Position numbers and translations under genes: made by a program
Virus record (IMG/VR): IMGVR_UViG_3300045051_000594
Location: 1-40,297 of that record
Length of the DNA stretch: 40,297 bases
Direction: 5' to 3' (one strand)
Source: a virus
The notes under the pieces: model-generated
Database searches by the model: none
What the model saw: the letters and a program-made list of their open reading frames with translations, nothing else
What the model was told of the DNA's origin: nothing
Part shown: in pieces, positions 1-40,297 of the stretch
How the letters are laid out: every line of letters starts with the position of its first letter
Numbering within the stretch: position 1 is the first letter of the stretch

Positions 1-221
1 GGCATGGGCGGTGTGGTGCGGATATCGGCAATAGATGGGCAGGAGGTGGTTGTTCTCTCCGGGGCGGCGTTAGATGGGGGTGTGCGCCACCATCATATGC
101 TCTGGGCTAAGAGCAACGCCGGGACGCTGGCGCAGTTTGGCGCAACCAAGGACCTGGGGACGCCGGTTGGCCCCCAGCACCAGCCGTGCCTGGCGCAAGC
201 ACAGGGGCGCGTGCAGACTTG
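1..221. repeat. Left copy of terminal overlap
   Basis: Bases 1-221 match 40077-40297 except at two positions (91 C versus A, 94 C versus T). This is the redundancy expected when a circular or circularly permuted phage genome is written as one contig. It gives a unit length of 40,076 bp and makes the reading frame entering at base 1 continuous with the gene leaving at base 40297. The two mismatches mean the copies come from slightly different molecules or contain errors. Confidence 0.95.
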
Positions 222-1878
222 CCATCCGTGCGTTTCTCACGACGGCACAAAACTAATCCGGTACCACCCTATTCACCTTTGGACGCGCGTGAAGATGAAA
301 TGCGTGGCCACGGGCTCTAAGATACGCTGGGCCATGGACAACTGGGGGCTGGCGGAGACAAACGAAACCGAGGACCTGGCCAGCGGTGGGGCAGGGTACG
401 TGCACGTGTCGGCTAACTTCACGCAATCGTCCCAGCTGGTGGACGGAACCCTGGGCGCCGCGGGAGATATCACGGGCTTCAATCACGCCGGTGATTTCCT
501 GCACGCCGGGGCCTGTAGCTTGACGCTGATTTCAAATAGTCAACGCCAATACTGGGACGACCTGCTGGTGTCCCCGGTCACTTCAATCACGGTTGCAAAG
601 AGTCATACCCACGCCGCGGCCACGTCGCCCTGGTCTCTCATGGACTACGAGGAAAACGTGGACGTGGTGGTGCGCCCGCGGACAGCGCGGGCCTCCGGGG
701 CCCTGGGGCGCATTCTGCGGTTTGGCGATATCACCGGACACAACGGACGGCGCCTGGCGTTGAATGCCACGGGGTACACCGTTCTCCTGACCGACGGGTA
801 TGAATTGATAGAGGACGCCACAGGCGCATCGGATCAAACGGTGACCATGCCCGACCTGGTGCTGAGCGCTGGACGCGCCCCTATCCTTTTTGTCAAAACC
901 GATGCTGGCGCCGGGAAGCTGATCGTTGCGCGGGCGGGGGCTAACACGTTTGATGGGGCGGCAACGTCCGTGCAGCTGACCACGCAATACGACGCAGCGC
1001 TGATCTGGCCCGGCAGCGACGTGTGGCGCGTGCTTCACGTCAACCCCAGGCCCACGGATATCGTGGCGTCCGGCACCAGCGGGTTCACCGGTGGGGCGCA
1101 CACTCACGCGCTGGCGGCCGATTCGGTCACGGCAAACGAGATTGCGGCGGACGCCGTGGGGCAATCGGAAATCGCGGCCGCGGCGGTGGGCCAGGGGGAG
1201 CTGAAAACGAGCAGCGGGACCCTGGCAACGGCCTCGGGTGCTTCCCCGCGGACCATCAATGGGGTGCTCCCGGGCGGAGAGTATGGTTTCTATCCGAGAT
1301 CGCACGTGAACGACACGACAACCGCGGTGAGCCTGGTATCTTCCACGTATACCTTGACAACTTCCGCCGCACTGGGGATCGGGAGACAGGCAATATGGAG
1401 CGGTACGCCGACAAACCGGGTGCTTACTCTCACGCAGCGGTACATCACCGCATCCGGCGAGGTGTTTTGGATTTTCCGCCAGCGGCACAAGGTGACGGGG
1501 GAATGGGGCATGACCTGGGCAGCGCCGGACCACCCGTGCTTTGGGAATGGCGGGGACCCCGTGAAGCTGCCCCACCCGTTCCCCGCGGACCCCGACTATG
1601 AGGTGGTGGTAGTCAATCCTACGGCGGAGCAGATAGCATGCGCGCACGACCTGGAAGAGGCGGACGGGTGCTCGGTGATGGAGGCCCTTGATCGGCTGTA
1701 TGAAGTGGACGACAGGAAAGAGGTCGCATGGCCGGACGAGCCCGTGTCTGTGAAGCTGCTGAGCGACTGGGACCACCTGTACCGAACGGGCGTCAAGAAG
1801 GTGCCCATCAAGAAAATGAGCATACCTAAGCCGGCGGGCGTCAAGTGCTACGCTTTCAAATCAAAGAAGGGGGAGTGA
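1..1878 (+). CDS. Tail tip/fibre protein, C-terminal part (continues from 36459)
   Basis: The frame is open from base 1 to the TGA at 1876-1878. It is the same frame as the gene entering from 36459 across the circular junction, so this is residues 1207-1831 of a protein of about 1,831 residues. The region looks like a fibre. It has short beta-rich stretches, an HTH tripeptide near base 604, and near base 1096 a Gly-Ala-His-Thr-His segment followed by repeated SxTANEI/AVGQSEI/AVGQGEL units that are common in phage fibre shafts. The last ~100 residues are charged and may be a distal or host-contact domain. An ATG at base 4 exists but is internal. Receptor binding is inferred from position and fold style only. 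Confidence 0.85.
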   Translation, partial: GMGGVVRISAIDGQEVVVLSGAALDGGVRHHHMLWAKSNAGTLAQFGATKDLGTPVGPQHQPCLAQAQGRVQTCHPCVSHDGTKLIRYHPIHLWTRVKMKCVATGSKIRWAMDNWGLAETNETEDLASGGAGYVHVSANFTQSSQLVDGTLGAAGDITGFNHAGDFLHAGACSLTLISNSQRQYWDDLLVSPVTSITVAKSHTHAAATSPWSLMDYEENVDVVVRPRTARASGALGRILRFGDITGHNGRRLALNATGYTVLLTDGYELIEDATGASDQTVTMPDLVLSAGRAPILFVKTDAGAGKLIVARAGANTFDGAATSVQLTTQYDAALIWPGSDVWRVLHVNPRPTDIVASGTSGFTGGAHTHALAADSVTANEIAADAVGQSEIAAAAVGQGELKTSSGTLATASGASPRTINGVLPGGEYGFYPRSHVNDTTTAVSLVSSTYTLTTSAALGIGRQAIWSGTPTNRVLTLTQRYITASGEVFWIFRQRHKVTGEWGMTWAAPDHPCFGNGGDPVKLPHPFPADPDYEVVVVNPTAEQIACAHDLEEADGCSVMEALDRLYEVDDRKEVAWPDEPVSVKLLSDWDHLYRTGVKKVPIKKMSIPKPAGVKCYAFKSKKGE

Positions 1879-1982
1879 TGCTGCAACTTCCACAGGACAT
1901 TAGCCTGGGACAGTTCCTGGGGTTTGGCGCGCTGGTGGCCCTGATAGTGGCGCTGATGGCCTGGGTGGGCCTGAGTGAGTGA
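1878..1982 (+). CDS. 34-residue single-pass membrane protein
   Basis: The ATG at 1878 overlaps the TGA of the fibre gene (ATGA), so translation is probably coupled. The 34-residue product has a polar N-terminus of about 14 residues and then one hydrophobic helix of about 18 residues rich in Leu, Ala, Val and Gly, ending in SLE-type polar residues. It lies at the head of the lysis-type cassette and overlaps the next gene by 4 bp. Size and topology fit a tiny holin-like or accessory lysis protein, but many small phage membrane peptides look alike and no family is recognised. Confidence 0.55.
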   Translation: MLQLPQDISLGQFLGFGALVALIVALMAWVGLSE

Positions 1983-2404
1983 GCCTGTCCGACGTCGGGG
2001 TGCTTATCAGCATCATTCTGGCGGTGGGTTCGGTTCTCATCTCCGTGGGCGTGGTGACTCAAAAGGTGCGCCACCTGGAGAAAACCGTGGCGGCGGCAAC
2101 TGAGAGCTATACGCGGGCCTTTGACAGCATAGGCAAACGGGAGCTGGAGCACGCCCTGGTGACCGGCCAGCAGCAAGAGAAGGTGCGCCGCCTGGAGGCC
2201 GACGTGCTGGCCGTGCGCAAGCGCCAGCACGTGACGGCCAGCCGGGTGGGGGTGGTGCAGGCGGAGCTCGCGGGCGTCAAGGGCAGCCTGGACACCCTGG
2301 CGGCAATGGTGGCGGACTTCCGCAAGGAAAACGCCGACCTAATGCGGGCCCTGCTGAACAAGGCGGGGCTGGGCGTGGCGGGCGGCGGCGGAAGCGGGGA
2401 TTGA
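1979..2404 (+). CDS. Membrane-anchored coiled-coil protein (holin-associated type)
   Basis: The GTG at 1979 overlaps the preceding stop. The 141-residue product has one N-terminal hydrophobic segment (about residues 7-27) and then a long heptad-rich region (about 28-125, with VRHLEKTV, VRRLEADVLAVRKRQ and VADFRKENADL) ending in a Gly-rich tail. One anchor plus a coiled coil resembles DUF2746-like proteins found beside phage holins and lysins, and also some inner-membrane spanin subunits. It overlaps the next gene at 2404. The role is inferred from architecture and location. Confidence 0.6.
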   Translation: MSLSDVGVLISIILAVGSVLISVGVVTQKVRHLEKTVAAATESYTRAFDSIGKRELEHALVTGQQQEKVRRLEADVLAVRKRQHVTASRVGVVQAELAGVKGSLDTLAAMVADFRKENADLMRALLNKAGLGVAGGGGSGD

Positions 2405-2784
2405 TGCGCACGCGAGCTCGCCGGCTGGTGGCCTGGCTGCAGGGCGCTGGCTCTGTGGGGCTGGTGCTACTGTGCACCGCCGCGGGGGCCCTGGTGGTGA
2501 ACCTGGAGGCCAGGCGGAAGCGTGACATAGGGTGGACCGCGCTGCTGGCCGAGGGCGGGGTGGCCCTGGTGGTGGCCCTAGTGGTGATGCTGCGCGAGGA
2601 GCTCCAGCAAGTGGAAGGGGAGCCCGACGTGGTGGAGCGGGCCCGGGCCGCGAAACGGCGGGCCCTGAAAAAGCGCTGTCTCCGCGGATTCGCCCACGGC
2701 CTGGGCTGGCGGCCCGCGGTGGAGGGCACGGTGGACGCGGTGAGCTGGGGCCTGGACCTGCTGCGGGGGCTGGAGGCCGCTTGA
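2404..2784 (+). CDS. Two-helix membrane protein, possible holin
   Basis: ATG 2404 overlaps the previous stop; a TTG three bases upstream is in frame but less likely. The 126-residue protein has two hydrophobic segments (about residues 13-31 and 43-60) separated by a short basic loop, then a highly charged C-terminal half with RAAKRRALKKR. Two membrane helices and a basic cytoplasmic tail are the common holin layout. The gene precedes two cell-wall hydrolases. A second two-helix protein at 4220 competes for the holin role, so this call is tentative. Confidence 0.5.
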   Translation: MRTRARRLVAWLQGAGSVGLVLLCTAAGALVVNLEARRKRDIGWTALLAEGGVALVVALVVMLREELQQVEGEPDVVERARAAKRRALKKRCLRGFAHGLGWRPAVEGTVDAVSWGLDLLRGLEAA

Positions 2785-2820
2785 CGGACGTGCTACCATG
2801 CCCCGCTGTGGGGGTGGGAA

Positions 2821-3060
2821 ATGGAAAAGCGGCACCTGGTGACCCTGAAAATCATGGTGAGCGAGGAAGCTGCGCGGGCGTTACGCTGCATGGAGCCCCG
2901 GGAGCAGCCCGCGGCCCTGGTGCGGTTCCTGGGGGCCCAGGACAAGGCGGACCTGCAGGACGCTGTGCATGCGCTGCGGGTGGTGCCCTGGAGCGACACC
3001 GCGGAGCGGCCTCGAGGCGGATCGCCAATGACCCGCGCCGGGCGGGACTCGCGCTGGTAG
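2821..3060 (+). CDS. Hypothetical protein, 79 residues
   Basis: The ATG at 2821 follows a purine-rich GGGGTGGGAA stretch. The small charged protein has a plausible structured first half (LVTLKIMVSEEAARALRCM) and no membrane helix or recognised domain. The end, from about residue 60, is Arg-rich and may be poorly ordered. Its TAG stop at 3058-3060 lies three bases before the GTG that starts the downstream transglycosylase, which suggests termination-reinitiation coupling. Confidence 0.5.
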   Translation: MEKRHLVTLKIMVSEEAARALRCMEPREQPAALVRFLGAQDKADLQDAVHALRVVPWSDTAERPRGGSPMTRAGRDSRW

Positions 3061-3062
3061 CT

Positions 3063-3602
3063 GTGCTCTGTACCCTGAGCGGATCGGTGCTCCAGACCGG
3101 GCCCGCGGAGGACTTCCCGGAGAGCTGGACGCCGCGGCCCGTGGTGGCCGAGGACCTGGTGCCCCAGCCGTGGGCCGCGCCCCCCGAGCTGGAGCGCGAG
3201 CTGGTGGACAGGTGCAGCCGCAAGGGCGTCCCGGTGTGGATTGCAGCGCGCAACCTTTCGCGCGAGAGCACCGCGGACGGCCAGCCGACAAACCCGCACT
3301 GGAACACGTGGGCGGTGTCGCCCGTGGGGGCCCTGGGCGCCGCGCAGCTCATGCCGGGCAACCTGGACAACCCCCTGTTTATCTCTTTCAATGATGGCCA
3401 GCCCATAGACCCTTTCAACGTGCACCACGCCATCCGGGTGGAGGTGGGCTACCTGGCCTGGCTGCACGTGAACGTGGGGACCTGGGGGGACGCGGTGGCC
3501 GCTTACAACTGCGGGCCTGGACGCTGGGCCCTGGGCAATCTTCCACCCGAGACAGTGACGCACCGGCGCCTGGTGATGGGCGCAGCTGACAGGAGGACCT
3601 GA
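3063..3602 (+). CDS. SLT-like lytic transglycosylase
   Basis: The C-terminal two thirds match the SLT transglycosylase pattern. A putative catalytic Glu is in RES at about residue 68, followed by SPVGALGAAQLMP (about 85-97), a Pro-Phe-x-Val-x-x-Ala-Ile helix, EVGYLAWLH, and AAYNCGPGRW, the usual AAYNaGPG signature. The enzyme would cleave peptidoglycan glycan strands during lysis. The start is uncertain: GTG 3063 is the only ordinary start nearby, three bases after the upstream stop and without a clear ribosome site. It gives 179 residues with a short hydrophobic N-terminus. In-frame codons just upstream would lengthen that into a fuller signal anchor (AGLALVAVLCTLSG), so a rare start codon or an error is possible. 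A C39-like peptidase follows directly. Confidence 0.8.
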   Translation: MLCTLSGSVLQTGPAEDFPESWTPRPVVAEDLVPQPWAAPPELERELVDRCSRKGVPVWIAARNLSRESTADGQPTNPHWNTWAVSPVGALGAAQLMPGNLDNPLFISFNDGQPIDPFNVHHAIRVEVGYLAWLHVNVGTWGDAVAAYNCGPGRWALGNLPPETVTHRRLVMGAADRRT

Positions 3603-4205
3603 ATGGACGCACCGCACGCCGACGACCGGACGCTGTACTACGTGCAGACAAACAACCCCACCGAGGAAATACTCCGCAAGGTGGGGTTTGCGCATCCGCT
3701 GCAAAGCTGCGGGCCCACCGCCGCGGTGCGGTGCATGGCCGCCCTGGGCCGCGCGGTGGCCGTGCGCACCAGCGGCCGCTACCTGCCCCAGCCTGACGAG
3801 GTGCTTATGGGGTGGTTCAATGACCCGGTGAATTACCTGGCGCTGCGCGCGCTGCCGGTGCCGGCGCTATTCCGCGCGGACCCCAGCGAGATCCCGGGGA
3901 ACAGGATAGCGCCGTGGTACCCCCTGGCTGTGCGCGAGGTGTTCGGCAACCCGTGCGGATTTGTGGACGGCCTCATGGACTGGCGCGCCCTGGTGGAACA
4001 GCTCCAGCTGGGGCGGACCGCGCAGCTCTGCCTGGTGGATCCGGGTCACTTCATCCCGGTGGTGAAGTACGACGCGGCCGCGGACGCCCTGGTGTATGAC
4101 GATCCGTGGCCGAACCGCCACCCCACGGGGATCGGGTGGCACTGTGCCATGACCAAGGACGAATACCTGGGCAACGTGAAGCCGTTCGCCCTGGTGTACA
4201 GCTGA
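3603..4205 (+). CDS. C39-like papain-fold cysteine peptidase (probable endolysin)
   Basis: The 200-residue protein has the expected triad order for a C39/NlpC-type papain fold. Cys36 lies in SCGPTAAVRCM at the start of a helix, His149 in DPGHFIPVVKY, and Asp167 in VYDDPW. There is no signal peptide, so export would need a holin. It starts ATG 3603 directly after the transglycosylase stop, and the tight pairing suggests it cuts peptide cross-links or an amide bond while its neighbour cuts glycan. A virion-associated or non-lytic role cannot be excluded. Confidence 0.72.
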   Translation: MDAPHADDRTLYYVQTNNPTEEILRKVGFAHPLQSCGPTAAVRCMAALGRAVAVRTSGRYLPQPDEVLMGWFNDPVNYLALRALPVPALFRADPSEIPGNRIAPWYPLAVREVFGNPCGFVDGLMDWRALVEQLQLGRTAQLCLVDPGHFIPVVKYDAAADALVYDDPWPNRHPTGIGWHCAMTKDEYLGNVKPFALVYS

Positions 4206-4219
4206 GAAGGGAGGCCCGC

Positions 4220-4504
4220 ATGAAAGAGGGCACGGGGTATCTGGAGGAGTCACCGGGGCAGCGCAGCATGGGGCGCCTGCTGGGCCTGGTGGGCGGGGTG
4301 GTGGGCGCCGCGGTGACCGTGGCCGGCTGCGTGCTGGCCTTCGTGGAGGCCCTGGAGCGCACGGGGACCGCGCACGGCCTGGCCCTGGCGGGGATAGGCA
4401 CCGGCATGTTCACCAGCGGGGCGCTGGGCAAGGCCTGGGGCAAGCAGGCCGAGGCCTCCGTGGAAGTGGCGGAGCTCGCGCAGCCCGCGGAGCTCCCGCG
4501 GTGA
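4220..4504 (+). CDS. Two-helix holin-like protein
   Basis: ATG 4220 is preceded by GAAGGGAGG, a strong ribosome site. The 94-residue product begins with a polar EESPGQRSMGRLLGL segment, has hydrophobic helices at about 18-40 and 50-66, and ends with the charged tail GKAWGKQAEASVEVAEL. The Ser-Pro-Gly-x-x-Ser-x-x-Arg-Leu start before two helices is a layout often seen in small phage holin-like proteins. It follows the peptidase directly and overlaps the next gene, so it is the best holin candidate here. Confidence 0.6.
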   Translation: MKEGTGYLEESPGQRSMGRLLGLVGGVVGAAVTVAGCVLAFVEALERTGTAHGLALAGIGTGMFTSGALGKAWGKQAEASVEVAELAQPAELPR

Positions 4505-4827
4505 AGCTGCCGGGGTGGGTGAAGGCCCTGGGCGCGCTGCTGCTGGCCATCGGTGGGGCGGTGCTGGCGCTGTGGGTATCGGCCCGGATCCGGGGCCGCA
4601 TGCCCTGGGGTATCCTGGCGACACCGGGACGCGCGGGAGCTGGGGAGCCGCTGCGGTGGACGCGGCTGCCCGGGAATGAGCGCGAGATTGCGGTGCGGGA
4701 CGGGCCGCTGGGGTGGAAGGCCGTGGCCTTGCCCCCCGGGGTGAAGGCCCAGGACGTTACGGCCGCGGCGCTGGTGGCGGGCAAGGTGCACGTCACGAAG
4801 CGCAACGCGGGGAAGGAGGCGCCATGA
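4501..4827 (+). CDS. Membrane-anchored small protein of the lysis cassette
   Basis: GTG 4501 overlaps the upstream TGA by 4 bp. The 108-residue product has an N-terminal hydrophobic helix (about residues 8-27) after a basic start. A soluble, moderately charged domain of about 80 residues follows, rich in Gly, Pro and Val and ending in a basic tail. It could be a spanin-like or periplasmic accessory protein, but no lipobox or clear coiled coil is visible and no family is recognised. Confidence 0.5.
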   Translation: MKLPGWVKALGALLLAIGGAVLALWVSARIRGRMPWGILATPGRAGAGEPLRWTRLPGNEREIAVRDGPLGWKAVALPPGVKAQDVTAAALVAGKVHVTKRNAGKEAP

Positions 4828-5219
4828 TGGCGCATAGATCGGGTGCGCCGCCCGGGCTCTGGCCGGCCCTGGTGGTGGTTTTCGTGCTGCTGCTGGCGAC
4901 CGTGGGGGTGACCCTGGCCCCAGCGCAGGAGGCCATGACGGTGGAACAGAAGGCCGCGGCCTTTGACGCCCTGGTGGCGGCGGACCCCGCGGTGAGCGTG
5001 GAGCCCACCCTGGCGCTACTGACGGGGCGGGACCTGGTGCTATCGGGCGGAGCTGTCACCGTGGACGTGGCGCCCTGGCTACACTATGACATTGCCGTGG
5101 ACGTGCGGACCGTGAAAGACTTCGCCCCGCCCCCTGACTGGCGCGGATACGTGGGTATGGGGGCGCTGGGAATTACTATCGGGGCTGCGGCCGTGGTGCT
5201 GCTGAACCTGCTACTCTGA
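4824..5219 (+). CDS. Protein with N- and C-terminal membrane helices
   Basis: The ATG ATG at 4824 follows GGAAGGAGG and overlaps the preceding stop. The 131 residues contain an N-terminal hydrophobic helix (about 12-32, ending LAPAQEA, possibly a cleavable signal), a central acidic soluble part of about 70 residues, and a second hydrophobic helix at the extreme C-terminus (about 108-131). A middle domain held between two membrane anchors could span or face the periplasm. It is the last gene before the terminator at 5252, so it closes the late operon. Function unknown. Confidence 0.55.
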   Translation: MMAHRSGAPPGLWPALVVVFVLLLATVGVTLAPAQEAMTVEQKAAAFDALVAADPAVSVEPTLALLTGRDLVLSGGAVTVDVAPWLHYDIAVDVRTVKDFAPPPDWRGYVGMGALGITIGAAAVVLLNLLL

Positions 5220-5251
5220 ATAGAAGGCGGCGCTGCCGCCCGCTGCCTTGC

Positions 5252-5282
5252 GCCCCCAGGCCACCCCTGGGGGCTTTCTTTT
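5252..5282 (+). terminator. Intrinsic terminator closing the tail/lysis operon
   Basis: A perfect 9-bp stem (5252-5260 with 5266-5274, GCCCCCAGG/CCTGGGGGC) has a 5-base loop and is followed at once by TTTCTTTT. It lies 33 bp after the last lysis-cassette stop. It is the clearest end of a transcription unit in the window. Confidence 0.9.
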
Positions 5283-5557
5283 GCCCTACGGCTGTATAGT
5301 AGTTTCCCCAGGAAATCGTATCTTTCGCCCTGAAATTAGACTAAAAATCTGGACACGGGCCCGTGGTGGGTATACGGTATAGATGTTCGATGGTTGTTTG
5401 ACAGCGTGCAGCGGGTGAGATCAGGCGGGGCCGAGGGCAAGAGACCAAGGCGCCGCGCGGTGGGGCACCAGCACAATAGCAGAGCAGGGCGGCGCAGCAA
5501 AGCGCGGCCCTAATGCGGCAACCCCCGTTGCAAGCCCGGGGGTAGAAGGAGGCCAAA
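5283..5557 (+). promoter_or_regulatory. Intergenic control region with palindromes
   Basis: No gene is visible in these 275 bases. The first ~110 bases are much more A+T-rich than the rest of the window, as expected for a promoter. Two perfect inverted repeats lie close together: CACGGGCCCGTG at 5354-5365 and TATACGGTATA at 5371-5381, separated by five bases. They could be operators. A TTGACA at 5398-5403 has no good -10 at the right distance, and TATAGA at 5378-5383 has no good -35, so the promoter itself cannot be fixed. The 3' end carries the first two-hairpin leader. Confidence 0.45.
5486..5552 (+). promoter_or_regulatory. Two-hairpin leader, copy A
   Basis: Hairpin I pairs 5486-5495 with 5502-5511 (AGGGC-GCGC with one G-G mismatch). 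After a TAATGCGGC linker, hairpin II pairs CCCCCG 5522-5527 with CGGGGG 5537-5542 around the 9-base loop TTGCAAGCC. The ribosome site AGAAGGAGG follows directly, then the GTG at 5558. The same plan recurs before 5826 and 6448 with different stem bases but a kept AAGC in loop II, so selection seems to act on RNA structure. Confidence 0.6.
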
Positions 5558-5749
5558 GTGGCCCGTTCAACTTTCACCCTTTCCATCCCGTCCGGCACCG
5601 TGGTGCTGGGCGAGCAGGGGACCATCACCCTGAAAGCAAGCGCCGTTGTGGACGGCGCCACGCGCGAGCGTGACGGTTCCTACCGCTACCTGGTGGGCGG
5701 CCACCAGTACATAGCAAGCGCGGGCACCGTCACGGCGGTGCGCGCGTAA
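5558..5749 (+). CDS. Hypothetical protein, 63 residues
   Basis: GTG 5558 is chosen because AGAAGGAGG lies 5-6 bases upstream, behind the structured leader. The small protein is mostly beta-like (FTLSIPSGTVVLGEQGTITLKASAVVDG), with a short charged turn and a Val-rich end, and has no membrane segment or known motif. It begins the series of small genes after the 5252 terminator, so it is probably expressed early. Function unknown. Confidence 0.6.
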   Translation: MARSTFTLSIPSGTVVLGEQGTITLKASAVVDGATRERDGSYRYLVGGHQYIASAGTVTAVRA

Positions 5750-5759
5750 GGCAGAGTCA

Positions 5760-5818
5760 CCCCGCTGGCGCGGCGGGGCGTAATGCGGCGGCCCGGTGAC
5801 AAGCCCCGGGCGAAAGGA
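5760..5818 (+). promoter_or_regulatory. Two-hairpin leader, copy B
   Basis: Hairpin I pairs CCCCGC 5760-5765 with GCGGGG 5773-5778. The linker CGTAATGCGGC nearly repeats that of copy A. Hairpin II pairs GCCCGG 5791-5796 with CCGGGC 5806-5811 around the 9-base loop TGACAAGCC. GAAAGGA follows as ribosome site for ATG 5826. Stem II differs from copy A on both strands in a pairing-preserving way, while loop end AAGCC and linker are conserved. Confidence 0.6.
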
Positions 5819-5825
5819 TGAGACA

Positions 5826-6155
5826 ATGAAGGTGGTGATTTCCTACGTGCTTAGGGGCCAGCGGTGCAGCGAGACCGTGGAGGCCGAGTCTCCGGAGAAA
5901 GCGTCCCAGGCCTTTATGCGGCGGGCGACGCTGGTGACCAGCTGCATGGCCCGCCCCGCGGCGGACGAGGCCCAGGGCTGGCTGGTGCGCACTGGCCAGG
6001 ACCTGCTGGTGGCCATGGGCGCGGAATGGACCAAGGCGCGCAGCAATCCCGCGGACGTGGCGGCGGTGCAGCGGTACAGCCTGCTGGCCCTGGCCCGCGC
6101 GGAAGTGTACAGCCTGATAGCGGAGAGCAACGGGCTGGGGCGGCTGGCGATATGA
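5826..6155 (+). CDS. Hypothetical protein, 109 residues
   Basis: ATG 5826 follows GAAAGGA by 8 bases, so the longer frame starting upstream is rejected because it would translate the leader hairpin. The first ~20 residues form a beta hairpin-like stretch (KVVISYVLRGQRCSETVEAES) and the rest is predicted helical, Ala- and Arg-rich and amphipathic. No family is recognised. It overlaps the next gene by 4 bp, so the two are probably co-translated. Confidence 0.6.
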   Translation: MKVVISYVLRGQRCSETVEAESPEKASQAFMRRATLVTSCMARPAADEAQGWLVRTGQDLLVAMGAEWTKARSNPADVAAVQRYSLLALARAEVYSLIAESNGLGRLAI

Positions 6156-6367
6156 CGCGGCCGCTGTGGCTTTCACCAGCCCAGGCCATGCGCCTGGTGC
6201 TGAAGGCCCAGCAGCTCCACGGCGAGAGCATCACCCCATGCGGCGGCAAGGCCTGGGGTGAGTGCTTCACCCTGGAGCAGGGCCGGGTGATTTTCTGGTA
6301 CAACCTGGGCCCCGACACGCACGCGGTGATAGAGCCGCACGACGTCGGTGCCCTGGTGGAAGGGTGA
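6152..6367 (+). CDS. Hypothetical protein, 71 residues
   Basis: ATG 6152 overlaps the TGA of the previous gene. The protein has a helical N-terminal third (SPAQAMRLVLKAQQLHG) and a beta-like remainder with two Cys (PCGG, ECF) and several aromatic residues (RVIFWYNLGPDTHAVIEP). It resembles a compact globular domain, but no family is recognised. Its stop is followed by the third two-hairpin leader. Confidence 0.55.
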   Translation: MTRPLWLSPAQAMRLVLKAQQLHGESITPCGGKAWGECFTLEQGRVIFWYNLGPDTHAVIEPHDVGALVEG

Positions 6368-6374
6368 CGGGCGG

Positions 6375-6439
6375 GCGGGGCCCAGCTGGCCCCGCGCGTT
6401 AAACCGCGGCCCCCGTCCGAAGCCGGGGGCAGAAAGGAA
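6375..6439 (+). promoter_or_regulatory. Two-hairpin leader, copy C
   Basis: Hairpin I pairs GCGGGGC 6375-6381 with GCCCCGC 6389-6395. A GCGTTAAACCGCG linker follows, weakly like TAATGCGGC of copies A and B. Hairpin II pairs GCCCCCG 6409-6415 with CGGGGGC 6424-6430 around TCCGAAGC. AGAAAGGA then precedes GTG 6448. This third instance uses other stem bases but keeps the two-stem plan, the AAGC loop end and the adjoining A-rich ribosome site. Confidence 0.58.
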
Positions 6440-6447
6440 GGGCGAAA

Positions 6448-6591
6448 GTGTCTATCGTGATAGTGCGCACCCACGGCGGTGCCGTGGTGGTGGTGGGCGG
6501 GTGGGGAGAACGGCGCGCCAGCGCGTTGATGTCTCTGGTGGCCGCGCGTGAGCTCGCGCGTAAGCTGCGCAAGCGGCGGAGGGCGGGGTGA
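6448..6591 (+). CDS. Hypothetical basic 47-residue protein
   Basis: GTG 6448 follows AGAAAGGAAGGG. The product starts with a very Val-rich stretch (IVIVRTHGGAVVVVGGW) and ends with a strongly basic helix (ARELARKLRKRRRAG). The basic end could bind nucleic acid, while the hydrophobic start seems too short and Gly-rich for a sure membrane helix. It overlaps the next gene by 4 bp. No family recognised. Confidence 0.45.
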   Translation: MSIVIVRTHGGAVVVVGGWGERRASALMSLVAARELARKLRKRRRAG

Positions 6592-6875
6592 AGCGCAAGG
6601 GCAAGAGAACGGCCGCGGAGCACCGCGGCACACCCTCCGCGCTGTGGTGCGTGGACGACATAGTGCAGCTGGCCCAGCAGGGCGGGCTGCACCTGGCGGA
6701 CGACCAGGTGGCCGACGTGGTGGCCGCGGCCAATTCCCGCAAAACCTACCCCCTGGGCCCGACCTGGGGGGAGGTGCGCCAGCTGGTGGAGCGGGCGGCC
6801 GCGGAGCCGCCCAAGGCAAAGCGCAAGCCGCGTACGCGCGCCGCGGAGCCCGAGCTGGCCCTGGGGATCCGGTGA
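6588..6875 (+). CDS. Hypothetical protein, 95 residues
   Basis: GTG 6588 overlaps the preceding TGA. Basic ends (KRKGKRTAAEHR; KAKRKPRTRAAEPE) flank a mixed helical core with CVDDIVQLAQQ and a Trp-Gly-Glu turn. The basic flanks suggest nucleic-acid contact, but there is no defined motif. The gene is part of a run of short, overlapping genes ending at 7051. Function unknown. Confidence 0.5.
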   Translation: MKRKGKRTAAEHRGTPSALWCVDDIVQLAQQGGLHLADDQVADVVAAANSRKTYPLGPTWGEVRQLVERAAAEPPKAKRKPRTRAAEPELALGIR

Positions 6876-7051
6876 GCGGCGCCGCGGCGGCCGACTGGGA
6901 CCGCATGGCGGCCCTGGTGGTGGCGGAGACCACGCGGCTGTGGAATCGGCCCTATCCCCTGGGGGGCAGCAGCCGGGCGACGGAGAGAATGCGGGACGCG
7001 GAGGAGGAGCTCATCCACCTGTACAACGCGGCCCACGGGCCTTTGGAATGA
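6872..7051 (+). CDS. Hypothetical protein, 59 residues
   Basis: GTG 6872 overlaps the upstream stop by 4 bp. The short, mostly helical protein has an Ala-rich start, a Trp-Asn-Arg-Pro-Tyr turn and an acidic C-terminal helix (MRDAEEELIHLYNAA). No family or membrane segment is seen. Its stop at 7049-7051 is followed within 4 bases by a strong 8-bp hairpin. Confidence 0.45.
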   Translation: MSGAAAADWDRMAALVVAETTRLWNRPYPLGGSSRATERMRDAEEELIHLYNAAHGPLE

Positions 7052-7054
7052 AAC

Positions 7055-7074
7055 CCGGGGGCGTATGCCCCCGG
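7055..7074 (+). other. Strong hairpin after the small-gene cluster
   Basis: CCGGGGGC (7055-7062) pairs with GCCCCCGG (7067-7074) around a GTAT loop. No T-run follows (ACATTT), so it is at best a weak terminator or an mRNA 3'-end stabiliser. A further CCCCC/GGGGG hairpin at 7110-7123 is followed by AATGAAAGGAGG, which looks like a ribosome site although no convincing gene follows. Confidence 0.6.
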
Positions 7075-7228
7075 ACATTTGGGCGCCGCGCCCCCGGAAG
7101 CGCGCGGGACCCCCACCTGGGGGAATGAAAGGAGGCCTCCTGGGGCCCAGTGACTGACGCGACAAGGTACACCGGAGCGGAGAGCCGAGGGGGTTCCTTG
7201 CCTCGTGTCTGTCAAATCCTCCTTACTT

Positions 7229-7268
7229 GGCGCGCTACCGTGAAGAGGTTACGGGGCGCGCCTTTTTT
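7229..7268 (+). terminator. Intrinsic terminator just upstream of gene 7293
   Basis: The outer stem GGCGCGC 7229-7235 pairs with GCGCGCC 7256-7262. Inside, CCGT-(G)-AA pairs with TTACGG around a GAGG loop. Six T residues follow at 7263-7268. The next start codon is only 24 bases away, leaving little room for a promoter after the terminator. It may act as an attenuator or need read-through. The region 7075-7228 otherwise shows no gene I can support. Confidence 0.85.
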
Positions 7269-7292
7269 GTGCCCAAGGGTAGGGGGTGAATC

Positions 7293-7601
7293 ATGGACAA
7301 GCTGGAGCAGGAGATAGAAACCGCGGAGCGCAAGGCCTGGGAGGCCCTGGGGCGGTACAAGTTCAATATGTACGGCTACTGGGCCGCCATTTGGGTGCAC
7401 CTGGTGCGCGTGAGCGGGCAGCCCCGGCCGAATCCATGGCGGGAGCTGGTGCTGGGGGCCCGCGCGGAGCTCGCGCGCCAGGATGCCCTGGGTGACGTGA
7501 AGGTGGAGCTGGGCCCGCTGGCCGCGGAGGCCTTCACCTGCACAGAGCAGGAAGCCCTGGGCCTTGCCGACGTGCTGCGGGCGGGCTTGCGTGACACCTA
7601 A
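7293..7601 (+). CDS. Hypothetical protein, 102 residues
   Basis: ATG 7293 follows GGTAGGGGG. The product is mainly helical with an acidic N-terminal helix (DKLEQEIETAERKAWEAL), an aromatic segment (YKFNMYGYWAAIWVHLVRV) that is not long enough for a clear membrane helix, and an acidic end. It lies between a terminator and the next promoter and may be expressed on its own. The predicted -35 box for the downstream operon lies inside its last codons. Function unknown. Confidence 0.6.
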   Translation: MDKLEQEIETAERKAWEALGRYKFNMYGYWAAIWVHLVRVSGQPRPNPWRELVLGARAELARQDALGDVKVELGPLAAEAFTCTEQEALGLADVLRAGLRDT

Positions 7602-7615
7602 AGATAGGATAAAAT
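7587..7615 (+). promoter_or_regulatory. Sigma70-like promoter for the recombination operon
   Basis: TTGCGT (7587-7592) and TAAAAT (7610-7615) are separated by exactly 17 bases in a locally A+T-rich island. The -10 matches TATAAT at 5 of 6 positions; the -35 matches TTGACA only at its first three. The predicted start near 7621 would put the following three-hairpin leader at the 5' end of the mRNA for the ERF gene. Confidence 0.6.
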
Positions 7616-7617
7616 AA

Positions 7618-7749
7618 GGCCCTGGCGTTGCACCAGGGCCCGAGCCCGGCCCGGAGGACCGGGCGGACGGATGAGAGCACGAGGGGGACTGGACCCTCGG
7701 CGTTGCCGAGACTACCCCCCGGGCTGTGCGCGAGTCAACAGGAGGACCT
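7618..7749 (+). promoter_or_regulatory. Three-hairpin 5' leader of the ERF operon
   Basis: H1 pairs GGCCCTGG 7618-7625 with CCAGGGCC 7633-7640 (loop CGTTGCA). H2 pairs GCCCGG 7649-7654 with CCGGGC 7659-7664 (loop AGGA). H3 has an outer GGGGG/CCCCC (7683-7687 with 7715-7719) and an inner CTCGGC/GCCGAG (7696-7701 with 7705-7710, loop GTT). The ribosome site AGGAGG lies at the end. This is too much perfect pairing for a plain spacer and could be a regulatory leader or a stabilising 5' end. No known riboswitch class is recognised. Confidence 0.55.
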
Positions 7750-8700
7750 ATGGCGGAGAAAGAGACCGGGGGGCACCAGCCCGTGGTGGTGGCCGCGGAG
7801 GTGGTGGCACCCAAGGGCGGGAGTGCTGAGGGCAAGCCGATGCGGCGGAAGCCGGCGGCCAGCCCCGCCAAGCGGCAGCCCAGGACGGCGCCCGCGGCGC
7901 GGGACGTGACCCCGCTGGCACTGATAGCCCGCGCGGTGAACAGCGGCATGCCCGTAGAGACCATCGAACGGCTGACCCTGCTTTGGGAAAAGGGCGTGGC
8001 CCAGCAGGCCAAGCACGAATACTTTGACGCGTTCTCACGGCTGCAGGCCAAGCTGCCTATCATCGGGCGGACGCGGACGGTGAACAACAAGGCCAGCACG
8101 GCGAAAGAGCACGGCAAGGTGCGGTTCCGCTATGCGCCCGTGGAGCAAATCGTGGGCGAGGTGGCGCCGCTGCTGGGGGAGGAGGGCTTTTCCTACTCAT
8201 TCAAGCCCGCGCAGCCCAGGGCCGTGGACGGGGTGCACTGGCTGGACGTGCCGTGCACGCTGCACCACCGCGGCGGCCACGAGGAAACCGCCACGTTTCC
8301 CAGCCCCGTGGCATCGGCCGCGGAGCGGCAAACCCTGGGCTGGACGTTTGCCCAGGCCATCACGTCGGCGCAAACCTACGGCCGGCGGAACGCGTTCATT
8401 GCCGTGGTGGGCATAATGACCGCGGACCCCGAGGGGACCCCGGGCGTGGAGCCTGGGGACGAGCCCGAGGGGGACGTGCGGGCCGCCAGTGAGACGGCCG
8501 CGGCGGCTGGCGCGGCGCCCACCCAGGAGCAACTGCAGGCCGCATATCAGAAGGTGCAGGGCCTGGTGGCGGAGAAAGCCCGCGGGAAAGCCGCGGATAC
8601 GTTCCTGGCCACCGCGAGCAAGCACCTGCAGGCGGGGCGCGTGGACCTGCTGGACGCCATGGCCGCGAGCCTGGCGGGGATGCGCCAGGGCACCAAGTGA
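7750..8700 (+). CDS. erf: ERF-family single-strand annealing protein
   Basis: The 316-residue protein has a disordered Pro/Ala/Lys-rich start (~50 residues) and then the ERF core: FDAFSRLQAKLPII, a basic RTRTVNNKA turn, RFRYAPVEQIV, VAPLLGEEGFSYSF, and QTLGWTFAQAITSAQTYGRRNAF, matching the conserved core of the Erf superfamily. Such proteins form rings on ssDNA and pair complementary strands, aiding genome circularisation or recombination-dependent replication. ATG 7750 is chosen from AGGAGG six bases upstream. A PD-(D/E)XK nuclease lies two genes downstream and probably supplies the resected ends. Confidence 0.88.
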   Translation: MAEKETGGHQPVVVAAEVVAPKGGSAEGKPMRRKPAASPAKRQPRTAPAARDVTPLALIARAVNSGMPVETIERLTLLWEKGVAQQAKHEYFDAFSRLQAKLPIIGRTRTVNNKASTAKEHGKVRFRYAPVEQIVGEVAPLLGEEGFSYSFKPAQPRAVDGVHWLDVPCTLHHRGGHEETATFPSPVASAAERQTLGWTFAQAITSAQTYGRRNAFIAVVGIMTADPEGTPGVEPGDEPEGDVRAASETAAAAGAAPTQEQLQAAYQKVQGLVAEKARGKAADTFLATASKHLQAGRVDLLDAMAASLAGMRQGTK

Positions 8701-8704
8701 GCAA

Positions 8705-8754
8705 GGGGCGGAAGCCCCGAAGGGCAAGAAGGCGCCCCGCGCGCCTTCCGCCCT
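8705..8754 (+). other. Leader hairpins before gene 8779
   Basis: A GGGGC/GCCCC hairpin (8705-8719, loop GGAA) is followed by a composite stem: AGGGC 8721-8725 with GCCCT 8750-8754, enclosing AAGGCGC 8729-8735 with GCGCCTT 8741-8747. No T-run follows, so termination is unlikely. TACAAT at 8754-8759 looks like a -10 box but has no good -35. It is another structured leader ahead of an AGGAGG-type ribosome site. Confidence 0.5.
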
Positions 8755-8778
8755 ACAATACAAACGACGGAGGACTGG

Positions 8779-9507
8779 ATGAGCGAAAAGACGAGTACGG
8801 CGCTGGAGCTGCTGACGACCAAGGCGGACGGTTTCCTGGAGAAAGCCCGCGCGGTGCTGCGGATCCGGACCGAGGCGGACCGCGCCCTGGTGGCGGCGCT
8901 GCGGGTGACCAACCGGGATTTGCAGAAGGAAATCCACGCTGACCTGGACCCCCAGGTGGAGAACGCGCACAAGACGCACGCGGACCTGTGCGCGCTGCGC
9001 CGAAAGCACCTGGAGCCCCTGGAGCGGGAGGAGGCCCGCTGCAAGAGACTTCAGGACGAGGACCACGCGGAGCAAGAGCGCGCCGCGGAGCTCCGCCGGC
9101 AGAAGCTGCAGGAGAAGGCCGACGCCAAAGCACAGCAGCAGCGGGACGCCCAGGTGGAGGACCTGCGGGACCGCGGGCAGGCCGCGCTGGCCGCGGAGCT
9201 CGCGCTGGCCCCCGTGGCCGCGCCGGCGGTGGTGGTGGAGAACAAGGCCGAGCTGGCCGCCAAGGCCGCGGGCCTGGGGTACTACTGGGTGCTGGGCTTT
9301 GACGTGGAGGACCTGGCCAAGGTGCCCCGTGAGTTTCTCCAGCTGAACGAGGCCGCCGTGCGGGCCCGCGGCCAGGCCATTTGGGCGGAGCTGAAAGCAG
9401 CGGACGAAAAGGTGGCCCCGACGCTGTTCGCGGGCAGCAACGCCGTGCCTGGGATCCGGTTCCGCGCGAAGAAAGAGAGCCGCGACACCGGGCGGAGGCC
9501 TCGGTGA
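8779..9507 (+). CDS. Coiled-coil recombination-associated protein
   Basis: The start at ATG 8779 is preceded by GACGGAGGACTGG. The 242-residue product has a long highly charged helix (about residues 40-145, with Glu/Arg/Lys/Gln heptads) and then a compact C-terminal domain (GYYWVLGFDVEDLAKVPREFL, later NAVPGIRFRAKK). A coiled coil followed by a VPREF...PGIRF domain recurs in phage operons next to ERF or RecT annealing genes. The function is not established; end-binding or nuclease-modulating roles are inferred from neighbours. It overlaps the nuclease gene by 4 bp. Confidence 0.65.
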   Translation: MSEKTSTALELLTTKADGFLEKARAVLRIRTEADRALVAALRVTNRDLQKEIHADLDPQVENAHKTHADLCALRRKHLEPLEREEARCKRLQDEDHAEQERAAELRRQKLQEKADAKAQQQRDAQVEDLRDRGQAALAAELALAPVAAPAVVVENKAELAAKAAGLGYYWVLGFDVEDLAKVPREFLQLNEAAVRARGQAIWAELKAADEKVAPTLFAGSNAVPGIRFRAKKESRDTGRRPR

Positions 9508-10127
9508 GCGCCGCCGCGGGCGTGACCTTCGACGAGGCAAAGCACCTTTACCACGACGGCCGCGGGGGCCTGGTGCCGAACGTGACGTACATACTGCGCG
9601 CCGTGGGGGCCGCCCCCCCGGTGCGCTGGTACGCCCGCAAGGCCCTGGTGCGCGGCCGCGCGGTGCACCGCGCCATAGAGCTGTTCATGCGGCACGACCT
9701 GGACCTGGCCAGCGTGCCGAAGGTGGCAATGCCTTACTTTGAGACCTTCCTTGACTGGCTGGACAAGCACGGGCACCTGACCCGCTGGCGCACGGAGGTG
9801 GTGGTGCACAACCGGGCCCGCGGCTACGCCGGCCGCGCGGACGTGGAGTGCATGGACGGGCCGACGCCGGTGACCCTGGACTGGAAAACGGGGGACCCCG
9901 AGCCGTGGCACCAGGTGCAGGGCATGCTGTACGGCCTGACGGGGGACCGGGTGCGCACGCCCTTCACGGTGTACCTGGGCGCCAAGGGCAGCTGGCAAAC
10001 CGTGACCCCCGTCGACCAGGTGGACCTGGTGCGGAAGGCCCACGCGGTGCTGGACACGTTCGACCTGGCCCGGCCCCGCCACCTGGCGGAGCTCGCGCGG
10101 ATGGCGGAGGAGGACGAAAGGCTATGA
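9504..10127 (+). CDS. PD-(D/E)XK exonuclease, RecB/Cas4-like
   Basis: The 207-residue protein shows the motif series of small RecB-type nucleases: RGRAVHRAIE (about 50-59), Glu98 in RTEVVV, GRAD with Asp113, and the core LDWKTG (Asp126, Lys128) followed by a Gln-rich helix (HQVQGMLYG). It should resect dsDNA ends to give ssDNA for the ERF protein upstream. GTG 9504 overlaps the preceding stop and leaves the first motif intact, so the longer in-frame extension is not needed. No Cys cluster of an Fe-S type is seen. Confidence 0.82.
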   Translation: MSAAAGVTFDEAKHLYHDGRGGLVPNVTYILRAVGAAPPVRWYARKALVRGRAVHRAIELFMRHDLDLASVPKVAMPYFETFLDWLDKHGHLTRWRTEVVVHNRARGYAGRADVECMDGPTPVTLDWKTGDPEPWHQVQGMLYGLTGDRVRTPFTVYLGAKGSWQTVTPVDQVDLVRKAHAVLDTFDLARPRHLAELARMAEEDERL

Positions 10128-10393
10128 CCGAACACGGGGTATACGTGCACGTGCGGGTGGACGCTGCCGAGGCCACCAGGGCGCTGCGGCGGGCCCTGGC
10201 GCGGCTGCGGCAGCTGGGGGGTGCAACCATCACGGGGAACAACCTGCGGGGCGTGGTGCTGGCGTCCCAGTTGACGGCACGCGGCCGCGGGGCGAGGTGG
10301 GCGGCATGGGGTCCCATGCTGCACGGTTTCGACGCCGGGGGGCGCGCCCTGGCGGTGGCGCGCGTGACGCGGCGCCAATGGGGGGAGCTGTGA
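10124..10393 (+). CDS. Hypothetical basic protein, 89 residues
   Basis: ATG 10124 overlaps the nuclease stop (ATGA). The protein starts with a beta strand (GVYVHVRVDAAEA), followed by a basic amphipathic helix (TRALRRALARLRQL) and a Gly/Arg-rich remainder with a Trp-Ala-Ala-Trp-Gly turn. It is basic overall and may bind DNA together with its neighbours. No family recognised. It overlaps the DnaQ-like gene at 10390. Confidence 0.5.
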   Translation: MTEHGVYVHVRVDAAEATRALRRALARLRQLGGATITGNNLRGVVLASQLTARGRGARWAAWGPMLHGFDAGGRALAVARVTRRQWGEL

Positions 10394-11064
10394 AAATCCT
10401 ATGGTTTGACATAGAGACAACGGGGCTGGACCCGAAGCGGCACGCCATCATAGAGCTGGCGTACAAGGTGGACCTGGACGGCCAGGTGGTGGCGGAGGGC
10501 ACGCTCACGGCAAACGCTGACGGCCGCGAGATTGACGACACGGCCCTGAAGGTGAACGGGCGCACGCGGGAGTGGATCGCGGCGCAGCCTTCACAGCGCG
10601 AGCTGTACACCCGCCTGCTGGCGGTGCTGGACAAGCACGTCGACCGATACAAGCCGGGGGACAAGTTCCACCCGGGCGGCTATAACCTAAAGTTTGACGT
10701 GGAGTTCCTATGGGAGCTCTGGAAGGCCCAGGAGGATAAGTACCTGGGCAGCTATTTCTTTTTCGGCCGCCTGGACCCCGCGGAGCTCATCGGCTGGCTG
10801 AAATGGACGGGCAAGCTGCCCGGCTTCCCGCCCAAGGCCACCCTGGTTGACGTGGCGCGCTACCTGGGCCTGGACGTGGCCGGGGCCCACGGCGGCCTGG
10901 TGGACGTCAACCTGGCCCGCGAGGTGGCGCTGCGCATGCGCGCGGTGCTCCAGGGCCTGAACGTGAAGCCGCGGCGCCAGTGTCCAGATTGCAAGGGCCG
11001 TGCTGCGGGCCCTGACGCGCCGGAATGCCCGCGGTGCGACGGCACTGGGTGGATAGAAGAATGA
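10390..11064 (+). CDS. DnaQ-like DEDDh 3'-5' exonuclease with zinc ribbon
   Basis: All three exonuclease motifs are present: Asp7/Glu9 in FDIETTG, Asp103 in YNLKFDVEFL, and His167/Asp172 in AHGGLVDV. A C-terminal tail carries four cysteines (198, 201, 213, 216: CPDC...CPRC), a likely zinc ribbon not usual in bare DnaQ domains. The enzyme would trim ssDNA or RNA 3' ends during replication or recombination. GTG 10390 makes a 4-bp overlap with the previous stop; ATG 10378 is an alternative four codons upstream. Confidence 0.85.
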   Translation: MKILWFDIETTGLDPKRHAIIELAYKVDLDGQVVAEGTLTANADGREIDDTALKVNGRTREWIAAQPSQRELYTRLLAVLDKHVDRYKPGDKFHPGGYNLKFDVEFLWELWKAQEDKYLGSYFFFGRLDPAELIGWLKWTGKLPGFPPKATLVDVARYLGLDVAGAHGGLVDVNLAREVALRMRAVLQGLNVKPRRQCPDCKGRAAGPDAPECPRCDGTGWIEE

Positions 11065-11282
11065 GCCGCGCCGCGGAGACCGGGGTGGGCCTGGCGGGGA
11101 CGGGGGCCGACGTGGAGCTGGAGACCGTGCGCGAGAGCTCCAGCGGAAAGGCCCTGCTACTGCGGGCCCCCACGGGCGAGGAAATCTGGATGCCGGCCAG
11201 TGCCTTTGACGAGGAGGGCCTGCTGAAACCCTGGGGCGTGCGCATGCTTGAGGACAAGCTGGAGGAAGCCGGTGCGGGGTAG
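11061..11282 (+). CDS. Hypothetical protein, 73 residues
   Basis: ATG 11061 overlaps the exonuclease stop. The protein has a beta-like core (VELETVRESSSGKALLLRAPTGEEIWMPASAF) and an acidic C-terminal helix (RMLEDKLEEAG). The pattern resembles a small beta-barrel of the type phages use as DNA-binding accessory domains, but no family can be named. It overlaps the next gene by 11 bp. Confidence 0.5.
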   Translation: MSRAAETGVGLAGTGADVELETVRESSSGKALLLRAPTGEEIWMPASAFDEEGLLKPWGVRMLEDKLEEAGAG

Positions 11283-12177
11283 CTTTCAAGTCACGGTGGA
11301 TTTCAGCACGTGGCGCCGGATCCGGCCGCCGCGGGGGTACCTGCTGCTGGCGGTGGAGCCCCGGGACAAGAAAGACGCCGAGGCCATGCTGCGCGCCTAT
11401 GAGCGGGACTGTCACAAGCGCGTGGAGAAGGGCGAGCGGCCGCGGCCGATTGACATCGACTGGGAGCTGCCCCTGGCGGCGCGTTCTCTTTCGATGAACC
11501 GCCTGCAATGGGCGCTGCTGGACCTGCGGTGCCGCATGCGCAACGAGGGGCTGCCGGACGGCCTGGAGCGGTGGGACCCCATGCGGCTGTACAACGAGGA
11601 TATGGGAAAGGTGGCCCCAGCCCGGCAAATCGTGGTGGAGCACGGCACCCTGGCGTTTCTGGAAGAGGCCGGGGTCACGGTGAAAGCCGCGGTGCCCGTG
11701 GAGGGCAGCGACGGGAAGCTGTGGGAGGCCTGGGTGGTGAAAACGTCAAGTCATTTCAACACCGCGGAGTTCCACCTGTACACGGAGTTCCAGTTCAATG
11801 AGCTGGCGGCCGTGGGGCTGCCCCTGCCCGAGGACCAGCTGCGCGTGCGCACCTGGTGGAAGGACTGGATGCTGGAGATAGACCGCAAGCGCGTGGAGCT
11901 GCACGCGGAGGAGCTGGACAAGGCCCAGTACCGCCTGCTGCACCCAATGTGCGAGGGCTGCGGGGCCCCGCTGATGCACGGGGGCGGGGAGGTGCACCAT
12001 ATCAGGAGCCGCGGGGCTGGCGGTGCCACGCCCGAGCGGGACAAGGGCCGCAACTGGCTCCACCTTTGCGTGGAGTGTCACCGGATCTGGACCGCGGTGG
12101 GCGGTGGGGTGGAAGCGTTCAAGAAACACGCGCCCCACCTGGTGAATCGAATCGACGCGGCGCTGGCCGCCGCATAG
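11272..12177 (+). CDS. HNH-type protein with NinB-like N-terminal segment
   Basis: GTG 11272 is chosen for its GGAGGAAG site. The 301-residue product ends in an HNH-like module: Cys227-x-x-Cys230, His242-His243 in EVHHIRSRG, Asn261 in GRNWLHL, and Cys266-x-x-Cys-His. This could be an active nuclease or a structural zinc fold. Near residues 70-82 SLSMNRLQWALL resembles the SLxQNRLxWA helix of NinB-type recombination proteins, suggesting a NinB/HNH fusion that acts on ssDNA or branched DNA. The NinB part is weak; the HNH part is clear. Confidence 0.68.
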   Translation: MRGSFQVTVDFSTWRRIRPPRGYLLLAVEPRDKKDAEAMLRAYERDCHKRVEKGERPRPIDIDWELPLAARSLSMNRLQWALLDLRCRMRNEGLPDGLERWDPMRLYNEDMGKVAPARQIVVEHGTLAFLEEAGVTVKAAVPVEGSDGKLWEAWVVKTSSHFNTAEFHLYTEFQFNELAAVGLPLPEDQLRVRTWWKDWMLEIDRKRVELHAEELDKAQYRLLHPMCEGCGAPLMHGGGEVHHIRSRGAGGATPERDKGRNWLHLCVECHRIWTAVGGGVEAFKKHAPHLVNRIDAALAAA

Positions 12178-12186
12178 GGGGAGACC

Positions 12187-12453
12187 ATGACAAAGACAAG
12201 GAAGGCCGCGCCGCGGAAGCGCGCGCGAAAGCAGGGGGTGCTGGTGCTGGTGAAGCGGGCGAGCATGCGGGTGCTGGAAGTCAACCCGAAAGCCCCGGGG
12301 CGATACCAGCGGGTGAACCTGCCGGGCGAGGGCGGGCTGAAATCGGGGGACAGCGTGCTGGTTTTCCGCATGGCCTCCGCCGGCACTGCCGAGCTCCGCG
12401 AGGGGGACGTGGTGCTGCGCCGGGTGGACGGGGAGGCGCCCGCCGTGGTATGA
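12187..12453 (+). CDS. Hypothetical basic protein, 88 residues
   Basis: ATG 12187 follows GGGGGAGA. The very basic first 15 residues (TRKAAPRKRARKQG) are followed by a beta-rich domain with VLVLVKRASMRVLEV, GDSVLVFRM and EGDVVLRRVDG. A basic tail with a small barrel fits a nucleic-acid-binding protein, though no family is recognised. It is the last gene before a 141-base spacer and the replication initiator. Confidence 0.5.
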   Translation: MTKTRKAAPRKRARKQGVLVLVKRASMRVLEVNPKAPGRYQRVNLPGEGGLKSGDSVLVFRMASAGTAELREGDVVLRRVDGEAPAVV

Positions 12454-12594
12454 TACCGAACAGCGCGGGGGTGATGGCCCGCGAGAGCTGGTGCAAGCAG
12501 CAGCCCGTCGTTTGTATAGGAGGGGGGCACCACCCCGCCGGACTCATCCCCGGCACCAGTACAGACACGGGCTGCGGCTTTTCCCGGAGGACTG
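12454..12594 (+). promoter_or_regulatory. Spacer and leader before the replication initiator
   Basis: No convincing gene is seen. The spacer contains G/C-rich inverted stretches (around GGGGGGCACCACCCC at 12525-12540) and a TATAGG at 12517-12522 that could be a weak -10, without a good -35. It ends with CCCGGAGGACTG, the ribosome site for ATG 12595. An open frame beginning at ATG 12450 runs through the spacer into the next gene out of frame and is not credible. Confidence 0.35.
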
Positions 12595-13395
12595 ATGGAC
12601 AAGAAAATGCGGGTGACCATGGGGTGCGGCTTTGCGCCCGCGCCCCTGGACCTGCTGGACGATCCGCGGGTGACAGACCCCACCACGGTGGCGGTGTACG
12701 TGGCCCTGGCCAGCTTTGCCAGCTACACCAGCGCCGACTGCTACCCCAGCCTGGAGACCATAGGGAAGCGCGCCAAATGCTCTGACACGACCGCATGGCG
12801 GCACATCCAGCTGCTGGTGGAGTTGCGGTACGTTAAGGTTACATCGGGTGCAAGCCGCCGGGAGCCGAACACGTACCACCTGGTGGACCCGTGGGGGCGC
12901 CGGGCCCCTGAGCCCGCCGAGCATTTCACCGGTGAAGTAGTGCATTCCGCTGGTGAAACACTGAGCGTTTCACCGGTGAACGAGGAACGAGACCCATTGA
13001 ACGAGACCCAGGAACGAAAGCGCGCCGCCGCGGAGCAGCGGCACGTGACAGATCCTTTCTGGAGCCGCTTTGAGAAGGAAACGGGCGTCAAGCACGTGTG
13101 GAAGGTGCAATACCGGGACCAGGCCCGCAAACTGTGGGCCGCGGCGGGCGGCCGCACGGACCCCGACACCGCGGACGCCCTGGTGGCCGCCACGGTGGAG
13201 GCATACTTCCGCGGGGCCTGGTGGTTCACCAGGGCCCGGGCGGGCGAGGGCCGGCACTGGGACTTTGCCAGCTATTACCAGCACTGGAACGAGATCGCGT
13301 CCAGCGTGCGCGCGGGGTGGGCCGCCAAGCAGGCCAGCAGCTCCGCGCCCGATGCGCCGACGCTCATGCAGCTGCGCGGAAGGAGGGGCGCTTGA
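12595..13395 (+). CDS. Winged-helix replication initiator (lambda O-like layout)
   Basis: The 266-residue protein has an N-terminal winged helix (about 25-86: VAVYVALASFASY, YPSLETIGKRAKCSDTTAWRHIQLLVEL, then a wing YVKVTSG) of the kind found in phage initiators. A polar linker follows (about 102-148), then a C-terminal domain (about 150-250, Trp-rich, ARKLWAAAGG... and WWFTRARA) that probably recruits host helicase or loader. The DNA coding the linker contains iteron-like palindromes, as in lambda O. No phage helicase or polymerase is recognisable nearby, so host enzymes are probably used. AGGACTG lies before the ATG. Confidence 0.72.
   Translation: MDKKMRVTMGCGFAPAPLDLLDDPRVTDPTTVAVYVALASFASYTSADCYPSLETIGKRAKCSDTTAWRHIQLLVELRYVKVTSGASRREPNTYHLVDPWGRRAPEPAEHFTGEVVHSAGETLSVSPVNEERDPLNETQERKRAAAEQRHVTDPFWSRFEKETGVKHVWKVQYRDQARKLWAAAGGRTDPDTADALVAATVEAYFRGAWWFTRARAGEGRHWDFASYYQHWNEIASSVRAGWAAKQASSSAPDAPTLMQLRGRRGA
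12925..13018. other. Candidate replication origin with iterons inside the initiator gene
   Basis: The perfect palindrome TTCACCGGTGAA occurs at 12925-12936 and 12969-12980. A degenerate copy, TTCCGCTGGTGAA, lies at 12945-12957. Centres are about 20-23 bp apart, near two helical turns. Directly after come GAACGA units at 12978, 12985, 12999 and 13012, two extended to GAACGAGACCCA (12985-12996 and 12999-13010). The stretch is less G+C-rich than its surroundings. An initiator binding inside its own gene is known for lambdoid phages; here it is inferred. Confidence 0.6.
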
Positions 13396-13841
13396 ACGAA
13401 GCACAGAAAGCCGCGGCACTGGCGGCCGCAACGGGTGACTTTCCGCTGACCCAGGCGCGCCTGGACGTGATGCTGGACGTGGCCGCGGAGCGATTCGGCC
13501 GCGAGCTCCCGACGCAGGTGCTGGTGGTGTGGGAGCTGGAGCGCCACGGGGGCGCCTGCCCGCTGTGCAGCGTGCCCTGGGTGGCCGTCCACGCGAATCA
13601 CGCCACCATGCGGATTGACCCCGTGACCAAGGTGGCTGTGACGGCTAAGCAGCTGTCGGACTTCACGTACTACCGCCCGGGGTGTAAGTGCTTCAAACGC
13701 TGCACCCGCGCGGGGATGAAGGTGGCGTCCGGGCACGGCAAGACGGTGACGCTGTACCGCCCTGGGTGCGGGCAGCTGCTGGTGGCGGAGCGACTGCTGG
13801 AAATGCCGACCTGCATCAACTGCGGCGGCCTCATCACTTGA
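13392..13841 (+). CDS. Cys-rich zinc-binding protein, replication region
   Basis: The TTG at 13392 is chosen because AGGAGG lies six bases upstream and because it overlaps the initiator stop by 4 bp. The 149-residue protein has a helical first half and then Cys-x-x-Cys in ACPLCSV, a cluster PGCKCFKRC, PGCGQLL and finally CINCGG, about eight or nine cysteines, enough for two zinc sites. It may be a helicase-loader-like or single-strand-binding accessory protein, but no family is recognised and that role rests on position alone. Confidence 0.6.
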   Translation: MNEAQKAAALAAATGDFPLTQARLDVMLDVAAERFGRELPTQVLVVWELERHGGACPLCSVPWVAVHANHATMRIDPVTKVAVTAKQLSDFTYYRPGCKCFKRCTRAGMKVASGHGKTVTLYRPGCGQLLVAERLLEMPTCINCGGLIT

Positions 13842-13935
13842 AAGGGGAGGGGATAGGGGGTGCTGGCGGGAGCGCGGCCCGCGGAGACAGCCCGGGCGTT
13901 GCCCGGTCGATAGACCACGTGCACGAGGTGATGCG
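13842..13935 (+). promoter_or_regulatory. Leader with CCGGGC-GTT-GCCCGG hairpin
   Basis: CCGGGC 13892-13897 pairs with GCCCGG 13901-13906 around a GTT triloop. The GGC-GTT-GCC core is identical to the top of hairpin H3 in the ERF leader. Gene 13936 starts at TTG after GAGGTG. No promoter boxes are clear. Confidence 0.4.
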
Positions 13936-14397
13936 TTGAAAAAGAAGGAGAAGGGAAAGCGCCCCGCGAAGCCCGCGGCCGCACCCGAGTACAAGGGCCT
14001 GGAGACCATCCTGGGACCCTATGCCCTGGTGGAGTTTTCGTTTCCCGCCAAGCCGAAGGGCAAGGACCTGGGCGGAATGAAACTGCACCTGACCTTTGAG
14101 GCGGACTATCATGCGCTGACCGAGGGCGCGCTGGACCAGGTGGCCCGCCTGGCCCACGCCACGGGCCAGCTGTCGTTTTCCGCCCGCCCGGATCCGGCTG
14201 CGGCTGCGCGAGCTGCTGCGGCTGCTGCTGGCAAGCCGGAGAAGGCCAGCAAGGACCTGCCGGGCCAGATGCCGCTGCCGCTGCCCGAGCCCGGGACCGA
14301 GAGCCCCAAGGCGGAGCTCCGCCGCGGATCGAAGGCCGCCGCGGACAAGCCCGCGCGGGCCCCGCGGAAGGCGCCGGCGCACAGCGAGATAAAGTGA
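13936..14397 (+). CDS. Hypothetical protein with disordered basic ends
   Basis: TTG 13936 follows GAGGTG; the ATG at 13930 is out of frame and stops at once. The 153-residue product has a Lys-rich start (KKKEKGKRPAKP), a folded-looking middle (about 22-85: LETILGPYALVEFSFPAK, MKLHLTFEADY, VARLAHATGQLSFSA) and an Ala/Pro/Lys-rich tail. The GGMKLHLTFEA section suggests a small alpha/beta fold. It is followed by a hairpin and the ParB-like gene. No family recognised. Confidence 0.5.
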   Translation: MKKKEKGKRPAKPAAAPEYKGLETILGPYALVEFSFPAKPKGKDLGGMKLHLTFEADYHALTEGALDQVARLAHATGQLSFSARPDPAAAARAAAAAAGKPEKASKDLPGQMPLPLPEPGTESPKAELRRGSKAAADKPARAPRKAPAHSEIK

Positions 14398-14403
14398 GCT
14401 CAC

Positions 14404-14427
14404 GGCGGGGGCCCTGGCGCCCCCGCC
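14404..14427 (+). other. 9-bp hairpin before the ParB-like gene
   Basis: GGCGGGGGC (14404-14412) pairs perfectly with GCCCCCGCC (14419-14427) around CCTGGC-type loop bases. TATCC rather than a T-run follows, so it is probably a leader hairpin or RNA-processing element and not a strong terminator. The ribosome site GACGGAGGACGG begins about 12 bases later. Confidence 0.5.
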
Positions 14428-14450
14428 TATCCTGGACGACGGAGGACGGA

Positions 14451-16058
14451 ATGAGCAAAGCAACGGAGGCGCGAGTGCTGATAGCGGTGGCCGACCTGGT
14501 GCCACGGCCCGGCAACCGCGAGCGCGGGGGACTGGACAAGGAAAAGCTGGCCGACCTGTCCGAGAGCCTAAAAAAGCGCCAGCTGAATGACCTGCTGGTG
14601 CGCACCGCGGGAGACGGGAAATACGAAATCATGGCAGGAAACCGCCGCTTGGCCGCCGCCAAGCTGGCGGGCCTGGACGTTCTTGCCTGCAGGGTGCTGG
14701 ACGTACAGGACGACCTGGAGGCCTCCGTGGTGGCCGCCGTGGACAACCTGCAACGCGAGGGCCTGCACCCCCTGGATGAATCGGACGGAATCAAGGGCCT
14801 GGTGGCCCTGGCCACGGAGCGCTGCGCCGAGGATCCGGTGGCGGAAGCTGCCGCAAAGCTGGGCATGACGGAATACTACGTGCGCCAGCGCTTGTCCTTG
14901 CAAAACCTGGTGCCCGCGGCGCGCGCCAAGCTGCTGAGCGGGGCCGCCCCCCTGGCAAACTGCCTCATGCTGGCCCGCTACCCCAAGGAGGCGCAGCTGG
15001 AGCTCATGCGGGAGCGCGCCTGGGCCCTGACCGACCGGGACGCGGAGGACCTGCACAGCATGCTGGAGAGTGACCGCCGCGAGCTGGGCGGGGCCTATTT
15101 CGACCGCGCGGACCTGACGCTGGTGCCGAAGGCCGGAGCCTGCGCGGTGTGCCCGAAGCGGACGGGCCACGAGCCCATGCTGTTCCCCGAGGTAAAGAAG
15201 GGGGACCGCTGCCTGGACGGTAAGTGCTGGAACGCCAAGCTGGCCGCCCACGTGGCAAAGACGAAGGCGGAGCTGGCGAAAGAGCCCGGGCACCTGCTGC
15301 TTTCGGAGCATTTCGGGACCCACGAGGCTGGGGTGCTGCCCAGCGATACCTGGGAGCAGGTGAAAAAGAGCGAGCAGGGCGCGCTGCCCGCCCTGGTGGT
15401 GGAGGGTCCCAGCACCGGCGCCGTGGTATACGCGCGGCGCGTGGCCCATAGCAGCGTGCCCGCGGTCCGCGGGGAGAGCCCCGCCGCGGTGGAGAAGCGC
15501 CGGGCGGCCCTGGCGGACCAGAAAATCAAGGCCGAGGCCCGCAAGGCTGGCCAGCAAAAGCTGCTGGCGGAGACCCTGGCGGTGCTGGCCCCCCGTTTCG
15601 AAGGCCTTTTCAACCGCGAACAGACGGCGGTGCTGCAGGTGCTGGCGCACCATGCGATAGACCGCACTACCTGGGACCTGCTGCCCGTGGTGGGCAAGGC
15701 GCTGGGCTGGGAGCCGCGGAAACGCCAGTACGGCGGGCTGGACTGGGCCGCGGCTGGAAAGAAATACGCCCAGGGCGCGGACGGGGTGCAGCTGGTGCTG
15801 CTTATGGTGCGCCTGGCCACCGCCGGCGCGCTGGTGGGGACCCAGGGCCAGGACTCCGGCGCCGCGCTGACGGCCATGGCCACGGCCGCGGGCCTGGACC
15901 CCGAGCGGGTGCGCTTTGCAGCTGCCGCGGTGACGCTGCGCGAGGGGCGCAAGGCGGAGAAGCTGCGGGCCCAGCGCCGGGCGGCGCGTGCGGCCAAGGC
16001 CGCGGACAAGCCGCCGGCGGGGAAGAAACCCGCCAAGCGGAAGGCGGTGGCGAAATGA
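14451..16058 (+). CDS. ParB/KorB-family DNA-binding protein with zinc ribbon
   Basis: The 535-residue protein has a ParB N-terminal domain (about 8-115) with IMAGNRRLAAAKLAG in place of the GERR box and NLQREGLHPLDE, which matches the ENLQRxxLxPxEE signature. A KorB/Spo0J-type helix-turn-helix follows (AAAKLGMTEYYVRQRLSL), then a Cys module CAVCPKR...CLDGKCW (four Cys) typical of long phage and plasmid ParB relatives, and a Lys/Ala-rich tail. No ParA gene is present, so plasmid-like partition is doubtful. CTP-dependent clamp, nuclease or transcription roles are possible. ATG 14451 follows GACGGAGGACGG. Confidence 0.8.
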   Translation: MSKATEARVLIAVADLVPRPGNRERGGLDKEKLADLSESLKKRQLNDLLVRTAGDGKYEIMAGNRRLAAAKLAGLDVLACRVLDVQDDLEASVVAAVDNLQREGLHPLDESDGIKGLVALATERCAEDPVAEAAAKLGMTEYYVRQRLSLQNLVPAARAKLLSGAAPLANCLMLARYPKEAQLELMRERAWALTDRDAEDLHSMLESDRRELGGAYFDRADLTLVPKAGACAVCPKRTGHEPMLFPEVKKGDRCLDGKCWNAKLAAHVAKTKAELAKEPGHLLLSEHFGTHEAGVLPSDTWEQVKKSEQGALPALVVEGPSTGAVVYARRVAHSSVPAVRGESPAAVEKRRAALADQKIKAEARKAGQQKLLAETLAVLAPRFEGLFNREQTAVLQVLAHHAIDRTTWDLLPVVGKALGWEPRKRQYGGLDWAAAGKKYAQGADGVQLVLLMVRLATAGALVGTQGQDSGAALTAMATAAGLDPERVRFAAAAVTLREGRKAEKLRAQRRAARAAKAADKPPAGKKPAKRKAVAK

Positions 16059-16498
16059 AGCGGCGCCGGGTGCTGGTGAAGATACGGGGCACGGGGATGC
16101 TGGCGCAGTTTGCCGGGATTGTGACGGGCGCGGATGACCAGGTGGCGGAAATGCTGGTATGCCAGGAGACGGTCACGGCGCTGCGCCTGGTGCCCTTCAA
16201 TTCTGCCCTGGACCGTTACGAATGGTGGAGCACGGGGCGGTGGTTCCTGCGCGAGCAGGTGACCATCGTGGAGGACCTGGACAAACCCATGGGTTTCTCC
16301 CCGGCCTACCTGGCCCGCCTGGTGGACTGCGTGGACGACCTGCTGGACACCGCGGAGCCCCCGCGGTGGAGCGGAGAGCAGGGCGGGGACGCCACGCTGG
16401 AGGAAATCAAAGAGTGGCGGCGCAAGCGGGACGAATGGATGAAGGCCGCGGAACCCTTCCGCCTGGCGCTGCGCCGTGGTAGGATCGGTACACCGTGA
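16055..16498 (+). CDS. Hypothetical protein, 147 residues
   Basis: ATG 16055 overlaps the stop of the ParB-like gene. The first half appears beta-rich (RRVLVKIRGTGMLAQFAGIVTG, VTALRLVPFNS, WFLREQVTIVED) and the second half is helical and charged, with WSGEQGGDATLEEIKEWRRKRDEWM. No motif points to a function. It overlaps the RuvC-like gene by 4 bp and is probably co-translated with it. Confidence 0.55.
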   Translation: MKRRRVLVKIRGTGMLAQFAGIVTGADDQVAEMLVCQETVTALRLVPFNSALDRYEWWSTGRWFLREQVTIVEDLDKPMGFSPAYLARLVDCVDDLLDTAEPPRWSGEQGGDATLEEIKEWRRKRDEWMKAAEPFRLALRRGRIGTP

Positions 16499-17034
16499 AC
16501 GTGATTTCCGTGGACCCTGGGCTGGAGTGTACCGGCCTTTATGTGTTCCGCAACGGGGAAGGCACCGCGACGTCCGTGCGCCGCGGTGGCCGCGCTGGAT
16601 ATGACCACCTGGTGGAGCTCCGAAAGGTGGTGATGCTGCACGCCCGCGGATGCCACGCCGCCCTGGTGGAGGACTACGCATACAGCCGACTGCCGGGCGG
16701 CGGGAAATCCGCCATGGAAGCGGGGGCGACGGTGCGCACGGCCCTGGCGGAGGTGGGGCTGCCCCCCATCCTGGTGAACCCGGCAATCTGGAAAGCCCGC
16801 ACCATCGGCAACATGCCCAAGGACACCGTGGGGGAAAAGGTGCGCTACCTGGAGACGGTGCGCAAAGCATACGGGAAGGCCTTCGACACGACCGACGAGG
16901 CCGACGCTTTCCTAATCTACCTTGCGGCCCTGGTGATATGGTACGAGGGGGCGGAGAGCCCAGCCCAGGAGCAGCTGCGGGCCCTGGTGGGGGCCGCGGT
17001 GGAGCGCGCCGCGGCGGTGGTGGCTGCGCGGTGA
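16495..17034 (+). CDS. RuvC-like Holliday junction resolvase
   Basis: The 179-residue protein has an RNase H-type fold signature: Asp7 in ISVDPGLECTGL, Glu59 in AALVEDYAY, and Asp134/Asp137 in TTDEADAFLIY, plus a VNPAIWKARTIG strand-helix. This is the acidic quartet of RuvC-type resolvases, and length fits the family (about 160-180). It would resolve branched DNA made by ERF recombination before headful packaging. GTG 16495 overlaps the previous stop. Confidence 0.82.
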   Translation: MNVISVDPGLECTGLYVFRNGEGTATSVRRGGRAGYDHLVELRKVVMLHARGCHAALVEDYAYSRLPGGGKSAMEAGATVRTALAEVGLPPILVNPAIWKARTIGNMPKDTVGEKVRYLETVRKAYGKAFDTTDEADAFLIYLAALVIWYEGAESPAQEQLRALVGAAVERAAAVVAAR

Positions 17035-17615
17035 CCTGGCGGGAGCTGCCCCTGGAAAAGCTGCTACTGGCCCCCTGGAATTACAAGGCGGACAACCCGG
17101 CCATGATGCGGCGGCTACTGGGGAGCCTACGGCGGAACCACCAGGTGGTGAACCTGATAGTGCGCCGCATCGGGCAGGACCGGTGGGAAGTGGTGAACGG
17201 GAACCACCGGCTGCGCGCAATGCGGAAGCTCCGGGTGCCCGCGGCTTACTGCTGCGACCTGGGGAAAATCACCGAGGCCGCGGCCCGCCGGGTGGCCCTG
17301 GAAACAAACGAGCTCCAGTTTGACCGGGATCCCGGGGCCATGGCCCAGGTGATAGGGCGGCTGCTGGAGCGGTTCGCGGCCCAGGACCTGGCCATCACCC
17401 TGCCTTTCAGCGCGTCCATGCTGGAGACTTACCGCGGCGCGGAGCTCCCGCGGCAGCCCGCGGAGCCCGAGCTGGACCTGGACGGGGACGGCGGGGTGGG
17501 GATCCGGCTGGAGCCCATGGACCGCGAGCTGCTGCGCCGCGCCATGGACCACCTGGGCCTGCAGGACACTGACCGCGCCCTGGGCGCCATGCTGGACGCC
17601 GAGGGGATCCGGTGA
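17031..17615 (+). CDS. ParB-fold protein, tandem copy 1
   Basis: The 194-residue protein opens with a ParB/Srx-type domain: LPLEKLLLAPWNYK, LLGSLRRNHQVVNLIVRR, WEVVNGNHRLRAMRKL (GNHR in place of GERR), then a helical AARRVALETNELQFDRD. No helix-turn-helix is evident, and an acidic Asp/Gly stretch (LDLDGDGG) links to a short helical end. It starts at GTG 17031 overlapping the RuvC-like stop. It is clearly paralogous to the next gene. ATPase, nuclease or regulatory activity is possible; none is proven for this form. Confidence 0.7.
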   Translation: MTWRELPLEKLLLAPWNYKADNPAMMRRLLGSLRRNHQVVNLIVRRIGQDRWEVVNGNHRLRAMRKLRVPAAYCCDLGKITEAAARRVALETNELQFDRDPGAMAQVIGRLLERFAAQDLAITLPFSASMLETYRGAELPRQPAEPELDLDGDGGVGIRLEPMDRELLRRAMDHLGLQDTDRALGAMLDAEGIR

Positions 17616-18217
17616 CGGGCTGGCAGGAGGTGGCGGTGCGCCAGCTGCGCCGCGCAACGTGGAATTACAAGCGGGGAGACCGCGGCCGCGCCGCCAAGCT
17701 GCGGGCTTCACTGGAGCGAAATCGCCAGGTGGAAAACCTGGTGGTGCGGGACGTTCTGCCCGAGGGTACCATGGAGGTGGTGAACGGAAACCACCGCCTG
17801 GCCGCGCTGCGGGCCCTGGGTATCACCCGGGCGCGCGTGTTCAACCTGGGGGAAGTCTCCCAGGAGGAGGCCATGCGCGTGGCCCTGGAAACGGGCGAGA
17901 TTCGGTTTGACGCTGACGCCGCGAAGCTGGCCGCGGTGGTAGCATCGGTGCGGGAGAAGTACAGCGATGCCTCCATGCTGGCCACGCTGCCCTATACCAG
18001 TGAACAGCTGGCGGCGCTGGTGAGAGTGAGCAGGGCGAAACTGGGGGGCGGCGCGGGACGGGCTACACCCGCGCGGGTGAGCTCTGCTATACTCCAGCGG
18101 CTGGGGCGGGCCATGGAGGCCTGGGGCCTGGGCGGATATTCGGAGACGGTGGGAGAGCTGGCCCGGCGCGAGCTCGCGCGGGGCACAAAACGAGCCGCGA
18201 AGCGGCGGAAGGACTGA
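17612..18217 (+). CDS. ParB-fold protein, tandem copy 2
   Basis: The 201-residue protein repeats the plan of its neighbour: VAVRQLRRATWNYKRGD, LRASLERNRQVENLVVRD, MEVVNGNHRLAALRALG, then EAMRVALETGEIRFDADAA. The shared WNYK, VNGNHRL and ALET/E-x-F-D blocks show an old tandem duplication. The C-terminal part differs and ends with a basic tail (GTKRAAKRRKD) that may contact DNA. GTG 17612 overlaps the upstream stop. Both copies lack the helix-turn-helix of the long ParB-like protein at 14451. Confidence 0.7.
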   Translation: MTGWQEVAVRQLRRATWNYKRGDRGRAAKLRASLERNRQVENLVVRDVLPEGTMEVVNGNHRLAALRALGITRARVFNLGEVSQEEAMRVALETGEIRFDADAAKLAAVVASVREKYSDASMLATLPYTSEQLAALVRVSRAKLGGGAGRATPARVSSAILQRLGRAMEAWGLGGYSETVGELARRELARGTKRAAKRRKD

Positions 18218-18220
18218 ACC

Positions 18221-19180
18221 ATGGACGAAAAGAAGGACGGACTGGCGGTGGAGCTCGCGGCCGGCGAGCCCCAGGGCCTGGCGGCGCTGTTCCAGGAGGG
18301 CATGCGCAAGAGCGCCAATCTGGCCAAGGCGCTGGCCTGGATGAAGGCGGACGTGCAGACCCCGGACGAGCCCTGGCACCCGCGCAGCGAGCTCGTGGAC
18401 GTGCTGGACGTGGTGCTGGCAAAGCTGGGCGCCGACGTTCAGGCGGTGGCGGAGGCCGCCTGGCACCTGCTGGACGTGCACGTGGCCGACGCGGAGGGCA
18501 TGCAAAGCCCCACGATTGCCGAATGGGAAAGCGCCGTGGACGGCTTGGCCGACGCCCTGACGGCCGCCGGCATGTTCCACCCCACGGTGGCCTATTCGGG
18601 GAGCAAGACGGCGCAGCGGGCCGCCATCCTGGAAAGCGGCCTGGCGCAAGCAATCAAAGCTCTGCGCGGGCTAAAGGATGGGGGAGAGCTGGCTTGCGAA
18701 TATGACGGCGACGAGGTGGACGCCATCACCGCGGGCCTGGAGGCCCTGGTGGAGCAGCCCGCGGACCCTTCCCAGCCCGACGCGGAGACCCTGAAAGCGC
18801 GGGCCACGGCCCTGGAGCACCGGGCGGCCATCCTGGAGCGCGGCCTGGCCGAGGCCATTGAGCTGGTGCGCAACTGGCAGGCCATGGCGGACCAGGAGCT
18901 GGCGGAGCTGTACGAACACTCCCCGGAGATGAAGCGGCTGCGCGCCGCCCTGGGCGGTGATGCTGCCGAGCAGCCCGGCGCCCTGGAGGTGCGGGAGCTG
19001 CTGGCGGGGCTGAATAACGGCGCGTGCTGGTGCGAAATGGGCATAGGCAATCCCATGTTCCGCGACCATACCGAGAGCTGCAAGAAGGCCCGCGCCATGT
19101 TCGACCGCCTACCCCAGGACGGCTACCTGGCCCGCGCCTTCGATGCAACCCGGCACGCCGGGGACGGGGGGCGCCAATGA
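18221..19180 (+). CDS. Hypothetical helical protein with internal repeat
   Basis: ATG 18221 follows GGCGGAAGGACTG. The 319-residue product is mostly helical and acidic. A 13-residue unit, RAAILE(S/R)GLA(Q/E)AI, occurs at residues 133-145 and 201-213, suggesting a duplicated helical segment. The end has a cluster ACWCEMG...H-x-x-x-C-x-x-A (Cys 269, 271, 287; His 283) resembling small metal-binding C-termini of mosaic phage proteins. No function can be assigned. Confidence 0.6.
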   Translation: MDEKKDGLAVELAAGEPQGLAALFQEGMRKSANLAKALAWMKADVQTPDEPWHPRSELVDVLDVVLAKLGADVQAVAEAAWHLLDVHVADAEGMQSPTIAEWESAVDGLADALTAAGMFHPTVAYSGSKTAQRAAILESGLAQAIKALRGLKDGGELACEYDGDEVDAITAGLEALVEQPADPSQPDAETLKARATALEHRAAILERGLAEAIELVRNWQAMADQELAELYEHSPEMKRLRAALGGDAAEQPGALEVRELLAGLNNGACWCEMGIGNPMFRDHTESCKKARAMFDRLPQDGYLARAFDATRHAGDGGRQ

Positions 19181-19437
19181 GTGACCGCGGGCTGTATGGG
19201 CCGATCGGGCCAATGCCGCGGAGCTGGGGAAAGCAGGAGCTGCTGATAAACCCCCGCCACCCGCTATGGAGCAACTGCCGCGGCCGCGCCCTGGTGCGCG
19301 GGGCGCTGAATATCGTGACCCTTTCCGCATTCCGCCGGCCCCGCAAGCTGCGCCGCCTGCCCTTCCTGCATTGCATGGCGGCCTACCGATCGGGCCCCAG
19401 CACCATGTACGACTATCCTCTGGTGGGGTTGAATTGA
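19177..19437 (+). CDS. Hypothetical basic protein, 86 residues
   Basis: ATG 19177 overlaps the previous stop. The product is Arg-, Pro- and aromatic-rich (LYGPIGPMPRSWGKQEL, FRRPRKLRRLPFLHCM) with little regular secondary structure and no family match that I recognise. It sits in a run of short overlapping genes and ends by overlapping the Lar-like gene. The reading frame is long for its position but weakly supported by content. Confidence 0.45.
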   Translation: MSDRGLYGPIGPMPRSWGKQELLINPRHPLWSNCRGRALVRGALNIVTLSAFRRPRKLRRLPFLHCMAAYRSGPSTMYDYPLVGLN

Positions 19438-19775
19438 TGGCCGCCGCGGGGGAGATCCGGGCGGGAGTCACGCTGCCCGTCAAGCTGCGGCGCTGCCCGC
19501 ACTGTGGCAAGAGGCGGGCGGAGATCCGGGCTGGGGACGTGCTGCCCAAGGGGGGAGCCGAGTACAAGCGCCTGCAGGCCATCGTTTGCATGGGCTGCGG
19601 CGCCGCGGGGCCCTGGGCCGCCAAGCTGGAGCACGCCGTGGAGGGCTGGAACAGGAGGGATCCCGTGGTGTCGATACCGACCTGGCTACTGGTAGTGCTG
19701 TGCATCCCCTGGGCCCTGCTGCTGCTGGCGCTCGCGGGGGTGGTGCGCGGGTGGTTCAAGCCGTGGATATTCTGA
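19437..19775 (+). CDS. Lar-like zinc-ribbon protein with C-terminal membrane helix
   Basis: The first ~70 residues match the Lar-type pattern: RCPHCGKRRAEI, IVCMGCGAAGPWA, then a helix ending AVEGWNRR, with two Cys-x-x-Cys pairs for one zinc. Lar proteins relieve type I restriction or modulate methylation, which would suit the methyltransferases downstream. Unlike ordinary Lar it continues into a hydrophobic helix (WLLVVLCIPWALLLLALAGVV), so it may be membrane bound. ATG 19437 overlaps the upstream stop; TTG 19434 is in frame one codon earlier. Confidence 0.62.
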   Translation: MAAAGEIRAGVTLPVKLRRCPHCGKRRAEIRAGDVLPKGGAEYKRLQAIVCMGCGAAGPWAAKLEHAVEGWNRRDPVVSIPTWLLVVLCIPWALLLLALAGVVRGWFKPWIF

Positions 19776-19987
19776 CCGTCCGAGGGGTGGAGCTCATGGT
19801 GCACAACCTGGGCCCCCAGCCCTTGACCATCACCGCGGACGACGTTGCCCACCTGCTGGGTGCCCTGAACATGCGGGGGGACAGCCTGGCCGACTGGGCC
19901 CGCGGCGGAATGGACCCTCTGGAGAGACGGGCCCGGCGTTCCATCATGCGCAGGGCGATAGCGGAGGAGGCCTTCCGTGGCAAGTGA
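19763..19987 (+). CDS. Hypothetical protein, 74 residues
   Basis: GTG 19763 overlaps the end of the Lar-like gene by 13 bp; ATG 19796 is an internal alternative. The product has a beta start (DILTVRGVELMVHNLGPQPLTI), then DDVAHLLGALNM and a basic C-terminal helix (RRARRSIMRRAIAEEAF). No recognised family. Its end overlaps the next gene by 11 bp. Confidence 0.45.
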   Translation: MDILTVRGVELMVHNLGPQPLTITADDVAHLLGALNMRGDSLADWARGGMDPLERRARRSIMRRAIAEEAFRGK

Positions 19988-20762
19988 CAAGGCGCTGCTG
20001 GCGCTGGCTGATGAGTGGCACGAGAGGGCGCGGAGTTGGGGTGGCCCTGACGGTCCTGGGGCGCTCCACGGTTGCGAGGACGAGCTCCGTGCTCTGGTGA
20101 AGGCCCACCCCGAGGGCGCGGAGCGTGTGAAGGTGGAAACCGAAGGCCAGTGGCGCGGATGGGTATTCCTTAAGCACGCAGATGGGCAATGGGTGAGCGC
20201 CGCGAAGCTGAACGACTTCTCTATGGCCGTCTACGAGGCGGGTCTCTCCGCTCTCCCCGCCAAGGAGCCCGCCGCTCCGGTGCGCTGTACGTGCCGTGAG
20301 CACACAGCGGGCATGGAACCATGGCGCGATCCCGCGTGTCCGATGCACGGCAAGCCCGCGCCCGCCTCTCCGGTGCCATGGGAGGACTTCAACGACTACG
20401 CCTACCCGGACCGTGGGAAACGACTACTCGCCAACGCGCCCGCCGCTCCTGCCGATCTCAGGGAGGCGCTTGCGTGGGCGATGGATCACCTCAAAGCGGG
20501 GCACTTCTCCTCGAACTGCGGGCCATCGAAGTGTGTGTGCGGACGCGACAAAGCACGCGCCGCTCTCGCCTCCCATCCGCGCCCCGCAGAGGAGGGTGGA
20601 CTGAGGGAGGCCGCCATCGAACTTGTACGGGCCATCCGCCATGACTACGACCAAGACACGGGAACAGAGTGGATTGAGAAGGCCACCGAGGCACTGGAAG
20701 GTGCCCTGCATCCCCCCGCGGAGGGGAAGCCCCCCGAATCTGAAAAACTGAGGGGAAGCTGA
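19977..20762 (+). CDS. Mosaic phage hypothetical protein, atypical codon use
   Basis: GTG 19977 follows AGGAGG. The 261-residue product has the LLALADEW and ELRALVKAHP helices seen at the start of many mosaic lambdoid accessory proteins, a Cys cluster (CTCREH...CPMHG), and a second Cys cluster (CGPSKCVCGRDKA) in a helical repeat. Codon choice differs from neighbours: many CTC/CTT Leu, TCC/TCT Ser, GCT Ala and CGT Arg codons, against strong CTG and GCC/GCG preference elsewhere. This suggests recent acquisition. Function unknown. Confidence 0.6.
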   Translation: MASDKALLALADEWHERARSWGGPDGPGALHGCEDELRALVKAHPEGAERVKVETEGQWRGWVFLKHADGQWVSAAKLNDFSMAVYEAGLSALPAKEPAAPVRCTCREHTAGMEPWRDPACPMHGKPAPASPVPWEDFNDYAYPDRGKRLLANAPAAPADLREALAWAMDHLKAGHFSSNCGPSKCVCGRDKARAALASHPRPAEEGGLREAAIELVRAIRHDYDQDTGTEWIEKATEALEGALHPPAEGKPPESEKLRGS

Positions 20763-20765
20763 GCC

Positions 20766-21098
20766 GTGCCGATCAATTACCGCGAGTATCCACCCGACTG
20801 GAAGGCCCGCCGTGAGCGCATACTGCGTCGAGCTGGCGGACGGTGCGAGGACTGCGGGGCCCGCAATCACGAGCCCCACCCCCGGACCGGCAGCCGCGTG
20901 GTGCTCACGATTGCCCACCTGGACCACGACAAGCACAACTGGGAGGTTTCGGACGAACGGCTGCGGGCCCTTTGCCAAGCATGCCACCTGGCCCTGGACC
21001 TGGAGCACCACCTGCACCGCCGGCGCCAGACGCGGCTGGGCTACGGCCACCCGGAGCAGCTGCTGCTGGTGGACGGGCGGGGGCCGATCGCGCTGTGA
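20766..21098 (+). CDS. HNH endonuclease-like protein
   Basis: The 110-residue protein has a short HNH-like module: Cys-x-x-Cys in RCEDCGARN, LTIAHLDHDKHN (His-x-x-His region), and LRALCQACHLALD. Spacing fits a beta-beta-alpha metal nuclease in which the first HNH His lies in AHLDHD and the last Cys pair binds structural zinc. It begins GTG 20766, three bases after the previous stop, and overlaps the methyltransferase gene by 4 bp. A restriction-like partner or free-standing homing role is possible. Confidence 0.7.
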   Translation: MPINYREYPPDWKARRERILRRAGGRCEDCGARNHEPHPRTGSRVVLTIAHLDHDKHNWEVSDERLRALCQACHLALDLEHHLHRRRQTRLGYGHPEQLLLVDGRGPIAL

Positions 21099-21928
21099 GA
21101 GTGGAGACCATCGGACAGGCCACGCTCTACCTGGGCGACGCCCTGGAGCTGCTGCCGACGACGCCCGTGGTGGACCTGGTGGTGATGGACCCGCCGTACA
21201 ACTTCTCCACGTCGTCCACGGGGGACAAGGTGGGCAACTGGGCGGAGGTGGTGAACGCCGCGGTGTGGTTTTCCGCCCTGCTGCGGGCCAGCCTGGACCG
21301 CCTGCCCGCGGCGGGGGGCCTGCTGTGGCAATTCCTCAACTGGCGGACCCTGGCCACGGTGCAGAAGGCCGCCCTGGACGTCGGGCACCGTATTGAGTCT
21401 CTGCTGGTGTGGGACAAGGACTGGATAGGGCCCGGCGGCGCCGTGGGGCTGCGGCCGTCCTATGAGCTGGTGGCCCTGATAGCGACGGGCGGGGCCCGCC
21501 TGGCAAACCGCGGGCTGCCCGATATCTGGACGGTGCCCTGGAGCTCCGCCAAGCCGAACGGACACCCCGCGGAGAAGCCCCTGGAACTGCTGCGGCGGAT
21601 CATTCACGAGAGCCCGGGCACCAGCGTGGGGGACCCCATGATGGGCAGCGGGACCGCGGGGGTGGCCGCCCTGGAGCACGGGCGGGCCTTCGTGGGGATC
21701 GAAATCGAGGAGCGGTGGTTTGACCTGGCCTGCCGGCGCATAGAAGCCGCGCACCAGCAGGGCCGCATGTTCGCGGACAAGCCGCCCGCCGCGGTGCAGC
21801 TGGCATTCCATGAGGACCTGGCGGAATTGCAATGTGACACGTGCGGGAAAACGGTGCCCGACCGTGAGACTGCCTTACTGCACGAGGGGGACCACCCGGG
21901 GCATAAAGTGATTTTCGGGGGGGCGTGA
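21095..21928 (+). CDS. DNA methyltransferase 1 (DPPY type) with zinc finger
   Basis: The 277-residue product has motif IV DPPYNF at about 32-37 near the N-terminus and motif I (DPMMGSGTAGVAALEHGRAFVGIEIEERWF) near the C-terminus, the beta-class order for N6-adenine or N4-cytosine enzymes. LYLGDALELL precedes motif IV and EKPLELLRRII precedes motif I, both typical. A C-terminal CDTCGKTVPDRETALLHEGDH adds a zinc-finger-like tail. It probably modifies phage DNA against host restriction. GTG 21095 overlaps the HNH stop. Target sequence cannot be read from the gene. Confidence 0.85.
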   Translation: MRVETIGQATLYLGDALELLPTTPVVDLVVMDPPYNFSTSSTGDKVGNWAEVVNAAVWFSALLRASLDRLPAAGGLLWQFLNWRTLATVQKAALDVGHRIESLLVWDKDWIGPGGAVGLRPSYELVALIATGGARLANRGLPDIWTVPWSSAKPNGHPAEKPLELLRRIIHESPGTSVGDPMMGSGTAGVAALEHGRAFVGIEIEERWFDLACRRIEAAHQQGRMFADKPPAAVQLAFHEDLAELQCDTCGKTVPDRETALLHEGDHPGHKVIFGGA

Positions 21929-22012
21929 TGGCAACTGGAAGCCGGCGGCAAGGGCGAAGCACTACCAGCCTAACCCACGCCGAGGGTGCGGGTTCAAATC
22001 CCGCCGCCCCCA
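21919..22012 (+). tRNA. tRNA-like element, anticodon not resolvable
   Basis: A perfect 7-bp acceptor stem (GGGGGCG 21919-21925 with CGCCCCC 22005-22011), discriminator A at 22012, and an ideal T arm (GCGGG 21988-21992, loop TTCAAAT, CCCGC 22000-22004) are present. A D-arm-like TGG...AACTGGAAG...CCG follows the 5' strand, and an ACCC/GGGT variable arm (21973-21976 with 21984-21987) fits a type II tRNA. The anticodon arm is not canonical: the best stem, GGGC/GCCT, has a 12-base loop. No CCA is encoded. It overlaps the end of methyltransferase 1 and the first codons of methyltransferase 2. It may be a degenerate or unusual tRNA, or a tRNA mimic. Confidence 0.42.
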
Positions 22013-22761
22013 GGAAAGCGGAGACCCTGGCGGGGGGCCGCGCGGAGCTCTGGCTGGGTGACGCTGTGCAGCTGCTGCCCCTGGTGGGCCAGGCGCACGT
22101 GCTTTTCATGGACCCGCCATACGGGATCGCCCTGGAGAATCATGACAGCAAGCGCACGCGGAATGCTGGGGCCACCCGACGCAGCTACGCAATCACGGGG
22201 GACGACACCCGGGAGCCCGCCCTGGCCGCGCTGCGCTGGGCGGACGCGCGGGACCTGGTGGTGGTGACCTTTGCGTCACCCTGGGCGCCCTGGCCGGGCG
22301 AATGGCGAAACCTGGTGGTATGGGACAAGGGCGGCGCCGCGGGGGGCGGTGGGGATACGGCCACCTGCCTCAAGCGCACCTGGGAGCTGGTGCAGGTGGC
22401 CCGCAACGGGCCGCTGGGGGAGGGCCGCCAGGAAAGCGTGGTGCGCTTCCCGCTGGTGCCTGGGGACACTGGCCGCCACGTGGCCGCGAAGCCCGTGGGC
22501 CTGCTGGAGTGGCTGCTGGTGACGTTCACCCGGCGCGGGGACGTGGTGGTGGACCCTTTCATGGGCCGCGGGCCCCTGGGGGTGGCGTGCGCCAACACGG
22601 GGCGGCGCTTCATCGGAATGGAGATTGACCCGCAACACTTCGCGGCGGCCTGCAGGACGGTGGGCCAGGCCTACGCCCGCGCACTGGAGAAGGAGGCTGG
22701 CCGTGACCATCCGCACGCGCCTGAAAAACCGCACGCGAAAGCGAAAGCGCCGAGGGGGTAA
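21928..22761 (+). CDS. DNA methyltransferase 2 (DPPY type)
   Basis: The 277-residue product has LWLGDAVQLLP, motif IV FMDPPYGIAL (DPPY at 62-65) and motif I near the C-terminus (VVVDPFMGRGPLGVACANTGRRFIGMEID), again beta-class order. KPVGLLEWLLVTF precedes motif I. ATG 21928 overlaps the stop of methyltransferase 1. With this start the first ~29 residues are encoded by the tRNA-like element and do not look like enzyme sequence. The folded domain begins near residue 34, so a cryptic later start cannot be excluded. Two adjacent methyltransferases probably have different targets. Confidence 0.82.
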   Translation: MATGSRRQGRSTTSLTHAEGAGSNPAAPRKAETLAGGRAELWLGDAVQLLPLVGQAHVLFMDPPYGIALENHDSKRTRNAGATRRSYAITGDDTREPALAALRWADARDLVVVTFASPWAPWPGEWRNLVVWDKGGAAGGGGDTATCLKRTWELVQVARNGPLGEGRQESVVRFPLVPGDTGRHVAAKPVGLLEWLLVTFTRRGDVVVDPFMGRGPLGVACANTGRRFIGMEIDPQHFAAACRTVGQAYARALEKEAGRDHPHAPEKPHAKAKAPRG

Positions 22762-22912
22762 GCCGGTGGAACATGGGGTGAAGGTGCGCATGACCGGGCA
22801 CATGCGGGTGCGCCTGGCGCTGTTCTATCTGGCGCTGGGGGCCCTGGCCGGCGGGGTATTGTTCGGCGCCCTGCTGCTGTGGCGGCTGTTCATCCGCCTG
22901 GTGAGCGCGTGA
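22703..22912 (+). CDS. Small basic membrane protein, 69 residues
   Basis: GTG 22703 follows AGAAGGAGG and overlaps the end of methyltransferase 2 by 59 bp. The N-terminal half is strongly basic (TIRTRLKNRTRKRKRRGGK) and the C-terminal half is one hydrophobic helix (about 42-65, ALFYLALGALAGGVLFGALLLW). Positively charged residues before the helix suggest N-in topology. No family recognised. Confidence 0.5.
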   Translation: MTIRTRLKNRTRKRKRRGGKPVEHGVKVRMTGHMRVRLALFYLALGALAGGVLFGALLLWRLFIRLVSA

Positions 22913-23130
22913 GCAGCAAGCGGCACCAGCGGCGCAAGGCATGCGAGGGCAAGCGGCGGTTTGCCGACCGCCTGGAGGCCCAGCGGGTGAAACACCGCGC
23001 CGGCCTGGCCCTGGATGCGTATCATTGCCATTTCTGCGGGGGGTGGCACCTGGGCCACCCGGGGAAGCTGCGCAAGCGGCTGCGGGACCGTTCCACGGGG
23101 GGCGAGCCGCGCGCCCGTGGTGTATACTGA
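22909..23130 (+). CDS. Small zinc-binding protein, 73 residues
   Basis: GTG 22909 overlaps the previous stop. A basic helix (SSKRHQRRKACEGKRRF) is followed by YHCHFCGGWHLGH, a Cys-x-x-Cys-x-x-x-His-x-x-x-His arrangement able to bind one zinc, and an Arg-rich tail. This short finger between Arg/Lys flanks is common in small phage proteins just upstream of terminase genes. It may bind nucleic acid or help packaging, but that is inferred. Confidence 0.55.
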   Translation: MSSKRHQRRKACEGKRRFADRLEAQRVKHRAGLALDAYHCHFCGGWHLGHPGKLRKRLRDRSTGGEPRARGVY

Positions 23131-23134
23131 GCCT

Positions 23135-23545
23135 ATGCCGCCGTTCGCCAAGGGATACGATCCGCGCCGCAACCTGAAGGGCCGCCCTAAGCTGGGGCAG
23201 TCTATCGCGGAACGTTGCCGTGCTTTCATGCAAGAGATACAGGCCGTCCAGGACCCGAAAACGAAAAAGCGCTTCCGCGTGGAGCGCATCGACGCTTTTC
23301 TGGCGGCCTGCTATGCCGAATCCATCAAGGGAAACGCGCCTTACGCAAAGCTGCTATGGAATTACCACGACGGGCTGCCGCCCTTCCGCGGGGTGATAAG
23401 CACGCCCGACGACGAGGACGAGGCCGACCTGGACAGCCTGACCGACCAGGAGCTGCTGACCCTTTCCCAGCTGCTGCGCAAGGCCGGCGCCCGCGGCCCC
23501 GTACGAAAAGCACGTGGCAAGCCGAACCGCAAACCTGGACGTTAG
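23135..23545 (+). CDS. Small terminase subunit (putative)
   Basis: ATG 23135 lies four bases after the upstream stop. The 136-residue product starts GYDPRRNLKGRPK, which resembles the N-GRP motif common at the start of small terminases and phage DNA-binding proteins. Helices follow (IAERCRAFMQEI, RIDAFLAACYAESIKG), then an acidic loop (DDEDEADLD) and a basic tail. It overlaps the large terminase gene by 32 bp, the usual order. It would recognise the packaging site. The call rests on position and helical content. Confidence 0.65.
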   Translation: MPPFAKGYDPRRNLKGRPKLGQSIAERCRAFMQEIQAVQDPKTKKRFRVERIDAFLAACYAESIKGNAPYAKLLWNYHDGLPPFRGVISTPDDEDEADLDSLTDQELLTLSQLLRKAGARGPVRKARGKPNRKPGR

Positions 23546-25037
23546 CCCGCGGGCGGTGGACGCCGCCCTGGCCCGCCGCTTCCACCTGGAGTTTGTGCGC
23601 AGCTGCTGGCAACGCCCCACGCCCTTCATCATAGGCCGGCACACGCGCGCCATTTGCGCGGAGATTGACGAGGGCATGCGCCGCTACGCCGCGGGGCTGT
23701 CGACGTTCCTGATAGTGGAGGTGCCCTTCCGCCACGGGAAAAGCGAGGTGCTGTCACGAATGACGCCCCCGCACTGGCTGGGGCGGTTCCCCGACACGGA
23801 GGTGATGCTCACCACGTACGGGCAGGACCTGGCCACGGACCTTTCCCGCGAGGCGCGGCGCGTGATGCTGAGCTCCCAGTACTCCCGGGTGTACAGCGCC
23901 CGGGTGTCCGAGGAATCCAGCGCCGCGGACCGCTGGGGCGTGCACGGGCACCTGGGCGCAATGAACGCCCAGGGCTTTGGGGGCGCCATGACGGGCCGCG
24001 GCTGCGCCCTGGGGATCGTGGACGATTATCTGAAACGGCGCCGCGACGCGGAGAGCAAGAGCGTGCGGGATGCGGTTTGGGAGAGTTTCGCCAATGACTT
24101 CATGACCCGCCGCGGGCCCGTGGCCTTCATCATCATTCTGGCCAGCCGCTGGCACGTGGACGACCTGATAGGGCGGTGCCACGCGAAAATGGCCGAGGAT
24201 CCGGACTTTCCGCGGTTCCGCACCGTCACCTTTCCAGCTCTGGACGACCGCTACGGCGGGGACGGCACCCTGTTCCCCGAAATGTTCCCCAAGGACTGGT
24301 ACCTATCGCAGCGCGCCACCCTGGGCCAGTACGGGTTTGCCTCTTTGATGCAATGCAGCCCCACGGTGCGCGGGGGCAACCTGCTGCGCACGGAGCCCAC
24401 CGACGAGTTTCCGCACGCGGGGGTGAAGTATTACAACGCGGGAGAGCCTGGCGGACCGCCGGCCAGCCTGCGCTGGGTGCGCGCCTGGGACCTGGCCTCC
24501 AGCGCACGCCAGGGCCGCCGCGCGAGTGATGAGCCTGACTACACTTGCGGGCTGCTGTTCGCCGTCCAGGACCTGGGCGGGGAGCGCAAGCGGCTATGGG
24601 TGGACGACGCGGTGCGCGGCCAATGGGCAGCCCCCGAGCGGGACGCGCGCATGGATGCGACGGCAAGCCGCGACGGGCCGCGGGTGCGCATCGGCGTGGA
24701 GGTGGTGGCGGGCTACAAGGACACGTTCTCCCGCATGCAGGCGCGGCTGCGCGGGCGTTTCGTGGTGGAGAAGGTGACCGTGAGCTCCGACCTGGCCGCA
24801 CGGACCGAGGACGTGCAGCCTATCTTTGAAGCTGGGGAGGTGTACGTGCGCCGCGCGCCGTGGACCGCGGCGGTGGTGGAGGAATGGGGGGACTTCCCCA
24901 GCGGAGCGAATGACGATACAGTGGCCGCATTGATGGCTGGGTGGGATATGACAGCAAAGCACGGGCCCGCTGCGCCGCCACCGGCGGAAGATAAGCAGCG
25001 CCCGGTCACCGCCGGGATGCGTGACCGCCGTTTCTGA
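23514..25037 (+). CDS. Large terminase subunit (packaging ATPase/nuclease)
   Basis: The 507-residue protein has a Walker A-like VPFRHGKS (70-77) in the terminase style, a Walker B LGIVDD (166-171), a coupling-motif-like ILASRWH, and an RNase H-type nuclease domain beginning RAWDLASS with later Asp residues near NDDTVAALM. Length is normal for TerL. It pumps DNA into the prohead and cuts it. GTG 23514 gives a start that overlaps the small subunit. Circular permutation of the contig agrees with headful cutting. The C-terminal ~25 residues are Pro/Ala-rich. Confidence 0.9.
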   Translation: MASRTANLDVSPRAVDAALARRFHLEFVRSCWQRPTPFIIGRHTRAICAEIDEGMRRYAAGLSTFLIVEVPFRHGKSEVLSRMTPPHWLGRFPDTEVMLTTYGQDLATDLSREARRVMLSSQYSRVYSARVSEESSAADRWGVHGHLGAMNAQGFGGAMTGRGCALGIVDDYLKRRRDAESKSVRDAVWESFANDFMTRRGPVAFIIILASRWHVDDLIGRCHAKMAEDPDFPRFRTVTFPALDDRYGGDGTLFPEMFPKDWYLSQRATLGQYGFASLMQCSPTVRGGNLLRTEPTDEFPHAGVKYYNAGEPGGPPASLRWVRAWDLASSARQGRRASDEPDYTCGLLFAVQDLGGERKRLWVDDAVRGQWAAPERDARMDATASRDGPRVRIGVEVVAGYKDTFSRMQARLRGRFVVEKVTVSSDLAARTEDVQPIFEAGEVYVRRAPWTAAVVEEWGDFPSGANDDTVAALMAGWDMTAKHGPAAPPPAEDKQRPVTAGMRDRRF

Positions 25038-25049
25038 CGGGAGGGGACC

Positions 25050-27245
25050 ATGACCAGGGGGGGTAAGCGCGTGGTGAGCTCCAGCAGCGCCGGCAAGGCC
25101 AGGGCGCGAGCCCACGCCCGGGAGCGCCGCCTGGCGCTTGCCTCGCGCACCGCCGTGGTGGGGGTGCCTGGCAATACGGGCTATTTCGGATACCAAGTCA
25201 CCGGGGAGTACCTGAAAACGCTGGACGGCCAGAAGGGCCGAAAGGTGTTTGACGAAATGTACCGGTCAGACCCCCAGGTGCAGGCCACCATGAAGGCCAT
25301 TACCCTGCCGATTCGCAGTTGCCCTTTCACCATCGAACCACCCGCGGATCCCGAGGGCAAGGTGGACGACCTGGACGCCGAGATAGCAGAGGTGATGAGC
25401 GAGCGGCTTTTCCGCGGAATGTCCATGACCTGGGACGACACGCTGCGGCACGCGCTCATCATGCTGCGCAGCGGCTTTTCCATCCTGGAGAAGGTGTGGG
25501 AAGTTTCGGACGGCCTGGTGATGCCGAAGAAACTGGACCCGCGGCTGCCTGGCTCTGTGATCCGCTGGGAGTTCGACCGAGTGAGCGGCAGCCTGGTGGG
25601 GCCCGTGCAGCAGGACCTGGACGGAAAGCTAATCACCCTGCCGATTGAAAAACTGCTGGTGTTCACCAGTGAACGCGAGGGCGACAACTGGGAGGGAATG
25701 TCCGTGCTCCGCCCGGCATACAAACCCTGGTACATCAAGGACCAGCTGGAGAAAATCAACGCCATCAAGCACGACCGCCACGGGGTGGGCGTACCGCGGG
25801 CCAAGGTGCCGGCGGGCGTGAAGCCCGGGGACGAATCCTGGGAGGCCGTGGTGGCGGGCCTGGAAGCGCTGTACGCAAATGAGCGCAGCTACGTCATAGA
25901 CCCGGATGGCTACACCACGGACCTGCTGGGCGGCGGGGACTCCGCGGCGGGGACCGACGCGCTGCCCAGCATCAAGCATTACAACGAGGACATTGCGAAG
26001 GCCGCCCTGGCCATGTTCATAAACCTGGGCACCAGCGACACGGGCAGCCGCGCCCTGGGCCTTTCCTTCGTGGAGCTGTTCCAGCTGTCCATTCAAGCAT
26101 ACGCGGACTACCTGGCCGCGGTGCTTGACCGTTTCCTCATCAAGGAATGGTGGGGGTACAACTGGGACACGCCCGCGGGCCCGCCCTGCCTGAAGGCCGG
26201 GCGCATCAAGCCGATTGACTCCGCGGTGCTCGCGCAGCTCTCCACCGCCGGGGTGATAAAGCCCGACGATGAGCTGGAGAACGCCGTGCGCGAGCTCATG
26301 CACCTGCCCCAGCGCAAGACGCCCCGGCCGGCGCCCACCCCGCCGCCGGCCCCGGGCGCAGCGCCTGGCGCGCCGGATCCGGCCGCGGCCCAGGATGAGC
26401 CCGCCACCGACACGCCCCAGGACGAGCCCGCGGACGCTCCGCCCGTGGAGGACGTGAAGGCCAGCATGCGCGTTCACCTGTCCATGGCCACGCCCACCGA
26501 CGAGGAAAAGCTGACCGACTGGCAAGGTATGGGGCTGCGCCTGGCCAGCGAAACCGCGGACCTGTCCGGGCAGCTGCAGGCCATGCGGGACCTGCAAGCC
26601 CGGGACCTGATAGCCCAGGCCATGGGCGGGCGCAAAGTTCAGGATATGCGCGTTCCGATGCGCAAGGAAATGTATGACGCCCTGGTGGCGGCCTACCGCG
26701 CGGAGAAAAAACGCGGCACCAATGACGTCGTGACCGAGATCGTGCGCCAGCGCCCGGACCTGAAAATGGCGGACCCGCGGCGCAAGGCCAAAGTCACCGC
26801 GGCGCAATTCGACGCTTACAGCCTGGACCAGCTTTCCCTGGACGTGGAGCGCCAGGCCGACACGCTGCGCAGCGCGGTAGCCACGTGGTTCATCGACCTA
26901 CGCAAGAGCGGCCTCCAGGGCGAGCAGCTGAGAATCGCCATGCAAGCTATGTATGACGAAATGAGCACCAGCGGCCTGGACCTGCTGGCTGGCGGCGCCG
27001 TTGACAAGGGCTGGGGATCCGGGCGAATGACGGGCCTGGAGGAAGTGGCCGACGAAATCCAGTATTGCTATCGCTCCGCCATCCTGGACACAAACGCGTG
27101 CGAGGTGTGCCGGGCGAAAGATGGGACCCACCACGAGCTGGGGGACCCCGAGTATCAGACCCCGGACCCCGAGTGCCTGGGGACGGACCGCCGCTGCCGC
27201 TGTATGACGATCGCGGTGATGAAGGAGGAGGGCGCTGGTGCGTGA
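25050..27245 (+). CDS. Portal fused to MuF-like minor head protein
   Basis: Residues ~35-420 resemble Mu gp29/DUF935 portals: YLKTLDGQKGRKVFDEMYRSDPQVQATMKAI, a WDDTLRHALIMLRSGFSILEKVWE block and NWEGMSVLRPAYKPW. A Pro/Ala/Asp-rich linker (~420-475) leads to a C-terminal part that ends in YRSAILDTNACEVCRAKDGTHHEL...CLGTDRRCRC, the Cys/His signature of Mu gpF-type head morphogenesis proteins. Mu encodes these as separate genes; here one 731-residue frame carries both. The portal forms the packaging ring and MuF assists head assembly. ATG 25050 follows GGGAGGGG. Confidence 0.86.
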   Translation: MTRGGKRVVSSSSAGKARARAHARERRLALASRTAVVGVPGNTGYFGYQVTGEYLKTLDGQKGRKVFDEMYRSDPQVQATMKAITLPIRSCPFTIEPPADPEGKVDDLDAEIAEVMSERLFRGMSMTWDDTLRHALIMLRSGFSILEKVWEVSDGLVMPKKLDPRLPGSVIRWEFDRVSGSLVGPVQQDLDGKLITLPIEKLLVFTSEREGDNWEGMSVLRPAYKPWYIKDQLEKINAIKHDRHGVGVPRAKVPAGVKPGDESWEAVVAGLEALYANERSYVIDPDGYTTDLLGGGDSAAGTDALPSIKHYNEDIAKAALAMFINLGTSDTGSRALGLSFVELFQLSIQAYADYLAAVLDRFLIKEWWGYNWDTPAGPPCLKAGRIKPIDSAVLAQLSTAGVIKPDDELENAVRELMHLPQRKTPRPAPTPPPAPGAAPGAPDPAAAQDEPATDTPQDEPADAPPVEDVKASMRVHLSMATPTDEEKLTDWQGMGLRLASETADLSGQLQAMRDLQARDLIAQAMGGRKVQDMRVPMRKEMYDALVAAYRAEKKRGTNDVVTEIVRQRPDLKMADPRRKAKVTAAQFDAYSLDQLSLDVERQADTLRSAVATWFIDLRKSGLQGEQLRIAMQAMYDEMSTSGLDLLAGGAVDKGWGSGRMTGLEEVADEIQYCYRSAILDTNACEVCRAKDGTHHELGDPEYQTPDPECLGTDRRCRCMTIAVMKEEGAGA

Positions 27246-27411
27246 CCTGGAGAGCATGCGTCACCTGGTGCGTGACGCCCTGGCCCCGTTCGCGGGCGGC
27301 GGTGAGCTGTGCGCGCTGACCCCCGCGGAGCTGGAGAAGGTGCGGCAGCTGAAAGCACGGCGGAAAGAGACCCGCGACGAACAGCGGGACCCGTGGCCGG
27401 GGCACAAATGA
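27238..27411 (+). CDS. Hypothetical protein, 57 residues
   Basis: GTG 27238 overlaps the end of the portal-MuF gene by 8 bp, after AAGGAGGAGG. The short helical protein reads RDLESMRHLVRDALAPF, then ELCALTPAELEKVRQLKARRKETRDEQ, amphipathic and charged. It overlaps the next start (ATGA at 27408). No function recognised; small genes at this place in Mu-type heads are often minor head or assembly factors. Confidence 0.5.
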   Translation: MRDLESMRHLVRDALAPFAGGGELCALTPAELEKVRQLKARRKETRDEQRDPWPGHK

Positions 27412-27596
27412 GCGGCCACCTGACGCCCGCGGACTTCCGGGCCATGGACAAGGACGAAAAGGCGGGGGTGCAGAAGGCCATCCGTGAGCGACTGCTGCGG
27501 ATGCGGCCGCGGGCCCGCCTGGCGGTGGCGCCGCGGGTGCCCACCACGGCACGGCAGCGCCGCAAGCTGCGCAAGCGCATCGCGCGGGAGGGGTAG
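27408..27596 (+). CDS. Hypothetical basic protein, 62 residues
   Basis: The frame extends upstream to 27309, but ATG 27408 overlaps the previous stop and avoids long overlap, so it is preferred. The product has LTPADFRAMDKDEKAGVQKAIRERLLRM and then a highly basic tail (TARQRRKLRKRIAREG). It could bind DNA or scaffold protein in the head. No family recognised. Confidence 0.5.
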   Translation: MSGHLTPADFRAMDKDEKAGVQKAIRERLLRMRPRARLAVAPRVPTTARQRRKLRKRIAREG

Positions 27597-27599
27597 ACC

Positions 27600-28685
27600 A
27601 TGACAAAGACGAAAGGCAAGCCCGGGGCCAAAGGGTACGCATTCCCAATGCAGCTCCAGGAGGCGCAGCTGGTAAGCGAGCCGCAAATGATTCTGCCCCT
27701 GGGCACGTTCTATACCAGGGCATACGGCAAGCTGGAGATAACGGCGGAGTTTGCCGGGCAGATCGTGGACAACTGGCGCCGCAAGGTGATGGGCACCCGG
27801 CAGCCGTTCATCGACACGGACCACAACTGGGGCAAGGCGAACGGGTGGATACAGGACCTGCAGGTGCGGGAGGACGGACTCTATGCCGCCATCGACTGGA
27901 CGCCCCAGGGCCGGGACAACGTGGAGAACGGCTATTACAAGTACTTCTCCGCGGACATTGGCGGGTGCCTGGACATAGAGACGGGGGACGAGGTGTACCC
28001 CGTGCTGATAGCGGCGGCCTTGACCAACGTGCCCGTGATGAACATAATGCCCCCCGTCAAGCTCTCCGAATCCGAGAGCGGGCAAGACCCCGAAGGGGCC
28101 ACCGGTCAGACCGATGGCGACGCCCCCGCGCATGGCGACGGGGGGGAGGGCGGACCCGCCGAGGACAATCCAATGACGTATGACGATCTGGTGAAGGGCC
28201 TTTCCGGCCTGACGCTGACCACCGAACAGAAGGGCGCCCTGGTGAAGGCCCTGGGCCTGGAGCCCGCGGCCCCCGCCCCGGATCCCGCTGCCGCGACCGC
28301 GCTGGCGGAGCTCCGCGGCCAGGTGACCATCCTGGGCGAGACCAACACCCGCCTGACCGCGGACCTGAAAACGCTCCAGGGCCAGAAGCTGGCGGAGCGC
28401 AAGGCCGCGGCCATCAAGGGCGCAATCGACGGTTTCCGGATCCTGCCCAAGGACAAGGAAGCCTGGGAAAAGAAATTCGATGAAGCCCCCGACCTGGTGG
28501 AGCGCATCCTCTCCGAGCTCCCCAAGGCCATTGACGACGTGAAGCGCGGGCACGGCAGCGCGGGCACGTCGGAAGCGGAGCCCGAGCTGGACGCCGACGA
28601 CGAGGCGGCCATTGCCCTGGGCGAAAAGAAGGACCCCAAGTACCGGGAGAAGTACCTGGCGGCCCGCAAGGCCGGGGCGCTGTAG
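27600..28685 (+). CDS. GpI-like head protease fused to scaffold
   Basis: Residues ~25-152 match Mu gpI-type proteases: ILPLGTFYTRAYGKLEIT, PFIDTDHNWGKANGWIQDLQV (His75), GLYAAIDWTPQG, YYKYFSADIGG (Ser117, candidate nucleophile) and VLIAAALTNVPVM. The C-terminal ~190 residues are acidic, Ala-rich and helical with a coiled-coil-like stretch (LRGQVTILGETNTRLTADLKTLQ), as expected for the attached scaffold that is later degraded. It acts in prohead maturation. It lies directly before the decoration and capsid genes. ATG 27600 follows GGGAGGGG. Confidence 0.82.
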   Translation: MTKTKGKPGAKGYAFPMQLQEAQLVSEPQMILPLGTFYTRAYGKLEITAEFAGQIVDNWRRKVMGTRQPFIDTDHNWGKANGWIQDLQVREDGLYAAIDWTPQGRDNVENGYYKYFSADIGGCLDIETGDEVYPVLIAAALTNVPVMNIMPPVKLSESESGQDPEGATGQTDGDAPAHGDGGEGGPAEDNPMTYDDLVKGLSGLTLTTEQKGALVKALGLEPAAPAPDPAAATALAELRGQVTILGETNTRLTADLKTLQGQKLAERKAAAIKGAIDGFRILPKDKEAWEKKFDEAPDLVERILSELPKAIDDVKRGHGSAGTSEAEPELDADDEAAIALGEKKDPKYREKYLAARKAGAL

Positions 28686-28700
28686 GGCCCTGACCACGAG

Positions 28701-28719
28701 CCCCCCACGTTACGGGGGG
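28701..28719 (+). promoter_or_regulatory. Hairpin before the decoration and capsid genes
   Basis: CCCCCC (28701-28706) pairs with GGGGGG (28714-28719) around ACGTTAC, with AAAGGA immediately after as ribosome site for ATG 28733. The design (G/C-only stem of 6 bp, 7-base loop, adjoining AAAGGA) is like hairpin II of the 5486, 5760 and 6375 leaders. No T-run follows. It could mark an mRNA end or raise yield of the abundant capsid transcript. Confidence 0.5.
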
Positions 28720-28732
28720 AAAGGACACGACG

Positions 28733-29176
28733 ATGGCACTGACTGCAAAGCGTGTTGTTTCCTTTGAGGGCGACCCCGAGCGGCGCCCGGCGGTGGAAGC
28801 CGCGGGAAATGACACGTACTACCTGGGCGCCATCCTCATCGCGGACGCGAACGGCTATGCAGCCGTGCCCACGGACGCGGCGGGGCTCTATATCCTGGGA
28901 ATCTTCGACGGCCGCGCCGAGGGTGGGTACCAGGATTATGAGATGGCCGTCCCGAACAATGACCACCGCAAGCTGGGGCTGCTGGGCGGCCTGGTGTGGC
29001 TTCCCCTGGACGGGGGCAGCGCACAGAGCGACGTCGGCGAGCTGGCATACGTCAAGGACGACGCCAGCCTGACGCAGAGCGCGGGGTCAAAGACGGTGGC
29101 GTATCTCATCCTGGCGGTGGACGACGCTGCGGACCTGGTGTGCATCGACACCCGCGCGCCGATCAAGGTCGCGTAG
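28733..29176 (+). CDS. Head decoration-like protein
   Basis: The 147-residue product is beta-rich and compact, with DTYYLGAILIADANGYAAVP, LYILGIFDGRAEGG and GELAYVKDDASLTQSAG, resembling the small capsid-decoration (DUF2190/gpD-like) proteins that sit between protease and major capsid genes. It lies 13 bp before the capsid gene and behind a ribosome-site hairpin, as expected for an abundant virion protein. Fold and position support the call; no exact family is recognised. Confidence 0.65.
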   Translation: MALTAKRVVSFEGDPERRPAVEAAGNDTYYLGAILIADANGYAAVPTDAAGLYILGIFDGRAEGGYQDYEMAVPNNDHRKLGLLGGLVWLPLDGGSAQSDVGELAYVKDDASLTQSAGSKTVAYLILAVDDAADLVCIDTRAPIKVA

Positions 29177-29188
29177 GAGGGCCGGCAG

Positions 29189-30094
29189 ATGATATCACCG
29201 AGCGTTTTTGAGAAACTGGCCAATGGGTGGTTCCAGGACCAGCTGCGGGTGTTGAACGGCCAGGCCGGCGCGCCCACGGACCTGATGCGCCTGGCCATGC
29301 CCACGGACAGCACGGGCAAGTATACCAGCTATGGCTGGCTGGACGACCTGCCCACCGTCAAGGAGCTCCTGGGACCGAAGAAGGCCCGCGAGCTCGCGGA
29401 CCATGCATACCAGCTGCTGAATCGTGAATGGTACGACGCGGTGAACGTGAAGTACGCGGACCTGCGGGACGACCAGGTGGGCGCGTATGAAAGCCGGATC
29501 CGTGAGCTGCCGACGCGCATGCAGCAGTTCTGGCGCAAGCTGATTTCGGACCTGGTGCGCCTGGGCACCAGCGGGCTGGCCTTTGACCAGCTCCCGTATT
29601 TCAGCAACGCGCAGCTGTCCAGGGTCAACGACAACCTGCTGACGGGCAACGGGACCGACACCGTGGCGCATTTTATGACGGACCTGGACACCGTGATACA
29701 GGCCATGGCGGAATTCACGGACACCGAGGGCGAGGAGCTCAACATCAAGCCGGACGTGATCGTGTGCGCGCCGGCGGCGCGCCGCATCATCACCACGGCG
29801 GTGGGGAGCCCGTCCGACGCATCGGGCAGCAACGCGAGCGCAATCAACCCGTTCCGTGACTTCAATTTCACGGTGATAGCGGACCCGAAGCTGGCCGCGG
29901 ACCCGAACGACTGGTATGCGTTCAGCACCCAGGGCATTCTCAAGCCGTTCATTTTCCAGCAGCGCGAGGCCATGCAGAGCATGCTGGACGACACGCAGCG
30001 GAAGCGGGCGCGCAGCTACCAGTACTCCGTGGAATGGGACGGGGTGGCCGGGTACGGGCTGCCGCACCTGGGCGTGAAGGTCGTCAACTCGTAG
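29189..30094 (+). CDS. Major capsid protein, Mu GpT-like
   Basis: The 301-residue protein has the GpT-type opening (FEKLANGWFQDQLRVLNG, YGWLDDLPTVKELLGPK) and later WYDAVNVKYADLRDD, a central helix QQFWRKLISDLVRLGTSGLAF, and FRDFNFTVIADPKL near the C-terminus. Length and order after the GpI-like protease fit Mu-type HK97-fold capsids. It assembles the head shell. ATG 29189 follows GGAGGGCCGG. No long delta domain is seen at the N-terminus; the separate scaffold upstream replaces it. Confidence 0.85.
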   Translation: MISPSVFEKLANGWFQDQLRVLNGQAGAPTDLMRLAMPTDSTGKYTSYGWLDDLPTVKELLGPKKARELADHAYQLLNREWYDAVNVKYADLRDDQVGAYESRIRELPTRMQQFWRKLISDLVRLGTSGLAFDQLPYFSNAQLSRVNDNLLTGNGTDTVAHFMTDLDTVIQAMAEFTDTEGEELNIKPDVIVCAPAARRIITTAVGSPSDASGSNASAINPFRDFNFTVIADPKLAADPNDWYAFSTQGILKPFIFQQREAMQSMLDDTQRKRARSYQYSVEWDGVAGYGLPHLGVKVVNS

Positions 30095-30111
30095 GCCGCG
30101 GGGGAGCCGCG

Positions 30112-30852
30112 GTGCACAAGGAGGCCGTGCTAATCCTGGGCAACGGGATTTCGCGCGCCGGGTTCACCAGGGCCATTGAGGAATGGCCGGGCGAGCTGTG
30201 GGCCTGCAACTATGCTTTCCGCGAGTTTGGCGGGAAGCTGACGAGGCTCACCGGGCACCTGGAGGTGCTCGCGGAGGCGCGGAGATACCGCCGGGAGCAC
30301 GGCCTTTCATTTCAGCTGTGGGGTGGGAACCTGGGCGCTGGCCAGCAGCAGCTGGTGGACCATGTTTTCAGCTGCCCCCGCGAGTTTTGGAAAGACAGCG
30401 GGACCACCCTGGTGGCCCAGGCCCTGCAGGAGGGCCGCCTGGTGAGCTGCTGCGGTTTCGACCTGGGCGGGCTGGATATGCTCTCCCCGGGCCTGGAGAA
30501 CCAGGACAAGAGCTGCTGGGTGCGGCGCTGGCGCGAGCTCGCGCGGCACTACGGCCTGGCCACGGTCACCTTTTGGGGCCATGACCACCGGCCGTTCATC
30601 CTGGGCAACCGCCCGGCCTATACCTACATGCGGCTGTACCGAGCTGGAAAGCCGCACCTGGGGGACCCTGCCTACCTGGCGGAGTGGAGCAGGCGGACGG
30701 GGCTGGACGCGGCGGCCCCGATAGATGAGGATAGGCTGGTGCGGGTGGGGTTTCTGCGCGGGCCCGCCCGGGGCCGTGAGCAGCGGGTGCGCTACGGTGT
30801 GGCGGCCAAGCTGGTGGAACGCGGCGAAGCGCAGCTGTTGACGGAGGACTGA
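30112..30852 (+). CDS. Rossmann-type enzyme, sialyltransferase/DUF115-like
   Basis: GTG 30112 avoids a long overlap with the capsid gene, although the frame is open from 30034. The 246-residue product has LILGNGISR (GNG at 10-12), WACNYAF (Asn33), KDSGTTLVAQALQEG (SGT 96-98) and VSCCGFDLGG (114-120). This order is shared by GT42-type sialyltransferases and MptE/DUF115 proteins, which bind CMP-sugars or pterin substrates. The last ~40 residues (RVGFLRGPARG...RVRYGVAAKLVERGEAQLL) look like a separate domain shared with the next gene. A cargo for virion glycosylation is inferred from its place after the capsid gene. Confidence 0.6.
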   Translation: MHKEAVLILGNGISRAGFTRAIEEWPGELWACNYAFREFGGKLTRLTGHLEVLAEARRYRREHGLSFQLWGGNLGAGQQQLVDHVFSCPREFWKDSGTTLVAQALQEGRLVSCCGFDLGGLDMLSPGLENQDKSCWVRRWRELARHYGLATVTFWGHDHRPFILGNRPAYTYMRLYRAGKPHLGDPAYLAEWSRRTGLDAAAPIDEDRLVRVGFLRGPARGREQRVRYGVAAKLVERGEAQLLTED

Positions 30853-30854
30853 AC

Positions 30855-31247
30855 ATGGCAAAGGTGAGCATGCCGAACATGGTGCGCGTGGTGCTGGTGG
30901 CCACAGGCAAAGAGGTGGATATGAGCTCCCGGGTTGCCGCCATCCTGCTGGACCGCGGCACGGTGAAGCTGGCGAAAAGCGCAGCCGCACCCGCAACACC
31001 CAGGGCGCAGGGCCGCGGGGCCCCGAGCTCCAGCGGAGCGGCAACCGGATCCGGGGACCAGGGCGGGAAGCCCGCGGGCGACGCCGGCGGGAGTGCAACC
31101 GTCCGGAAGGAGCTGGAGGCCAAGCCGTTCGGTGAGCTGGTGAAGATTGCCGCGCACCGCGGGCTGCCGGCGCCGCGCCCTGGTACCAGCAAAGCGAAGC
31201 TGGTGGACGCCATCATGGAGGCCGCGGGGTACAGCCCGGCGGTGTAG
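30855..31247 (+). CDS. Two-domain small head/connector protein
   Basis: Residues ~5-40 (MVRVVLVATGKEVDMSSRVAAILLDRGTVKL) resemble the last domain of the previous gene. A Ser/Ala/Gly-rich linker follows (~45-90), and the C-terminal ~40 residues (FGELVKIAAHRGLPAPRPGTSKAKLVDAIMEAAG) look like a SAP/Rho-N helical fold used to bind DNA or protein. Its place between capsid and gp36-like genes matches Mu gp35. ATG 30855 follows GACGGAGGACTG. Function unproven. Confidence 0.6.
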   Translation: MAKVSMPNMVRVVLVATGKEVDMSSRVAAILLDRGTVKLAKSAAAPATPRAQGRGAPSSSGAATGSGDQGGKPAGDAGGSATVRKELEAKPFGELVKIAAHRGLPAPRPGTSKAKLVDAIMEAAGYSPAV

Positions 31248-31250
31248 ACC

Positions 31251-31673
31251 ATGGCCGTATACTGCGACCTGTACGACGTTCACGCCGAGTTCCAGCGCCT
31301 GCCCAGCTTCACCGAATCCACCACGCCCAAGGCCTCCCAGGTGGAGGGGTGGTGCGAGGACATAGGGGCGGATATGGACCAGCACCTGCTGGCCGCGGGC
31401 GTGGAGCTGCCCCTGGTGGAGGAAAACCTGCTGGACGTGGCGCGGACGATCGCGCTGTACGGGGTGGGCGCCAAGGTGCTCCGTTCAATCAACATGGAGG
31501 CGGAGCGCGCCGACACTCTCCAGCGGCTGTATGACGCGCGGCTGCGCGAGATCGGGGACAACCCGGCGCTGTTCTCCAGCTCCACCACGCCCCAGCAGAC
31601 CAGGCCTGGCTACCTGGTGCCCACGGACCCCGAGCAAGAGCGCAAGTTTCACCGGGAATCCAAGGACTGGTGA
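31251..31673 (+). CDS. Head completion protein, Mu gp36-like (DUF1320)
   Basis: The 140-residue helical protein has the pattern of gp36/DUF1320 connectors: a Tyr-Cys-Asp-Leu-Tyr-Asp-Val start, VEGWCEDIGADMDQHLLAAGVELP, VARTIALYGVGAKVL and a C-terminal LQRLYDARLREIGDNPAL. Such proteins extend the portal ring after packaging so the tail can join. Its place between the gp35-like and GpG-like genes agrees. ATG 31251 overlaps no gene; the stop is followed by GTG 31677. Confidence 0.75.
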   Translation: MAVYCDLYDVHAEFQRLPSFTESTTPKASQVEGWCEDIGADMDQHLLAAGVELPLVEENLLDVARTIALYGVGAKVLRSINMEAERADTLQRLYDARLREIGDNPALFSSSTTPQQTRPGYLVPTDPEQERKFHRESKDW

Positions 31674-31676
31674 GCC

Positions 31677-32153
31677 GTGATGACCCTCCGCGTGGACAGC
31701 CTGGGGTACGAACGTTTCGTGCGGGCGTTCAATCGAATCCCGGACAACGTGAAGGACTTCCGCGAGCCGCTGACCGAGATATACCAGGATTTCCTGGGCA
31801 TAGAGCGGCGCAACTTCTCCGCCCGCGGGCGCCCCGAGGCCTGGCGGCCCCTGTCTCCGAAATACGCCGCCTGGAAGGCCCGACACTTCCCCGGTAAACC
31901 GCTGCTGGAGCTCACGGGCAACTTGAAGGCGTCTCTGCTGGGGAGCGGCGCCGCGGCCGTCCGTGACATACGGGAAACCCGGGCAACGTTCGGGACCGCG
32001 GTGCGCCATGCAATCTTCCACCAGCTGGGGACCCGCCGGATGCCGCGGCGCAAGCCCGTACAGATTGCCGACGAGGACAAGGTGCGCTGGGGGCGGATCG
32101 TGCACGTGTGGGCGGTGAAGCAGGCCCAGGGCACGCTGCGGGGGGCCACGTGA
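31677..32153 (+). CDS. Virion morphogenesis protein, Mu GpG-like
   Basis: The protein of about 157 residues has FNRIPDNVKDFREPLTEIYQDFLGIERRNF, RPLSPKYAAWKARHFPGKPLLELTGNLKASL and a late FGTAVRHAIFHQLGTRRMPRRKPVQI block. These match the phage virion morphogenesis (GpG) family, in which W/RPL...K...LL..TG.L and H..G...MP.R are conserved. It is a tail-completion/neck component. GTG 31677 and ATG 31680 are adjacent in-frame starts. It overlaps the next gene by 4 bp. Confidence 0.85.
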   Translation: MMTLRVDSLGYERFVRAFNRIPDNVKDFREPLTEIYQDFLGIERRNFSARGRPEAWRPLSPKYAAWKARHFPGKPLLELTGNLKASLLGSGAAAVRDIRETRATFGTAVRHAIFHQLGTRRMPRRKPVQIADEDKVRWGRIVHVWAVKQAQGTLRGAT

Positions 32154-32638
32154 GCGACAAAGAGCTGGACGCCATCATTGCCCAGTGCAAGTCACACTGG
32201 GAAAGCAACGTGGAAACGGTGCTGCAGGAAATAGAGAGCCGGCGCAGTATCACCATCACCCGCCTGGTTCAAGTGAGCAGCGGGGACGCCCAGGACTTCA
32301 CCTACCCCGCCCTGGAGATACTGCCGGACAGCACGGACGTGGAGTACGTGTACGAGGACGAGCCCATTGACGACGTGTCGTTTGACGTGCACGCCATCAA
32401 TTACGTGTTTACCTTCTCCGGGGCCCTGCTGGCGCCGATCCACCAGGACCTGCTTTGCTACCGCGCCGCGCTGCGGGCCCTGGTGCGCGCGGACAGTAAC
32501 AAGGCCAGCCCCTGGGGCATCGACCGGGCGCGGATCCGGGTGGGCCGCGCGGAGTACTGGGACACGGTGGCGTCCCAGGAAAGCGGCGCGTTCCTGAAAG
32601 CCGGGCGGGTGCTGGTGACCATCAAACTGCCGGGCTGA
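32150..32638 (+). CDS. Tail terminator-like protein
   Basis: GTG 32150 overlaps the GpG-like stop. The 162-residue product has an N-terminal helix (DAIIAQCKSHWESNVETVLQEI) and alternating beta strands with ALEILPDSTDVEYVYEDEPI, INYVFTFSGALLAPIHQDLLCYRAALRALVRAD and RAGRVLVTIKLPG. The size and alpha-beta pattern fit a tail terminator, usually encoded directly before the tail tube gene as here. No exact family recognised. Confidence 0.6.
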   Translation: MSDKELDAIIAQCKSHWESNVETVLQEIESRRSITITRLVQVSSGDAQDFTYPALEILPDSTDVEYVYEDEPIDDVSFDVHAINYVFTFSGALLAPIHQDLLCYRAALRALVRADSNKASPWGIDRARIRVGRAEYWDTVASQESGAFLKAGRVLVTIKLPG

Positions 32639-32704
32639 CCCTTCCCATGGGGCAGGGCCCGGGTGTAGGCTGACTGAGCCGGCCGCGGCCGGGGGAGGGC
32701 GACT

Positions 32705-34015
32705 ATGCCGACGCTTGCGCTGTTGAAGGACATTCTCTGGACCATCGGGGGCCCCGAGAGCCCCGCGGGCACCGCGGCCAGCCGCACCCACGTGATACCG
32801 GTACGGGACAACCCCGGGCTGGACAGCAACGTGGAGCGCGCCCTGGACCCCGTGCTGGCCGGCGGCCGCATGCCGGTACAAGAGTACCCCACAAAGATTG
32901 ACGTGAGCGGTGCCCTGCCGCTGTCTCCGCGCGTGGGCGGGGGCTGGGGGAAGCTGATAAAGAGCAACCTGGGCCTGGAGAGCACCCCCGCGCAGTTGGG
33001 CGCCGTGGTGCGGATCCGGTACGCGGGCGGATCGGCCTCCTGCAAAATCACCGCGGACACGTCGGGCGACACGCTCACCAGTGAGGTGGGGGTGCTGGGG
33101 AGTGAAAGCGGGGACGCCGCTTTCGGCACCGCGGGGGTGATCGACCTGACCGCGGGCGCCTTCGACACCGTGGCGGAGCTGGTGGCGGTGATCGACGCAT
33201 ACGCCAATTACGAGGCCGAGCTGCTGAGCGGCAGCGGGGCCATTTCCAGCGCCGCGATTGTCTCCCGGGTGACCCAGGCCAAGGGCCGCTGGTGTTACCT
33301 GTTTTTCACGTCGGGCGCCAGCGGGGCCTACCTGCGGGGGTTCACCGCGGACCTGACCGCCGCGTCCCACCCCACGTACAGCATCCAGCGCGAGGGCTAC
33401 GTATCCACGGGCACGCTGTTCAACGGCGCCGTGGCCGACGCCCTGAAAATCAGCGGCAGCCTGGGCGCGTTCATAGAGAGTGACGTCGACGTGCTGGGCT
33501 TCACCGAGGACGACCCGGTGAGCGCCAGCGGCCTTTCGGTGGACGACCTGGACCCTGGGGACCCGCTGCTATACTGGAAGGGCGCCACGGAGTTCGACGG
33601 GGTAGACTATGATTTCGTGAGCACCCACGAGATCAACTTTCCGAACAATCACAACAAGGACACGTTCGGCCAGGGCAGCATCGGGCGTGTCTACCACCAG
33701 AAGGCGGACCTTATGCCGGCGGGCAGCCTGCAGGTGCGCCTGGACAGCGACACGGTGGCAATCCGCGCCAAGCTGCAAACCGCCAGCCTGGCCAGCGCTT
33801 CATTCATCTACAAGGGCAAGGCCATCGGCGGGAGCGTGGAGGAGCTGGTGATTGTGGAGCTGCCGTTCATCGGCATCAGCTCTCCGTTTGCCTTCACCCC
33901 GCGCAACGGTGCTCTGGACGCGCGGGTGAATTGGAAGGCATACAACCCGCGGGGAACCAAGTACGACGTGCCTGTCACTATCTGGATGGTATCCGTGGAC
34001 TCCGGGGCGTTCTGA
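32705..34015 (+). CDS. Major tail (tube) protein
   Basis: The 436-residue protein starts PTLALLKDILWTIGGPESPAGTA and has a long beta-rich body with Asp/Gly-rich loops, an inserted domain rich in Ser/Thr/Gly (about 100-215), and WKGATEFDGVDYDF plus a beta-strand-rich end. Its place between the terminator-like and chaperone genes is that of the tail tube gene. The absence of any sheath gene indicates a non-contractile tail. ATG 32705 follows GGGGGAGGGCGAC. A 66-bp gap precedes it, without a clear promoter. Confidence 0.7.
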   Translation: MPTLALLKDILWTIGGPESPAGTAASRTHVIPVRDNPGLDSNVERALDPVLAGGRMPVQEYPTKIDVSGALPLSPRVGGGWGKLIKSNLGLESTPAQLGAVVRIRYAGGSASCKITADTSGDTLTSEVGVLGSESGDAAFGTAGVIDLTAGAFDTVAELVAVIDAYANYEAELLSGSGAISSAAIVSRVTQAKGRWCYLFFTSGASGAYLRGFTADLTAASHPTYSIQREGYVSTGTLFNGAVADALKISGSLGAFIESDVDVLGFTEDDPVSASGLSVDDLDPGDPLLYWKGATEFDGVDYDFVSTHEINFPNNHNKDTFGQGSIGRVYHQKADLMPAGSLQVRLDSDTVAIRAKLQTASLASASFIYKGKAIGGSVEELVIVELPFIGISSPFAFTPRNGALDARVNWKAYNPRGTKYDVPVTIWMVSVDSGAF

Positions 34016-34593
34016 TGGAAAGGGACTTCATCCTGGACACGCGCGCTGCCTACGAGGGGCAGCGCGTGGACATTGCGGACGGCGAGGAAAGCCGCAAGTA
34101 CTGGCTGCGCCCCTGCAAGCTGCCGGTGCAAGTCATGGACGAAATCAATACCCTGCAGGCCCAGCTGCTGGGTGACAACGTTGACCTGGAAGCGGTGCGC
34201 AAGGCCGCGGACGGGGTGGAGAGCCTGAAGGAGGGCGACGCCATACCCCCCGAGCTGGCCGCGGCGCTCATGCCGGCGCTGCACCGTTTCCACAAAGACT
34301 ATAACGTCAACGTGTACCGCCTGGCGCTGCTGCATGGTGTCTGTGAGCACAACCTGCCGCGGGACGGGAAGCTGGTGGGCGACGGGCACGCCCTGGACGA
34401 GCCCATGGTGGAGGCCCTGCTGGCGCAGCGGCCCCAGGCGGCAAAGGTGGGGGCGGAGGCCATCCTGGTGTTCAATCGCCCTTTACCGCACGGGAATGCG
34501 GAGAGCTCCGCCAAGTGGCGGAATGGCTCTACCGCGGCGACACGTTCCCGCGCGAAGCACAACGGCCGGACGGTAGTCGCCCCGCGCAGCTGA
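34015..34593 (+). CDS. Tail assembly chaperone, short form (gpG-like)
   Basis: ATG 34015 overlaps the tail tube stop. The short product is 192 residues: an N-terminal beta part (FILDTRAAYEGQRVDIADG, KYWLRPCKLPVQVMDEI) and helices (LAALMPALHRFHKDYNVNVYRLALL). The last ~35 residues, past the frameshift site, are basic and low in order, which suits a terminal extension used only in the short form. It is placed between the tube and tape measure genes, where the gpG/gpGT pair guides tape measure folding. The frameshift site is at 34479. Confidence 0.72.
   Translation: MERDFILDTRAAYEGQRVDIADGEESRKYWLRPCKLPVQVMDEINTLQAQLLGDNVDLEAVRKAADGVESLKEGDAIPPELAAALMPALHRFHKDYNVNVYRLALLHGVCEHNLPRDGKLVGDGHALDEPMVEALLAQRPQAAKVGAEAILVFNRPLPHGNAESSAKWRNGSTAATRSRAKHNGRTVVAPRS
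34479..34485 (+). other. -1 ribosomal frameshift site C CCT TTA
   Basis: In the frame of the 34015 gene this reads CGC|CCT|TTA, so the heptamer CCCTTTA fits the X-XXY-YYZ rule exactly (CCC, TTT, A). One step back moves ribosomes into the open frame that runs to 34793. A hairpin begins one base later (CCGCA 34486-34490 with TGCGG 34497-34501) and a second follows (CCGCC 34508-34512 with GGCGG 34517-34521), either of which could stall ribosomes. Position in the tail chaperone pair matches the known lambda G/GT case. Confidence 0.78.
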
Positions 34594-34793
34594 TAGACCG
34601 GTGGCAGGGCTGGGTGCTGCGCTGCCTGGATATGATGGACGGGGACGGGGCCCTGGCGCACTACCCCCGAGCTGGTGGCCTGAACGCGCAGCCTGGCCTG
34701 GACATGATGGTATACCGGATCATCCGCCACGAATGGGTGCGGCTGCAAAACGAAAAGCTGAAAGGAGGGGCGCCCCATGGCCGAGGACGTTAA
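34485..34793 (+). CDS. Tail chaperone frameshift extension (gpT-like)
   Basis: This is reached from the 34015 gene by the -1 shift at 34479-34485, giving a fused protein of about 259 residues. It reads TARECGELRQVAEWLYRGDTF and later QLIDRWQGWVLRCLDMM and MMVYRIIRHEWVRLQNEKLKGG, so the sequence is coherent and helical in this frame. A separate start at TTG or ATG near 34515 is possible but has no ribosome site as good. It ends inside the tape measure gene (stop 34791-34793). The fused form would bind the tape measure. Confidence 0.68.
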   Translation, partial: TARECGELRQVAEWLYRGDTFPREAQRPDGSRPAQLIDRWQGWVLRCLDMMDGDGALAHYPRAGGLNAQPGLDMMVYRIIRHEWVRLQNEKLKGGAPHGRGR

Positions 34794-36444
34794 TGTAAAA
34801 CTAAGTTTCTCGGTGGCGTCCCAGCAGCTGAAGGAAGCAATCAAGCCGCTGCGCGACCTTAACGAAGCGTTCCGCGGCCTGGTGACCGCGGGGGGCATCG
34901 GCATTGCGCTGCAACAGGCCGCGCGGGCCATCGGTGATATGCAGGCCGCCGCGGAGAAAGCGCACCCGCTGCTGCGGGCCGTCCCCGGATCCTTGACCGA
35001 GTGGACGTCCAGTATGAACACCGCCAAGCAGGCCATTGGTGCGCTTATCAGCGGGGGACTGTCACCGCTGCGCGCAGCGATTGCCGACACCACGACGGTG
35101 TGGGCGGAAAACATACTGCGAATCCAGGACTACGCCGCGGCCATTCAGTACCTGGCAAACCAGAAAGCCGCCCAGGCCATCAAAGCACAGGTGGACGATC
35201 TGCAGGCCCAGCTGGTGAAGCTGCAAGGTACAAGCGTTTTCGCATACGCCAAGGCCCAGGGCATTACGGGCGCGGGCTCCGCGGAGCTGGGGCGCCAAGC
35301 GAAAACGAAAGCGCAGCAGGACCTGGAGACCCGCATCCAGGAGCTGCAAAACAGCATTATCGACCTGGCTAAAACCACCATGGACCAGGCCGACCGTTCA
35401 AAGCAGCTCACCGATGCTTACAAGAGCCTCCAGTCTACGCTGGGCACGCTCTACCGCACCGCACAGAACGCGCCGGCGCTGCTGCCCCAGGCGGACCTGA
35501 CAAAGCAGATGAGCGCCGCTATTGCGGCTTTCCTCCAGAAGGGCTTTGCCCTGGGCTTTGACGTGACGAACACGCCGGCTATGAAACAAATGTACGACGT
35601 GTTCCGCACCATGACCGCCGCGATAGGGGACGTGCCCGTGGGGGAGGTGCAGGCCGCGCTGCTGCAACTGGTGGCCGCGGTGGAGAACAATACCGAGAGC
35701 ATCAAGGGCACCGGCCGGTCCCCCGGGAGCGGGGGAAGCGGGAGCCGCACGGGCAAGGGCAAGAATCCGCGGGAGAAGGGCGACGCAATAGAGGACCCCG
35801 CCATGGGGGCCCTGGCCAGCGCCGCGCTGCAACTGGCACAGTCTTTCACCAGCGTCCAGCTGATACTGGACCCGTGGAGCACGATTCTCAAAGCCGCGGT
35901 GGAAGTGCTGGCGCCCTTCGTGGACTCCGCCCTGGCCCCGATCGTGGGCGCGCTGGTGGTGCTGGGCAAGACGCTGGGCCAGATACTCATTCCCGTGGTG
36001 CAGCTGCTGGCCCCGATCATAGAGGCGCTGGGTGTCGTCTTTGTGTGGCTGTACAATAACGTTCTGCTGGGCTTTGGAAACGCAATCATCACCCTGGTGG
36101 TGACTATCGAAAACATAGGAGTGGCCCTGCACAATTTCTTTGACTGGCTGTTCAATGGCAGCAAGAATCAGCAGCAGTACAAGAGCTACAAAGACGCGTT
36201 CCTGAAACCAATCACCCTGGAGGATATGACCGCCGCGGGCAACGAGGCCACCGCATCCGCTGGCGGATACGGCAGCTCTACCACCGTGCAGAAACCGCCG
36301 GACATTAACGTGTACCAAACGTTCCAGCAGCCCATATATGGCGTCAACGGCCTGCGGGAGGCCGGTAAGTACCTGGTGGACGCCATCGGCGCCTACCTGG
36401 GGACGGGCGTGCGGGTGACCTTCATCCAGCCCAGCTTGACGTAG
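34777..36444 (+). CDS. Tape measure protein
   Basis: ATG 34777 follows AAAGGAGGGG and overlaps the chaperone extension by 17 bp. The 555-residue product is long and mainly helical with a coiled-coil start (LKEAIKPLRDLNEAFRGLV), Gln/Ala-rich repeats (about 80-250), a Gly/Ser/Lys linker near 310-330, and a strongly hydrophobic part (about 385-470: APIVGALVVLGKTLGQILIPVVQLLAPII). At about 1.5 angstrom per residue it would specify a tail of roughly 80 nm. It is the largest gene before the tip protein. Hydrophobic helices may assist DNA passage through the host membrane. Confidence 0.78.
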   Translation: MAEDVNVKLSFSVASQQLKEAIKPLRDLNEAFRGLVTAGGIGIALQQAARAIGDMQAAAEKAHPLLRAVPGSLTEWTSSMNTAKQAIGALISGGLSPLRAAIADTTTVWAENILRIQDYAAAIQYLANQKAAQAIKAQVDDLQAQLVKLQGTSVFAYAKAQGITGAGSAELGRQAKTKAQQDLETRIQELQNSIIDLAKTTMDQADRSKQLTDAYKSLQSTLGTLYRTAQNAPALLPQADLTKQMSAAIAAFLQKGFALGFDVTNTPAMKQMYDVFRTMTAAIGDVPVGEVQAALLQLVAAVENNTESIKGTGRSPGSGGSGSRTGKGKNPREKGDAIEDPAMGALASAALQLAQSFTSVQLILDPWSTILKAAVEVLAPFVDSALAPIVGALVVLGKTLGQILIPVVQLLAPIIEALGVVFVWLYNNVLLGFGNAIITLVVTIENIGVALHNFFDWLFNGSKNQQQYKSYKDAFLKPITLEDMTAAGNEATASAGGYGSSTTVQKPPDINVYQTFQQPIYGVNGLREAGKYLVDAIGAYLGTGVRVTFIQPSLT

Positions 36445-36458
36445 GGAAAGGGGACCAC

Positions 36459-39400
36459 GTGAGCGCGCCCACACTGTTCATACCGATTGACGGGACCTGG
36501 GCCGCGGAGCTCGCAGCCCGTACCGCCATCACCACCGGCGCCGCCGCCTGGAAGTTGGAAATAGACCCGGACGGCTACGGATACGACAACTACACCGGGA
36601 CCCTGGACAACAACAAACTGAACGTGAGCGGGCACGCCGGGGTATTCGAAGGCGCCGAGGCCAGTGAGTGTCAGTTTGTGCTGCGCAACGCGGACGAGAC
36701 CTTTGCCGAGGGTGACCTGGGCGGCTGCGCGGTGCGGGTGTGGGCAAAGATAGGGGCCGCGGACTATCTCCAGGTGTTCCAGGGCTTCATCGACGCCCCT
36801 GGGGCCTCGCGGACTAAGAACAGCTTCATGGACGACGTGGTGGCGTTCACCGCGCACGACCTGCTGAAATCAAAGGGCGTGCGGCGGCACTGTCTCTCCG
36901 AGGCCCTGGTGGGCTTCAAGGTATGTGACAGCGGCACCCCCAGCGCATCACTGGTGCACCGCCTGGCCGCGCGCATGGGGCTCTCTAGCTCTGACCTGGA
37001 AGTGGTGGACGTGGACCTGACCAAGGACTACGTGGGCACCAGCGTGGACGACCTGGCCCTGGCGGAGCTCCAGGACCTGACCGCGCAACACGGGGCTTTC
37101 CTGGGCGTGCGGTACGACGGCAAGCTGCGGTTCATAGTGTGGACGGCCGCGGAGTGGAACGCGGCTACCCCGGAGTATGTGTTCGGCGGGGACCTGGCCG
37201 TGGCGGACCCTAACGCTCATTGGGGCTGGCAGGGCGTGGGCGGGGAGGTGTTCTGCAATCGGGCGGTGACTGAGTTTTCCCGCTGGGAAGTACTGACAGC
37301 GGGCTCTGTGGTGTACAAGAATTACGATGACTGGGATGAGCTCACCGGGCAGAACGCCATCACCGTGGGGGCGGGCAAGTACTGGCCTGGCGGGGACGAC
37401 GGCACCGACGACCTGGCCCTGGGCCGCCTGGAGTACGGCTACAAGGGCGAGCGCTACCCCGTGGGCATTTCCATCATCACCCCCACGGTGGGGGCCACCG
37501 GATCCGGCAGCGACATAGAAAGCAGCGGGGGCGTGCTGACCCTCGTTTCTTTCAACGGATCGACGGGCGACACCCGGCAGAACGTGGACAGCTCCGAAAT
37601 CATCCTGCACAACGCCACGGGCAGCACCGTGACCATTACCAAACTGCAGGTGCGCGGCACCCCGCTGCGGGAGAAAAGCAAAAACCGCGTGGAGTACGTG
37701 GATCCCACCATGGGGGACGAGGCCCTGGAGGTGCGCCGGGAGATACCGGGCAAGTATGCGTGCACCGTGGACCAGGCCAAATCGACGGTCAAGCGCTGGG
37801 TGGACTGGGGCCGCGAGGGCCGAAAGCAGTACCGGGTCACCGCGGATTTCACCCCGCACGTGCAATGCGGGGCCCTGGTGGAATGGCAACCCGAGGGCGG
37901 GATTGACGTGGTGTGCCAGGTGGTGGGCTATCAGCATCACAGCGAGGGCCCGCACACCCTGACCCGCACGGAGCTGGAGCTGGTGGAGCGCGTGGACAAG
38001 AGCGACGCCGGCGGCGGGACCCTGGCGCAGGCCTCCCCGGGCGGGGAGGTCCCGTCCAGCATTTCGAAGGAAATCCCCGACGTTGCCGACGCCCTGACCC
38101 ATGCGGAGGACCAGGCGGGATACGACGCCGCGGGTGGCACCACCACCCCCGACACCCCGACAATCACCAGCGTCGAGGGCCGCGGGCGTGACCTGGTGAT
38201 ATGGTGGGACCGCCAGCTGGAGCTCACAAACCTGGACCACTATGAGCTCCAGGTGAGCGACGATCCGGACGCAATTGACTACCCCGACGCGGTGAGCTGG
38301 TACGAGCTGGAGTTTAGCGGATCGGACTGGAAGGGCGCGCTGGATGAAGTGTCAGACTTCCCCGCGGAGATAGCGGTACATACGAACATTCCGCTGCTGG
38401 GCACCACCGAGGACCCCCTGGAGCGGACGCTGTTCTATCGCGTGCGGCGCGTGACCAAGGCCGCGGTGCTGGGCGACTGGAGCACCGCGGTGGCCGGGAC
38501 CGCCACCCCCAAGGAGACCGGGGATATGGCTGCCCGATCGGTGACCGCTGAGAAGCTGACCGCGGGCCTCATCAACGCGCTGATAGCGGAAATCACGCAG
38601 TACCTGCAGGTGTCTGATGCTGGGATAGTCGGGCAGACCTTCACGGGGAGCCCGGGACTGGGTGCGCAGCGCGCGCGGCTGTACCGCAACGGCCTGATAA
38701 TCGAAACGTACGACGGGACCACGCCCTACGACGAGGCTGGGTGGCAGGTGTCTCTCCAGCTGGGCGGAGATGAGAACGGCGGCTTTTACCCCCTGCTGCA
38801 GGCCCGCGGATTGATCGCGGTGGGGGGCACCGCGGACGACGCCCTGCTGGGCCTGGGCGACACGATACCTGCGGGGGCCTTTCGATTTTCCTTTGACGAC
38901 ACGCTCAATGACCAATTCAGCAGCAACCCGTGGACGCAGACAGCTGGCGAGTACACCGCTACCAGCAAATACGGGACCAAGGCCTGGCGCAGCACCGCGG
39001 GCAACACGGGCACCCTGGCCGATGCGGACGCGCATGGCATCACCTTCGCGGCGCCCTGGGGTATCGACGCTTGGCTGGATGTCACCAGCTACCAGGACGA
39101 GGACATATTGAAGCTGGAGGCGGTGGCGCCTGACGCCACGATTGTGGACAGCGGCGAGGAAACACCGTCCACAAGCATACAGACCGGGAGCCTGAGTCAA
39201 GCTACGCCGGGATTTGTGACCATGCTCACCGACACGGTGGGGGTGCGCTGTCACAGCCGCAAGTATACGTCGGGCAGCAACTGGGTCACCGCTTTTGTGG
39301 TGACGCCCTTCACAATAGAGACGGACGGGACGTGCAGCTATGGTGCGCCGGTGGAGGTGTACAACTGGACGCTGGCGAGCGGGGCCGGCACACAGCCCAG

Positions 39401-40297
39401 CATCCAGTATTACCTGCCGTCCGTGACGCGGCTGACGGATACTGAGTTTGTTGTTTCCGGTCTCTTGCAACGGTCGAGCGTGACCATTGGGCTGCCGGAG
39501 GCTGGCCGGTTCTGCCTGGTCAAGTGCACCACGGACGGAGTGACGGTCACAGCTGACGCCAGCACCACCCATGCGCTGGCCGGCACGGGCATGGGGACGT
39601 ACAAGGGCATGTTCATCACGCGCCTGGACGATACCACGATACTGGAGGTGTCGTGGCAAACCGGGGAGAACGTGAAGGCGCGGGTGTGGGATAACACCCT
39701 GGCCCTGCTGGGCGGGCCCACCGACGTTTTCACCCCCACCGGGACCGGGGTGCGCCTGGGTGGGGTGGCCACCGTGTCGAGCTCCAAGGCCATCATGGCC
39801 GTGAATCACAATTCAGCTAAAAGTCAGACCGTGGTGGGGATCGGGTGGGACGGGGCCACAATCACCGCGAGCGCCGCGGCCCTGAATCTGGTGGCCGCGG
39901 CAGGTGTCTCCCCGGGGCTGTGGGTTTCCGAGTTGAACAGCACCAGCGTGATAGCTGCCTACGTTGACGGCGACGCTGGGTTTATCAAAATGAAGGTGGT
40001 TTCGATCGACGGCAGCCTGGTATTGTCTGCGGGCGCTGCCCTGACCACCGACATTGACGATAGCCTGGGGCAAAACGGCATGGGCGGTGTGGTGCGGATA
40101 TCGGCAATAGATGGGCAGGAGGTGGTTGTTCTCTCCGGGGCGGCGTTAGATGGGGGTGTGCGCCACAATTATATGCTCTGGGCTAAGAGCAACGCCGGGA
40201 CGCTGGCGCAGTTTGGCGCAACCAAGGACCTGGGGACGCCGGTTGGCCCCCAGCACCAGCCGTGCCTGGCGCAAGCACAGGGGCGCGTGCAGACTTG
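36459..40297 (+). CDS. Tail tip hub/fibre protein, N-terminal part (continues to 1878)
   Basis: GTG 36459 follows AAAGGGGACC. The frame stays open for 1,279 codons to the window end and continues across the circular junction to 1878, total about 1,831 residues. Residues ~1-550 look like a tail hub (beta-rich, KVCDSG, LAELQDLTAQHGAFLGVRYDGKLRF). A fibronectin type III-like domain lies near 565-687 (ITSVEGRGRDLVIWWDRQLELTNLDHYELQV ... FYRVRRVTK). Next is an EKLTAGLINALIAEITQYLQV helix typical of tip-to-fibre transitions, then beta-sandwich-like repeats with FDDTLNDQFSS. Fusion of hub and fibre in one chain is common in siphophages. It probably determines host binding. Confidence 0.85.
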   Translation, partial: MSAPTLFIPIDGTWAAELAARTAITTGAAAWKLEIDPDGYGYDNYTGTLDNNKLNVSGHAGVFEGAEASECQFVLRNADETFAEGDLGGCAVRVWAKIGAADYLQVFQGFIDAPGASRTKNSFMDDVVAFTAHDLLKSKGVRRHCLSEALVGFKVCDSGTPSASLVHRLAARMGLSSSDLEVVDVDLTKDYVGTSVDDLALAELQDLTAQHGAFLGVRYDGKLRFIVWTAAEWNAATPEYVFGGDLAVADPNAHWGWQGVGGEVFCNRAVTEFSRWEVLTAGSVVYKNYDDWDELTGQNAITVGAGKYWPGGDDGTDDLALGRLEYGYKGERYPVGISIITPTVGATGSGSDIESSGGVLTLVSFNGSTGDTRQNVDSSEIILHNATGSTVTITKLQVRGTPLREKSKNRVEYVDPTMGDEALEVRREIPGKYACTVDQAKSTVKRWVDWGREGRKQYRVTADFTPHVQCGALVEWQPEGGIDVVCQVVGYQHHSEGPHTLTRTELELVERVDKSDAGGGTLAQASPGGEVPSSISKEIPDVADALTHAEDQAGYDAAGGTTTPDTPTITSVEGRGRDLVIWWDRQLELTNLDHYELQVSDDPDAIDYPDAVSWYELEFSGSDWKGALDEVSDFPAEIAVHTNIPLLGTTEDPLERTLFYRVRRVTKAAVLGDWSTAVAGTATPKETGDMAARSVTAEKLTAGLINALIAEITQYLQVSDAGIVGQTFTGSPGLGAQRARLYRNGLIIETYDGTTPYDEAGWQVSLQLGGDENGGFYPLLQARGLIAVGGTADDALLGLGDTIPAGAFRFSFDDTLNDQFSSNPWTQTAGEYTATSKYGTKAWRSTAGNTGTLADADAHGITFAAPWGIDAWLDVTSYQDEDILKLEAVAPDATIVDSGEETPSTSIQTGSLSQATPGFVTMLTDTVGVRCHSRKYTSGSNWVTAFVVTPFTIETDGTCSYGAPVEVYNWTLASGAGTQPSIQYYLPSVTRLTDTEFVVSGLLQRSSVTIGLPEAGRFCLVKCTTDGVTVTADASTTHALAGTGMGTYKGMFITRLDDTTILEVSWQTGENVKARVWDNTLALLGGPTDVFTPTGTGVRLGGVATVSSSKAIMAVNHNSAKSQTVVGIGWDGATITASAAALNLVAAAGVSPGLWVSELNSTSVIAAYVDGDAGFIKMKVVSIDGSLVLSAGAALTTDIDDSLGQNGMGGVVRISAIDGQEVVVLSGAALDGGVRHNYMLWAKSNAGTLAQFGATKDLGTPVGPQHQPCLAQAQGRVQT
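40077..40297. repeat. Right copy of terminal overlap
   Basis: This is the second copy of the 221-base redundancy and lies wholly inside the long tail gene. It reads AAT TAT (Asn-Tyr) at 40167-40172 where the left copy reads CAT CAT (His-His). Both differences fall at first codon positions and change the protein. The length is far above chance and matches assembly overlap of a circular map. A fixed short direct terminal repeat is possible but less likely, because the overlap lies inside a coding region. Confidence 0.95.

Follow-up and report, generated by a model that had tools for sequence, protein, structure and literature searches.

Predicted type-P5 twister ribozymes ahead of the gene blocks of a small-gene phage operon

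The window, by which we mean the whole stretch of DNA analysed, is an IMG/VR virus record of 40,297 bases with a GC content of 68%. The phage that it represents has no near relatives in the collections searched; a DNA search for close relatives found none, and searches of IMG/VR with the Erf and exonuclease proteins likewise revealed no close relatives of this phage. A PHROGs search with the 624-aa ORF at 4-1878 gave no match. The window encodes, among others, the following proteins:

7750-8700, Erf-like annealing protein
10306-11064, RNase_T exonuclease
14394-16058, ParB-like protein
25050-27245, portal, with best matches (32-34% identical) in Arthrobacter phages

The region of interest is a run of small genes with three repeated RNA elements, herein copies A, B and C, whose limits are approximate:

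5252..5284, plus strand, terminator-like hairpin (intrinsic type) with a 9-bp stem followed by TTTCTTTT, which closes the preceding gene group
5478..5543, plus strand, copy A, predicted type-P5 twister
5546..5552, plus strand, ribosome site AAGGAGG, 2 nt past P4 of copy A
5558..5749, plus strand, gene 1, 63 aa, GTG start, no match in PHROGs
5750..5811, plus strand, copy B, predicted type-P5 twister
5813..5818, plus strand, ribosome site AAAGGA, 1 nt past P4 of copy B
5826..6155, plus strand, gene 2, 109 aa, no match in PHROGs, ATGA overlap with gene 3
6152..6367, plus strand, gene 3, 71 aa, with its stop TGA (6365-6367) inside copy C
6363..6430, plus strand, copy C, predicted type-P5 twister with a covaried P2
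6432..6438, plus strand, ribosome site GAAAGGA, 1 nt past P4 of copy C
6448-6591, 6588-6875 and 6872-7051, plus strand, genes 4, 5 and 6, joined by GTGA overlaps

The order is terminator-like hairpin, A, gene 1, B, genes 2-3, C, genes 4-5-6. Each copy heads a gene block, the genes within blocks 2-3 and 4-5-6 overlapping, and none lies inside a block. Copy B starts one base past the gene 1 stop. A strong GC hairpin (CCGGGGGCGTATGCCCCCGG) at 7054-7075, right past the gene 6 stop, has no T tract and is not a twister.

A sequence-only reading of this region had described three copies of a two-hairpin leader, each with a linker and a conserved loop. Our analysis confirmed the three copies, directly 5' of the starts at 5558, 5826 and 6448 and with the layout described, and the hairpin stems pair as reported there (CCCCCG/CGGGGG, GCCCGG/CCGGGC, GCCCCCG/CGGGGGC). 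The arguments first put forward, the hairpins and the linker, proved weak given the 68% GC of this DNA: z-scores for folding were an unremarkable -1.5 (A), -0.4 (B) and -1.0 (C), and the linker TAATGCGGC, with one mismatch allowed, was found 9 times compared with 9.4 expected from shuffles. These folding energies and the GC-rich genome would suit chance GC-rich hairpins, or terminators or attenuators, without ribozyme ancestry. We regard such an origin as highly improbable, and it is already strongly disfavoured: terminator calls are absent at all three copies, where terminator and sigma-70 promoter searches gave no support, and three end-to-end Rfam matches each lie just ahead of a ribosome site. 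In addition, a twister descriptor that fixed GA, UAA, GC and G-U-NNN-AAGC and required P2, T1, P1 and P4 pairing matched the window, searched on both strands, exactly three times, at A, B and C, and matched none of 1000 dinucleotide shuffles. The descriptor was written after the copies had been seen and tolerates their small departures, making the shuffle figure somewhat favourable; zero in 1000 nevertheless leaves ample room. It is P2 and the pseudoknots T1 and T2, all missed by the sequence-only reading, that lift the elements far above chance.

The twister class was found by Roth et al. 2014 (reviewed in PMC5408937). An Rfam scan at the gathering threshold gave no matches in the window. At a relaxed threshold, all three copies matched Twister-P5 (RF02684), with 35.2 bits for A (5478-5539), 29.3 bits for B (5750-5809) and 35.0 bits for C (6363-6427), and no other place in the window scored near them; searched with RF02684 alone, the E-values were 1.9e-7, 5.9e-6 and 2.1e-7, respectively. 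All three scores fall short of the RF02684 gathering score of 37.6 bits, which is why the default scan was empty; that score is a curation threshold without pseudoknots and not a structural feature. Each copy aligns end to end with the model (positions 1 to 58), and the permutation is type P5 in all three, P1 being loop-closed and the termini open beyond P2 and P4.

A first pattern scan of IMG/VR with the linker and loop gave mostly chance matches or coding repeats, which were left out. Among the remainder was a well-defined family, GCAGAG-UGA-[hairpin]-UAAUGCGGC-[stem]-GGUCACAAGCCCGG, which occurs up to six times per contig. Rfam calls this family Twister-P5, RF02684, at up to 68 bits. The three window elements are thus predicted type-P5 twisters, apparently new and slightly diverged representatives of an established class of self-cleaving ribozymes. 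The proposal of a selected, structured RNA element stands, and the new two-hairpin leader gives way to a double-pseudoknot twister fold. Real twister copies can score under default Rfam thresholds, and Rfam models leave pseudoknots unscored.

We mapped the copies onto the published twister structure (PMC5408937). On this mapping, hairpin I is P1, the linker comprises the cleavage site U|AA, one P2 strand and the T2 GC, and hairpin II is P4. What the sequence-only reading had missed is the 5' strand, which holds a P2 strand, the catalytic GA and the T1 triple. The parts are as follows (all plus strand):

Copy A: P2 5479-5481/5514-5516; GA 5482-5483; T1 5484-5486/5529-5531; P1 5487-5510; predicted cleavage 5511|5512; T2 GC 5534-5535 with 5518-5519; P4 5521-5527/5537-5543
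Copy B: P2 5751-5753/5784-5786; GA 5754-5755; T1 5756-5758/5798-5800; predicted cleavage 5781|5782; P4 5791-5796/5806-5811
Copy C: P2 6363-6365/6403-6405; GA 6366-6367; T1 6368-6370/6417-6419; P1 6371-6399; predicted cleavage 6400|6401; P4 6409-6415/6424-6430

The cleavage-site U|AA lies at the 3' side of P1 in all three copies (TAA at 5511, 5781 and 6400); in copy B, two unpaired bases (CG) come between P1 and the cleavage-site U, an arrangement also seen in some of the other phage copies. The L1 GA, which includes the catalytic guanine, is present at 5482, 5754 and 6366 and, equated by position, would correspond to G45-A46 of the O. sativa ribozyme. The outer stem P2 has 3 bp, GCA/UGC in A and B and GGU/ACC in C; the linker of copy C had appeared divergent because the two inner P2 pairs have changed there in both strands. 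This change is possibly tied to the gene 3 stop UGA, which falls in P2 and L1 of copy C. Pseudoknot T1 joins L1, at the nucleotides that directly precede hairpin I, to the hairpin II loop; its three pairs are all Watson-Crick in every copy, and their sequence differs each time (GCA/UGC in A, GUC/GAC in B and CGG/CCG in C). Both sides of T2, which pairs the linker (L2) GC with the GC of the AAGC loop (L4), are present in each copy, as are the invariant G-C pair of P4 and the loop U..A pair (G-U-NNN-AA-GC-(C)-C). The core letters U|AA, GA, GC and U..AAGC match those of solved twisters (compared via PMC5408937), and the conservation of loop and linker is, judged by this correspondence, that of the twister catalytic core.

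The copies also depart from the consensus. P2 has three pairs in each, short of the four-pair form, the fourth position being A.G in A, G.G in B and absent in C, in which the 3-bp P2 directly adjoins T2, and altered P2 length may harm the twister active site (PMC5408937). Four pairs are not strictly defining, as the fourth pair is absent in 5 of 68 scored copies, A and B included. In A and B the loss is accompanied by one extra C ahead of the 3' strand of P4, after the T2 GC, such that T2 could be GGC/GCC; this arrangement suggests that the P2+T2 stack of these copies would stay at six pairs, 3+3 instead of 4+2. The same double change occurs in one copy on another contig (L151:6297-6359). Among the 68 scorable copies the extra C is found in 3 of 5 that have lost the fourth P2 pair and in 1 of 63 that have not (Fisher p 8e-4), a post hoc association in which A and B share one genome.

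Small departures in every copy, sub-threshold scores and ribosome sites only 1-2 nt past P4 would be in keeping with twister descendants that no longer cut, their P1 and P4 now only forming leader hairpins by which the ribosome site is shielded or tuned, which is near the view of the sequence-only reading. We judge this quite unlikely, as all core letters and the T1 complementarity are kept while the T1 sequences differ, and a plain hairpin leader needs no T1.

A covariance-model search over phages, the check proposed in the sequence-only reading, indeed produced numerous additional copies in which loop and linker are conserved. Our model, R1, was built from 14 copies of other phages. On the window, with filters off, its two best places were A (33.3 bits) and B (38.5 bits); copy C gave just a partial match of 12.4 bits because R1 had seen only GCA/UGC in P2. 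Over the fetched phage contigs, the R1 matches came to 77 distinct rows, A and B included. In these rows T1 was paired in 99.1% of cells and showed 34 two-sided changes compared with 4.8 in shuffles, none of 500 shuffles reaching as high, and slid versions were almost devoid of covariation. Since covariance models leave T1 unpaired, T1 provides an independent test. T2 shows compensated changes in other phages. The inner P2 pairs were invariant among the phage rows, the search pattern having required them.

Contigs with two to seven type-P5 twister copies are common. Seven are present on IMGVR_UViG_3300036900_000199 (L171, L203), and six, five and four on L098, L144 and L210, respectively; such many-copy contigs mostly carry one ahead of each small gene. 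Proteins encoded downstream of the ribozymes belonged to 42 PHROGs families; the 25 of these that were listed all lack an assigned function, and no functional theme emerged. Arthrobacter, Gordonia, Acidovorax and Variovorax phages with distant portal or ParB relatives gave no twister match, and control genomes were equally silent. A BLAST match in Mycobacterium phage Luchador was not a twister.

In phages, the usual location of a type-P5 twister is the gap that separates a stop codon from the following ribosome site. A start codon with a ribosome site lies within 40 nt of 52 of 85 phage copies (three of them from the window), compared with 10% of random positions. The ribozyme starts between -6 and +10 nt from a stop codon in 45 of 78 phage copies, counting stops that end open frames of at least 50 codons, compared with 7% of random positions. 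The controls were random positions and not gene junctions, and these figures therefore establish placement between genes, not a preference among junctions. In a dozen phage copies (e.g. L142 3078-3145 and L098 3861-3919; upstop -10), the upstream frame ends at the UGA of the ribozyme's GAGUGA motif. In these copies the T1 region may also serve as the stop codon, though the pattern could partly be chance, since the motif always contains UGA.

From these data we propose that each window copy is probably a type-P5 twister that cuts the operon transcript into translation blocks and that cutting likely sets mRNA ends and block output. The fold, pseudoknot complementarity, catalytic-core letters and position can be read from the DNA itself, cleavage is expected from class membership, and its consequence for expression could go either way, towards stabilisation or destabilisation. 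Each twister would cut the nascent operon RNA at U|AA, 3' of P1, yielding three translation blocks: gene 1, genes 2-3 and genes 4-5-6. The new 3' end, on the upstream piece, would consist of the P1 hairpin and carry a 2',3'-cyclic phosphate; the new 5' end, on the downstream piece, would be 5'-OH-AA, with P4 next and the ribosome site 1-2 nt past P4. The likely use would be to fix mRNA ends independently of host nucleases, and thereby how stable each block is and how much it yields relative to the others. Counting against this proposal are the scores, all under the gathering score, the P2 and P4 departures of A and B and the short P2 of C. The sequence-only reading had offered control of translation or of mRNA processing; mRNA processing is the favoured part, and hairpin control of translation is not needed to explain the conservation.

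Active twisters could also serve to lower or time expression. The 5'-OH product might be degraded; in Bacillus, the product of the glmS ribozyme has its 5'-OH end recognised and is then degraded. Alternatively, terminating upstream ribosomes might gate folding or cleavage, as suggested by the stop codon inside copy C, the one that ends at the base before copy B and the 45 of 78 phage copies that start -6 to +10 nt from a stop, so close that a terminating ribosome would cover P2. Such gating cannot be general, as copy A has no nearby upstream gene, only the terminator-like hairpin at 5252-5284. Overall, we consider lowering or timing of expression unlikely, and favour the division of the operon transcript into blocks. 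More broadly, it is possible, and we suggest only tentatively, that phages use twister arrays as general protein-free cutters at gene-block boundaries, between stop codon and ribosome site, the 3+3 sub-form included.

The window copies share with RF02684 the P1 hairpin, U|AA, P2, the T2 GC, the P4 U-NNN-AAGC loop, T1 and termini open at the P5 side. They differ in scoring just under gathering, in the 3-bp P2, extra C and perhaps longer T2 of A and B, and in the P2 GGU/ACC of copy C with a stop codon inside the element. A parallel in placement is provided by Tunturi_4 (PP885687.1; L315, L317-L320), a cultured Tunturiibacter phage with four type-P5 twisters of 48-62 bits, above threshold:

58349-63149, minus strand, four twisters between genes gp78-gp87, beside a DNA polymerase processivity factor and a methyltransferase

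Three start 0-4 nt past the gene before them; the remaining one is found shortly 5' of gp87. The Tunturi_4 record has no ribozyme annotation for these elements, and the Tunturi_4 paper does not mention ribozymes. As in the window, several type-P5 twisters are placed between genes; unlike the window, Tunturi_4 has higher scores, is a larger phage and has a host in Acidobacteriota.

The SAS/ESAS of cluster K mycobacteriophages are, like the window copies, repeated inverted-repeat elements just before small phage genes; they are not known to have a twister core. Hammerhead and twister ribozymes have been found near Mu-like phage genes in bacteria (PMC10085705). Those self-cleaving ribozymes are associated with particular Mu-like genes, whereas the window has an array that divides a small-gene operon without known relatives. 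The role of self-cleaving ribozymes in phages and bacteria is described in the literature as still open (PMC6155905; PMC10085705). That the elements fit so closely between stop codon and ribosome site, in the window as in dozens of other phage contigs, suggests that mRNA is cut where gene blocks meet; Tunturi_4, a cultured phage-host pair with four copies, makes the role directly testable. The finding is ordinary in kind, as the enzyme class is known, and the operon architecture is the interesting part; an earlier description may exist beyond the openly licensed papers that made up the literature searched.

Other ribozyme arrangements were observed among the phage contigs. On the minus strand of L011, a type II hammerhead and a type-P5 twister (888-952, 1434-1487) lie ~500 nt apart, two ribozyme classes thus sharing one gene group. 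In L024, L059 and L103, the linker and P4 come first, followed by GCAGAGUGC, an order that resembles the alternative twister permutation (P1 open). A ROOL RNA and many tRNAs are present on L103 as well.
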